Shown here in pieces: positions 1 to 64,000 of a DNA stretch of 64,000 bases; the stretch's first letter is position 1, and each line of letters starts with the position of its first letter. The position numbers and the translations under genes are program-made. The notes beneath the pieces were generated by a model, which ran no database searches, was not told the origin of the DNA, and saw only the letters and a list, made by a program, of their open reading frames with translations. Source of the DNA: Heterobilharzia americana (Eukaryota; Platyhelminthes; Trematoda; Strigeidida; Schistosomatidae); assembly GCA_944470555.2 (NCBI GenBank), contig OX104127.1, forward strand, positions 128,961,113-129,025,112. Reading direction: 5' to 3'.

Positions 1-1406
1 AAAACGTTGCTGCTGGTATTATTGAGATGCTCTGCAATAGTACAACGACCAAAAGATAAACTAACTAGGTTAGTTCTTTTTTGCTTTGTTTATGAATTCA
101 AGATTTTTCTTGCTGTGAGTTTCATCAGTAGTTACTGTGAAAAATCTACTTTACATCCTCTTGTTAAGAGTATATATAACTGCATATTACTCACTGTAGA
201 GACCATATTAATCAATTACCTTCTGTCAATTAACATGCTTTCATAACCTTACCACAAACTACTAGACACCTGGCAGTTTCACCAATAGAAGCCATCCCTA
301 TTCCACCTAAACACCTAAAATATATGTTTGAAGAAAATTAGGTACAACCATTACTACCTCCTTGACTAGGAACTCTATGGTACCAGGCCCCTTTGAATTG
401 TGAACTACTGCTGTTTGTAAATCCCCTTGCATTGCTTAGTCTTGAAATGTATCACACTCATTTATTCTAGTATTCATGAATTTTTAAATTGATCTACCAT
501 TTCTGCCAGATTAGATCTTTTTACGTAGAATAATAAGCCGAAGATTATCTGAAACATGATGTGTATGAAAGCTATATATTTCAAAAATTCCGATTACATA
601 TAAATATGTCAAATGATTTGTGTGCTAATTCATTGTCAAGGTTATCATTTTAGAGAGCATTAAGTTGAACAACAATGTACAAAACACAACTCAGAGCTAT
701 ACAAAAAAAAATTGCATCATATCTCATTGTGTTTATCAATTTACATGTCAGTGAAGATAGATATTCGATGGGTGGAGAAATTATGATACGCAGCTAAGAA
801 TGGCTGAAAATCTGCCTAAATGGGATTTTATTTTACATGACTTCAGATAATCCGATGAGTGATGAAAAAATCTATTCTCGTCTATCAGAAAAAGCACAGG
901 CTAGAAACAAATGATAGGGGTTGATTTAAAGCAACCCTTAAAATTTTGCATAAAGGTAATCAGAGATGAGTGCTTTGATGTCTCAAAGTTCTAGTCACCT
1001 GTAAATTTAAACCCCTTTTATATATTTGAAAATAATTTGTATTCACTTTTAACTTAGCGTGTTGGTATAGATTTCAACTTTCTCATTGTGTTTTAGATTT
1101 CAGGTTTTCCTGTATTTCTTCTACTCTTATTATTCCTCTTACTCTTATGCCGTCTTTTAGTTGAATTGACCTTTTGTAAATCTTCATATATGTCATTTTG
1201 GAAGTTAGTCTATGACCAAATTCTTCGGAATCTAAATCGCTAATACATAATATGATTTGCGTGGTTTTCGTCTTCTCAATACGCTGACCAAATTTATCAA
1301 GTAAACTAATCCCTTTAAATGCTACCTACGTAATTATAAAACCATGTACTCACCAAAATTTAAGCGTAAAAGTTTTCACAACATTCAGTTTTCGTTTTAA
1401 TCATAC
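1..1406. other. Non-coding AT-rich stretch with one dispersed repeat
   Basis: No convincing coding exon or RNA gene is visible. The only structure noticed is at about 500-605, which aligns with 5570-5690 in the same orientation. Both contain a block reading roughly cgtag(a/t)ataataag followed by a purine-rich run and ttatctga. This suggests a decayed dispersed repeat. The first 55 bases are open in one frame, but too little is present to call an exon. Confidence 0.5.
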
Positions 1407-1604
1407 AAATCTTGTACGCATGAACTTCATTTTGAGTCTGAATCCCAAATATTCAGCATGATAAGGCTTAGTGCACATTAATAACCATTCAAATAGATTG
1501 GCAATTGTATTGGGTTGGAAAGATATAAAACCATCTACATGGATAGTCATTGTGAAGCTATTCCCGTCATATTTGATTCTGACATCCCCAATAACATGAC
1601 CAAC
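1407..1604 (-). CDS. Candidate internal coding exon, 66 codons, unknown protein
   Basis: Read on the minus strand, a pyrimidine-rich tract ending in ttttcccttcag precedes the block, and GTATGA follows it at 1406-1401 as a plausible donor. Between them are exactly 198 nt with no stop, in phase 0 at both ends, so the block encodes 66 residues. It starts VGHVIGDVRIKYDG and ends near LKMKFMRTRF. Codon content and residue mix look like a folded domain with alternating beta-type hydrophobic residues (SFTMTIHVDGFISF). I do not recognise the family. If the donor is not used, translation stops one codon later. No partner exon was identified. What is seen is the open frame and the splice-like borders; that it is a real exon is inference. 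Confidence 0.45.
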
Positions 1605-2760
1605 CTGAAGGGAAAACCATAGGAAAGAATATTCACATAACAAAATCAACTATGAGGGAAACTTAACAGATAACATGGCAAGTCATAATGAAAATTATAA
1701 AAGTTATTCACAGTTATAATAATTTGTAACACTGTCGAAAAAATCCAGTATGAAATTTATGCTCAGAACCTTTTATGAAAGTGAAACACACCATTTTATG
1801 CATGCATCGCGTTAAACTTTCAATGCAGTAAGTCCACCTAACGAAAGAGAACCAGCTGTGGACAGGTTGTCTTCAATTTTGAGGATGCATTACAATTAAA
1901 ATGGCTAGCTGGAAAGCATAAAGTGAAAGCAGCAAAAATAATAGCTGTATTAGGATAGCACGGACCCATTTTATTGCAGGATATTACACTGATTGCTTAC
2001 ACTCTGTACACAAATACACCTGGCCTGAACTGATCACTTAAGAAATTATCGACTTCAAGAAATAACATTGGTGTTACACAAGTGAAGTCCTAATAATTTG
2101 ATGATCATGGTAGCAAGAATAAGTGCTGGGGTCGTGCACTTTTAGAACATTCACCGAGTATTATTATGAGATGAAATGACAGAAAAGTAATTTGTTAATT
2201 ATCCGCTCACCGCTTTTTAAATTATCTGCGTAACGTATTTATTACTAACTGTCATATGTTTGCCTCTATTTAATGTCCAAGTTGCGTTGGTATTTGTTGA
2301 AAACTCATTCAATCTTTCTGTATATAGGTGGCCGTATTCTTACTTCTTTCAAATATAATCACTCGATCCTTACGACGCGATTTATATTACATCAGCACTT
2401 ACTCTAAACCCTTAAATAAATTCACTCAAGTAAGTAAAGAACTTTAAATTGTGATATCAAGATTGTTTTAGGTTGTAGCCATCTACTGAGTACCTTAAAA
2501 TAAAGTGGATGAATGCCATTCTTCTCAGACTACTGACTTCAAATTGTATAAATCTCATGAAAAATAAAAGTCCCTATCAGGTGGATAAGAATGACAATGC
2601 AAGAACGAAAGTCGGAAATCAGGTAAGATGAAGTGTAAGTGTCACTGGGTATACTGAAGGAAAAAAAGTGAATGTTGTTATCACTTTTCAGTAAAATATT
2701 TTTAATCAGTTTTCAAAAATCACTAAAATGCATTCTTTCTATCAATAAGAAGTGGTTATT
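1605..2760. other. No feature seen
   Basis: AT-rich sequence with stops in all frames. I see no recognisable repeat, exon with good splice borders or RNA gene. Confidence 0.4.
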
Positions 2761-2840
2761 GTGACCTGGTGGTCTAGTGGTCTAGTCCTCTCAAAAAGGA
2801 TGAAGTACGTGTCCTGGATTTCATTGCCAGCCAATATCCA
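2761..2840 (+). repeat. Smα-like tRNA/hammerhead repeat, internally deleted remnant
   Basis: The left part resembles a pol III A box (tggtctagtggtctag). The right part, cctggatttcattgccagcc, matches the 3' end of the Smα copies at 53.4-53.8 kb (cctggattctactgctagcc). The B box and the 5' half of the hammerhead, including the CUGANGA strand, are missing, so the ribozyme is dead. The family is the schistosome tRNA-headed satellite that carries a hammerhead. Confidence 0.6.
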
Positions 2841-3529
2841 TTATTAACAAATGTGAGTGACTTTAAACACAAACATTTAAAATTTAATGTCTAAAGAGAT
2901 GAAAAATGGCCCAATATTATTGGGAGCTTCAAGCTTGCGTAATTTAGCACTCATTAAATGTTTCATCTTTAGTAAAGTTTAATTTAAAACCCGTAGCCGC
3001 GGGCATATAGTGGTTAATTATAACAAGTTAGTTGATTTCTGAATAAATCTAAAAAGCTTCCATCTTTTTGAATTCAATACTCTTGCTATTGTCTAGAAAA
3101 ATTATAGCTAAAAGACCATCGGATTTTGAAAATGAAAAACTATCATAGAAATTTACACTACATTTTCATCAAGAAATAGACCTTCGTAATAGAATATACC
3201 AATTTCTATGCCTAAATATTGTGTTCTAAATATTTGATTTGCATGAAGAATCATAAACTTCTGCACTTATCATACAATTAAGGCCTGGGAAGGATTAATT
3301 CAAGTTATTTTGACTACAATAAATCAATAGAAACAGATTTCTGTCTAGGAAAAATGAAATTATAATAAACTTATTCTTAAACATAGCACGGGATCAGTAC
3401 ACTTCTGTGGTCTTAGCAGCGAATAAGGGCCGCAAATAGAAGATTTAGTGGTTTCATTTCTATGTCATTTGCATCGGAAATGCTAAAATAAAGCTCTTCA
3501 AAACAAGTGTGACTTAAAGTTGCTATTCA

Positions 3530-3715
3530 TCACAAACTGACAGGAGTTGCGGAACCACTAAAAAACTGACAGAACCGGATAGCTATTTAGTTCTAGCGTT
3601 GAACTCTTATGTAGTACATACCTACGACCACACTCACGGCTTAATGAAGGGTCATGAGGCTTCACGGTAAGCATATTACCACTGATTCTTCGAGCTGAAG
3701 TTCAACGGTCCCTAC
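3530..3715 (-). repeat. Family B tRNA/hammerhead repeat, diverged minus arm
   Basis: This stretch aligns end to end with the better-preserved minus-strand copy at 20495-20695. Shared blocks, as read on the plus strand, include ctgaca..agttg..gaac, the (t/g)catga.gct(t/c)cacg.. region over the B box, and ttaccactga at the A box. It is heavily mutated and its hammerhead core is not recoverable. It lies about 170 bp from a plus-strand copy of the same family, in head-to-head orientation, as at 12.5 kb and 20.6 kb. Confidence 0.55.
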
Positions 3716-3884
3716 AAACCTCTAAACTGAACTATTCTCCAATACTCAATAGTGTCGTGGTGACATGCTTTGGAATGGGATTTCCAGAAGTTCTAATAAT
3801 AAGTCTTGGCTAGCGGAGATAACCAAATTGATGGTGAGGACAAATATTAGACGATGTCATTGGAAAATGTCACTATATATGCAA

Positions 3885-4110
3885 GTTGATAAAAGTGGAA
3901 AAGTCCACACCACTGGATTCCGAATCGGTGACTCAGTGTTCATGTGCTCGTTGAGAAATCAGAAAGTCAAAGATTCCTTGCCTTGTACTGTCACGAGTGA
4001 ACACTGCCAAAGAGTCTCATACTAGGACGAACAGGATGCCTAATGCTTTCAGGTTTTCAATGGTTCTCTAACGGATATCAATCCAGGAGGAATACCAACC
4101 TGAACTCAAT
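3885..4110 (+). repeat. Family B tRNA/hammerhead repeat, diverged plus arm
   Basis: It shares ccactggattccga.tcggtg with the copy at 12718 and continues with the same tail order: gagtctcatactaggacga over hammerhead stem II, then a ggttttcaatg block and a tail like the one seen at 12890. The CUGANGA strand is lost (aagagtctc) and the second core strand has decayed to CGAACA, so the ribozyme is dead. It pairs with the minus-strand copy at 3530-3715. Confidence 0.65.
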
Positions 4111-6740
4111 AAATCCCGACTAACCTTCGAATCAGATTGTGACTCATCTTGTCGCTGACTGAACCGAACCAACAGACTACCGTTTGTGTGGGGGCTTTGG
4201 AGTGTGACTTCATAAATTGCTGGTGATCATAATCTGATAGTAATGAAGAATAGTGGCTAGTTAAGGAATCAACCAAGCATGCTTCATTCTGTTTAAGGCT
4301 CGTCATCAATATTTACTTGCCTTCTAGTAGTTCTTGTTGTTTCCACGGAGACTTAGTTGTTGCAGGTTTTAGTTTATCTAAATTTCACTGTTATCTCTTT
4401 ATGGATCATTACTATCGGAAGTGATTTAACAGCATTACACATAGCGTTATTCAGTAAGACTATTTATATTATCTACCTTATCTATCTTGAAATGAGTTTT
4501 TCAGCCACTTCAACGAGAAGTATAACCTTGAAGTGACAACAAAAAACACGTGAACTAGGCACTCTGCCACTAATCCTTTACCTCGTAACGTTTTTACTTT
4601 GAATTTATGTATGCACATATACTAAACTTTGGTTTGAAAGATCCCTTAGTTCTACTATCTAGCTGTTCGTAGTGATTTTCTTGACACAGAAGACTAGCTA
4701 CCAAGACAACGGAGTGTGTACATGTTTCTCTGCACCAAATGAGGGTTTCATGTGTACCATGTAATCACTAGTAGATTACAGTGATTGAAATTTTGGGAAT
4801 GTTAATGTGTAACGTGTTTTATTCTATTAAAGTACAGTGATAGGTCGTTACTTAGTGCATTCAATTTAAAAGCTACCCATTAATACAATAGAAGAAAAGA
4901 ATGATTCGTTTCTGTCTAAAAATATATTATGACTGACCACTAACTGAAAGATCTGCTGATTCAGACAAGCAACTGAACTCAGTGCATCATTATTGCGATA
5001 CCTGAAATTATTAATGCTGTCTACAAAAGTTGCAGATGAAAGTTTTCGGTTTCAATTTAAATGGCCAACTAATTGTGTAATAACACGACTTCTATGTAAA
5101 ATTGAACCTTAAGTTTAGAAACACTGAATGAGCAGATCATACTGAGCTAAAATGAAAACATACTCAGCACTTATCATCCCTCAGTTACCAGAATACCTGT
5201 ACAGTTTATCCTTAAACATTGTAGAACTTATTTTTACGAAGATGCACGAGCTTTGTTTACTTATTTTCAGGGAAGAATAATATATTAAAGTCTCAATAAG
5301 CAGACTGTCTATACTAAATTTCCTTTAGTTCATTTAAAAAACGGTCAAAATATTTTGTAAATAAATTTAGTTTGCTACTCCCACGGGAGCTGTGTAGGAT
5401 ATGGACTCATATCATTCATTGGATTACTGTATTAAAGGACAACAATAATGAACGTAACCATTATCCGTAACTACGGAGAAAATTTCAGCTATGAAATGAT
5501 TAATAAAATGATTCACTTCATAGCCCAAAGTGAACTGTCATTTTATATTTCACAAGTGAATCTTATTTGAAAAAATTAGCCCCTTTGATGAATTTGCGTA
5601 GTATAATAAGAAGACGGAGGTTATCTGAGAAATGTGATGTATTCATGCAACACATTTCTAGCAATCTGATCACATTAAATTATCGAGGTATTTTATATAA
5701 AGGATGAAAATAGGGTGGGGTAAAACAAGTAAATTAAGACAGCACAAGATTCGTTTATGTACAGTGTTTATTCCTATTCTTTTCGATACTTGAATGTGTT
5801 GAGGATATACGATAGTTTTATTTGATCTGTAATACACACTGATTAGCTTGAATATGGATGATACGAAAATAACATGGAAGTATTCAATCTTTTCCTTGCA
5901 ATATCATCCCATTTTCATGGTTCAAACGAAATAAAATGAGGGATGCATACATCAAGAAAATATTCAGCTTGTAGGGTTCTTCCTTGTCTTTTTTTATTCA
6001 AACGTAATTCTATTTTCTAAATTTTGTCTTGACCTTAAATCTAAAGAAAATCTCTTCCAAGTTTTAATACCCACCCATGTTGTTTTGTTTTGCTGATCTA
6101 AAACAAAATAATACTTATGTTACATAGAAATTAGTTTTCATGTTAAACTCACTTCTCGTGATAGGATATAAAACGTCGAAAAGAAGATTTATAGCATTTT
6201 TGCTTTGAAGAGATTCTTCTGAAGATACTCATCTTGAACACAAACTATATGATAAATTTTACCATAAGGGAAATTCGAGTTCAGATTCAAAAGAGACTAA
6301 AAGGTAAATTGGCTATCTTATTTCACAATGTCTTTGGTTACCTTTCCCCAAAACACAAATTGTTAAGTTTTTTGCATCCATAATAAAAAACTTTCACTCG
6401 TCCGTAGACATCATGCTATTGTAATTTTGAGAATGAATTCCTTCCAAATGTTGCTAGATGAATTCTGACAGCTTTTGGAAATCTCATGAATACCATCTTA
6501 GAATTTTATGAATGTTGGAGATTACTCCAAAAACTCATTTAATCAGAACCATATAGAGAAGGCATGTAGTAACTGCCATCAAGTTTAAATTGCATCTCCA
6601 TAATTTTCAGCGTGTTTGAAATAAAACAGTTCCGACATTTTGTGAGGGCATGCGGTTCCGGGTCCTTCAAGGAAATAATTAAGATTGAAATATCAGACAG
6701 ATATGTATATAAATCTTTTCTAAAAACCTTGGAGGGACGA
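4111..6740. other. No gene seen; one decayed dispersed repeat
   Basis: The only repeat noticed is 5570-5690, which aligns with 500-605. The segment 6539-6663 on the minus strand is open after a pyrimidine-rich acceptor-like tract. It encodes about 41 residues starting DPEPHALTKCRNC and ending in a stop, but there is no further support. The rest is AT-rich and closed in all frames. Confidence 0.4.
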
Positions 6741-7065
6741 TTCTGCTGAATTTCTGCAGCATTGTTCTCCTCTGAATCCAATATTTATGAATAAGGTTTC
6801 CATAGAAACAGTAAGAACTTGTTTTCGTCATTTTTTGGCGTCATGTTTCTTCCGACGAACCTTGGGAGATAGTCGTCTTGAAGTACTTTCTGAAGGTATT
6901 CCAACATAATCTTCTAATATGTTCGAATATCCTATCTCCCGAAATTCATCGGAAAGAACATGAGACTTAAACAATGACAAAAACAAGTTCTTACCTTCCC
7001 TACGGAGACCTTATGTATGAATACTGAATTCAGAGGAGACACTGCAGCAAATGTATACATAATGA
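6741..7065. repeat. 325-bp imperfect inverted repeat (long hairpin)
   Basis: The left half, about 6745-6900, aligns with the reverse complement of the right half, about 6905-7065. Matching blocks appear in the same order in both arms: ctgcag, ctcctctgaat, a t(a/t)ag-rich stretch, aagaacttgtttt, gtcat, tcatgtt.ttccga and gggagata. I judge identity to be roughly 70 percent over 150 bp, with a short unpaired centre near 6900. It could be a foldback or MITE-like element, or a head-to-head dimer of an unnamed repeat. No transposase or target duplication was found. Confidence 0.6.
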
Positions 7066-7119
7066 ATTAAAAAATATAAAGTTAGTCTTCCAGACCAATC
7101 TTGTTTGTATAACCACTGT

Positions 7120-7420
7120 TTTCTAAAATATGATTATTAATCATTCACTGTGAAATTGTTTGTCTCATAGCGTGGGATGTGGGCGTGTTGTGACTCATAT
7201 TCCCTTTCACTGCTTATGAAATGAAAACGTTCACTGATGACATTGTAATTATTCGGTTACAGTGAGACATGAACTGAAAATGTTCCATTTATATAGGCAT
7301 GTTAGAATGAAACAATATTCCCTAATCTTTCATTGAAATATGAGAATAAAGTGGAAATGAATACTATAAATAATGGGGATCAAAATATTGACAGTGCATC
7401 AAAAATATGAAGATTATAAG
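7120..7420 (+). repeat. Duplicated segment, copy 1
   Basis: It aligns in direct orientation with 8148-8460. Both start with ttctaaaatatgat, then aatcat, tgtgaaattgt and a cat(g/a)tg-rich core, then ttcatattct-like and attcgg blocks. Copies are about 1.03 kb apart and clearly diverged. It begins just outside the hairpin at 6741-7065, so the two may be parts of one composite repeat. No coding potential was recognised. Confidence 0.5.
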
Positions 7421-8147
7421 TTGTTGTTGATTCAAAAACATTAAATACAAGGATTATTGGCGAAGGTAAATGCAACAGTCATCCTTTCTATTTCCTTACT
7501 AGTAGTTGCCAGGAGGCAGCTGACTGAAGTCACTCTTGTCTGTTCGAAATTTTCGGAGTTGTCCGAATATGTAGGGGACTATCAATCTTTTTTAAGCATA
7601 ACTCACAAACCCTTTGCTGGAACTTGGTCCTATCAAAATAAGCTTCGTGGTTTATTTATATACCGAGTTGTTTTTCAGTTTCGTAACCTCCTTTAGATAT
7701 ATTCTTTGCCGCTTCATCTTAAAAACTACCTATTAGATTGTATCCTTTGAATATATATTACTTTAATTCGGCGTATAATTAGTTTTCCCTCATATGATTG
7801 CTGATAAGAACTGAAATGAATAAATGTTTTTGGCTATTTCGTTTTCAGCCACGTCACTTAGCTATAGACTTAGACAATTCATACAAAGGTAACGTATGCT
7901 TCATAGACTTCAGGATTTCCGGCAAATATTGTGTAAACTATTTATGAACTCCAATATCTACTTTATAGATCGCGAATCTAGGAGCAGACGTAAATGAATC
8001 CGTATAAATTTTTTGCAAAATAGGGCCAGGCGTAGATTTGTCGAATAGTTCTAAGAATCACTCTAGCAACCAACTAACTAGGTTTAATATTCAGCATGAA
8101 AGGTAGCCTAACTGGTTATTTTAGTGGTTGTTAAACTGACCTTTAGA

Positions 8148-8460
8148 GAAGTTCTAAAATATGATAAATAATCATCAAGTGTGAAATTGTATGCCTCTTG
8201 TTGTACGGCATGTGTGTGTATTCCAATTCATATTCTCCTTGATTGTAAATATCAGACAAAAAGATCACAGGTGACATTACAGTCATTCGGTAATTTTATA
8301 AGTACAACGGAATGGATGAAGCAGATATGTATGCCATATATGTATGAGCTATGGAAATTCTTTTATCTGTAGCATATACATTCCGAAGAATATCATTTAT
8401 GTATATTAGGATCAAACGGCACTACAAAAATGCTGAATCATTCATCCAAACATTCAAATA
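8148..8460 (+). repeat. Duplicated segment, copy 2
   Basis: Direct repeat partner of 7120-7420, with the same block order. The 3' limits are uncertain because similarity fades. An open frame of about 60 codons falls inside it but is not conserved in the partner copy, so it is not called a gene. Confidence 0.5.
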
Positions 8461-8594
8461 TTATTGTTTATGAAAGGTAATATTCCTGAGATTCGCATTA
8501 CTGCTTCATCAGATAGTCTGCATATTCTGCTGCTTGAAATTTCTAAGCATTTGAGTCACTTATCTAGATCATAAGAAAAGTTATTTGTGTAATT

Positions 8595-8725
8595 TTTTTT
8601 GTTTTATTATTATTTGTTATTTTTCCTTTGGGTTCCTAGTGGAACATAGGGCTTCAGTAGCACGTCTTTAATGCGCTCTGTTCTCTGGAATCTTTTGAAC
8701 CTGGCTCCACAACAGCCGAGGTTAT
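8595..8725 (-). mobile_element. RTE-clade (SR2-like) retrotransposon, 3' tip only
   Basis: Contains, in reverse orientation, the signature RTE 3' end also found at 11.1, 15.8, 29.1, 35.3, 47.1 and 58.4 kb (plus-strand reading: gggttcctagtggaacata, then cttcagtagcacg). The element ends in a short (TAA)n-like tail at 8595-8610. Only about 120 bp of the 3' region remains, a typical 5'-truncated insertion. Confidence 0.85.
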
Positions 8726-9534
8726 TTTTTTGTAGTTGACATTATCTTCATTTCATACGATAAAATATTCTTCCATCCCTTATGTCAAACAAATTTGTAT
8801 AAAATGGCGTTTTTATCAGATATTATCCTAATCAATTCATGTGTGAAATAGTTATTTTTGGTAGCAGACTTAAAAGTGTGTTGGATTAAAATAAAGTCAA
8901 AAAATGACTAACATTTTGTAAATGTGACGAACTTTCCAGCTTTATCCACTTAAAAATGACTTTCGTTACAAAATAAATCCAGCCCAATGACGGCTGAACA
9001 TCAGATATTTTCGTATGATTGAGTCTTGTCAACCAAAAGCTCCTAAATAACCCAAATCTTTTGCTACACTAAAAGACAAACTAAGCATAGACTTAAAGGA
9101 TTAAAAAGTCTCCTCGTTAAATCATGTCTCAGTTCAATACTTGTCCGTTTGCAATTGAATTACCCAGTTGTTTCAAACGAAAATTGCTTATCAAACAAGC
9201 CGATCCATTTATCACTTCAGGTCGAGAAGTACAGTTTCTGAGAAAAATGTACCCAATGAAATCTAACATACGAATAATTTTTCAATCAAGATATCTACGG
9301 TGTGTGAATGAAAACAGCATTCATCACTAAAGTAATAAATATGATATAATTTTTGTAATTATGAAAATCTCCCTAAGAATTAAAGTCTTTTCCAGTAGTC
9401 CTCTCAGGTGAATAAAACTGACTGATTGTTTTATAATGGTCTAAAAACCTTCACTAAAAAACTTCCTAAATATCTTTTTTACTCCCTTCATCAGAAAAAT
9501 TTCAACTTCCTAGTAAAACAAATGAAAATGAAAA

Positions 9535-9625
9535 AGTGTCATAGCTCAGTTGGTAGAAAGTCGAGCTGGAAACTCGGTGGTCGCCGGGTTCGAATCCAGC
9601 TCCGGTCGAAATTCTCATTTCGCCT
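9535..9625 (+). repeat. tRNA-derived SINE head (family D)
   Basis: It has a clear A box (tagctcagttggtaga) and B box (gggttcgaatcc) at tRNA-like spacing, plus an anticodon-like arm with stem CGAG/CTCG. The acceptor ends do not pair, and only about three of five T-stem pairs form, so a working tRNA is unlikely. The tail cggtcgaaattctcatttc recurs in inverted form at 15117, which marks it as a dispersed family. Pol III transcription is possible but only inferred. Confidence 0.7.
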
Positions 9626-10655
9626 TCAATCATCACCCAGTATCAAAAAGATAAAGATGAATTCCATTACTCAGCAAATAAATTACTGTTTAAGGGACAG
9701 TCATGCACCAAATGTCTTATAACCGTTTGGAAAGGAATTAAAATTGTATAACCAGGTTTCAGCGATGATGTGAAAGGTTGTATTTGCAGCGGTTAGGACC
9801 ATACAGACTGCTTCAGAGTGGTGAAAGTGTAAGAAGCCAGTGGCTATAAATCATTTTTTGAATAAATTTTAATTTTCTGAACATGTTTCCAAAACTTACA
9901 TTTTATTTGCTCAGAGTCATACTCGTTCGTGCTGTACATTGTTATTTGAGGCTATGGCTATTCTTACATACTATTTCAGCAATGAGCAAAAACGTTAACC
10001 CAAATAATAAACGCTCAGAAAAAACTATTCACTCTGACAAGCACGAACAAATCTAATGGCAAATATATTAATCCTATCTTTAAATAACAGAGTCACTCCA
10101 AAATGATTAGGAAAAATAAATGTCGAAAATACTACTCAGTACATAACACGTATTATCAGCTTAAAAAGCAAGCTAAAATTAAATATCACAGAACCTGATA
10201 CCTAGTTTTACATTATTGACTGAATGGTTCTATCAATCATATTTTGTTTCCAGGAAACAATCTCAAACCCAGAAACTAATTAAGGAGAAAATTATGCTAG
10301 ATAATTTACTATGTGTTCTTTTGAAATTACTCATACTTTGATGTAGAACTATGGATCGGAAGAAAATCTGACAGCCTTGAGCAGCAAATGCATCATAGAT
10401 AAAAGTTTAATGAACTCAATTACAGCGAAAATAATATGAAGCTACTTGTTCATTGTTAATCAGTGGTTACTTTTCCATACAGAGAAGTCTTCAGATGCTA
10501 GGTGAGTGCAGTGAGGCTAAAAAATATTCACATTGTAAGTGAAGACGACAGAAATGAAAATGACATGAATATAAATTATTAATGAAACCTTTTTAGAAAA
10601 GTTCACCTTCACAACTCGTGATTATGCAAATCTATACACAAACAGATCTAGAAGA
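9626..10655. other. No feature seen
   Basis: AT-rich sequence between a SINE head and an RTE tail. No exon, repeat or RNA gene was recognised. Confidence 0.4.
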
Positions 10656-10659
10656 AAAA

Positions 10660-11190
10660 GGCTTCATCAATGTATTACCAACTCAAAATGTTCAGATATT
10701 CAATTTATCAATGCTTCTATATAGTTCAGAGACTTGGCTGGTTATGGAAAGCATTTCTAACAAACCGAAGACATACATCATCAACATCTTCCGTCTACGC
10801 TTGCTCCATACTGAAGATCAGGTGGCCAGAAAGAATAAGCAGCAAGGAACTCTGGCCTGGCAACGAACCAACGAAGCAAGAACCCGTCGCCCAAGAAATA
10901 TGCAGAAGAAAGTGGAGATGGATTGAATGCAACATACAATAAGAAGACCATTAGGGGATATCACGCACCAGGACAGGCCAAGTCGTCGAGTGGAATTAAA
11001 ATGGGAAACGATGAATCGGGCGTCGCAGGGTGACGCGAAGGAGGAGATCGTATGAGGTAGAAATGAAAGCTTGTGGGCAGTCGTGGAGCCAGGTTCAAAA
11101 GACTGAGTAGAACAGAGTGAAATGGCGATGTGCTACTGAAGCCCTATACTTCACTAGGAACCCAGGGGACAAATAGTAATAATTCAATTC
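10660..11190 (+). mobile_element. RTE-clade (SR2-like) retrotransposon, 3' end, plus strand
   Basis: Frameshifted pieces of the C-terminal RTE domain are readable, for example NKPKTYIINIFRLRLLHTED, and in another frame KIRWPERISSKELW and ICRRKWRWIE. The untranslated end ggagccaggttcaaaagac...ctaggaacccaggg closes in a short tail (aatagtaataattc). The 5' part (endonuclease and catalytic palm) is absent, and stops and frame changes make it a fossil. In related full elements this region lies downstream of the reverse transcriptase core. Confidence 0.9.
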
Positions 11191-11538
11191 ATCAACATTT
11201 TCATATGATCAGACAATAAATTTGAATCACTGGATTAATCTTCAAGTAGCAGCGACAACTGAAGTCATACAAAGACTTCACTCTATAAGGTTTACATCCT
11301 GAAATGATGATTTCCACTGAAAATATTTCACTTATAAAAATAAACCATCCCAAAGGTCGAAACAACATAACTACAGTAGGGGAATACTGTTCAGTTCGTC
11401 CTTAGAAAGTCGATTTAACTGAATCACATTTTAAAGCAGATGGAATAAATACGGTGAAGCATAGATTGTTCTTTTGCCTTATTCGTATATCTTTCTTCGG
11501 AAAACTTCGTCAACTTGGTACACACATAAGGACTTCAG

Positions 11539-11707
11539 GTTTTATCGCATTTGTGCATGCTTGAATTAACTGACACTTACGGTTTTAATTTTGCAAGTAA
11601 ACATGATGAAAACTCTTTCACAAGGGCGGAAACTTTTGAAAATAATCCTAAATTCAGTTTTGACTTTTCGAAGTGCTATGTATTCGCAAAACTAAATGAA
11701 ATGATTG
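11539..11707 (+). CDS. Candidate internal coding exon, about 56 codons, unknown
   Basis: An acceptor-like ...ggacttcag precedes 11539, and a strong donor-like G|GTGAGT lies at 11707/11708. The 169 nt between them are open in phase 0 and encode a stretch starting VLSHLCMLELTDTYGFNF and ending FAKLNEMI. The residue mix is soluble and mixed-charge. The upstream pyrimidine tract is only moderate. I recognise no domain, and no flanking exon could be linked. Confidence 0.35.
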
Positions 11708-12439
11708 GTGAGTGCTTCAAGCTTTTCATTATTTCAAAAGGTATGTGAAGCTAGTAGGTTAAATATTCTCCTCGGCAAGTAAGTAACAAAACTGCCAAAC
11801 ACTTTGTAGGTCTGATTGTTTTATTATTCTGCATATGTGCAGAAACCAAACAGGCCTAATGAAGATAAATATTGAATTCCAGCAGAACTGTTCGCTAAGA
11901 AATACAAAACCCAGCAAAGAATAGTGAGGAAATTTTATATTACATTACACCTGATACTAAGCACTAACAAAAAGCGGCTAAACATATTTTTTTTTCAATC
12001 AGATCTCACTGGTATACGCTAGACATCACATTTAGTGTTCAATGTACCCTGATACATAAGTTGAAACCCTGAAGAATTTAGGCTAAAGCTTTTCAGCAGT
12101 GTTCCGTTTTATTCACTGGTTTGAATGACCTGTGTTCAAATGCGGAAAAATGAGATATGAAACATATGTTTACTGAATCCCCCTCACCAATAAACGTTGT
12201 TACAGCACGATAAACTCAGTTTGTCTAAATTCATAAAGATGAAATTCTGGTATCAAACTGAAGACTTGGCAAACGCATGATTCACAGTAATTCACAAACA
12301 GACACTTATACTGACTGCTACTCATAAATATCACTAAGAGACTAAATGGTATCGAAAACCAATAAAAAATAAATATTGACGAAGGAATTTAAAAGTAACT
12401 ATTAGCTACCTCCATTCTCAGACCTGACGAAGTTGAAAT

Positions 12440-12655
12440 TCAGACCAGATAAAGTTAATTTTCATGGACTGACTTCAGTTGGAGGAACACTGGAAACTTG
12501 GGAGCACTGGAGAGCCGTTCCATCCCATTGTAGGACTCCCCGACAGTGCGAACCGGTGACCTCGCTCCGCCTCACCAGGGACCGAATCCAGGACCGTCAG
12601 CTTCCGTGTCCAGCACGTTATCAATGAGTCACTAGGTAGCCGTGAGTACAACCAC
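12440..12655 (-). repeat. Family B tRNA/hammerhead repeat, minus arm
   Basis: In reverse orientation it shows a tRNA-like head (ends near 12650) with a B-box-like ccaggaccgtcagcttccg region, then the hammerhead position. Stem I strands GCACUG and CAGUGC are both present and complementary. The first core strand has decayed from CUGANGA to UCGGGGA and the second from GAAA to GGAA, so it should not cleave. Together with 12690-12945 it makes a head-to-head pair separated by about 40 bp. Confidence 0.75.
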
Positions 12656-12689
12656 TCAGCGATGACATTAGGTGATGGTAGCACTATGT

Positions 12690-12945
12690 CGTGAACTGAC
12701 AGAAGTTGGAAGTATGAACCACTGGATTCCGACCCGGTGGCTCAATGATGATGTGCTGCACACGGAACCTAAAGGTCCTGTTTTCAATCCCTGGTGGGGC
12801 TGAGCGAGGTCATGCGTGCAGACTTCTGACGAGTCCCATACTGGGACGAAACGGCTGTCCAGTACTCTCGGGTTTCCAATGCTCCTCCAAATGATGTCCA
12901 ACCATGATGAATACTAACTTGAAAAATTTCTAAATCCCCACAAAC
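12690..12945 (+). repeat. Family B tRNA/hammerhead repeat, plus arm
   Basis: Order of parts: a ccactggattccgacccggt head containing an A-box-like ggtggctcaatgatg; a B-box-like gttttcaatccctgg; the hammerhead at 12818-12865; and the tail ctcgggtttccaatgctcc, ending near a run of C (aaaccccc). Smα has the same order (tRNA head, hammerhead, tail), but its flanking sequence differs, so this is a sister family rather than an Smα copy. Confidence 0.75.
12818..12865 (+). ncRNA. Hammerhead ribozyme motif, core intact, stem I weak
   Basis: CUGACGA lies at 12826-12832, then stem II GUCCC/GGGAC (12833-12837 with 12843-12847), then GAAA at 12848-12851. A two-pair stem III (A12851-U12858, C12852-G12857) follows, and the cleavage-site triplet GUC ends at 12859. 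All invariant core positions I can check are present. The stem I strands (gacutu-like 5' side, CAGUAC 3' side) pair poorly, so activity is doubtful. Type I topology. Confidence 0.7.
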
Positions 12946-15116
12946 CCCCAAATTCCAAAGCTATTTTTGTCTCGACTCAGTATGATAATGAGGCCGAAGG
13001 CAGTTGTAATATGAAATAAAGATACGGGTGTTTTTAAAAGAAATACTAACCGCCCGCGTAAAGATCATGTTTCTATTCAGATCACTGATCATATAAAAGT
13101 AAAACATAGGCACTGTGGTAGAGCATAATTCCATTTTAGATTAATTTATATGATTTGCCATAATAATGATAGCAAATAGTAATATATCACTATGTACTAT
13201 ATCAAATAAACTCATATGATATGGGTCTCGTTTTTGTTCATTTTCTGTCATTTAACAGACAACTTAGGCTATTAAGCGTATCATCTAAGTTCTACAGGCT
13301 AGATGTATCGTTTGTTAGTAGACTGTAGATTGCAGTATGAGAAAAACGGTACAACTTGACATATTGTGTACATTTTACTATATCTCTTGTCTCCAGAAGA
13401 AAATCCTATGGAATGCTAAATTTACTAAATATTATGTAAAAATTCTGTCTCTTCAAATGAGTCTTGAAAACACCATATGGTGGAGAGAACTAGCCGTTGT
13501 TATCACGCTCTGGAACATCTAACAGAAATAATTTGGATTTCTTATGTAGTATAACCTTAAAATCGGCTGATTTTGAGCACACAAGATAACATCTCTTTAA
13601 AAAATACTTCATGACACCAGTTTAAAAAATGCACGTTAAAGTTACTGCAAGCTGAGAAAGAAATGTATCCATTTCGTACATTGTAAATTAGTCGACAAAC
13701 TGTTCGTGACCACAGTATTTTTATATCGCTTGGGGTTCAAAAAATGCAGTGAAAAAAAAATAAATTTTTGCATTTCATTATATCTACTCAGTCACACCTG
13801 CATGCGTTGGAATATCTTTCTAAACACTCTGAAAATGCCTGTATTTCATTAAAAAAAACAGTAAACACTTTCAGTTAACATAGCTGGAAAAGTATGGATC
13901 GAAATCAACTAAATATTTCATTTATTGTATAAAAAATTGTTGACCAACATAATTAATGTCATGCTTCATAATTAAAATTTTCTTGACTGTCACAGACCCA
14001 CACAGTCAAGTGAAACACTATTTTCACTTAAAACTGGGCCTTTAGCTTAAAGTTTATTAAACATAGTGCTGAACAGCTGTCATAGTGACCAACCAAATGT
14101 TAATATTCTAAATCCTTTTTCGAAAAGCTTCGTAGCTACGTCTGACCATTAGAACTTCCACAGAAAATAATATATAAGTGGTGTGAACAGAGATTTAAAA
14201 ACCAATAGGCTATTGCCTTATGTCAAGTCTAAATACACTATTTTATAGACAGGCTGATAAAATGCAGACTATGACTCTCAGACTGTGTGATGGTTCAAGT
14301 CACTACTTTTGTGAGTGGATCACAATACTCGTGCTCAGAAAAAGCAGGTTGGTGGAATATAAACACAACTATGTATGATTAGTGTCTAAGGAGGTATTCA
14401 AACGAGAGGTACCAAGTTTCATGCAGATTGATTACATAGTGAATTGTTTATTTTACAAAATGAAGCTTTTAGTATGAAAGAATGATTTCCTCGAAATGAA
14501 GATAAATATACATTATATTTCAAAAGTAAATAAAGACAGTGTAAATACGAATGTTTATTCGACAGGAATTTACTGTCGACTATTTGCATTGTAATAGGAA
14601 ACTTTTAACAGAAACGTGATGGTAAAATTATCTTCAATAAACACTTGACTAACCGTATTTTTTTAAAGATGTTTGTTCACAAACTGTAATCAGCATATAA
14701 AATCCCCATTGTTAAAAATCGCTTTTTGTCTATAACCAATCCCCTTAGTAATTATGAACTATTCGACGCTGACAAGTGCTTAGCATTTTGGCTCTTGCAT
14801 CAATGAAACCTGGATTTGAGTCTCATTTTAAAAAAGGGTGATACAATCGAAAGCAAATAGATATGGTCGATGACTACCGAGAATGAAAGTCACTAAATAA
14901 CGCAAAGTACCATTCAGCCTTCAGATAATGGAATCCATCTATATTACCAAAACCAAATTATCCTCTCAGTGTTTTGTTTTGTTATGGAATAATTACTTAC
15001 TAAATCATACCGAGCGAAAACTGATACCATGTTGTGAACCATTTATATTACCAGTTGACTGTCTGAGATAACCGTAGTTTGGCAAACTAGTATTTACACT
15101 AGGTAGTGGTTGGAGG
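12946..15116. other. No gene seen
   Basis: AT-rich and closed. Two weak B-box-like spots (ggttcaagtc at 14290, tggatttgagtctc at 14810) might be old tRNA-like SINE heads but lack a convincing A box. The open frame at 13337-13522 has no splice support. Confidence 0.4.
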
Positions 15117-15200
15117 TGAAATAAAAATTCGAGTCGCGGCCGGATTCGGACTAGTGATATGGTGCTCCCCCTCTCAATTTCAGTTAGATTTGGATTTGGA
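15117..15200 (-). repeat. tRNA-derived SINE (family D), minus-strand fragment
   Basis: The reverse complement contains gtccgaatccggcc followed by ctcgaatttttatttcacc, which parallels ttcgaatccagctccggtcgaaattctcatttcgcc at 9588-9623. It is therefore the B box plus tail of the same family. The A-box half is not recognisable. Confidence 0.55.
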
Positions 15201-15299
15201 TGAGATATCCTGACCAGGCAGCCGGTGTGAATACGATTACGTGGTAGTAACGTGTCACGAATTCATATGGTATTCGGGCAAAACCCTTGGTGTTTGAAG

Positions 15300-15362
15300 T
15301 GAAATAAAAATCTGGTCAGGCGTCGTACTTCTTAGCTCAGTTGGTAGAGCATCGGGCTGGTA
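15300..15362 (+). repeat. tRNA-derived SINE (family D), A-box half
   Basis: A very good A box (tagctcagttggtagagc) and the 5' half of an anticodon arm (atcgggctggtaaa) are present, after which similarity stops abruptly and no B box follows. It is preceded by gaaataaaaatctgg, a motif that also borders the fragment at 15117, so the two pieces may be parts of one rearranged insertion. Confidence 0.55.
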
Positions 15363-15811
15363 AATATTTATAAAACCGAAAATATTTGTCGCTTAGTTAT
15401 GATATACTATACCAGAGACAGTGTCAGCTACGAAAAACTAATATTTTTGAATTTTATACGCACGAAGCTTTTAGCCTTTCGACAGTGAATATCCTTAGAA
15501 TGCAAACAAATAACAGTAGGTTGTTTTGAAATAATTCAAAGGCTTCCAAATTGATATTTATCTTCAATACTAACTTCATTATTGAGTTCGTTGCACACTG
15601 AAAGAATATTCTTCGCTAGAAAAAACTCCACGGTCACACCAAAGTAGCTCTTTAGTTTCTAGATATACCTCTTTTAAGTTAGGGCTTTTATTTTCTCTTA
15701 CTACTTCTTTCAGAGGATATTAGATTTTTAGAAGACGTGAAGCACCACGTTTGCATTAACATGATGTCAGTTATTAGTGTCTCCCCTCAACTAACTATTC
15801 TGTTTGTCCTA

Positions 15812-16545
15812 TGACAGTTATTTTTTTCCTCTTGGGTTCCTAGTGGAACATACGGCTTCAGTAGCACGCCTCCATTCCACTCTATCCTCTCTAGTCTTTT
15901 GATCCTGGCTCCACGACTGCCCAGATGCTTTCATTTCTTCCTCACATGATCTCCTCCATGTCACTCACGCCTTGGACACCCAACTCGTCATTTCCCCTTT
16001 GGATTCCACTCGAGGACCTGGTGCATGATGTCCTCAGTTGATCTTCTCAGTGTATGTCCAATCCAATCGATCTCCACTTTCTTCTACATATTTGTTGGGT
16101 GATAGGTTCATGGTTGGTTCGTCGCCAGCCAGAGTTCCTTGTTGCTTATTCTGTCTGGTCATCTGATCTTCAGTGTCAGTATCGAGTGAGCGTAGGCGGC
16201 AGCTGTCGATGAATGTCTATAGTTTGTTGGAAATGCTTTTCGTGACACGTCAAGTTTCTGAACCATATAGCAGCACTGTCTTGACATTGGTGTTGAAAAT
16301 CCGGATCTTGTTCGCGCCTTATGCTGAGTGCAGTGCATTAGATCTCCATACTGATTTCAGATTGCTGAAAGCCTATCTTCCTTCTCCAAACCTGGTTTTG
16401 ACACCCTCACCAGTGCCGCCTGTATTTAAAATGATGCTGCCTAGGTAGGTGAACGAAACTGCTTCCTTTAGGTTTCTCCCGTTGATGGTGACTGGTGCTT
16501 GTTCTTATTGGTGGCTGGGTATCTTCATCACCACAATCTTCTCTA
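15812..16545 (-). mobile_element. RTE-clade (SR2-like) retrotransposon, 3' end, minus strand
   Basis: In reverse it encodes, with frameshifts, the C-terminal RTE region (including an IRIFNTNVKTVLLYGS-type segment and a QNKQQGTLAGDEPT-type segment) and ends in the shared 3' tip at 15812-15870. It is 5'-truncated at about 16545, where the sequence changes directly to a different repeat. The CAA/CAG-rich stretch seen in other copies is here reduced to a diverged gcttgttcttattgg. Confidence 0.9.
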
Positions 16546-16905
16546 CACTCAATCAATCAATATCAACACAGGACCAGGCATTACTGCGTAACGGTCCGAG
16601 TTACCACACCTCACGTCAACTCATCAAGTAGGACGGTAGTGAAGTGAAGGATGAAGATAAGTGAATGCAGTCAAAAAAATATAAAGTACGAGAAGAAAGG
16701 AAAGAAGAGTGACAAAATAGTGAGATTCGGTATAGCGTTGTTAAGATGAAGAAAATGTGTGTATACATCTGCGTCGCTGACATCGCTTCTGAGCCATATC
16801 ACCCAGAGTCTCAAACCACTTATTCCTCTTGTCCCGCAGACCCCAACCACCTAGTCTACATCGCCCTACAAGGCTTAAACCAACAGTCAGAGACTTCATA
16901 CATTG
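16546..16905 (-). repeat. Unidentified interspersed element with (TTGA)n end
   Basis: This block is less AT-rich than its flanks. On the minus strand it ends in a short gatattgattgattga run directly at the RTE junction. Short open pieces (for example RWLGSAGQEE and a basic KRCQRRRC run) occur on the minus strand but in broken frames. The terminal tetranucleotide run suggests the 3' end of a second retroelement, on the same strand as its RTE neighbour. I cannot name it from memory. Confidence 0.4.
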
Positions 16906-19100
16906 GTGCCATGTTTTAGTCTGGCCACTTTAGAAAAACAGAATAACTTTTAAACATATATTAGCACACATTGAGGTCTCCACATTCAAGTATGTGATAA
17001 TGGGGTCCTTCTTCTCAAACACTAGACAGTAATTATGCATACTAGGTGGTTATTAAGGAATACGTTTAATTTACATATAACTCAGACCATCGTTTATTTC
17101 CTTCATCGATATGATTTATTGCAAACCAAATGAAAGCGAATGTATCCATCACCTGCATACATCTTTACAAAGTAGTGAGTCAGTATAATGATTTGGAAAA
17201 TTCTGCAACCTAGGTACAAAAACTATTAAATATATTCATGAAAAGACATCTTAAACATAATCTGCTGTGAGTGATGCATTTTAGATAACCCTGACCAAAG
17301 ATTCGTTAAATGACAAAGCAGAAAAAAGGGCCAAGTCAACTGAATTTCATTTAATGTTATTTCTCACTTGATGCAGTACACCTTACCACTTATGACAAAG
17401 ACAATAGCTTCTGTGTAATATAGTCGTTGAAAATGCACAACAGATTCTTCTTGTAAACAGATGATTATTACTACTTGAAATGAAAGAGATAAGTTCAGAA
17501 ACATAATCTTGGAGGACTCTGAAGATGAAATCAAAGCTATAACAATCCAAAATACTCGAATGAGCAAGTAAGGCGAAAATAATAATAAATTAAAGGTTGA
17601 TATATAATTCGTTGTAATCAACAAAGCTGAGCCAAATACTGATACTTGCGCATTTTGAATGAACCTAATACATGCAGAATTCACCACAAAGATGTAAATA
17701 ACACTCAGCTCCTATTGCTGATGCCTATGATATCACTTATTTTTCTCTAGGAATGCAATAATTTGAAGTGGTTTAGTTTATGCATTTTCTCGATAATGAT
17801 ATTCTTTTTGGTTACAGCTAAGTTTGTGCGCAATCTCCCTACTTTGAAAGACGCATTTTTACATAGAAAGCAAGAAGAAAGAGGTAAACGATTTAGTGAG
17901 CCAATCCCAATCCGCAGGAGAACTGTTTAAATTAACAAGTAGTGCCTGTATAACGGTTTTCAGAGAGGTTTACCTCATTTACTGAATGCAAATGGACTAC
18001 TATATACTTCTTTGTAAATTTCTCAGTAATAGAAATACTAACTGCTTAAGTTATAAAAGTGAAGTTAATAAGTAAACATTGTTGTTCGAAGATTTAGTTC
18101 TTGAACATCTTTTAGCTAGAAAATCCCACTGCTTACCACTAAATACTTTCTGTTTCTACTTCATTTCCCAATTATTTCTTTCATCACGCAAAGCCTACTT
18201 GAAAAGAGATTGCTAAAGATCGATCAATAAGTTATAATCATCTTTCCTAAATGTATGGCATTTGCCTGCTCAAAGCAACAATTTTCGGAAGGTATTTTTG
18301 TTGTTGTTGTTTGTTCTAAAATCTTGAAGTAGTTCGGTTACCTGAAAATTAAATTGCTTGTAAGCCACAAATCTGCATTCAAAGTAATTACTCACGCTAA
18401 CAAATAGAAAAATCAATGACAGAAGCTGAAATATCCTAAGGACAGTAAAAAAAAACATTTAAAAATTAGAATACCATCCAGGCAAAAGCTAGAAAAGCTC
18501 AAAGAACATCTATCAGTTGAGTTAGCTTAGAGGAAAATATGCAGACAATTGTTATCAGTTTATCCTAAGCACTGCTTTTAGTGCAAACATGTACATAAAA
18601 ATGTAACATATTAAACTGTGAATGTAGAGAAAAGTATAATGAGGATAATCGTTATGTGTAATACCTGGTAGCTTGAGGTAGATAAGTTTTATGAGGCGTG
18701 TTGTGATTTTTATTTTTTTAACGGTTATCATGTTTTTTCAGGAGTTGAATATAAAACTTGTGTTCTAAATTTGCTTTCGTTTACTGTGTGTGGCGATAGC
18801 ATAACGGAGTTACCTTATAATAATTGTTTGGTTGTTGTACCATCCATAAATGTTGCTTAACGAAAGGGTATGGATTTCTTGCCTGAATCCATATACTTTT
18901 GATACAAACTGAAGTATTTGAAGTTGAAAAATCCCTTAAAGACAGTTGCAGCATCGTTATCTATAAGTATCAACCAAGTTTAACTGTTCTAGCAACAATA
19001 AAATGCCCAAATTTAACTGTAATACTTCATCTCATCATCCTGAGGTACCTAATAAATAGGTATTAGTACGTGATCGCAAAGCCTAGAGGATATCTGCTAG
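16906..19100. other. No gene seen
   Basis: AT-rich. A hydrophobic minus-strand frame at 17364-17687 (107 codons) and one at 18270-18458 lack splice borders and look like chance AT-rich frames. A short (TTG)n run lies at about 18297-18314. Confidence 0.4.
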
Positions 19101-19107
19101 AGGCCGG

Positions 19108-19440
19108 TCATGTACGGCCTATTGGATGCCATGAAAATTGGCCTGTGTTATGGAAGGTGTGATCGGTCACGTCCTGTAGTTTTAGGTCACCACTAATCAT
19201 CACTAACTGATCTAAATCATCATAATGCATCACTTCATTGTTTAAGAACAAGTTGAGCGTAAAGATAATTGCCTTTTGTCTAATGATTATCTGAAAGGCC
19301 TTTCGTCTGTCGTAGGACCTCACGAGAACAAGCACTCCACCAGCATAGCTCGCTGGGTCATCGTGATATACACTCCCGACCACCACATCAAGGTAGCAGC
19401 TATCGGTCATGTATATGTTAATATTTCTTGTAGAACTCAA
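19108..19440 (-). pseudogene. Coding-like block of unknown origin
   Basis: A 110-codon frame, less AT-rich than its surroundings, encodes features such as CYLDVVVGSVYHDDPASYAG, a VLVLVRSYDRRK segment and LDQLVMISGDLKLQDVTD, with the stop after HPIGRT. The VGSVYH...VMISGDLK spacing faintly recalls the endonuclease of CR1/Jockey-type retrotransposons (VGxVYrPP...GDFN), but the key asparagine is missing. It may be a decayed retroelement or a host exon. No acceptor or donor was convincing. Confidence 0.35.
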
Positions 19441-20490
19441 TTAACTGATAAATCTCTATTAAGTGGCTATTTGAAGAAACTTGGTTTGACGTGCACATGT
19501 TTCTAGAGAAGAACTTCTCACCAAATAATTTGAAAGAACTTGATAGTCCATGCGTAAAACAAGATATTTCAGGCCCTTAAATATTTGTGAATGGTTGTTG
19601 AACTGACTTGCTCACTCGCTGACTCACTGATTAGTACTCAGTATTTCAGGGTTTGTATAGTCATTTACAAGCAATACGCGAAATGTCTAACCTTTAGACA
19701 GTTCTTCTGCCTTATATAACTAGAGTGCCTTAATAGCTTCTCTGATGTTAGATATTAGGCTTCACGACTTAATAACGAGATGTAAATGGTATCCTGAAGC
19801 ATTTTCACCTGATTTCTACTGCTTTCTACACCTAGTAATTTGTACTGAGGCCGAATGATTTACGATCTCCGTAAGAAGACTTTATTTAGAGGTAGTAAGA
19901 GCTAAGTCATCATTTCCTACCACATATATACCCATATTGATTCGACACCCAGAAATGTAATCTCGATTTCTACATTACGTAACTTTATTTCTCACCAAAC
20001 AACTGATTTTAATTCACAGTATCAATTTTACTGTTACATTGTTATTTAATTACCCGGTCTTTGAATTGTTATTTATAATCAATATTAGTTTTTCCTTCAT
20101 ACAACAAGAATATCACCCATCTCGTTGCGTAAGTGTACATCATTTTCGAATATTATTTGTTTTTTGTGACCTTCAAGTCCTTTTTAGATTGACAGTCTCA
20201 CAAAGTTCATGCATCTTTGTTTTCGTTTATACATGCAGTGTACATTACTTATAATTCAATACGAATATTAACTCTAGATTCATATTATTTGAAGCTGAAC
20301 CCGTGAAAAAGTAAAAAGTGTGGATTTTATTCTACAAGTATTTTGAAACTCACCACACTCTAACTTCATTATTTACCTGCAGAAATATACAGCCTAACAG
20401 TTCATGCACTGAAACGGCTGCTGTCGACATGAGGTTTCATGGTGCCCAAAACATATCCAAGTAACTAAACATTCTTCTTCCTCAAAAGTT
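19441..20490. other. No feature seen
   Basis: AT-rich. The plus-strand frame at 20039-20254 has no splice or domain support. Confidence 0.4.
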
Positions 20491-20494
20491 ATTT

Positions 20495-20695
20495 TCAGAC
20501 CTTATTTCAAGTTGTTATTCATCGTAGACTGACATCAGTTGGAGGAACAAAGGAAACCTGGGAGCACTGGACAGCTGTTTCGTCCTAGTATGGGACTCCT
20601 CAGCAGTGCGCGCACACGACCCCGCCAGGGATCGAACCCGTGACCCTCAGGTTCCGTAACCAGCACTTTACCACTGAGCCACCTGTTCAGAATCC
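20495..20695 (-). repeat. Family B tRNA/hammerhead repeat, minus arm, well preserved
   Basis: In reverse: a tRNA-like head with A box gtggctcagtggtaaagtgc and B box gggttcgatccctgg, then an intact hammerhead, then the tail ggtttcctttgttcctcc. It is nearly identical to the plus-strand arm at 20697-20935, and only a few bases separate the two heads. This makes a long inverted repeat with arms near 200 bp. The low divergence between arms points to a relatively young dimer or to sequence exchange between arms. Confidence 0.85.
20564..20609 (-). ncRNA. Hammerhead ribozyme, intact core
   Basis: Read 5'-3' on the minus strand: stem I strand GCACUG (20609-20604), core CUGAGGA (20603-20597), stem II GUCC/GGAC (20596-20593 with 20585-20582), GAAA (20581-20578), a short stem III with an AGCU loop, the triplet GUC ending at 20570, and stem I partner CAGUGC (20569-20564). 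Every conserved element of a type I hammerhead is present. Stem I is six perfect pairs. Stem III is only two pairs, as in published schistosome ribozymes. Confidence 0.85.
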
Positions 20696-20696
20696 A

Positions 20697-20935
20697 ATGC
20701 TCTATATTTCCAACTGACTCAATGGTAACGTGCCAGCCAAGGAACCCGAGGGTCGCAGGTTCAATCCCTGGCGGGGTTGTGAGTGTGCACTGCTGGAGAG
20801 TCCCATACTAGGACGAAACAGCTGTCCAGTGCTCCCAGGTTTCCTTTGTTCTTCCAACTGATGTCAGTCCACGATGAGTAACAACTTGAAGTATTTCCAG
20901 ATCCCCACAACTCCCTCAAAATTCAATTTCAGATC
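20697..20935 (+). repeat. Family B tRNA/hammerhead repeat, plus arm
   Basis: tRNA-like head with B box caggttcaatccctgg at about 20757-20772, a hammerhead position at 20787-20832, and the tail ggtttcctttgttcttcc, then acaacttgaag and a C-rich end (gatccccacaac). It is the mirror partner of 20495-20695. Confidence 0.85.
20787..20832 (+). ncRNA. Hammerhead ribozyme with mutated core
   Basis: Stem I GCACUG (20787-20792)/CAGUGC (20827-20832), stem II GUCC/GGAC, GAAA (20815-20818) and GUC ending at 20826 are all intact. The first core strand reads CUGGAGA (20793-20799) instead of CUGANGA, replacing the invariant A6 by G. This should abolish or strongly reduce cleavage, in contrast to the mirror copy at 20564-20609. 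Confidence 0.8.
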
Positions 20936-20982
20936 GTAGTTGAGAATTCACTGACATTATACCAGAAAATGATCTCATTAAC

Positions 20983-21137
20983 GTAAAATGCTCATCTTGA
21001 AGTCCAAAACATGCAAATAAAAGAGCCCGGTCAGTACATTTAATTCACTTTGCAAATTTTGCCGAGCAAAAGTGAGAAGACTTGCAGAATGAAGTGACTT
21101 CATCTTACCACACAGATATTCATCAGCTGCATACAAC
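20983..21137 (-). CDS. Weak candidate exon, unknown protein
   Basis: A tattattttag acceptor-like end is followed by an open frame reading LYAADEYLCGKMKSLHSASL and later ARQNLQSELN, which stops at 20978. The proposed donor (GTTAATG) is poor. The residue composition looks coding, but nothing was recognised and no linked exon was found. Confidence 0.25.
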
Positions 21138-21181
21138 CTAAAATAATATATCTTAGCCAAGATAAGTGAGGATTTATACAT

Positions 21182-22033
21182 AATTACATCATTACTTCAA
21201 GATTTACAAAAGTGCAGTCAAACGAACACAGATTCAAGGCAAGTGAGTTGTTAAACAATAATGGAAACATGCTAGCTTCTAAATAATCAAAAAACAATAC
21301 GTAAATATTGTCAAAATTCATTAGACAGAGTATGGTATATGATGCAATATGGAATACCAGGAATGTATATCCGTGAAGTAAAATAACGTCACTTTATGCG
21401 GCAAATCCGTTCATCTTTGCTTTATTCAAACTGTAAAGGAAACAAGTATAACAAATAATCAAGTCACTGAATCAGCTAGTGATACTGAATTACAGAATAG
21501 CTGGAGAGTTTCATAAGGCCAGGATTTATGAACGACACTTGCAATGTGACAGTTCCTTAAATTACTTCGGTCAATGAAAGTTTTTCTATCTCTGCAAAAA
21601 TTAACCTTGGATTAACAAATCTCAGGCTGAATCTTCTAGTTAGCATATTCTACCATTAAAGTCTGGACTAACCAAATTTATTAGCCTTGACATTGATGAC
21701 ATTAGTTCGTCAGATAAAATTTGTTAACTTTATGAACGAAACGTTGTTGATAAAAACATCTAAATTTACAAAATCGTTAGGAAAAATGGAAATTCATGGA
21801 GAATTTCCAGAAACTTTTAAGAAATATACATGTCCTTATTCAGTTAGTTAAGTCAGAACCAAAGCTGTACATCCGAGATCCAAATTTCATGTTTCAAGTA
21901 TGTGTGTCGATCTTACTGATAAGGGAACATAGGCTGGGAGCTCAAATCACTACATTCTACTTCAAAATCTTTAGATGAGAACATAAGAAGTTAATTTAGA
22001 TCAAATATCTTCACTAAGTAACACAGGTCAGTC
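21182..22033. other. No gene seen
   Basis: AT-rich. Part of it may belong to the 5' side of the Penelope-like element that becomes readable at 22034, but I could not match it. Confidence 0.35.
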
Positions 22034-22920
22034 ATGAATAGTTTGTACAATAACAATTTTGTTATAGTTGGAGGTGATAAGGAACCTGGTATAGTTGTAA
22101 GGAATAAGAAAGATCATGTGCACAAAATCCTAATGATTCTGAGTGATTCTTTGGGATTTAAAGTTGAAGAATCCCAGAAAGATGTAACAATATCAGTCGA
22201 AAGCGGAGTTTGTAGACATCTTAAAGAACTTCTGAAGAAGAATTTAATTCATTACACAGAGCATAATAATTCCAGTTCAAGGGGTCCACAAGTTTCATTC
22301 ATGTATTGACTATCAAGAACTTGCAAACAAAATATTCCGCTAGAATATATTTTTTCAATGATACATTCAACTCCTCACTAGTTAGTTCCTTGGTTGGCAC
22401 AGAAATTGGAACCTACGGGAGAAAGGATAGTAATTCATAGCCTGAGAGACGTTTTTCATTTCTCTTGAGAAATAGATCAGTTAAATCCCTCCAATAAAAT
22501 TGCTATCATTGAATATTTCTTCATTGCCTAGAAACCCAGAAGTGGATGAATCCATCGGCATCATCTGACGATTAGGTGATTTACTTCCATTGCGAAAAAT
22601 GAAGGTGAGACAACTGCTACTTTTCTGTTTAAAAGGTGATTGGTTCAAGTCTAAAAACCGACTGTGCCATTATACAGATGCAGTGGCCATAGGGTTAACA
22701 ACATGATCTATTCTAGCTGACGTCTTCTTGGTTCTTCTCAAAAATAGGTATCTCTGTCCCGCTATCAAGCAAACGCCACATTATCATAAGTATTTTGACG
22801 ATAATTTCCTTGAAAAGTACTATCAAATAACAACCCGGGAGAGGAATTGTTTATTACAGAATAGGTAACCAGAGAAAATGAGTGTTCTTAGAAGCTTATC
22901 CCTAAGTATTGAAATTAACA
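22034..22920 (+). mobile_element. Penelope-like element, decayed reverse transcriptase
   Basis: The frame at 22034-22309 starts with the PLE N-terminal RT motif NNFVIVGGDKEPGIVV, then KDHVHKILMILSD. Further pieces follow in order with stops and frameshifts: a WLAQKLEP block near 22400, DWFKSKN...YTDAVAIG...ILADVF at about 22640-22735 (family form DGVAMG...LADVF), and the catalytic region HKYFDDNFL at about 22786-22812, where YFDD stands for the YxDD box. The downstream GIY-YIG endonuclease was not seen here. This is a very old copy in the sense orientation. Confidence 0.75.
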
Positions 22921-24791
22921 CAGTGGAAGATATATATATCATTTTTTCAATTGTGCCTAGTTGATATAATATATTAGAAGCCGACAGACTGGTGAAAGGG
23001 GCTTTGGAAGCAAGTACACAGTAAGGACTGAAGGTATCTAACTGCCTTTATGAGCATTCTTAAGGAAACTTCGTTAAGAAGAGAATAAAGGCATTACAAG
23101 TCTAACAGCCAAACGCCAGATGGAAACTAGACACCAAAAAATATTTCTGCAGCCTCTAGGATGATAAGTACATTAAAGCTATCTAGTTATCTGTGATTTG
23201 TTGGGGCCGATGCAATACAGCATTTTACAACTGATCTTTGTATACAAAAGACACTGAGTAATTACTTGTCTCTGGTTATCTTGTTGTTATTTTGGATTAC
23301 ACCATATCTCCAGTTCTGCCTGGTAAGATTTAACTGCACTCATTCCTTTTGCTGTTTTCTGAAAATTTAGCAGCTTGTATATTTCTTATTTTGCTTGATA
23401 TATACAGCGCTCTGAATCTTTGCTCATCTGATATCACCTTTGTCTATCTTGAGTTAACGATGTTACGACGCACCAATTATCATTTCTTGGAGCTCAGATT
23501 GTATGCAGTCTTTGAATACCTTCAAAATGAGACCAAATTATTTCATCCCACAAATCTCTTCATTTTTGGTTGATTCAATCTTCCCTTTGACACTAAGAAA
23601 TCAAAAAGTATATATTGTAGACATATTGCAATTTTGTTAAGAGTTATTGTTTCAAAGTGCTTTGACGATTAATCAGTCAGAAATATACCTTTCAACCCAT
23701 CTGTGAGTACATGACAACTCAAAAGGGATTCACTAAAAAGCCAACATGAATTTCTCCAGGTTGCATGCTGTTTTGAATAAGTACATCTTGTATGAATAGC
23801 GTAATGTTAAAATGTCTCCAAAAGCAGGATTTGATACAGCTGATCCCACATCACTTTTTAGCCGAAATTGGCACATATCTAAACTTCCAGTAGCTTCCTT
23901 TTACTCGCACGATTCCGTATCACCTAATTTGAACACTTGTTCTTTTGAATGTAGGTGCTAGACAGAAATACATACTTTCAGTCTCTTTGACAAGAGGTCT
24001 AGTTCTGTATATAGTGTTCTTTTATGAAACACAACACTGATGCATTGTGCAAACTCTTCTTGTTTCTGTCACTACTTAGGTGATGGACGCAGCCAAATGT
24101 GTATCAATACACACATGATTGCGCTTCACACTTGCATCTGGATTTCGCTGATCCAAAACAGTTACACTGTGTGTATGAGTCATCTGCATTATGGTCATTT
24201 TTTGAGAGAACCAACATATACTGTCTCCACATAGAGGTTTTTTAGGCGTAATCGTTCTGTTTTCCCACACTCGACTCTATCATAATTAAACCTATTATGA
24301 AAATCCATATTTATTGTACAATCGTCTTCAATTATTTCACTAAAGAAGTATATTCAGGACCGCAAGGATTCTTTCAGAATACAGATAATGCAGGAATCAA
24401 CATATGACTAAAACAGTCGGTTCATAATCGAATGTAACTCAGCAAGCCTGAATAACAGTAAAATGTAAAAAAGTCATATATTTTTCTTTTGACTGCATTA
24501 TCTCTTCATTAACGATTTTTAAGTTTCCCATGTAATTACGCAACGTATTAGCCCTTAAACAATCCTTCCCTTTTCGCTGACTTTCGTTTGTTGTCCCCCC
24601 ATTCCACAGCTCCAGAATTTTCTGTCTCATCAGATATAAATAATCAAAGATTTTGACTAAGATATGTAGCTATTAATCCTAAGTTTCCTTGACTTACTAC
24701 CTTTTTCTTAATCCTGGATTTCGAATCTCCATTTGTTTCTGTGTGTCTAAATTATGTTATTTTTACTATTATTAATTCATTTCAATTTTAG
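22921..24791. other. No gene seen
   Basis: AT-rich. Frames at 23349-23573 and on both strands at 24040-24270 look like chance frames or unrecognised element debris, with no motif or splice border. Confidence 0.35.
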
Positions 24792-25045
24792 GCTGTTTGC
24801 AGCTGATAAAACGCCATGAAACAAAATGAGCTCATTTTATTCTGCAAATGCCTTTGTTCTTGGATTGTTCAAAAATGTAAAAACTCGATGAATATCAAGA
24901 TCAGTGAAACGCAGCAAATATTCTCAAGAGACATTAGAAAGTGGGATACAATTCGTTTCCACAGCAGAAAAGTATTTTCTCAGTGGAAATCTCAAAACAT
25001 CCATCTACGAACGTCAGCTAGGATAAGAGAAAGTTATCAGATAAG
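24792..25045 (+). CDS. Candidate coding exon with start codon, unknown protein
   Basis: A strong acceptor (tttcaattttag) ends at 24791. After 24 nt of apparent 5' UTR, ATG at 24816 opens 76 codons plus two bases, up to a strong donor AAG|GTAAAT at 25045/25046. The open frame closes exactly inside the donor (TAA), as expected of a real exon. The product is basic and aromatic-rich, with a KCLCSW segment early and VFSQWKSQN later. The F..W / F..W spacing faintly resembles Sfi1-type centrin-binding repeats. No domain is certain and no partner exon was linked. Confidence 0.4.
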
Positions 25046-25214
25046 GTAAATGTATTACGGCACCTCCATTTAGAGTAATAACAGTCGTTTAGTCACTGTT
25101 TAGAAGTCAATTTCATGTTGTTTACTTTCATATATTGACCCAATTCTTTCATTTTACAATATACCCACCAGACTAGGAGATGCAGGATCGAGGTCCACTT
25201 TTATTGAAGTTAAT

Positions 25215-25390
25215 TAGTTGCAGGCTACGAGAAAGAAACCCTGAAATGAATTTTCGTGCTTCTTGGCACTCGTCAACAAAGCGTATCTGCAACCTCGAGG
25301 GAAATGATGTCCCTTTTGAAATCAGAACTCACACCATTCAGCGTTGAAATCAGGAACATTACCAACGAGCTATTTGGGCACCGATTTACC
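25215..25390 (-). repeat. tRNA-like SINE, family C, minus strand
   Basis: The reverse complement starts with an A-box-like agctcgttggtaatg, followed by a decayed B box and then a diagnostic body: gaggttgcagatacgctt, gacgagtgccaagaagcac and a gggtttc end. It follows the same order as the family member at 57185-57440 (ggggttgcagatacagctt, gcgttccaacaagcat, agggcttcctcc). Confidence 0.65.
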
Positions 25391-26329
25391 AGCTAAACGA
25401 ATGACTAATCATAAAAGATGTATCTTTACCTGTGTAATCCCGGCGTAGTATATTAGAACAAATAATAAAACAAACAAATACTTTGTATTATTCCTCAAGG
25501 TTTCGATCTTGTTAGGAAGACTTTTTTCAAGAGTATGAATCTGACATTAAGTTTTTAGGTTGATGTTCAAGAATGTGGTGACCTTTACGATCATCCAGTT
25601 ACGTCGTTATATGGAGCAAAGACCAATGTAATACAGGTGAGCGAATCAGCAAATCAGTCAGAGGAGCTTTTTTCAGTTGTATGAGTAAGGTGGGAAAAAA
25701 TACGGTGGGGAAATTTAGTTCGACTATGAAAAGTACAATGTCAGTCCTCAGGGGTGAGAAAGAATAGATTTCTAGTTTGGAAGAACGAATATTCGAACAT
25801 CATACAGCATATATCAAATAAATAATAAAATTTATAACGACAAATGTACTTTGATAACAGTTGAAGTATGAGTGATAACAAAATGGACTATGTAATATAT
25901 AAAATGGTTCATAGAATGTATATAACTTAGAAAGGAGAGTAAAATTGATGAAAATAGATCAATAAAGTGTTGTGTAGTAGACCAGACAAGCTGTTAAAAT
26001 ACAACCAATATTTTTTTGATGTGATTAAGACGATTAAGCGAAATAACACCGGGAACTATTCAAGCAAGAGTAAATTCGGAATAAATCAAGTGAAAAGAAA
26101 CTTTGTTCACTTCATATATTATTTACGAATGCCTAGGCGAGTCATTAATTTTTGCCATATTTGTGGGATGTCTAACCCATCTTTACTGTTGACCGAAGAA
26201 GGGTGCGAACTGATGTGCAAAGGTCATGCAATGGCCTGCTCTTTGTGAGAAAGAAAACCCTTTTACAGGACCTTTGTCTTTTTGAATGATATTCTATGGT
26301 CTGAACATAAAGTATAAGCCGCAAAGACG

Positions 26330-27760
26330 CAGCTTACTTCAAGTTTTTCCAGATAACAGGAATTTTTGGTGGTTTCTTGCAACTTCGACCGTGCTCAAAT
26401 AGACCTGTTAGTTCTTGACGCGATATCTCTCCAATGTATGTGACATCGCATTCACGACAGTCTACTTTAAAAACACAGTTCTGTTGTTCCAAATGAGGAA
26501 TCGGATCTTGTAATTTACACAGGTGTGAGTGTAATGTGTTCGTCACCTTAAAGAATACTCCTATGTTGTAACTATTGTAATTTTGATGTTCCATAAGGAA
26601 GTTCTATAGTACTTATTCAATCTTTATGGCTTGGTTTTTCCCATGTGTTTTTTCGACAAAGTATTTTCTATCTTTCTCAATAGCTTTTCCAGAGAGTTAT
26701 TTTGTTTTAAGACTTCCTAAACAAGTTGTCTATCTGCTTGCTGAGATTCCACTCCATTTGGTATCCTTTATGATCTCGTCAACAGATTTTTACCAACATT
26801 TAACTTAGTTTCCAACTGATGAGTCGAATCGAAATCAAGGTACTTGTTAGAATATGTATCTTTTCAACAGACATCAATATCCAGGGTCCCATCACTGTTT
26901 CGTATAGCCTTGCAGTCTAGGAAAGCTAGCATTCCAAATTCTGTTTCTGGTTCATATATGAATTTTATAGAATTAAAACGTCTGTTAAGATATTTGAAAG
27001 GATTTTCTAGACCTTGGTTTTTTGGTTATGACGAATGTGTCGTCAACGTACCTCCACCGTATTCTTGATTTTAGATCATGTTGGCTAAGTAGGTCTGATT
27101 CTAATTTGTCCATGTATAGATTAGCTACAATGGGTGAGGAGGGTGAACCCATTCCTAACCCACTGGTCTGACGATAAAGGTTTCCTTGAAAAGTAAAAGA
27201 GGTTGAGGTCAAACATAATCTCGGTACATCACAGAGTTCACTGATGGAAATATTGAATCTAAGTTATAAAGAAGTATCCAACTCTAATAAACGTCTAACA
27301 ACTTGTATGCTTTCGTCAGTCACAATATACGTACACAGAAAAACAACGTCAAACCTAACCATTGTTTTATTATCTTCATTGGTTGTTTCTAATAATTTAT
27401 GTTTGAAGTCTAATGAATTTCTCTAATATTTACGAAGTTGTCTTATAATGGCTTAAGGACTTCTGAAAGGTTATATGTTCAGGAATTATTAAAATCCACA
27501 GTTGGACGGATCGGAAAATTGGGTTTATGAATTTTGGGAAGGCCATAGAAGCGTGAAGTGGCATAACTTTTTGATGCTGAATTAAACCACGAGGCATTGT
27601 CCAATTTCGATTTCAAATCGTATAGCAATTTGTTAACCTGTAGTCGTACCTTATTAAGTGCAGGCTTACGCTTCTCGTTTTCTATCATTTCATAATGTCC
27701 ACTGGATAAGTGCTCTGTGACCTTTTTTTCATAGTCTGATGAATAGATTATATGCACTGG
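26330..27760 (-). mobile_element. Penelope-like element: reverse transcriptase plus GIY-YIG endonuclease
   Basis: Read on the minus strand, three open blocks carry the PLE signature. 27757-27479 ends in SRFYGLPKIHKPNFPIRPTV. 27212-26985 has YRQTSGLGMGSPSSPIVANL and the catalytic RWRYVDDTFVITKKP. 26594-26334 has the zinc-finger-like CVFKVDCRECDVTYIGE, which is the start of the GIY-YIG endonuclease, and a following EHGRSCKK. Stops and frame changes interrupt every block, and the C-terminus after the endonuclease is missing. PLEs use this single protein for target-primed insertion. It is the most readable PLE in the window, but not functional. Confidence 0.92.
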
Positions 27761-27981
27761 AGAGTAACTATGTTCACGTTATCTAGTTCAGAGTGATGAC
27801 TTGGTTTCATCTGTCATTTTCTAATTCACTACATCCACTTTTGCAATCAGAGATGTTGCTAGTGTGCACCATGATGTTAAATTTTCCCAGTTGGTGACCA
27901 TGCCCCAAAATAATTGACAGAATGCAATCAGCACTAAGGTCTTGACAACACGAAACTGATCACTCTCCAGTGACTCAATTC

Positions 27982-28130
27982 AGTCCTACAAGAGACCAGT
28001 CACAACCCAATTTTTTCAGTAGTAGCGTCTCTAACTACAATACTGTTTGACGGTGATTCGAGTCTCACAGAAGGGATTAATTTCCTATAGGTTGCAGACA
28101 TATTTGCCGAAGACAGCTAACAACCATGAA
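27982..28130 (+). repeat. tRNA-like SINE, family C
   Basis: It starts with agtcctaca, as in the copies at 57185 and 57964. It continues with ctctaactacaatactg...ggtgattcgagtctc (B-box region) and ataggttgcagaca, parallel to ctggctacaacactgg...ggttcgaatttc and ggggttgcagata at 57.2 kb. The A box is decayed. Confidence 0.6.
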
Positions 28131-29100
28131 ACTTAGTTTCAGCACAACTTCCATTCAATCTCCTCGAATCAGGTGATTTAAACCTTCAAATGGAAGTATT
28201 TAAACTCATTTTTCCAAGACTACCATCGAACGTTATATTTTTTGTTAGCCTAGGCAAAGTTAGTCACGCATGCTGTGAACTAGGAAAGCAAAATGCACAC
28301 CTATTAATGTAAAAACTCGAAGATCAACACTTACAAGATACGAACAAGCCAAGAGACTGAAACGTTTCAAAGGTCCTTTTAAAACAGTGAACTATTTTGC
28401 ATGATAAGTCTAACATTACAAAAGGAAGATAGGTCAGTAGGCTGGTCAACTTTTGCGCATATCACTTCAGTATGATCTTGATCTTAGTGGTTTCCTCATC
28501 GACGTCCATATCCGGTAAAATACATTTTCATATGGTGTAGTAGTACAGTCTCTCCGTTTTATGCGTCTTGTTTATGATCTACACCTGGAAATCAGTAGAT
28601 ATCCTAAGCTTCATTTAGGCTATAATTACATATTTGCTATTTCTTGCATGATATTCATGTATTACGTTTAAGAATGTATGTGAAAATAAATAGACACTAC
28701 AGGCAAAATACTGAGAAAGACATATTAAGAATTAATAGCTTACCCTTTTCCTACAAAATGCTATGGTTATACAAATCCTTTATACTGAGGAAGACCTGTA
28801 AAAAATTAGGTTATGCATCTCAAAAGACTCACATTTCAGCAAACGTTAGGCAAGTATGCATGCAAAAAAATAATTATCTATCGGAAAGTAATATATTCAA
28901 ATTTGGGTCATTATTTTATTTCACTGAGCTAATAGTCATCATAGATAATACGAGAATGATAGTCTCGCTCATTACAGTGTTGGCAAATTTCTAAATTTGC
29001 ACATTCTTTGTCATAAACATCACAATTTGCCGTTGAAAACAAGAGTATAATTTTGTGCATTTAATCACCATAAAAAATTACATTTATGAGATACAAAGTC
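28131..29100. other. No gene seen
   Basis: AT-rich. The 116-codon frame at 28644-28994 has no splice borders, no motif and an AT-driven residue composition. Confidence 0.4.
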
Positions 29101-29104
29101 GTAA

Positions 29105-30335
29105 TACTATTATTATTATTTGCCTCTTGGGTTTCTAGTGAAAAATAGGACTTCACTAGCACGACTCCATTTCACTCTCTTCTCTGCAGTCTTTTCAACG
29201 TGGCTCCGCGACTACCCACAACCTTTCTTTTCTTCCTCACATGATCTCCTCCTTCACGTCACCCTGTGACGACCGATTCGTCGTTCCCCTTTGGGTTTCA
29301 CTCAAGTGCCTGACCTATCACGTTATGTCCCCGAACGATCTTCTCATTGTATGTTGCATTCAATCCATCTCCACCTTCTTCTGCATATCTCTTGGGCGAT
29401 GAGTTCTTGCTTCGTTGGTTCGTTGCCAGGCCAGAGTTCCTTGTTGCTTATTCTTTATGGCCACCTGATCTGCAGTATGGAGCGAGCGTAGATGGAAGGT
29501 GTTGATGATGTATGTCTGCAGTTTGTTGAAAATACTTTCCATAACGCATGAAGTCACTCAACCATCACATTGAAACACTGACTTACTTGACTGACATTAG
29601 TGTCGAAAATCCTGATATTGTTCTCTATGCTGATCCGAGTGTAGTGCAGTAGATCTCCACACTGATTTCAGATTAATCAAGGCAGACCTGTATCACTGTC
29701 TTTCCCATCCTGGCTGCTTTGACGTCGTCATCTGTGCCTGTCCCACCTGTAGTTGAAACGATGCTGCCCAGGTAGGTAAGTAGGTGAAAGAGACTACTTC
29801 CCTCAGGTTTCTCCCGTTGATGGTGATTGGTGCTTGCTGTTGTTGTTGTTGTTGTTGTTTTCCATTGGGTATCTTCATCACCTCTGTCTTCTCTATGTTC
29901 ACTTGAAGTCCCGTTTTCGCTGCCCTGTCTTTTCTGTCAACTCGTTGGTTTTCACCTGTAGATCTCCGAGTTTGTGCGACAAGACATTAGACATTATTCA
30001 TCATCGGTGATGAAATCCAAATCTTCTAGGCTGTTTCCATCGGTCCAGTCAGCTTATGCCTATCTTCTCGCTCCTCACAGTTTGTTGCATGATCCAGTCC
30101 AGTCCAGTCGACCACAATTTGGAAGATGATCGGTGATAGTAGACGGCAACCTTGTCTTACTCCTGTCTTCACTTCAAAAGCATCACTGAGCTTTCCATTG
30201 GCATGTAGCGTCATCATATAGCTGTTGAATGAGGTTGATGAAGGTTTGTGGCACTGAAACCGAAGTATCGAGGCAGCTGCCCGCCAAATTACTTCTCAGT
30301 CGAGGATATCGAAGTCCTTTTCAAAGTCAATGAAG
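29105..30335 (-). mobile_element. RTE-clade (SR2-like) retrotransposon, 3' half, minus strand
   Basis: In reverse it runs from within the reverse transcriptase to the 3' tip. At 30320-30260 is the EKDFDILD block, with a TGA after D and then EVIWRAAA. At 30217-30026 is GKLSDAFEVKTGVRQGC, then LLSPIIFQIVVDW. A NIEKTEVMKI block with a glutamine run follows at 29902-29820. The C-terminal tail and the shared 3' tip are at 29105-29165, with a (TAA)n tail. It is very close to the 3' half of the 44-47 kb copy, down to shared defects, and is 5'-truncated at 30335. Confidence 0.93.
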
Positions 30336-30764
30336 TTGAGGTAACAAAGTCATCTACTAGCACCAAACTACGGTCACAATGGAATCCGTGAGCACATAGA
30401 GACTAATTTCTGAGCTAGTTACAAGTGACATTAATAGCAGAGTGATAATGTCGTCGATTACTTCAACAACATAAAATGCCATGTGATTTCGATGAACTTG
30501 AACTGAAGGTAGTCTACAGACTGTAGGAAGACAGAAATGAATAAGTACCCTAGATAAAGAGGCAACATCTGACTACTTCACTCTACTTGCCGTTTACTTA
30601 CTGCTTGCATAAACTCATAATCTTATATTTTAGAAACCTCCCAAATCATTTGGTATGAGCAGCAGCTCAGTTTTCATGATGAGAACTCAGATATCGAATG
30701 AGTAACAGTTCATTCTAGGTCTCACTAACATACAAAATTAGTATTTAATATAGTTATGCATGGT

Positions 30765-30925
30765 AATGATAAGCAGTGGCCAACAGTGGAATCCAGGATG
30801 CGCATTTCGTCCTACCTGGGGCTCGTCAGCTAGATGTACCTGCCTCCCAGTGAATGATGTTGTTCCCACCCGGACTTGGACTCGGGAGTCATCGCTTCAA
30901 ACGCGAGAGCATTATCCACAAATCG
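30765..30925 (-). repeat. Smα-like tRNA/hammerhead repeat
   Basis: Reverse reading: a decayed tRNA-like head with a B-box-like cgagtccaagtccgg, then gggaacaacatcattcac, the hammerhead, and a tail (cctggattccactgttggcc). The element matches the copies at 52.0 and 53.4-53.8 kb. A second, poorer copy lies 280 bp away in the opposite orientation (31205-31390). Confidence 0.88.
30791..30835 (-). ncRNA. Smα hammerhead ribozyme, core intact
   Basis: Minus strand: stem I AUCUAG (30835-30830) pairs with CUGGAU (30796-30791), with one G-U pair. The core CUGACGA is at 30829-30823 and GAAA at 30808-30805. Stem III has a U-A second pair with a GCGC loop, and the cleavage triplet AUC ends at 30797. Stem II (GCCC/GGAC) has one C-A mismatch at its second pair. 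Likely active but weakened. Confidence 0.8.
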
Positions 30926-31204
30926 AACAGATCAGAATTGTCAAACTCAGACTTGGATCAATAAACCGCTTAGAAATTAGGAAGTTCAAACTAATCCCTG
31001 AATTAAATATCAACAGCTGAGTAAACAGCTGTGAAAATCTCTTACATTCTCGGTGCACAAAATGTATGAAAAGATACTCAATGGGACATAGGTTATGTTG
31101 TCAACATTGAAACAACCTCTCACATACGAAGAACAAAATGGTCGAACAGTTAGACCCAGCATAATAATGAGAAAGCGCAAGTGGTAGTGAATAATAACAA
31201 GAGG

Positions 31205-31390
31205 TGACTCTCGTACCCCAGAGGTTTAATAGATAACGTTTTGTCATTTGAAGCGTTAGGTAATGAATTTGTATTCCAGTGGGAACAACATCCCCCGTGG
31301 TGAAGGAACATTCAAATGACGAGTCCCAAATGGGAAAAAAGGCGTGTCCCGGATCCCACTGCCAATCGCCAAGTAGATTACAAATGCGAA
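31205..31390 (+). repeat. Smα-like repeat with dead hammerhead
   Basis: The head is decayed. cagtgggaacaacatc at 31277 matches the linker of other copies. The hammerhead region reads aaatgacgagtcccaaatgg followed by gaaaaaaggcg, so the first core C is lost, stem II cannot close and the GAAA strand is blurred. The tail gtcccggatcccactgcc identifies the family. Confidence 0.75.
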
Positions 31391-32803
31391 ATGGTTTATT
31401 CAAAAGTTCAGTGTTCACCAAAGGTCATATTTGGCTCTCTTCTAAGTTATTTGGGTCATTTTTGATGTATTTGAAAATTTTAGGTCCTTTTTAATCACTT
31501 GTAAGAAAGGATTAAGTCTTGTTATCTTTCGGCATTTTTTAAGAACTTGAGCATGAAAATATCACCGCATGAGTTGGCAAATTAAAAGCAATATCCTGCT
31601 ATTATCTTAGCGCTTCATCGCCGGACAAATAACTTGCATTCTAATCAGTTATTTCAATTGTATGTATTAAAATATATTGAACTAAATTCAAAATGTTGTT
31701 GTGTACACTTAGTTATCATAACTGTTGCACATTGACAGTAACTCTTAGTCAGCATCACTCAAGATTTATTTATTGTCGCTTACTTAGAACACAAATTTGG
31801 TAAGATATAGGCTGTAAGAGAAGTGCTTTACAAGGTAATGTGGCAACACTAAGAAGATACACAACAATATAGAAGTTGCAGAAACAAAAACAGGAATGGG
31901 TTTTTTACCGAAACGGTCTTGAACGTATAAAGAGATGAGCACTTACGTCTTTTGTTTAGCTTATCGACAAGAGAAGAAGCAAGAAAAATAGCCTTTGATG
32001 GTGTTGTGTTCTCAGGACTAGATGGCTTAATTGTGAATCTTTCATTGCTTCACCCTAACCGCTTTCTATTACCGGTAACGCGATGTAACAGTTTACGAGC
32101 GATGCAAACCTAACATGCAATGAATCTATCCTAATCGCTAATCAAAACGTCAAATACCATAATAACAATATCACTGACACACCAAGACAAGAAAAGGTGA
32201 CGAACTGTTGATGCAGAGCTTTTACTGTCTCAACAACCATCAAAACAGTTAGGAGCGATGCTAAATATACACATTCTAAACCATCTTAACAATACTAAAG
32301 TCACTGATAAGTTAAAAAGTTAACAACCAATGAGAGTTTAGCCTTCAGAAGTAGTGAGAAAAACAAAAAATTAGCAACAGCGCTAAAGGGTGCGTAAACA
32401 GCAATAATAAATTTATTTTAAGGCTATACACAAATATCAAGCAAACGTTAGGCAAAAATAAGGAATATACAACACCACTGAATACTGATTGATTCACAGT
32501 GACCCGAAATAACTTTTTAGCAGTCTCCTCTGTCAGAAAGAATTCATATGCAAGTGTTCCATGCGAAAAAGTTTATGAAAATGTTTGTATATATATCACA
32601 CAATAATTCCCATTTATACACTTCAATTAAAGAACAAAAGCACAAGTAGTACAACAAAATGAACCCAGCTGTCTAGCTTTTCGGGTTCTTTTAGGCTGCT
32701 GACATTCTAAACAATATCACAATGCATGCAACACAAAGTATTCATATATTTTACAAAGTTGGCGGGAAATTAATGATGAAAACAAGTAACTTATATTTCG
32801 AAT
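31391..32803. other. No gene seen
   Basis: AT-rich and closed in all frames. No repeat family recognised. Confidence 0.4.
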
Positions 32804-32960
32804 ATGTTTAACTGGTTTAATAAGAAGGTGGATGGAAATAAGAATAATGATATTGATAATTTAGATGATTTAAGGAGCAAGTGGAATTACAAGGGCGAAT
32901 TCGTACGCATATTTAGTTCGAAAGCCTGGCCAACCAAACCAGTGATTCGACTCCAATCGG
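32804..32960 (+). CDS. Possible first coding exon, unknown protein
   Basis: ATG at 32804 opens a hydrophilic frame beginning MFNWFNKKVDGNKNNDIDNL and continuing DDLRSKWNYKGEF and SSKAWPTKPVIRLQ. A weak donor (GTCAGT) follows the IRLQS part near 32960. The frame stays open to 33199, but past the donor it turns into AT-driven hydrophobic and lysine-rich residues, which supports an exon ending there. No homologue recognised. The promoter was not identified. Confidence 0.3.
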
Positions 32961-34840
32961 TCAGTATGCATTTAAATACTATAAATCAACTGTTCCTGAT
33001 AGTTATAATCTGTATCTTACACAAGATCAAAGCGACACTGTCTCTTAACAAAAAAGAAAAGGGGAAAACTCAAGCAGTTGAAGTGCAACAAACACCTATT
33101 TGTAGCATATCCTCACAAGAGTCCAGACACAGTGATTACCAAAAACTTCACTTCTACTCAAAAAAAACTTTTTTTCAGTCTACCTACAAGAAAAGTTAGA
33201 CTGATTTAACTGAATGATAACTTGATAAAAGTTTTAAAAAGACTGAAAACTGATCAGCTAATCAGTGATGGTCTTTATGAACCCATAGGTTCAAAGGATC
33301 CAGAATAACCGGAAACACATGCATTACTCTAAAAACATAAAGCCTGCCTAAATCATAGCTCGATTCAGGAGGTTATTGAAACAACTTATCACAGAAATCG
33401 CAAGACGGCCAACAAAACGCCTATGATCTATAATAAAATGCCCTTAAAAACTATCTTAGATACTATACTTGAGTTCTGTGACTGTATAAAAAATATGTTT
33501 TCAAAATGTAGGGTATCACATTGAGTCGCTTTCCTCCCATGTTACGCTTTCGGAAATCCTTCTTTTCCAAATGCAGGTGCGTAGAAGATAATATTTGAAT
33601 TGTTGAAATAACCAATCACCGTTTGGAAGAGTTGCTACTGAGATTTACGTTTACGGGTCAGTTTACACTCAAAGAAAACTGTATCAAACTCTCTTCGGGA
33701 AACATTCTCTCCACTAACGTTAACTTGAGTACTCCTTTGTCACCCACTGTGCCATAGCAATTGGAAAGAAATCCTGTCATTACTGGCCAACTCTGGTTGC
33801 TTACATGAGTTCACTTTCTCTTAAAGAGCAAGGCATATAAGCCTTTCACGTTGAATTTCATCAAAATGGCTGAAGAGCACTATCCTATATGATTACAAGA
33901 AGTTAACAGTCAGAATTGTCACTATCAAACATCGTTGATGACAGTCATCAAATTTCAAAAGTCGTCGCCCTCAAATTGACCTACAAAGCAAGTAAAATCG
34001 CCGTAAGGTCATGGGTCTAAATTTCCTTTACCTAGCTAATGCTTCAGCCATCCACATTGGAAATGCCGACCGAAGTATACGAAGAAAACTTGTTCACGTG
34101 CTTCATCTTTCGTGACTTTAATTCCACATCAGTTTTCTATGATCACTCCGTTATTCCACTTTGTCCACCTTTCACATCATTTCTGTTTCTTATCATCACT
34201 ATACTCTTTTCGATTAAATATTGTCTCGCATCATCAAGCACAATGCGTTATCCAAACCTGACAGTTTTTATTCAAATTCTGTCCTGTTTTGACTGATCTT
34301 CACTATCCGTAACACATCTGATAATATGAAACACATTTTCGGTTAGGATAACTATATACACTTTTGATTGCACAGCTTTGTAATTAAAATTATTCAAAAG
34401 ACATCCTTCACTCGACTTACTGTTTCTTTCTGACATTTTGATGGATGTCTACTTCAAAACGTATTCAGATAATAACTAGATGACTATTCTCTGAAGAGTT
34501 TGAGAACTGAACAAAAATAAGTTATAAATGTACAATAATAATTAAGTAGCAGCACGAAGAGGACTTGTCTCCATTCATTTAAATGGTAAGATGCGGAATT
34601 TTTTTTCCGGCAGCATAGGCAGGATGACAGAGCAGAAAAATCCAAACAATGCATCAAAACTTTGAGCATACCTTAATTCAAGGCACTCACAATAGCACAG
34701 GAAAAGCGACATCAATATTTCAACCAATGCATTGATAAGGTTGAGAATATTAATGACAGCAATTACTATAGTAGGCAATAAACTTGGGCTCTTACATTTT
34801 TTTTGACTACTAGGAATAATTATAAGCTAGTAATATCGTG
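32961..34840. other. No assignable gene
   Basis: The stretch 33500-34300 is somewhat less AT-rich and has several short frames, such as 34039-34296, so a decayed element is possible; no motif could be named. The minus-strand frame 34778-34575 is hydrophobic with a donor-like AAG|GTATGC inside, but lacks an acceptor. Confidence 0.35.
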
Positions 34841-34844
34841 TCCT

Positions 34845-35355
34845 GCACTCAGCACAAAGAACAAGATCCGAATTTTCAACACCAATGTCAAGCCAGTGCT
34901 GCTATATGCTTCAGAAACTTGGTGTGTCACGAAAAGCATTTCCAACAAACTACGCCTACGCTCACTCGATACTGACACTGAAGATCAGATGGCCAGACAG
35001 AATAAGCGACAAGGAACTCTGGCGGGCGACGAACCAACCATGAACCTATCACCCAACAAATATGTAGAAGAAAGTGGAGATCGATTGGATTGGATTGGAC
35101 AAACACTGAGAAGATCAACTGAGGACATCATGCACCAGGTCCTCGAGTGGAATCCAAAGGGGGGACGACGAGTTGGGTGTCCAAGGCGTGGGTGACATGG
35201 AGGAGATCATGTGAGGAAGAAATGAAAGCATCTGGGCAGCCGTGGAGCCAGGTTCAAAAGACTGGATAGGATAGAGTGGAATGGAGGCGTGCTACTGAAG
35301 CCGTATGTTCTACTAGGAACCCAAGGGAAAAATAATATATAATAATAATAACAGT
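34845..35355 (+). mobile_element. RTE-clade (SR2-like) retrotransposon, 3' end, plus strand
   Basis: It begins inside the C-terminal domain (NKIRIFNTNVKPVLLYASET, then WCVTKSISNKL), continues QNKRQGTLAGDEPT, DRLDWIGQTLRRS and [14 protein letters not shown], and closes with the shared 3' tip and a long (TAA)n tail at 35325-35352. This is one of the least mutated tails in the window. It is 5'-truncated. Confidence 0.92.
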
Positions 35356-38300
35356 ATTGTGTCCTAGCAATTTATTTCATTGCTGCTGTGAATACTTTTG
35401 GAGCCCTTAGTCCCGGTGCCTAAACAATACGCTCAGAAATGTGAAGAACTCCTGTGACCATTCTCCTAGTGTGTGTTATAGTATAAAATACAAATTGCAA
35501 TACACAGTTCTCGCCAACATGCGGTGTGACTCTGTTCTATTCTGATTGCAAAACTAAAAAATAGATTAGTTTCGCACCGTAGCATGTTTCAGCATTTTAC
35601 TGTTAAGTTTACAGTGTTTCACGTTTTTCCTTTTTACTTTTGAGAGCTCGTCGTATGATGACATACCATTTTTTATATTCAAACTTTATATTTACTGACA
35701 AACCCCAGAAATTTACAAAAACTACAGCATGTAAAGAGATTGAAAAGTATTTTTTAGGTTGTCTAGAAATAACTATTTCTCAAGCCATTTCCTATTGATT
35801 CGCTGACTGAAGGGATTAATCTGAATGTGGAAGTAATTATGGAAATAATGTGCTCATGAGAACACGAAGTTTGTTTACCTCTGACAACCTATATAGATAG
35901 GATGGTTTATGTCTTGAAAACCTGTTATTCCCAAGTGATACTGTCAAGTGATTACTTCAAGAGTGCTCCTTATTTCTCTTAAACTTTTTTCAACTGATTG
36001 ATTTATATCTTTGTTTGGATGGTCATTCAGATTATCAGTGATCAATCTTAAATCCATCTAACTTTTTATTACATTTGTCCTTTTTAATAATAAATACGTC
36101 AAAAGAATAACCATAGTTTCATCACTGACTAGATTTCTTCGAGCTATATGATTTTCGGATAAAGCTGTTGACCGAGAACTGATGATTGGTTGATTGATTT
36201 ACTAAGAGTACAGCAAACTTCAGAGCTTAAATAACTTCACTTCTCTATATCGGCTCTCTTGCATAAACTTGATTTATTTCCCCTTAAATCAACCTAGAGA
36301 GTTGTATTTCCCAGATTTTGAATTGTTAACTGAAGTGAAACCACTCCAGCTTCAATGCAAAACAACCTACAACATCATCAGTTACGCATATTTCGGGATT
36401 ATATGTAACACAGTTACATAATTATCTTCCTAAATATGTTTAGTTAAGGCTTCCTTAAAATTCTATATTTTAGGTGGAATTGACCCGACATATCTGAAAA
36501 AGTTATGCTCATTTGTGTTCAGATAATTAGAAAAATCTTGTTTTCCCAGTTTAAAAGTGAGATCTTCCGCATACTCTACTTTGGATATCGCAATCTGTCG
36601 AGAGCTCTTTTACGAAGATAAAATTCACAAACACGAAAAATATTTTTGTGATGCATACATTTAAACAGTGTTTTAGTCATAACTATTTGAAGGGGATTTG
36701 AGTAGTCAAGTACTTTTGCACTTCCATTTTCACTTTTTCGAATTTTAAAGAAAAGACTGGGAGATTTACTTGCTTTAATATAGCAAGCAAAAGTGTAACT
36801 TGATACTATCTTCAATACAATTTCGCAAAACATGCTTCCCTCTCAACTCTTACTCGATGCCGTCAGGATGCGATTACAGACTATGTTTTACTTTTAGACA
36901 TTTAAACATCACTTTCATGCTCTCTGCTCTGATGTAGGCAACAGACTGTTTTCCCTATAGTTTTCGAGGCTAAATTGTTATCATCTGAAAGTAACACAGT
37001 TCTCAGGTTTGGACATGGTCAACATTATTGAATATTTGTATATGCATAAATAAATGTGTTCCCGTGCATTCGGTTCCTAGGGATGTGGGAAGAAATCACT
37101 ATTTCAACCAATCTTCTTTACTTATTCCACCATCTTTTGTGATTTTATTTTTTGGTATCTTTGTAGTGAGCTGATACCAAGCACGCTTGACAGATATTTG
37201 ATTACATGGTAGACTGTAATAAATCTAAATATGAATAAAAACTAACACGCTGATGCATAACAACAAAGCTCATTGGCACCGGTCATAAATTATTACTGAC
37301 GGAAATTTTAAATACCAATGACAAACAATATTTCGTCCAGCTAAACATTTACTACTTGTTTGCATTAACGACAACTGGTAGGGACAAATTTCACCTACCT
37401 GGAAGAACTTTTATCTCCTTGTACAGCTGATTCAAAAGTCAGATTCCGATTCACGGTCTTGATGTAATAAGAACTGAGAGATTAGCTAAACAAAGAAGAG
37501 CTTAAAAATTAACTTGTGATAATGCTATCATGTGCTTCACGATAACTGGTTGTAACAAAATCATTTATATCACACATTTTAGGTCGACTTCAGATATTTT
37601 TCACTAGCTAACCACAATGCGGTTCTCTATGTGGTGCACCGATTATCAAGGCTGACCGAGACTATTCAAAACCGGAGGGTAAACCAAACCATTCGCCGTC
37701 ACGTCCAGTGAATCGTAAATGACTATATTCTCTGAACATCTTTTATGCAGTTACCCATGCTAATTCCAAGCCATTTTCTTCATTATTAGAAACAACAATT
37801 GACTTGCCTAGCCGCTGAGTTTCTTTACTTGAGAAATGAAGGTCAAAACAAATTGATTTCTATTTCCTCATAGTGACTTAATAAAACAATAAATATGGTT
37901 TAAGAAATCTTGAACTAACAGGTCACCAGAAGGTTTAATATACCTGAAGCTCAACCTTTTCCTTTCAAACTTATTTATAAGAATAAATAAATTATCTTCA
38001 GTGGTTATTATTCCTTTGGCTGCCTGATTAGCCATGTATATCTAGTCAAGTGCTCAACAGAAAACAGAAATCACTAGTTATTACATTTGTTTACCGGTTT
38101 TCAGAGGATATAATCAACTATCAGATGCTAAAGTTCAGTCAAACAAATAGTTTTCTTCATTATGATTAAAAGTGCCAAAATTTAGTCTTCAAAATGTTGT
38201 GTTACGACTAGATGGTTTATGAATGATTTAAGTGTTCTTCATATTTCATGTCACCGACTACATTATATGGAAAACACTGCCAAAATAATAGCAAAAGCTT

Positions 38301-38380
38301 ACAATAATATTATTGCAATAATAATGATATTCATTTTTCATTCTGAGCAACAATCGGGAAAATAGTTAATTAATAATCGG
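35356..38380. other. No gene seen
   Basis: AT-rich. The minus-strand frame 36833-36576 (85 codons, basic) has no domain and weak splice context. No repeat was recognised in these 3 kb. Confidence 0.4.
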
Positions 38381-38384
38381 CGAG

Positions 38385-39300
38385 CCTCATATTAATAAAA
38401 GAAACATAGACGATACCTTCATTATTTGTGAGGAGAATACGAATCTCGAAAACTTGTTTCAAACTTTAAATAGTACTCATCTTTTTTTAGAATTCACTCC
38501 ACAAGCAAAGGCAAACTCGAAAATTCACCTCCTTGACGTCTAACTTCAAAGAAAAGGTGACAATTTAGTCAAGACATCTATTTACAGAAAACCCACCTGT
38601 AGTGGGTAGTTTATCAATCTCTAAAGCTGTTTCCCCCTTGACAGAAAGAGTAATCTTATCGGTTCAACCTCCTCAAGAATGCAAAGAATATGCCGGGAGG
38701 ATACCATTGAAGGTGAACTAGAAAACTTGAGAAAAATTTCGGTGAAAAATGGAGAGCCACTAAAATTTATAGATAAGAATCTAAAACTAAAAAATACCAC
38801 GGAACGCTTGCAAACTGTTTTAAAAAGGATCTTACAGTTGAACCTTGAATTCAAAGGAGATTATGAAGAAGATATACTTAAAAACAAACCATCAAGATTC
38901 ATAAACAGAACATTCTTAACCACCAATCTTAGAATCAGATCCTTCTGTCACAAAATCATTTGTTAGTACTCAGAGTATTAGCTGGAGCATTGGGTCACAT
39001 TAATGTGTCAGTTTACTTGCTCCTGTCGAGCCCAGTACATTGGCCGTAGTATGAACCAGCTTATCCAACTTCTCCATGGACACTACCCAGCTGGGCGGTC
39101 AAGAGGAGAGTGGAAATGCATCTTCAGCTGTGATACAAAACTTGGTGAACTCTGGACATTTGGCTTTTTTTGATAAGTCCTTCAAAATGTTCTATAAAGT
39201 GAGACCAGACTTCTCGAAAGGAGTAAAGATAAAACATATAGGCACACCTAAAACACTAACAATTCGAAGTTCAAACCACCACTGTGTTTAAAATAATTAT
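38385..39300 (+). mobile_element. Penelope-like element: end of RT plus GIY-YIG endonuclease
   Basis: It opens with NIDDTFIICEENTNLENLF at about 38402 (the YxDD box with the first residue lost), then KIHLLDV and SIYRKPTCSG, a linker coding block (38679-38966), then the endonuclease start CQFTCSCRAQYIGRS near 39007 and the C-terminal HLAFFDKSFKMFYKVRP, ending in TLTIRSSN. The arrangement is that of PLE proteins from the RT thumb onwards. Frames change at least three times. Confidence 0.88.
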
Positions 39301-41159
39301 GGACACTCTTCATTTGTCATGGCCATCGTAGAGAACCAATCGCTCTGGATAATTCCCGCATGACGCAACTGTTCTTTTCGCAATAATTTTCTTTGTTACC
39401 ACATCTTAAATGCTCTTACACAGTATATAACTTCCCCCTGTCGTGCAGTTTACTTTGATCTTTGACCGGGAATTACTGTGGAATGTTCCACCGTCTCTTA
39501 TGTAATCACAAATGTATGGCCGAATCAATGGTTTCGTTGAAAAGGAAATTTTTTCTTCACTGTTATCAAATCACACATTCAATAGAAACTTTTAAGCACC
39601 AGATTATTCTTAGGAAGTGGATTTACAATAGATGCTAAAAGGTGATTGAAATGAAGCTCTAAAAATGTTCTTTATGCTTGTTTACTTTCATCAGTAAAGT
39701 GTATCCAATCATGAAAAAATTGGTATTCATTCAGGGATTCAAACCCAAGTTAGTCAGTGCTAGTGTCAGAGATTTAACTACTAAGTTACTAAGGTTATTG
39801 ATGGCCGTCTTTATGACAGAATTATACACACAAGTCAATTTATCAACCTTGCAGCATGCTAACTAAGCTTAGCAATACTATGCCATGGTACATTGTATTA
39901 CGGTTTCCAAAGTTGGAAAACAGCCACCAGAAATTCACGAACCTAGGTTTTATGCATGTTGGTATTCAACTATAAGTACCAAGGACTAAGTGGTTACATC
40001 AGCTAAATTACTGGTTACCGGGTTACATAAACTGATTTATTTCCAGGTGGACTTTTATGAAACCTAGTGGTCCATAAAACAAACCAACTAATGAATGAGG
40101 AGGAATGCCTACGTTTAATATGGGATGATGATCATCCACCGGTATGTTCCGGATGATGCTGAAAAATGTAGGTGGTCTAATAATAAATAATTAGCTCAAT
40201 GTTGTCGAGCAAATTGCTAAATTTTAAATGAAGTTAAAAGCTCATACTGCTAGATAATATCCAGCTAAAGCATTCTAGCTGTTCAGTCCAATCAATTCCA
40301 CTTTCAGGGGTTTTCTAGCAGATATTAATTTGTGTTTCAAACTTTTTTCAATACACATTCCTAACGATTACGATGCATATTAAGTTCATCGAAACAGTTT
40401 ACACGTGAACATTTAACTGAAAATAAATTCAGTTCAAATTGATCAGGTTGTGATCCGCTTCAATCAATCTTAATCACCATTTCCAGATTATGTCGATATG
40501 AGTAAAAACATTTAATATCTTAGAAACATTTCAAAAAAGCGAAACAAGTAACATCAAAAGCGATTTTACTCACTATTTGTTTATCGAAGAAAAGTTCAAA
40601 ACAGATAGCAGCAAACAGAAGCACTAATTACCGTAACAAGTTCTATAGTTGACAACAGATACTTAAATACTGAGTAACAGTTGTTAATTGCAGGAGAGGA
40701 AGAGTAGCTAGTGCTTTTGATTCTGCCTGTAAACGTTTATTGTACAACTCAGAAACTTTAATTGTCCGAAAGGAGTATTTTAGATGACTTAAATTTTTAG
40801 CAAACTGGAAGTTAGCCTTTCATAATATTACTTTTTATAAAACTATCTATTATTCATGAATGTTTTGTTTTATTTTGTTACTCACACGTAAATATGTCAA
40901 GATTTTCTTTAAAAAATGATTAAAACCTTTACATGCGCTTTCAGTTTTTCGGGTTAAAGTAAACCCATTTTATCAGTGAAAAGCGAAAAGTTACAGCGAA
41001 GACACTTATCTTTCCGTCAGCTGATTTTCATGGCTTCACATTCGTAAATACATAATTAATACTATAGAACATACCAGATAAGCTTCCTGTCAAAGGTCAA
41101 ATCTAATGGATAAACGTATAGAGGGAATGAAACATAATGAAGTAACATTAGAAATTATA
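39301..41159. other. No gene seen; one weak tRNA-like spot
   Basis: At 39733-39800 the minus strand has a B-box-like gggtttgaatccctg preceded by an A-box-like stretch (cttagtagttaaatc), which may be an old tRNA-like SINE head. The rest is AT-rich and unassigned. Confidence 0.35.
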
Positions 41160-41510
41160 TCAACTGCCTTGAAAAAATGCATTGACCAGTAAGATTAATC
41201 ATCTGGCGAACATGACCCAGCCTTTTGGCTGAGGGGTGAGGGCAGAAACATCTCCAAATCCATCGCTGAATCCCTCTTGGACTCCTGAGGGCGTCTGACC
41301 GCTCAGAAAATCCCGTTCAAAGTTCTCTATAAAGTCCGACCCAAACCTTCAAAACGGATGAGGGTAGAGCATTTGTGTACAGCCGAAGCTTTGTCGATTC
41401 ACAGCTCCAAATATGAATTGTATATTCAAAAGACAAATTGTATTCTGAAAGGGATCCTTTTGCTGAACCAAATGAATTCACTACATCACTATGAATTGTA
41501 TACAATTGTG
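41160..41510 (+). mobile_element. Penelope-like element, C-terminal fragment
   Basis: It encodes EHDPAFWLRGEGRNISKSIA, then PFKVLYKVRPKPSKRMRVEH and CTAEALSIHSSKYEL, the conserved region downstream of the GIY-YIG motif. The same order is seen at 39085-39285 (GNASSAVIQ...FKMFYKVRP...TLTIRSS). The GIY-YIG motif itself is decayed to an ALKKCID-like trace. One stop interrupts the frame. Confidence 0.82.
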
Positions 41511-43960
41511 AGTACGTTCAGTCTGTAATGAGTCTCTGAAGCAGTTCAAATAAAGTAAAAGTGAAAAGACAGTGATCACAATAACTTGAGAAACTATATG
41601 TTTTCTAACCAATGACTATACAGATGCTATATCACAGGATTCAGTTTGAATACATTTTGTCCACACACTTTGCTACAACATAAAAGCTTTTTTAAAACTA
41701 TATATAGTGCCTAAAAATGTTTTCTTTACTTGTACATTGTCTGATGTACCATGTACTTATTTCTGCTTAGCACGTAAATCTCACATTATACTCACTAACA
41801 TGCATTGTGAATTCGCGTAACTCTTATGCAATCAATGACAAGAGATGATGTCGACCTGCAAAATGCATTCAGAAACGCTAGTTGAAGCACGGTCTACAAG
41901 CTTTAATTCTTATATGTCAGCAGGGCTTTCGTGATAAAAATTAATATAATTATATGTACTGAATATTAAAACATTTGGAAGAGAATCTTACTGATGAAAA
42001 AACTCACTTAGCTGCCTGAATTAAGAGAAAACTTAATTCATTGTCCTGGCATTATGCGCCACAAACATGTATCATGTAAGTAATAGGCAAATATCAAAAA
42101 ATCTTTCGAGCGATTTTACCTGCTTCTTTTTTAATCATGAATGAGGAGTGCATTAATTTTCTTCCCAGGTCTATTTAACAAATATTTGTTTTCAGAATGG
42201 AAAATATTTTGTCAGATATAATTAACAAAGTAATAAGCATGGTTAGTGCTGAGGTTTTCGTTTGAACTTTTTGTCCCACTCTAATTCAGAGTTCATGTAT
42301 TAAACAAGGTCTCACAGAATTTTTGGATGCGCATATATAATGCACTTCCACGTTTTGTTTTGCATACTTATGTATACATTAATTATGAATATGAACAAGA
42401 TAAGAAACTCAACCAAACAGTAGCCTCTTTTCTGATCAGGTAATGGACAGAAATTACTAAATAAAAATAATCCTAGTTGTTTGATATCTTATAACTTACT
42501 CTATATAATAACCACATAAAATTATTACATATTTTCATATTCTAGGTAAAAGATACATAAATTATTACCGGTTTTCTTCGCCAAGTCTGTAAGTAGTCTT
42601 CTATATATATCCTACGTATAAGTGAACTGTTAAATAATGAGAAATATGTATCCTTCGTCAGTACAAAGACAGTTTTCAGTTTTGTTACTTGAAATGAAAC
42701 CGCCACATTTCGCAGTTAATATGGAAACATCAGAAGTACATCATGGTTACATCAGAATACTAATATAGTAGACTTTTATCCAAAGCGAATTCTATAAATT
42801 CTTTTCGATAATTAAAGACTTTTGAAACTATATTTGGTCTCTAATTAAAATATAAATATACGTTGATTGATCATGAGAGAGCAACCAGTTTCACGTTGTC
42901 TAGTCTTGATTGCAAACCAAATTCTGTAGATAATGTTTGCAATGTAGCCACCAAACTAGGAGGTTCAGCATCTCAGTGCACACTGGTAGATGCTAGTTGG
43001 TTGAAAGCAATCGGAGGCAATCAAAAATTCTTAAACCATGTTAATTTTATAAATTTTAAGCAAAAGACCAAAGACTGGGGTTGTGAAGTGAAATGATGTC
43101 ACTTAATTTCGTAATTTCCCTTCAGCTGCAAACTAACTGCGTTCGTGATTCAAAACTATTAGTAATTTATATGTTGCTTTATACTTATTTCAGTAATTAT
43201 ACCGAAAAGTCAAGAATGAGGAAATGAACAGCCAGTACTAGACATTGAATTATGTGACATGTAAAAGAACTGCACTCAAAAAGATTGCTTTCAAGTTAGA
43301 GAGTTGCAACAAGTAGAAGAATAATTCATGCAATTTACGATATTTACATTTCTGATTTCCCGATTCAGAAAAATTTGTATGATCACTTGGCCTACAATGT
43401 TTAAAGTATACTATTTTCACTTGAGATTCAGTATTTAAATGATAAGAACTCATGAAACAAAATTGTGATTACGCAAAACTATTTCCCACTTTTAGTTAAT
43501 TATACTGTAACTATTTCAGGGATACTCTAAATTAGCCTATAATCAGGAGTATGCCAGCATTGATTGCAAAAAGTAATGTAGATGTACACTAAAAATCAAC
43601 ATCAATTTGAAGTTAAACCTAAGAACAATGATCATAACCGCTTATGGTGAGATGTGTTTCTTGCAGTATATACAGCTTTTATAAGGACTAAGAATATCAG
43701 TCAACTGACGTTTTTAATTACGCTATTCACTACTTTTTATAAGCTTTTAGTGACTGCCTAATATAACCTCAATTATTAAACAACGGGTGTCCAAAAAGAT
43801 TCAGATTCCACCCCTTTTAAGTCGCTCAGTTTCTTGATAAGTGGAAAAAGTGGTAGGATAGCAAATGGTCCATTCCAGTATCAAAAATAAATGCAAAATG
43901 CAAGCAATTATATACATTTACAATGATCTTCGCTAGTTTCAGGCCTTTCAAGACTTAAAC
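41511..43960. other. No gene seen
   Basis: AT-rich. The plus frame ending at 43096 reads SLDCKPNSVDNVCNVATKLG and looks moderately coding, but lacks a good acceptor, a start or a homologue. The minus frame at 43250-43453 is unsupported. Confidence 0.35.
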
Positions 43961-44245
43961 ACCCGATCGATTTTGATCAACCCACCTAGTTTATTAGTTC
44001 ACTAGTTATGAGCCGGTCCAAAGCCCAGATAAAGAGAAAAGGTTGGGCAGAGGGCTAGAAACCCCATCCCAGCAAACTAATCCAATCCCTAAAGAAAGTT
44101 CAAAGCACAAAGAAAATATTGGCAATAAAAGTAAACTTATTCCTCACCGGAATCTGGAAGACGAAATGACGCCAGTTGGTGAAAGCCTTTGGGAAGCTAA
44201 CTAGCCGATGTGTCTTCTCTCTCTGCACGAAAGCGAAGGTAAACA

Positions 44246-44900
44246 TGGGGACATGGAATGTCCACACAATGTCTGAAGCTGGCCGGTGGGCTGACAATGA
44301 TGTTCAGATTGCAAAAGAGATGAGAAGGTATAGCACTGAAGTGCTAGGAATCTGCGGGAGCAGATGCAATGGAAGTGGACTCTCCAAACTGTCAACTGGA
44401 GAGTCGGTAATCTACTCCGATATTGTGACCCAGACGACAACCAAGGGCACATTGAGTTTTCGAGTGTCTATTATGAAGTCACCAAGAGCACCAAAGGCTC
44501 TCATGCAGGAGGAGCCGATCTCCCCCTGCAGGATCAGGATCATGATAGCATGATTCAGCTCAAAAGGAAGGAAAGTCATAGTCATTCAATGCTACACACC
44601 AACAAATAATGCAGATGAAGAGAAAAAAGAGGAATTCTATAGACAACTGCAATCAACACTGGACAAGACCCCACACCAGTTGGCAATATCCAAATTCTAA
44701 TGAGTGGGTGACATGAATGCCAAAATGGAAGCAGACAACACAGGAAGAGAACTCATCATGGGTCGAGAAACACTCAGTGAAATGAATGAGAAAGGAGAAC
44801 TGTTTGCAGAATTATGCGCATTTAATGATTTGGTGATTGAAGGCAGTGTGTAAAAACACAGGGACACTCACAAAGCCATATGGATTCGATTTCACCAGAT
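44246..44900 (+). pseudogene. RTE endonuclease domain, broken
   Basis: The conserved start MGTWNVHTMSEAGRWADNDV is followed by EMRRYSTEVLGICG, matching the RTE family pattern (NVRTM...EMRRYxLxVLGIxE). After a frameshift, QCYTPTNNADEEKKEEFYRQ and VGDMNAKMEADNTGRE carry the GDxNAK catalytic-loop motif. A nearby DFTRW-like segment also belongs here. At least two frameshifts and several stops separate these parts, so no functional enzyme is possible. Confidence 0.9.
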
Positions 44901-45749
44901 GGATACACTAGAAATCAGATCGACTTCATCTCAATCTGGAGAAAGTGGAGACGCAACCAGCCTACTGGACACAAGATCATAAAGAGGAGCAGATATAGGT
45001 CCAGACCACTCACCATCTAGTGTAAGGAACCCTCCAAATCAAGTTAAAAGCCTTCAAAGAAGCTGGTGATAGATGACCACAGTTCAAGTTCGAGTTCAAC
45101 ACCCAGAACAGAAACTGCACCGAAGGACGAAACTACAAAGGACATCTTCACGTTGTCAGTCATCAAGAAAAAAAATGGGTGACATTAAGCAACATCCCTG
45201 AAGGAACCTCCGTAGAAGAACACTGGAACTCTTTGAAAGAGATATGGAAAGAAACCTGCACAACTGTGTTAGGGAGGAAGTATGAGCAAGACAAGGAATG
45301 GAATAGATCTCGACGGACAGATGGAAGCTGATAGAGGAGAAGAGGATGGCGAAGCAGAAGATGAACCAGTGCAATGCAGTGCAGGGATGAACAACGAAGA
45401 GAGGAACTGAACACAACCTATAAAACACTACACTGGACAAAGAAGCAAAGAGGAGTGCGCGCAAAGACAAAAGAAACTTCTACGACACATTGGCAACTGA
45501 AGCAGAACAGGCTGCAGGTAGGAGAGACCTGACAACATTACATCAAATAACCAGGTTGCTATCTGGCAAGAGACCAACTCATCTGAAACCAATGAAAGAT
45601 AGTGAAGGAAAGCTAGTTAGCAAAGAGGAGAAACAAAGGAAACAATGGGCTGACCACCTCAAAAAACTCTTCAATCGACCACCAACACCACCTGCAACTC
45701 GTCCAGAAATACCACCAGCAGTTCAGCCACAGAATTACCAGTGAACACA

Positions 45750-46640
45750 AGCCCCCCGGCAACAGCAGAAGTCCTGAAAGCCATAAAACAGCTGAAATCC
45801 GAGAAGGCAGCAGTACCAGATAAAATTCCGCCAGAAGCACTGAAAACAGTCACAAGGACATTAGCGGACATGTTCACACCACACCACTACTGCAGAAGGT
45901 TTGGAAGGAAGAAAGGAAAGGTACCTGCATATTGGAAGAATGGCTACCTTGTCAAACTTCCAAGAAGAGAGAGGAATCATGCCGCTGTGCCTGTTCACCC
46001 CAACCAAAATATTATGCCACGTCATTCCGGAAAACTAATCAATGCGCTGAATTCAAAACTACGAGCCGAACAGATGGGCTTCAGGAAAAACAAATCATGT
46101 GCAGATCAAATCGCAACTCTACGCTAAGAATCATCATAGAACAGAGTATAGAATGGTAAGAAAATCTCTTCATCAACTTCATCGGTGTTGAAAAGGACTT
46201 CGATATCCTCGACTGAGAAGTAATTTGGCGGGCAGCTGCCTCGACACTTCGGTTTCAGTGCCACAAACCTTCATCAACATCATTCAACAGCTATTTGATG
46301 ATGCTACATGCCAATGGAAAGCTCAGTGATGCCTTTGAAGTGAAGACAGGAGTAAGACAAGGTTGCCGTCTACTATCACCGATCATCTTCCAAATTGTGG
46401 TCGACTGGACTGGACTGGATCATGCAACAAACTGAGGAGCGAGATGAGCACACGCTGACTGGACCGATGGAAACAGCCTAGAAGATTTGGATTTCATCAC
46501 CGATGATGATTTATGTCTAGTGTCTTGTCGCACAAACTCGAAGATCTACAGGCGAAAACCAACGAGTTGACAGAAGAGACAGGACAGCGAAAACGGGACT
46601 TCAAGTGAACATAGAGAAGACAGAGGTGATGAAGATATCC
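45750..46640 (+). pseudogene. RTE reverse transcriptase domain, broken
   Basis: Blocks in order: KAIKQLKSEKAAVPDKIPPE (palm entry), AYWKNGYLVKLPRRE, MGFRKNKSCADQIATLR (family form GFRxxRSCxDQI), VEKDFDILD followed by TGA and EVIWRAAA, GKLSDAFEVKTGVRQGC and LLSPIIFQIVVDW, and the catalytic box as FITDDDLCLVS, where the family has FADDLCLVS. The change in the FADD box and the TGA both inactivate it. Confidence 0.92.
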
Positions 46641-47145
46641 AATGGGAAACAATAACAACAACAACAAGCACCAATCACCATCAACGGAGACACCTGAGGG
46701 AAGTAGTCTCTTTCACCTACTTACCTACCTGGGCAGCATCGTTTCAACTGCAGGTGGGACAGGCACAGATGAGGATGTCAAAGCAGCCAGGATGGGAAAG
46801 ACAGTGATATAGGTCTGCCTTGATTAATCTGAAATCAGTGTGGAGATCTACTGCACTACACTTGGATCAGCATAGAGAACAATATCAGGATTTTCGACAC
46901 TAATGTCAGTCAAGTCAGTTCTTCTGTGTGGTGGTTGACAGACTTGGCCCCCCAGTTTAACCGAAGTGGGAAACGACGAGTTGGGCTTCCGAGTTTGATA
47001 TGAAGGAGATCGCGTGAGAAAGAAATTAAAGTCTATGGCCAGTTGTGGAGCCAGGTTCAAAAGGCTGCATAGAACAATATGAAGTGGCGACGTGTTCCTG
47101 AAGCCCTATGTTCCACTAGGAACCCAAGGGACAAACAATAATAAC

Positions 47146-50100
47146 TGATTTTATTTCTTCATTGAATCAGATACCTACACTTTCTTTTATGTGCTTTTTT
47201 CCCAAACTTTAGAGCAAAATGACTGGTTGTAAAAAGCTTCAGGGACTTTCGGCTGCTTATCATGATTTCGACAATCGTGTTTCAAACCGTTAAACATTTG
47301 TTTGTAAAAAGTACCATGCGATTTGATTGAATTGTTTCTGCTTACGAAGACCAATTTATGGATTTTAAGTACTAAGGGTGGGAATGTATCTCGAAATCAA
47401 GCTCAGTTACTACTAGAAAAAGTAGACGCTGACTTATTTTCCTTTCCTAGGTTCATTGAAATCATAATGTCACCTGTGTAATAAGGTAATCATTCTTTTA
47501 AGGTAAGCTCAATACAATACATTAAATAATAAAAAGATAAATGAAAGCAAAACACCAGTCAAAAGATATCTAAACTAATTACAAGTCGCTCATTAGAAAG
47601 ACGTTATTCATGGATCTTAATTACACATTAAGTTTAGTAGATTATTTGTAGAACAGAAAATGTTTTCTATCTAGTTAATATACTACTTGGTTAACAGGTT
47701 TCTGGGATTGATGATTATCAATCATAAGTTATCTTACATAATTTGAAAATCCCAGTCCTAATTTGCATGTGTCTGAAGTGTCATAGTTTGTTTTATTGAT
47801 TCACGCGCTGATTTTTCAGCATACATCGTAGCCTTTACTGCCGTGGCAAAATAAAATTAAAGAAGCATATTTCTTCAGTTTCTTGTAGTGATTCAAAAAA
47901 GCAAACAACCTTTAAGTTTCAGTGAAATCGAATAAATGCAAATAAGCACTAATTCATCATTTTAAACAAAACAGCTTTAAAAGCTTTAACTCCGTACTGA
48001 TTAAATCCTACTTAACCTGCAAATAATCAAAATACACCGAGCAAAATTTCAGTATCTGTTACCAAGAGTGGTTAATGTAATATGAATACCCTACAATGAA
48101 ACTTTCAGGTGAAAACTGTTTTATACATATGACTTTCAATTCACTCAAACAGCCATCATCGGAAAACATTACAACCTTTATATCCCCAGTATAAAACTTC
48201 CTAAAAAACCTTGAGATTTCGAATATTTTAGTAAGTGAAAACGAAACAATCACAGCATCCAAGCTTTTGCAGCATAGTCAATCACTAAATTCTCAAACAT
48301 GGATTAACACGAAAATCGGGGAATTAATTTTGACATAAAGTTTGCTTCTATAAAACAGAGTTTGGCGGACAATATTTTGCCTGTAATATATCTACAAAAT
48401 TTTATTCACGTGCTCTGGATGCTTATCGTCTCTGAAGATTCCTGTCACGGATCCCTAGTTTTTTTTGATGACGAAAGTGACATTTTTCAGACAAACAGGT
48501 CACATGTTTTTAATTTCAGGGGATAAAACGCTTAATCTTCCATTATTTTCTAACTCTCTATTTTCCAGTTTCAGAAGAAGTGATACTAAATTGAAAACGG
48601 GGAACGCAGTGTATTGTTTTACTGCCTTACATAATATTTTCAAGGTTAACCTAAAAAGTCATTCTTTTTGCGCAATCTAACCTGATGATTTCTGAATGTT
48701 TTATTCCGGGTATTTAAAAAACTCAGATTGTTAGTATAATTAATATGGTAGACTGTTACAGAGATACTTACAGGTTTTAGGATTCATAAATATTATTTAT
48801 GCACTAAAATATTGTCGTCAAGTAGAATTTGTTAATTAATACCAAGTCAGCTGCATATCCAAAGGCCTGAAACGCTTACTGGTGAATACAGCAAATTATA
48901 TATGTCCCAAATTGATTGTTGGATTCGACGTTATACCTTCTAACTTACGAGATGAAAATGAATTAAACTATATCACATAAAAATGTATATATTCTAACTA
49001 GACATTATTTTTACTCTGACCCTAAGTGGTGTCATTCGTTATGTTGCAAACAAATCAGTCAGTTTAGTGATCTGGCAAATCTTAGTCAGTCTGTTACCTC
49101 ATGATCAACGTAATACATTGGAATAAAACAACAGTTACAAATTTCTAATTCTGGAAAATAATTATAGTTGATAATTAAAACTATTACATAAGCGGGTTTT
49201 AATGTAAACTACGCGAGTTTAAAAAACCATATTTCGACGTTTAGTAAAGACCTGAATAATCTGCCAAAGAAACTGTGACATACATAACAAAATGTCTGGA
49301 AAAAACTTGTTTTGATTTTTCAAACGCTCTATGATTATAATAAAACCCCTTTATATAATGAATAAATCGGACTCGGCGCTCAGATTCTTTGAGAATACAT
49401 ATAACAAGTATAAACTGGTCATTTAATGGTAATTAAAAAAATGTCTAGTAAACACCATTTAATTACTGACATATAAATTAAAATAAACTGAAATGTATTT
49501 TTGTGAGTGCTATGAACATAGAATGAAAACTCTTGTGATGGCCAGAAATCAACGAAGAAATGTTCTCATTTTACGCATTGGAGAACTTTCATGGCATTTC
49601 CTAGTTACGAGTTACTAAGAATTTACCGATGAACTATCGTAGATTGCAAAACGTTGGGGAGGAATTTGTTTTCAAGATCTATTTTGATAGGCGGTACAAA
49701 ATTATACCTTATGTTTCACAATGTGATAGGAATTTAAACTACTTGGTGAACAATATTATAGCGTATAACTTTGAAATCGATCAATTAGCATGTACAAAAT
49801 GTTCTGCTGTTTACGTTAATCTAATCTTTTAAATGCTAAATTTTTCTTTACTTTCATCCACCAGTCTTCTTTATCGATGAACAAATTATACAATTATGTT
49901 ATTAATATTGCTATCTCTTCAACTAAATAACACTGGAATCTTCATTCTCTTTATTTCAAAATATTTAACAATTGGATCACTGAATAAATGGCATTTTTCA
50001 AAGCTGAACATACAAAGTCAGTAGTTATATATGTTTTCCTAGGCCTTAGAGTCTAGGCAATTGAAATATTTTATTCCTTCTCTTCTTTCAAAATAAAAAC

Positions 50101-51985
50101 CCTCAGTTTTCATCAAGCGTAGAACAGATACTTATATATCCAAACAAACGGATTTATAGTAGCTTCACAGGAAACAAATGATTTCAATCATCTCCATTCT
50201 GTAACAAAAAGTTTTATTATGTACATATAATAGAGCCAAATAAATGTCAGTCATATTAAAACTAGACACAACATATTCTATTTGTGTACAGTTATACTAG
50301 TAGTTTTCTCTTTTGTTTGGGACCCAACTACTACTTTCAGGTATTAGATGGAAGGGTCGAAATAAGCTGTATCTAATTTTAATGCATCTGTATTTTATCA
50401 CCGCCCTACTAACCTACTTAAGCCATCAATCATCTTTTTTTGATAATGCTAACAACGAATTATGACAATATTGTTCTCTACACTATCATACATATAAGAC
50501 TATCTTTATGTACATCTTCACAAGAGGCGAATGAAACTGGACGAACATATCTTAGAACTTTGTTTTCGTTGTTGTGACATTGCATGAAGTTTAGTCTCAA
50601 ATGATGCAGAAAAGTTTAAGTTTCCAAGTTATTAATTATTTCTATGATAAGAAAGGTACCAGTTTAAAATCAAAGATTACATTTTCAAAAGTTTTATACT
50701 GTTCTGTTGATGCCCTCACTGGTTGTCTTCCTGTAGAAAAAGAATAAGTTCATATCTAATGCCTGCAAACTTTACCCTTACTAAAATATTCGAACTCAAA
50801 ATAACGTTAATAATTTTTAAAAAATGGTTTTGATCTCGATTTTTGTCAAAAAAGTCACTCTGTTTCAGTGACATTGGTGAAACAGTTTTTGATCCAACGG
50901 AATATCTATGTCCTTATTCATTGATATTCATTATGGCTTCATTGCTATTTATTGTACGGGCCACTATGATACTTAGTTTTCAATAAGTCTTTTTCCTTAA
51001 AGAACATGGTATACATGTAGTCAAACCGAGTTGATCATTTGTTTACATTGATTGGCAAATAAATTTATTACATGCTGTACTGATAAACTAGTAGAAGGAG
51101 AGAGAATAATGGTATTTGCATATATACAGCTTATTTAATGACTTTCTAAAGTTTTACTTCGAACATCACCCTTCAAATAAATTAAGATATCTAAGTCCCT
51201 GATGAAATTACAGAAAAATGAAATATAACATACCTATTCAATAGAAATAAAGAGTTTCTCTATGTAGGCGTCATAAGAGTAAACTACGTTTATTTTGCTA
51301 CAACTCTGAGATTGTCACTGCTTACATGAATTGTATGTCAGAATTTAATTTATCTGCAAGCATTTCATACAATACCTAGTATATAGTCACATCACGTCTA
51401 TTGATCTGATATGACAGTAAACGGCCTTCCATTTTCTGGTTGTTCCTCTCAAAAAAAATCTACCAAACATTCTAATGCTGATGCAACGTTATGGTTACGT
51501 AAAAGACTAAAGGAAATCCCGTCTACAGCGTTGTGTATTGGTCGCATTTATGACTTGGCGAAGTGATGTAAAAGCGAAAACTACTAATGAATAAATTTCA
51601 ACAGTTGGCACAATAGAAACAGGCAAGTTATTTCCATGGGAAACAATAAATGTCTGTCAATATGAAACGATTGTGAAACAGGTAAATTGATTACAACAGT
51701 CTTGTTTTAAATTATCCGTGTACACTAGTTAAAAATAATTCTAGGGTATGAGCGCTCTTCATATTTGTCTGTATGCATCTGTACACCCGCTATCAGCTTC
51801 AGTCTGATATAGTGTATTTAATTTCATATCCAATGTCCTTTAGTAGTCCATTAGCTTTTAAATTCACCTACTCAAATACATCAAAGAAGTTTTAACAGAA
51901 TTAGTTCACTGTTTCATCTGTAGTAGGTGTTTTATTTGTTAATTAGTATACAAATACCGTGATCACATATACACTAATATATGGA
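47146..51985. other. No gene seen (nearly 5 kb)
   Basis: AT-rich, closed in all frames apart from short chance frames (for example 48059-48262 and 49629-49832) with no splice borders or motifs. I recognised no element here. It is the longest featureless stretch together with 58.5-61.2 kb. Confidence 0.45.
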
Positions 51986-51989
51986 CTTT

Positions 51990-52170
51990 GGTTGATCGTG
52001 GCTAGCAAAAAAATCCAGAACGCGCGTTTCGTCCTATTTGGGACTCGTCAGCTGGATATACCTGCACCCCAGTGATGTTGTTCCCACTGCGACTCAAACC
52101 TCGTACTCATCGCTTCAGACGCCAAGGCGTTATCTTTATACCACGGAGGAGTGATAGCTACTTCTTGTAC
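51990..52170 (-). repeat. Smα-like tRNA/hammerhead repeat
   Basis: Reverse reading: a tRNA-like head (ccgtggtataaagataacgc), a B-box-like cgaggtttgagtcgc, the linker gtgggaacaacatcac, the hammerhead at 52013-52057 and the tail gctagccacgatc. It is followed at 52216-52260 by a segment shared with the repeat unit at 53.3-53.7 kb, so it is probably one monomer of a former tandem array. Confidence 0.88.
52013..52057 (-). ncRNA. Smα hammerhead ribozyme with GUU cleavage triplet
   Basis: Minus strand: stem I AUCCAG (52057-52052) pairs perfectly with CUGGAU (52018-52013). CUGACGA is at 52051-52045, stem II GUCC/GGAC and GAAA at 52030-52027. Stem III has A-U and C-G pairs and a GCGC loop. The base before the cleavage point (52019) is U instead of C, giving GUU. 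NUH triplets can be cut, but GUU is slower than GUC, so reduced activity is expected. Confidence 0.82.
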
Positions 52171-53429
52171 AACGTGTAATAGTTATTACTATTTATTAAT
52201 ATACTTGTCTGTCTCAGTTGTTTTGTTGGATCGAATTGTTTGACCTCTATTGGCATATGGAAAATAGCAACTATGTCAATAAATAGTAATATATAAACTG
52301 TTAGGTAGCCTCCTGCTACGTATTACTTTCTGATACTTTTAAAGCTGACATTTCCAAACATAGTAATTTTACCAAGTCCCCAAAAGTATTTTTCCGATCA
52401 AGTTTAGAACAATGAACCGGACCACCTCAATTTTTCTATGAAATTCTGAGACAATAAAGGGGACTTTAGGCTCATGAAGAAAGTAATAATTGAAAACACA
52501 GATGGAGTAAATACATATTTCCGGAAATTTCTTACTCGATTTCACAAGTATGGGGAGGCTATTCGACATAAACAAATGCTACCACTGCGTTTGGTGCAAT
52601 CAAAATATATAAATCAAAGGACAACAACAAAGGCAATTATACCAATGACAGTCATGCAAAAGCTTAACTTGTGGATCAATAAACCGGATGCAAAAATACG
52701 CTGATTATTGAAACAATATTAAAACCGCACATTTAACGTAGTTTACACAAACTGCATTTGCATTCTATGCGAGAAAAAAGTTGTCCTTCAGCCTTTGTTG
52801 CTTTTTTCCTTGTCCAATGTGTTGACTTCTTGTGTCTCTCCTTTGTTCCTGTGAAAACTATACCAACTGAATCCCAAGTTTAGTTATGATTCTTGATGAC
52901 GTCCAACTGTATACTAACTGTACATTCTTAAAACTTGCGTAACACAATCTAAGCAGTGAGTCATTACGCGAATATGAGAAGCCTACGCATATGCGTAAGA
53001 AATTACTGTTCCTCAAGAACTAGATTTAAAAATTAAGCAACTCAGCGCAAAATATTAAGTTAAAATGGAATGCAGTGATTGTGGCTGTAATAAAAAAAAT
53101 AAACAAGGATTGAAATATAATTATTCGTTCGGTGTGACCTAGAAAGAAAATTACTGAAACTGTATTTTAGTTGAAAGTCACTGTAAAGCTAGCGAAAGAA
53201 AGCCTACCTCATGTCAGTTTGCAGTTGACTATCTGCTGAAGAATTATGTACAATGCTCGAAAAATATATGTAGAAGAGAATAGGATTAAATCACTAGATG
53301 TATGATATTTGGTGTTATTGCTTGGATTATGCCGTCGTTGACTGGACCGAATTGATTGGTCTCTATTGTCATATGGGGTCCTGTGCGGATACCTCGATAT
53401 ACCTGTGTTCTAGTTATAGTAAAGATGGA

Positions 53430-53605
53430 TAGTGGCTAGCAGTAGAATCCAGGATGCGCTTTTCGCCCTATTTGGGACTCACTCGTCAGCTGGATATACC
53501 TGTCTCCTGGTGAGTGATGTTGTTTCCACCGGGATTCGGACTCGAAAGCGATCGCTCCAAACGCCAGAGCGTTATCCACCACACCACCGAGCCACGATAG
53601 CCACT
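53430..53605 (-). repeat. Smα-like tRNA/hammerhead repeat, minus
   Basis: Reverse reading: the A-box region tggctcggtggtgtggtgga, then a B box at cgagtccgaatcccggtgg, then gaaacaacatcactcacc, the hammerhead (53447-53495) and a tail. The head is the best preserved of all Smα copies here. Any internal pol III promoter would transcribe towards lower coordinates. Confidence 0.9.
53447..53495 (-). ncRNA. Smα hammerhead with a 4-nt insertion in the core
   Basis: Stem I AUCCAG (53495-53490)/CUGGAU (53452-53447) is perfect. CUGACGA (53489-53483), GAAA (53464-53461) and the triplet AUC ending at 53453 are present. Four extra bases (GUGA) sit between CUGACGA and stem II, and the second stem III pair is A-A. 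The insertion probably disrupts the catalytic fold. Confidence 0.78.
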
Positions 53606-53734
53606 TATTTATGCGACGGGTATAGTTTCAGTATTATTGCTTGTATTATACCGTCGTTGATAGGACCGAATCGATCAGTCTCAATTGGCATATAGGCTTC
53701 TGTGTGGATGCCTCGATATACATGTGTTCTAATT

Positions 53735-53830
53735 CACTCACTGGGGGGCAGGTACATCTAGCTGACGAGTCTCAAATAGGACGAAATGCGCATCCTAAAT
53801 TCCACTGCTAGCCACTATCCATCTTCACTC
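53735..53830 (+). repeat. Smα-like repeat, truncated head, plus
   Basis: It begins in the linker (tcactcactggggggcaggt) and contains the full hammerhead and the tail (ttccactgctagccactatc). The tRNA-like head is absent. It stands head-to-head with the minus copy at 53430-53605, across a repeat-unit segment. Confidence 0.85.
53756..53800 (+). ncRNA. Smα hammerhead ribozyme, core intact
   Basis: CUGACGA is at 53762-53768. Stem II G53769-C53782, U-A, C-G and U-G closes it. GAAA is at 53783-53786. Stem III has A-U and U-A pairs with a GCGC loop, and the triplet AUC ends at 53794. Stem I AUCUAG (53756-53761) against CUAAAU (53795-53800) has one C-A mismatch in six pairs. Confidence 0.82.
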
Positions 53831-56119
53831 TAATATGTGATATTTGTTTGGAGAATGGTATGAGAAAACAGTTACCTTAGTGTTTATTTTCAACCGATTC
53901 AGATAGGTATATCAGCAACTTAATAGTGTTTTTCATACTACTATGGGACTATGAGTTGCTCAAAGTCGAGGTTTGGGCATATCTTAAATCCTCTTGTGTG
54001 ACTAGAAACAAAACAACGATTTTGACTTATCATCAACGAAGCTTATGATTTAGTTCCAGCACCACTTCAAATAGTTAAGATAAAGACCTAATCTATATGC
54101 TTAAACCAATAAAATGTAAGATTATCAAGCGTAACTTAAAAACTACGTTAAAGTCTATTTCAAGAATGAAAGTCAAAAGATCCAGCAAATGAAAGATTTT
54201 GCTTTATGGACAGCCATTCATTTTCGAACCGAACAACAACGGAGAGGTGCATTGTTTGAAATCTAATAAAAACTGCTATCTTCTTTGATAATAGTTGCTT
54301 AGTTTCAATATATAAATTAAATTAACATAAATATAAAGGATTCAACAATTCTTTCTTGTTTTAGCTCTGTTCCAGCCGCTACTTTTGTGGTTAACTTGGG
54401 AGACAAACCAATGCGAAATGCAATACATAGATATTTTTCCACACCTTTATATTAAGTAGTGGTTAGCATTGAAACATGAGACATACAATCCCTCCTATCT
54501 CAAATTTGTAAGATAAATGCATCTGCAGCTCAGTAACAGAAGAGTTAAATACCAGATGTTAAAACTCTTTATATCTACACTTTGTACCACACGTAAAGAC
54601 AAGAGGTTGACTGACTCCACAAAACTTTGAGGCATTCCAAATTGAGTGGTTAGATTAAATCTATAGGGAACTATAAAATGTTGTCACATAAATCTTAGCT
54701 GCCATGGAATGATTCAGCGTATAAGTGAAGTTTATTGTTAAGTCCAAAAAGCTTGAGTTTGTTATGAATGTAGTTCAAGTCATTAAATGACAAAAAGCAC
54801 AAAAAATGAGTATAATTTGAAAATAAAACTAAAACAACTAATACAATTTACATGGAAACAATTAGAATTCTTTTGACTAAAATTTCCGAAGTCGAAATGC
54901 TGGCATTTTGAATAAGAAAATCTTTCTCTTATTTTGGTTTTGTGACTTCATCTTTCAAAGTTCGATTCATAATAGTTGATGTAAACGTTGATTTAAATTG
55001 TTAGACTGTTCAATATCAACTCACTGAAACTATCAATTTTATGAGGAACGCGTGTGTTTTGCTGTATAATTGAAATTCAGTCATGCTTAGGAAATGATCT
55101 TATGAAATTTCTTACTGACAAGTTGTAGCTTACTTCAGGAATCAATATTTCAACTCATTGGTCTATGAAATGGACGTCTTCTATCTTCACATTTTGATTT
55201 GTGCTTCTACGCGTCTCAAATAATCCTTTTCGATGGTCGACTAGTTTGTCTGAACTACCAGAGGAAATTGACTAACTTTTCCTTCATCTATTGAAGTGCG
55301 TTAAAGTGATACGGATAGTTAATCTTCATCTCATCAAGAACATTCACACTTGCAGATTGTGTTTATGGAGTATATTCAAGTAATTCGACTTACTCCAAAT
55401 GCATATTTCCATCCAAGTTTACTTGTTTGTCTCAATAACTTCAAAAAATTTCTAATATTTATCCATCGTATTTTGCCTCACTGGCATACTGGTATGAGTG
55501 GAACGCACCTTTAGAATTGGTTTTATCTTACTTCCATAATCTCATTACGTTTCTCTTATAAGTTGAGACAGTGAACTATAAACATAAGACAGAAAGGCAG
55601 GTTTTTAGTCTAGCAAGACGTACATAATTGGAAGTTTTTTGACCAATACCGCCGTTTTGCTTTTCGTATAAAACTTAGCTACTGTGTACTAAGTATAGCA
55701 AACATTTTTCCAGAGATTAAATTTTTGAAATGACCTGCAGATTTCAGGTCTGTTGTCTTGTGGAAGATGTCAACTTTCATCATTGCTGCTAATAGAACAT
55801 TTAGCTTTAAGTTTAAATTCCAATCTCTGAGTACGCATAAAGTTAAGAACTAGAAAATTAGCGCAGTTAGACTTCGAGAACGAAATATGGCAAATTAAAA
55901 ACTGAGAGCTCCTACTAAATAAATGATGATCTTGTTTTATTTCTTTTAGGCAATAAAACAAAGATGTAACAGCAAGGAAAATTTTCTTTCCGCTCATTTC
56001 ACTTGTTAAAGCCTTACAATCTTGTCTGAAATCATTGGAAACAAATAGCTGTTTACTGTTAATCAGTTGGGATGGTAATTATTACAATCCTAGGGAGTAA
56101 AATAGAAGGTTTCCAAAGA
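53831..56119. other. No gene seen
   Basis: AT-rich. The minus frame 55997-55770 begins MSGKKIFLAVTSLFYCL, which resembles a short signal peptide, but lies just downstream of a PLE fragment and has no splice support. Confidence 0.35.
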
Positions 56120-56640
56120 CAGAAAAAAAATCGCCGAGTTGGCCGTAGAAAAAGTCAACATTGCACGTAATGTTTTTAAACGTACGCAGAAAACGTTTCA
56201 GGTTATAAATCACCAGTGATTCGGCGATGCATAGATGGTACAGTCGAAGGCCTTTTGGATTCTCAGGAGACGCTTTGTAAATTGCTTCGAAGAAACTACT
56301 AAGAAAAGCCACGTGTCTCAAGATGAAAAGCTGTTCAAGAGTAGAACAACTGACATTTTTCTCCCTTCTCTGGATATCCAATATGGACATGTTTCAAAAT
56401 ATCTTAACTGACTCGACGTTGTGTATAGTCAATGTATGTTGCTTCACAGGAACAAATAAACTGATAGATACATACTGAGTTGGCCAAAAGTGGTATCCTG
56501 CGATTAACGTTAATGATGGAATTACTATCTGTTAGAAAATACAATTCTCAGAGTGCATACGTGAAATGTCTACCCAAAGATTCTGAAAAACATTTTTTGA
56601 GGATTTTAGACGCAATTTCATCTATGATTTGTAGGTTAGT
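56120..56640 (-). mobile_element. Penelope-like element: endonuclease and C-terminus
   Basis: Minus strand, with frame changes: CIYQFICSCEATYIDYTQRR near 56475-56410 (family pattern YxFxCSCxAxYIGRT, glycine replaced by D), then FETCPYWISREGRKMS, then STLEQLFILRHVAF, FFEAIYKASPENPKGLRLYH and CIAESLVIYNLKRFL (about 56340-56170). The order matches the copies at 39.0 and 41.2 kb. Sequence above 56500 probably covers the RT-endonuclease linker but is hard to read. Confidence 0.82.
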
Positions 56641-57184
56641 GTAAAGAGTTTTTTTTGAAACAGTCGGTAACTTTTAATATTTCTGGCATTTTTCATGCAT
56701 TAGTCCAAGAGTGATACAGTAACATTTCATCCAAAAAACCAGTAACAGTTAACATCAAAAACTGAATCAGTAGCGCATTATACATAACATGGAAATCGAC
56801 ACATAAAATAAGAGACAGAATTTTCTACTAAGAATCCATACCCTTTTATAAATGCAGTGAATATTAGCAAAGAGAATTCACTTCCTAAAAGAATTCATAA
56901 AGGAGACCGATCTCGTAGTTGATGAATTCAGTACCCCATGAAGTGACACCAACAACCACATCTGAAGTAAATATGATGACAATGTGACTATTTCAAGCAG
57001 AAATGAACTTGAAATTTAAGTAAGAAAAAACAACACAATATCAATGCATGTTACTCGCTACTTTCCTTACAAATTCTGAAGGAGATAAAAGGAAACAGTC
57101 ACGAAAGCTTTGATTTGATTTTCAAAGAGCGAATATATGTATATCAATTTTTTGTTGTCCCGTGACCAATAAATGTTAATAACC

Positions 57185-57440
57185 AAGTCCTACAGGAAGT
57201 CAAATGCGGCCGGAATAGCCCATTGGTAACGTCGCTGGCTACAACACTGGGTGACGCAGGTTCGAATTTCAGGTGGGACACCAGTCTCATCGGGGTTGCA
57301 GATACAGCTTGCTAACGCGTTCCAACAAGCATAAAACCTAGGTCCAGGGCTTCCTCCTGATTCGCACCAACCAACTAGCATCTATCGATGTGCCCTGCTA
57401 TGCTGAGCCTCCTAGCTGTCCCGCAACTAACCAGTGTAAA
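57185..57440 (+). repeat. tRNA-like SINE, family C, best copy
   Basis: It starts agtcctacaggaagt. A box: atagcccattggtaacgtc. B box: caggttcgaatttcagg, at correct spacing. The body has ggggttgcagatacagctt, gcgttccaacaagcat and ccagggcttcctcc. No hammerhead is present, unlike Smα and family B. The other members are at 25.2 (minus), 28.0 and 58.0 kb. Confidence 0.75.
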
Positions 57441-57963
57441 TATATGTTTATCATATGTCTTTATCATGTTCGCAACAGAATGATACGAATAACTTTTGTT
57501 TCCAATAAAAACAGATTTGTATGGTTGAGTCGTGTAGCTGAGATTGGAGCAACCGATTAATTGTGACCTTTAAGCATTTAAGCTCCTTACAGTCCATCCT
57601 TGTGATGTGCAAGTACGCTTGACATTTTGATTCATTTTATTGTCTAATTATGATACCAGTTACCTTTTCATGGCTGTGAATTCTCTTCCAAAAACTAGTC
57701 CTGTTTACATTAGGCAACATGAATGATATACATTTGAACGCAGTTATTATTACTTTCAAGCGACTCTCTGCCCTTAGATATTGTTCCGTTTACGCTTGCA
57801 ATTTCCAGCTAAATAAATTTAGTTAATGAACAGTTATTTTTGTTTAAAAATGAATTATGGACAAAAAGTGGTTGCAAAAGCATAGCCGAAGAATTCTATA
57901 AGTACTTAGGACTAGACAACTTAGAATTGTCCATTCTCCGAAAACTGATCAATGTGTCTAATG

Positions 57964-58120
57964 AAGTCCTACAGAAGGTGGGTCTCTGTCAGGATAGCTC
58001 AGTGATAACGTCTTAACTAAAACACTGGATGACGTGGGTTTGCATCACTCATAAAACACAAGCACCCTTTAGGCTGCGGATACACCCTCCTGATGAATAC
58101 CAACAATCTTTGAATTAAAA
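57964..58120 (+). repeat. tRNA-like SINE, family C
   Basis: It shares agtcctacag at its start, an A box (gatagctcagtgataacg), a diverged B box (gtgggtttgcatc) and aggctgcggatacacc from the body. It is truncated or decayed after about 150 bp. It lies 780 bp from the family's best copy, in the same orientation. Confidence 0.65.
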
Positions 58121-58282
58121 TCCGACAAGACTTCTCACCGATTGTCTTAAACTGACTAAAATCAATCACAGACGAAGTCACCAACAACTTCAATGAGGAA
58201 AAATTGGATTTTGTAAGACTCCAAACTTACCTAATCTCTTTGGGTCATCATGATGCACTGATTCTCGCAGATAACAACTAAC

Positions 58283-58452
58283 AACGACGGTGACATGGAA
58301 GAGATCGTGGGAGGAAGAAATGAGAGCTTGTGGTCTGTTGTGGAGCCAGGTTCAAAAGATTGCAGAGGACAGAGTGGAATGGAGACGTGCTACTGAAGCC
58401 CTATGTTCCACTAGGAACCCAAGGGACAAATAAATAAATAATAACAACGGTA
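58283..58452 (+). mobile_element. RTE-clade (SR2-like) retrotransposon, 3' tip
   Basis: The shared 3' end gtggagccaggttcaaaag...cctatgttccactaggaacc closes in an (AAT)n-type tail (aaataaataaataataaca). Only about 150 bp of the element remain. It is very little diverged from the tip of the 47.1-kb copy. Confidence 0.88.
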
Positions 58453-61210
58453 AATTGTTTTTGTTGAAGAAAAACATTTTCTATGTCCTAATATTCAATC
58501 ACTTAGTAAGAAAATAAGTTACCCTACCTACTGGCAAAATCAGCGTTGTTTATCATGATCCCTATTTTTTAGTAATTTTTTCATTTTTGATGTAGTCTAA
58601 TACTTCAAGGAAATAAAAATACAGTTTACTCCAGTCGTGGTACAACAGCAATGCTTCAAGTTTTCAAATAATAATATACAATAACTATATACAATATAAG
58701 TCCAATAAGTGAATGAATAAAGGGCCCATGAAGGCGACAATCCTAATATACATAATGTTTACTCTAGTAACTATGGCTCTGATATGACATATCCTGTATG
58801 TATGCCACTAACTTTGCTGCGATTATATTATTTTAGGCTACTCAACACATAGGATGCTTCTGTTCAATCTTTCCCAAAGGATATCCTGATTCTTATCAAC
58901 TTAACATTTTAAATCATCAAAAGGACAGTTTTGTAGGAAAATAAAATTAATATTAGGCATGATCAACGATAGAAAACACAGAAACTATGATTAGTGTCAA
59001 TTAAAGGTTGAGAAATAAAAACCGACAAAAGATACATCAGGCTCACTTAAAAATAACTGGAATTATTCGGAAGTGTACACAACCACAGGCACACTAGTTA
59101 CTTGATAGTACAACTGAGCATTAAATAAGAGACACTAGATAACAGAAGTTTCTCACAATCCTCGAAATCGGCAAAAGGAAAAGTATTTCAACCTTTGCAT
59201 TTTGCGAAATACTCATGAAAAAGTTGTTGTGGTCCAATTTCTTCACCCCAAAGTAGTGAGTATTTTCGCATTGGCTTTGCAGCTGTGACCCAGCCAGGTT
59301 AGTTCAGTCATATTTTAGTTTTAAAACAATTGACAGCTTATCTAGATTTATTAGAAACTATACCTTTCAATAGTCTTCATCCAATGTTGCAGTATGTTTC
59401 TTAATTACCTGTAGTTACAAATACTATTAAAATCCACTGACTTCCAGCAAAATATTTGTAGATAATCCTAATTGAGCTTTGTATAACGTCATCTCCATCA
59501 TTCAAGATTTTATAAATAAAAAGATTTAACAGTATTCATATCTGTCTCATTAGGGACAAAAATATACTCATAACAGAGTAACCCTTCGAAAAATTTTGAA
59601 AACCAATTTGGTAACCAATTACTGACAGCAATCAATAATTATCCTGAAATTCTATAGCAATTACCGACAACAAAGTATTTAATATTCACAATAACAGTGT
59701 ACAATGAAACGCTAAATTCCTAATTAGTCTTTGTAGTAGGTTGAGTAGTTTACAGTTATTAAATATTCATATACTTTATTTTTTGAACTTATTTTGTAAT
59801 CATTATAAAGTAATTCCATCATATTTAGAATCACCACTATGTAATTGGGCCTTAAGAACATTAAAAGCGATTTCTGACCATACACAAATGAAAACAATCA
59901 TTATAGATTTAAATTCTTAGCGTATAAAGTGGATTTTTCAGATAACAATAACCTTCAACAATTTGTACACAACTTACAAATTTTACAAGTATTCAAAGAC
60001 AAGTAGCCTTTGTGTCAAAACATAAGCCTATTCAATCTTTATCGCTTCATTAATAAACCGCTGAAAGTAACTTAAATTATTTTTTCTCAATCCCTGTTCA
60101 ATCCAATGAGACAGTTATAAGTTGAATCTTTTCATTTTAATTCTGTGAAGCATAAAAATCATTCATCATGTTGTATAATCTTTGCTTTATTCTTCATTCT
60201 TTTCAATTTTTTATTTCCCGACAGTTTTCAAGAGGCGTACAAAATTTTTCTGCAGATGAAACCAATTTATGAATTGTCTGGAAAGTTCTCTTCTCCTTAT
60301 TGTTCTACAATAAAATAGTTTTTATGATCGTTTTAGTCAAGTGAAAATAATTAAATGTATAAAAGAAAAGTTGAAAATAAAACGCTTCAGTTTCAAGGAG
60401 AACCAATTCTTCATAAATTAAGTGAATTCAACTGAAAAGCAGAAATATGGATATTAGATAAGAATAAGGTTGGCAAATTGTGAAAGATGAAATACGAAAC
60501 ATTAGTTTTACCTGATAATTACCATTATAAATCATATATACGACAGATTTATTGTCATCCTACTGAAAAAAGTTGCGGAAGTCCACATGAGAGAAGGGTT
60601 GTTCGTCTATCACTTCTACATAGAAAAAGATGTTTAGTAGTCAGTCATTCATCTTATTCAACTTGACAATAATCAGTCTTTGAGAAATTTTATCACAATT
60701 CACTGTATGACCCTCAGTTAAGGTTGCTTCTTATTATACAATTACAATAAAATAAAACGATATGTTCCAAATACATTTCTTGGGTAGTTTGACAGGTAAT
60801 CAAATCATTTGATATACTTTCATCCTTAATGTCACAATCTATATTAACTACATAGTCATTGTCTCTCGTCCAATCAACCTGAAGCTGAATCATGTGTCCT
60901 TTAAGGAATTCAGTGTTTGTTTTAATCGTTTACAACTAAAGTATGTAATGTTTGTGTTTGACAAAGTCTAAATACATAGACTTGTGCTAATGTTTGCCAC
61001 TTTTTATTTGTTTAAATAAGCACTAAACTTACAAAGCTGCTGGAAACTAAATTTAATTATGGGAAACTGGCCATCACTAACTAGGAATATTCATATTCAA
61101 CGAAAAAATAATAATTTCTGCATGTGTCTACGGTTTTCAAAAAACCTAATTATAAACCCCTAGAAATGACTATGTTTGTAAATTTTCTTGAGTCAGTCAA
61201 ATCGTACGTT
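58453..61210. other. No gene seen
   Basis: Strongly AT-rich, closed in all frames, without a recognised repeat. Confidence 0.45.
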
Positions 61211-61423
61211 CTAGACTTGACATCTTAAAATAAACGTATTTGAATAAAACATAGGCACCTCATGAGAAACCTGCAAATTATATTCTATGAACATAGAAAC
61301 TACATTTATGTAACAATGGGCTGGTATTCTACCAGTGACTTTACTTTCCAGTGTTAAAAACAAGGTTTCCTTCATTTGATATGGTGCAGCATGAAAGAAA
61401 TAAAATAAATAAGAATCTGTCAC
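61211..61423 (-). CDS. Weak candidate terminal exon, unknown protein
   Basis: An acceptor-like end (gaattacttag) is followed in phase 0 by 70 codons to a TAG. The product reads VTDSYLFYFFHAAPYQMKET near its start and has ESKVTGRIPAHCYINVVSMF in the middle. Composition is plausible for protein, but there is no family match and no partner exon. A poly(A) signal was not established. Confidence 0.25.
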   Translation of the reverse strand: MTDSYLFYFFHAAPYQMKETLFLTLESKVTGRIPAHCYINVVSMFIEYNLQVSHEVPMFYSNTFILRCQV

Positions 61424-64000
61424 CTAAGTAATTCATAGCTCGAGAAAGGTAAAAGTAGTCTGACTTCATTTGCTTTGCAGAGCGATTTGTAAAACGTAGC
61501 TGCTTATCAGCTGAAAATGTAATATAGTCTAGGCATCTTTTATAAATTTGTCATTGCGGCTTTCCAATTCATCTTAAAGCCACTTTCATTTTGACCTAAT
61601 GAATCATTGCTTGACAGGACTACTATAAAATTTACCTGAGAGCTGCGAAAGTAACGTCATAACTTTGCGTGTGACCAGTAACCTCTTATGAGGAAATTGA
61701 TTCGACTACTTTTTAGCATGTCGAAAGCCTTCTTTACGTCTGATTTTTCAGGGTTCATTGATAAAACTAATTCATCTAGTAATATCATTGTTTACACCAA
61801 TTATATTTTTCTCTAGACATCCTTATTACATCCACGAAAATATCACACTGGGTTTGTACTGTATTTTTTCTGAATGAACACACTGTAGCTTTATATATTT
61901 TCGTTACAAAATGAATCATTACCTCCCAGACCCCTTAAAAATACACGCGATTTCCCAAAAACTTTTACAACCAATCACTATATGCTGAACATTCGTGAAA
62001 AATCATTTGTTTATACGTGCGAGCTTCATATCAGTAAACAGGACCGAACTGATGGGAAACGTCTTTCTAGAAGTGTTAATATACTAAGGCTACTGAAAAC
62101 ATATATAAGTCGTTACATTTTGTACACTTTTTGACTTGACAATAAATCTTTTCTCGTTTTGAAGCTTCTTCTGTTTCGAATGAAACGGGAAACCCTTAGG
62201 GATGAGAACTAAGGTTACTTTTTAAGAGTCCACACGTCTATCACCTACTGACTTCATTTCATTAATTGAATGCATCATAATCAAAGGTCAGATAATTTAC
62301 AGTCATTAAAAGGCAATATATTTGTTACCTAAGAACAAATGCCGACTTGTATTTCCACAAGATGTATAAAGGATCCCAATATGAAGTTTAAAACCACTGT
62401 GACTGAAAAGTCACCACTTTCACCGGCCAAAAGTTAGATAAAAAAGGAGGTTGATATTCGTTACCTACAAGAGAAGTAAAATAATATTTGTGTTCACCTA
62501 TATTCCAACTTTCACTCATAAATAAAATGTAATTCTCCTCTGTCACTGAAGACTCTCTACAAAACACTAATTTCTCAATTTATTGAGAACAGTTTCACTT
62601 CCACAAGTATTCACATACATCGGCCTTTATACATGTGCACAGGCTCTTAATTTGAACATGCAATTGTCTCTAAATTTGGGCATATGGAGACACTCCTCAG
62701 ACAGCGGTCCAATTGAGCGCATCAGCATCTCTATTCCAATGACTGATAAGTTCTCAATTCAGTGTCAAGCTGGAAGACTCTGAATGAGAAACTAAATTAT
62801 TCTTTGAGTTTTTCGAAAATAGTGGACTGAAACCTTTAGAGGAGTTTTTAAAAAAATCCTGTTCTACACTGGCTGAAGAATGAACACGGAAACAAAGGAA
62901 AAGTGATGTATAGTTTTCGCTGGCTAAAATGTAGAGACCACCATATATAGAGAATAAATAATGAAACCTATTCATTGAACATTCATCCTATATAACGACT
63001 CTGCATTCAATTATTACTTCGTTTCTTCAAAATATAATAGAACTGAACATTTTATGGAATTTGCTAGTTAAATTCCTGTAATTTCTTCAATTTTCGCTCT
63101 CGTCATACCTACTTTACAGCTGGAAAAAACAAAACAAATCAAATTACAAGCGCGAAAATAAACATTAAATAACTTGAAATTTAATTTTCATTAAATCGTT
63201 GATCATATGACGAACAAAAGGTTTAATAACTGTAACTACCATACAACGGAAACTTATTCCAAGATCAAGTATTCCCTTAGTCATTGATTAAAAGCGAACA
63301 GATTAAAACGTAATGCAGATGTGATTCTTCCCTCTATAATACAAATTGTTAGAGAGTGAATTTTTAAGAATCTCTGAATATTAAATATTTTTTATAATGT
63401 TAACTACCATAACAGCTTGTCTTCAAAACAAGATTGTTTGAAAGTTATTTACGATTGTTTCACAATACTCTCTTTATTCTCCTTTTATAACTTTTATGTC
63501 AAATCACTGAACCAATCCATTTGTTCTTTGTTTCTTCTTCACCTTTTTTATAATAAACCTTCATCCGATCTGTTTGAATCCTGTCATCTTAAGGTATTTC
63601 AGCAGTCCGAGTGTCTATTATTGCTTACTTTTTTAATTCGTTGTCCTCCTACTGCTCCACTCTACACCACCGTGTCGTCTGTGCATTTCACTAAGAAGAA
63701 TAATGATTGATAGTAGTTTTATTTAGCTCCATTCCCTCCCCTTCGTTTCTGTCATTCAGATAATTATAAATCTTAGGTAAAATAAACTAAATGAAAACAA
63801 TATAGGAGCTCGTAAACAACTTAATTTCACATATCTCGGTGATATATTTGCGAGAGAAATGATTGAACGGTGTCAGAGAAGTGATAAGTTGAGTAAATTT
63901 ACAAATTCGTAGCTCAAAAAATGGATATTTATGAGAAGTGTACAGTGAATTGAGCATAACCGAAAGTGCTACCACAAAAATACTCAGCTCGCAATCTGAT
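61424..64000. other. No gene seen
   Basis: AT-rich. At 62600-62960 both strands have acceptor-like ends followed by frames of 50-70 codons, so a small exon could lie there, but the strand cannot be decided. The frame at 63417-63710 has no motif or splice border. Confidence 0.35.

Follow-up and report, generated by a model that had tools for sequence, protein, structure and literature searches.

The window, that is, the whole stretch of 64,000 nucleotides analysed here (C1:128961113-129025112, GC 35%, from an assembly of 664.9 Mb), carries short dispersed repeats of two families with hammerhead ribozymes, here called A and B. The presence of hammerhead SINEs together with Penelope-like sequences suggests a schistosomatid fluke. 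An earlier note on this DNA had described family B at three loci, each with a minus-strand copy followed by a plus-strand copy and with the heads facing each other, and this arrangement was borne out at all three by alignment to a consensus unit. The arms and borders are given below, where u stands for a position in the unit and the outer ends fall into two classes, short (S, u50-76) and long (L, u78-115), with limits that were fixed post hoc.

3514 to 3685, minus strand: family B arm of the old 3.5-kb pair, spanning u292 to u64, end S, 65% identity to the unit
3758 to 4104, plus strand: family B arm of the old 3.5-kb pair, spanning u117 to u64, from the consensus-unit alignment
12454 to 12637, minus strand: family B arm of the 12.4-kb locus, u282 to u56, end S, from the consensus-unit alignment
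12626 to 12952, plus strand: family B arm of the 12.4-kb locus, u173 to u94, end L, with a hammerhead at 12820-12865 (plus)
20492 to 20504: imperfect target duplication on the left of the 20.6-kb dimer, 10/13 positions matching the right copy by eye
20503 to 20715, minus strand: family B arm of the 20.6-kb dimer, u254 to u67, end S, with a hammerhead at 20564-20609 (minus), 47.8 bits
20710 to 20928, plus strand: family B arm of the 20.6-kb dimer, u283 to u102, end L, with a hammerhead at 20787-20832 (plus), 41.1 bits
20926 to 20938: target duplication on the right of the 20.6-kb dimer, set against 20492-20504

The family B unit is a majority consensus of 402 nt, numbered from the hammerhead cleavage site. 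It holds the hammerhead core at u369-395 and, at u287-298 and u331-341, two motifs that by eye look like A and B boxes; ARAGORN, run on the window and on the consensus units of A and B, gave no tRNA. Direct partial repeats at L018, L019, L026, L030, L036, L038 and L043 indicate that the unit is circularly permuted. Copies exceeding one unit carry such repeats and reach a length of 556 nt, and at L030 two hammerheads stand in direct repeat. Twelve arms are longer than one unit (at L018, L019, L023, L026, L030, L035, L036, L038, L039, L043 and L048); nine of them end at u20-48, shortly before the cleavage site after a full turn, and three pass beyond. This stop may mark the 5' end of the template RNA. 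Folding of u1-196 (z -0.76) gave nothing special in structure. The family A unit has 315 nt and a hammerhead core of the SMalpha type. No protein encoded by either family was seen, and units of only 402 and 315 nt have no coding capacity for an RT with a GIY-YIG endonuclease. A third related family, set apart from A and B, is represented by degenerate elements at 25252-25331 (minus) and 57167-57336 (plus), which are 64% alike and have promoter-box-like heads and a decayed hammerhead.

The earlier note had put the near-identity of the arms of the 20.6-kb dimer at about 200 bp. They do form an inverted repeat, of 179 nt and 88% identity, so that the wording was somewhat generous; over the aligned core the two arms agree at 82% in this dimer, 67% at 12.4 kb and 52% at 3.5 kb. 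RF00163 reaches the Rfam gathering score at seven places in the window, of which three lie in family B arms, so that three of the six arms have a hammerhead at this level. In the alignment the hammerhead at 20787-20832 (plus) shows CUGG in place of the conserved CUGA, the base that is changed being one that the ribozyme needs. The left target duplication of the same dimer is enclosed by a 31-nt direct repeat (24/31, p<0.002). A possible L extension past 4104, seen by eye in the 3758-4104 (plus) arm, was not significant (p 0.28). When family B leaders were compared with their own 3' regions for reverse-complement similarity, p fell below 0.05 in four of five comparisons for the 12.7-kb leader, in two of five for the 20.7-kb leader and in none of five for the 3.9-kb leader (p 0.26-0.78); no argument was built on this similarity.

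The exact family B core occurs at no fewer than 5,000 places in the assembly; it had no match in the genome_contigs and viral_contigs collections. The first 100 listed places spread over 9.8 Mb (C1:0.09-9.88 Mb), and the first 45 of these were analysed as 40 stretches of 6 kb. L027 was left out since its repeat layout is the same as that of L026 and it was taken as a duplicate, which gave 39 loci in addition to the window; L001-L008 were left out as the same places as other loci, and L049 and L051 were left out of the family A scan. L026 and L027 lie about 16 kb apart on C1 and carry family B copies in identical layout at identical positions, which suggests a local duplication. The sample is biased to copies with an intact core, and it is to these that the dimer fraction applies. 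It was rare for a dimer to enter the count through both of its arms, since the exact core is found in both arms in only three of the 25 central dimers.

The pairs proved to be something other than chance neighbours, as had been suspected, and the head-to-head form is general to both families. Among family B copies with a gap of at most 100 bp in the 39 loci and the window, 37 of 42 neighbour pairs are divergent, so that head-to-head pairs are far commoner than tail-to-tail pairs (none) or tandem pairs on the same strand (five). Convergent neighbours number 16, all of them farther apart than 100 bp. A hand count of family B pairs within 600 bp at the first 100 listed exact-core places gave eight divergent, one same-strand and no convergent pair. 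In family A, 11 of 12 neighbour pairs are divergent, one is same-strand and none is convergent; a looser profile scan of this family for gaps below 400 bp gave nine divergent, two convergent and three same-strand pairs out of 14. The arms abut, with a gap of -13 to +13 in 32 of the 37 family B pairs. Single monomers do not form the majority among copies with an intact core, 25 of the 39 central copies being part of a dimer and 14 not.

Both outer ends of a pair are 3' ends, and they are typically of different classes. With both ends classified in 28 family B pairs (nine of the 37 lack a class at one end), 25 pairs are S/L, two L/L and one S/S (p 1.3e-5), the S/S exception being the old 3.5-kb pair of the window. 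The young pairs, defined as those with both arms at 85% identity or more, are S/L in all 14 classifiable cases, and the fifteenth lacks a class. Family A has 11 pairs, one of which lacks a class at one end, and each of the ten that can be classified is S/L, the ends falling at a27-45 and a132-149; the spacing between the S and L ends is about 98 nt in this family and about 35 nt in family B. Among family B segments outside divergent pairs, 14 of 36 have an S end, 10 an L end and 12 no class.

Target duplications, which the earlier note had proposed to look for, were found around dimers. Exact, flush duplications of at least 8 nt border nine of the 15 young family B dimers (8-15 nt; mismatched flanks 1.4%), two of the 22 old ones (mismatched flanks 0.9%) and two of the 11 family A pairs (mismatched flanks 1.8%); those of the young family B pairs are 80% AT. 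The dimer at L042 sits inside a copy of the Penelope-like element (PLE) family F2, with a 13-nt duplication, seen by eye, where the PLE resumes. The identities of the two arms correlate within the 37 family B pairs (r 0.82, permutation p<1e-4). The duplications around young pairs and the matched arm ages support insertion of each pair in a single event. A supposed heterodimer at L028 (0 shared and 22 unshared differences) was dropped, the differences being mainly one deletion.

In a genome dense in SINEs, with exact cores in the thousands, inverted pairs could also come from independent nested insertions, from local inverted duplication or from assembly artefacts. Such origins are extremely improbable: the close pairs favour one orientation and never take the opposite one, the duplications lie at the outer ends and the arms are matched in age. 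Moreover, the arms of a pair differ in length and end and are often 10-35% diverged from the unit.

A further proposal was that the dimer moves as a unit, a heritable foldback that is copied whole. The leaders that precede the 3.9-kb and 12.7-kb plus arms are homologous over about 84 nt, and this stretch at first resembled a spacer shared by the two dimers, in line with this proposal; that reading was dropped when the stretch was recognized as the ordinary leader of the unit. The arms are truncated independently: in all 33 family B pairs with a gap of 20 or less, their 5' ends lie 29 nt or more apart in unit position, and the two truncation points are particular to each dimer, as is the junction to each locus. 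Monomers also show S or L ends themselves. Copying of a fixed dimer is hence very unlikely, and from the independent truncation, the individual junctions and the 14 of 39 central copies outside dimers, it is most likely that the dimer is formed anew at integration. The idea of RNAs that cut at both ends was not supported either; the transcript of either strand has a single sense arm, so that only one hammerhead is able to form. The head-to-head pairs are thus real, general and informative products of an unusual integration mode.

A cDNA that folds back and copies itself, or an antisense RNA that primes itself, would also yield head-to-head pairs, and such a snap-back was proposed for PLE palindromes in the excerpted text of PMC3846280. 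The L023 dimer would suit it, since 39 private variants are common to both arms and two sites differ, from which it follows that both arms were copied from one template or from near-identical ones. Snap-back predicts equal arm starts, though, and is contradicted by the offset present in each of the 33 close pairs; it also predicts like outer ends, where S and L are observed. It can therefore be given little credence. Two outer 3' ends combined with unrelated arm starts speak against both snap-back and the copying of a fixed dimer, and they fit two cDNAs primed from the two strands of the target.

A family A dimer in the window has the same design.

53303 to 53311: left target duplication of the family A dimer, TGATATTTG, exact, 9 nt
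53315 to 53734, minus strand: family A arm with an SMalpha-type core; at 417 nt it exceeds one unit, and its end is a139 (L)
53734 to 53834, plus strand: family A arm, end a40 (S), head-to-head with the 53315-53734 arm
53838 to 53846: right target duplication of the family A dimer, TGATATTTG, exact, 9 nt

Another minus/plus pair of family A, 30764-30919 (minus) and 31197-31362 (plus), has dimer-like geometry; the spacing of 277 bp is too great, and the pair was excluded as a single insertion.

Features of this kind are on record for PLEs. In the excerpts of PMC11167929, cutting and extension by a purified PLE protein involve both strands of the target, which is AT-rich, and RT begins at two adjacent internal sites in an AC-rich start region, which account for the optional tail of 30-40 bp in PLEs. 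PLE insertions in a rotifer were described, in excerpts of PMC3846280, as inverted pLTRs lying head-to-head, of which one bears a 31-bp tail, with duplications of 8-10 bp. Three features of PLE-type integration recur here: head-to-head arms in 37 of the 42 family B neighbour pairs, a tail on one arm in 25 of 28 classified pairs of family B and 10 of 10 of family A (where it measures about 98 nt, not 30-40) and a short target duplication in young family B dimers (9/15) and in 2/11 pairs of family A.

It is thus considered probable that families A and B are non-autonomous hammerhead retroelements with circularly permuted units, inserted by a PLE enzyme through two-ended target-primed reverse transcription. 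The PLE enzyme would make staggered cuts, about 8-15 nt apart, in the two strands of an AT-rich target, and each exposed 3' end would then prime a cDNA on the element RNA, possibly a circular or multimeric one. One cDNA would start at S (about u65) and the other at L (about u100), and both would extend toward the 5' side of the unit and halt independently. Joining of the two cDNAs, in whatever manner, would leave a head-to-head pair with the 3' ends outermost and flanked by a target duplication. Start sites were alike on both strands in vitro, as far as the excerpts of PMC11167929 go, and the rule of one S and one L end per dimer, which exceeds that result, needs a separate explanation; a dimeric enzyme acting on one RNA is a guess. 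On balance, we lean slightly towards the wider claim that hammerhead SINEs of the schistosome type parasitise PLEs and that two RT start sites are each used once, one per target strand. If this is true, the S/L head-to-head dimer preserves double-strand priming of the PLE style in a form that can be read, and it supplies the link that was missing from hammerhead retrozymes to what mobilises them.

The same two-ended insertion could also be carried out by an enzyme of the LINE type. SINEs usually rely on LINEs, two-ended priming is not inherently bound to PLEs, and the sequence search, which covered two PLE families, gave no PLE partner. Twin priming by LINEs inverts the 5' part of one RNA, and this mismatches the two outer 3' ends seen here. 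Furthermore, the tail on one arm, partial tandems, the hammerhead and extension on both strands are all on record for PLEs in the excerpts of PMC11167929 and PMC3846280. A LINE-type enzyme is hence unlikely, and the PLE enzyme is preferred from the mode of insertion and not from sequence, since the tails of both sampled PLE families are unlike that of family B. The window itself holds one member of the candidate helper class.

26131 to 27751, minus strand: broken Penelope-like element, RT to GIY-YIG part, with tblastn pieces 71-83% identical to the PLE copy at L052

Neighbouring PLE RT copies within 5 kb of each other, hand-picked among the matches listed (150 scored of 8316 candidates), comprised 11 divergent, one convergent and five same-strand cases, the last five being one six-copy tandem. 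This tandem (G000:C1:50458468-50471974, minus) consists of six Penelope-like RT copies in direct repeat, spaced at a constant 2,654 bp; five of the six have open frames of 900 aa. In PLE family F2, seven of 28 fragment ends fall at 497-526, five at 555-566 and 16 elsewhere (eight of these near the end of the query), and in the F2 pair at L016 one arm ends at 555 and the other at 506. The family B tail showed no resemblance to the tails of the two PLE families sampled (p 0.46 and 0.31), and there was no significant match between family B and the pLTR of PLE F1 (p 0.37 and 0.43). The whole family B unit gave a diffuse match to a PLE F2 stretch (p 0.003), which was not upheld on restriction to the tail region (p 0.15 and 0.46). 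PLE copies beside family B copies at L053 and L060 were set aside, the right end of the PLE copy not being placed.

Families A and B have much in common with elements described before. SMalpha and Sj-alpha of Schistosoma are likewise short, dispersed, present in very high copy number and equipped with a type I hammerhead, and their promoter boxes are described as tRNA-like (excerpts of PMC2770079, PMC8490949 and PMC2576457); family A, compared with SMalpha through its published descriptions, has the typical hammerhead core. Head-to-head pairs with a short and a long end do not appear in these excerpted descriptions (PMC2770079, PMC8490949, PMC2576457). The non-LTR retrozymes of metazoans, repeats of about 150-400 nt that form partial or full direct tandems, also contain a type I hammerhead, as stated in parts of PMC7229834 and PMC7761336. 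Family B, with its unit of 402 nt, and family A, with one of 315 nt, resemble them in unit length, in copies longer than one unit and in direct partial tandems; unlike the retrozymes, most sampled family B copies are inverted pairs, and both units have heads that look promoter-box-like by eye, whereas the excerpts of the retrozyme papers report no promoters (PMC7229834, PMC7761336). PLEs were suggested as likely helpers of retrozymes in the portions seen of PMC7761336 and PMC8969392. Poseidon of Anolis and Penelope of Adineta vaga, to judge from the excerpted descriptions, share with families A and B the head-to-head arms, the tail on one arm, the partial tandems and the hammerhead, as well as an AT-rich target and an AC-rich RT start, and PLE duplications measure 8-10 bp; families A and B differ in having no protein seen and no detectable tail in common with the two sampled PLE families.

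No report linking an SMalpha-like hammerhead SINE to two-ended integration of the PLE type was found in open-licence PubMed Central, and within that literature the link is new here. It bears on two open questions, the nature of the mobiliser of hammerhead SINEs and retrozymes and the course of PLE integration in vivo. The short copies number thousands, and since their ends and target duplications can be read, they provide a large in vivo record of the integration mode.

Two weak SECIS-like matches, similar to each other, were also observed. One, of 27.5 bits, lies at 44158-44216 (plus) in the window beside a LINE-like frame and the other, of 28.1 bits, at 1230-1295 (minus) in L050; neither reaches the gathering score of 35, and they are probably part of a repeat.
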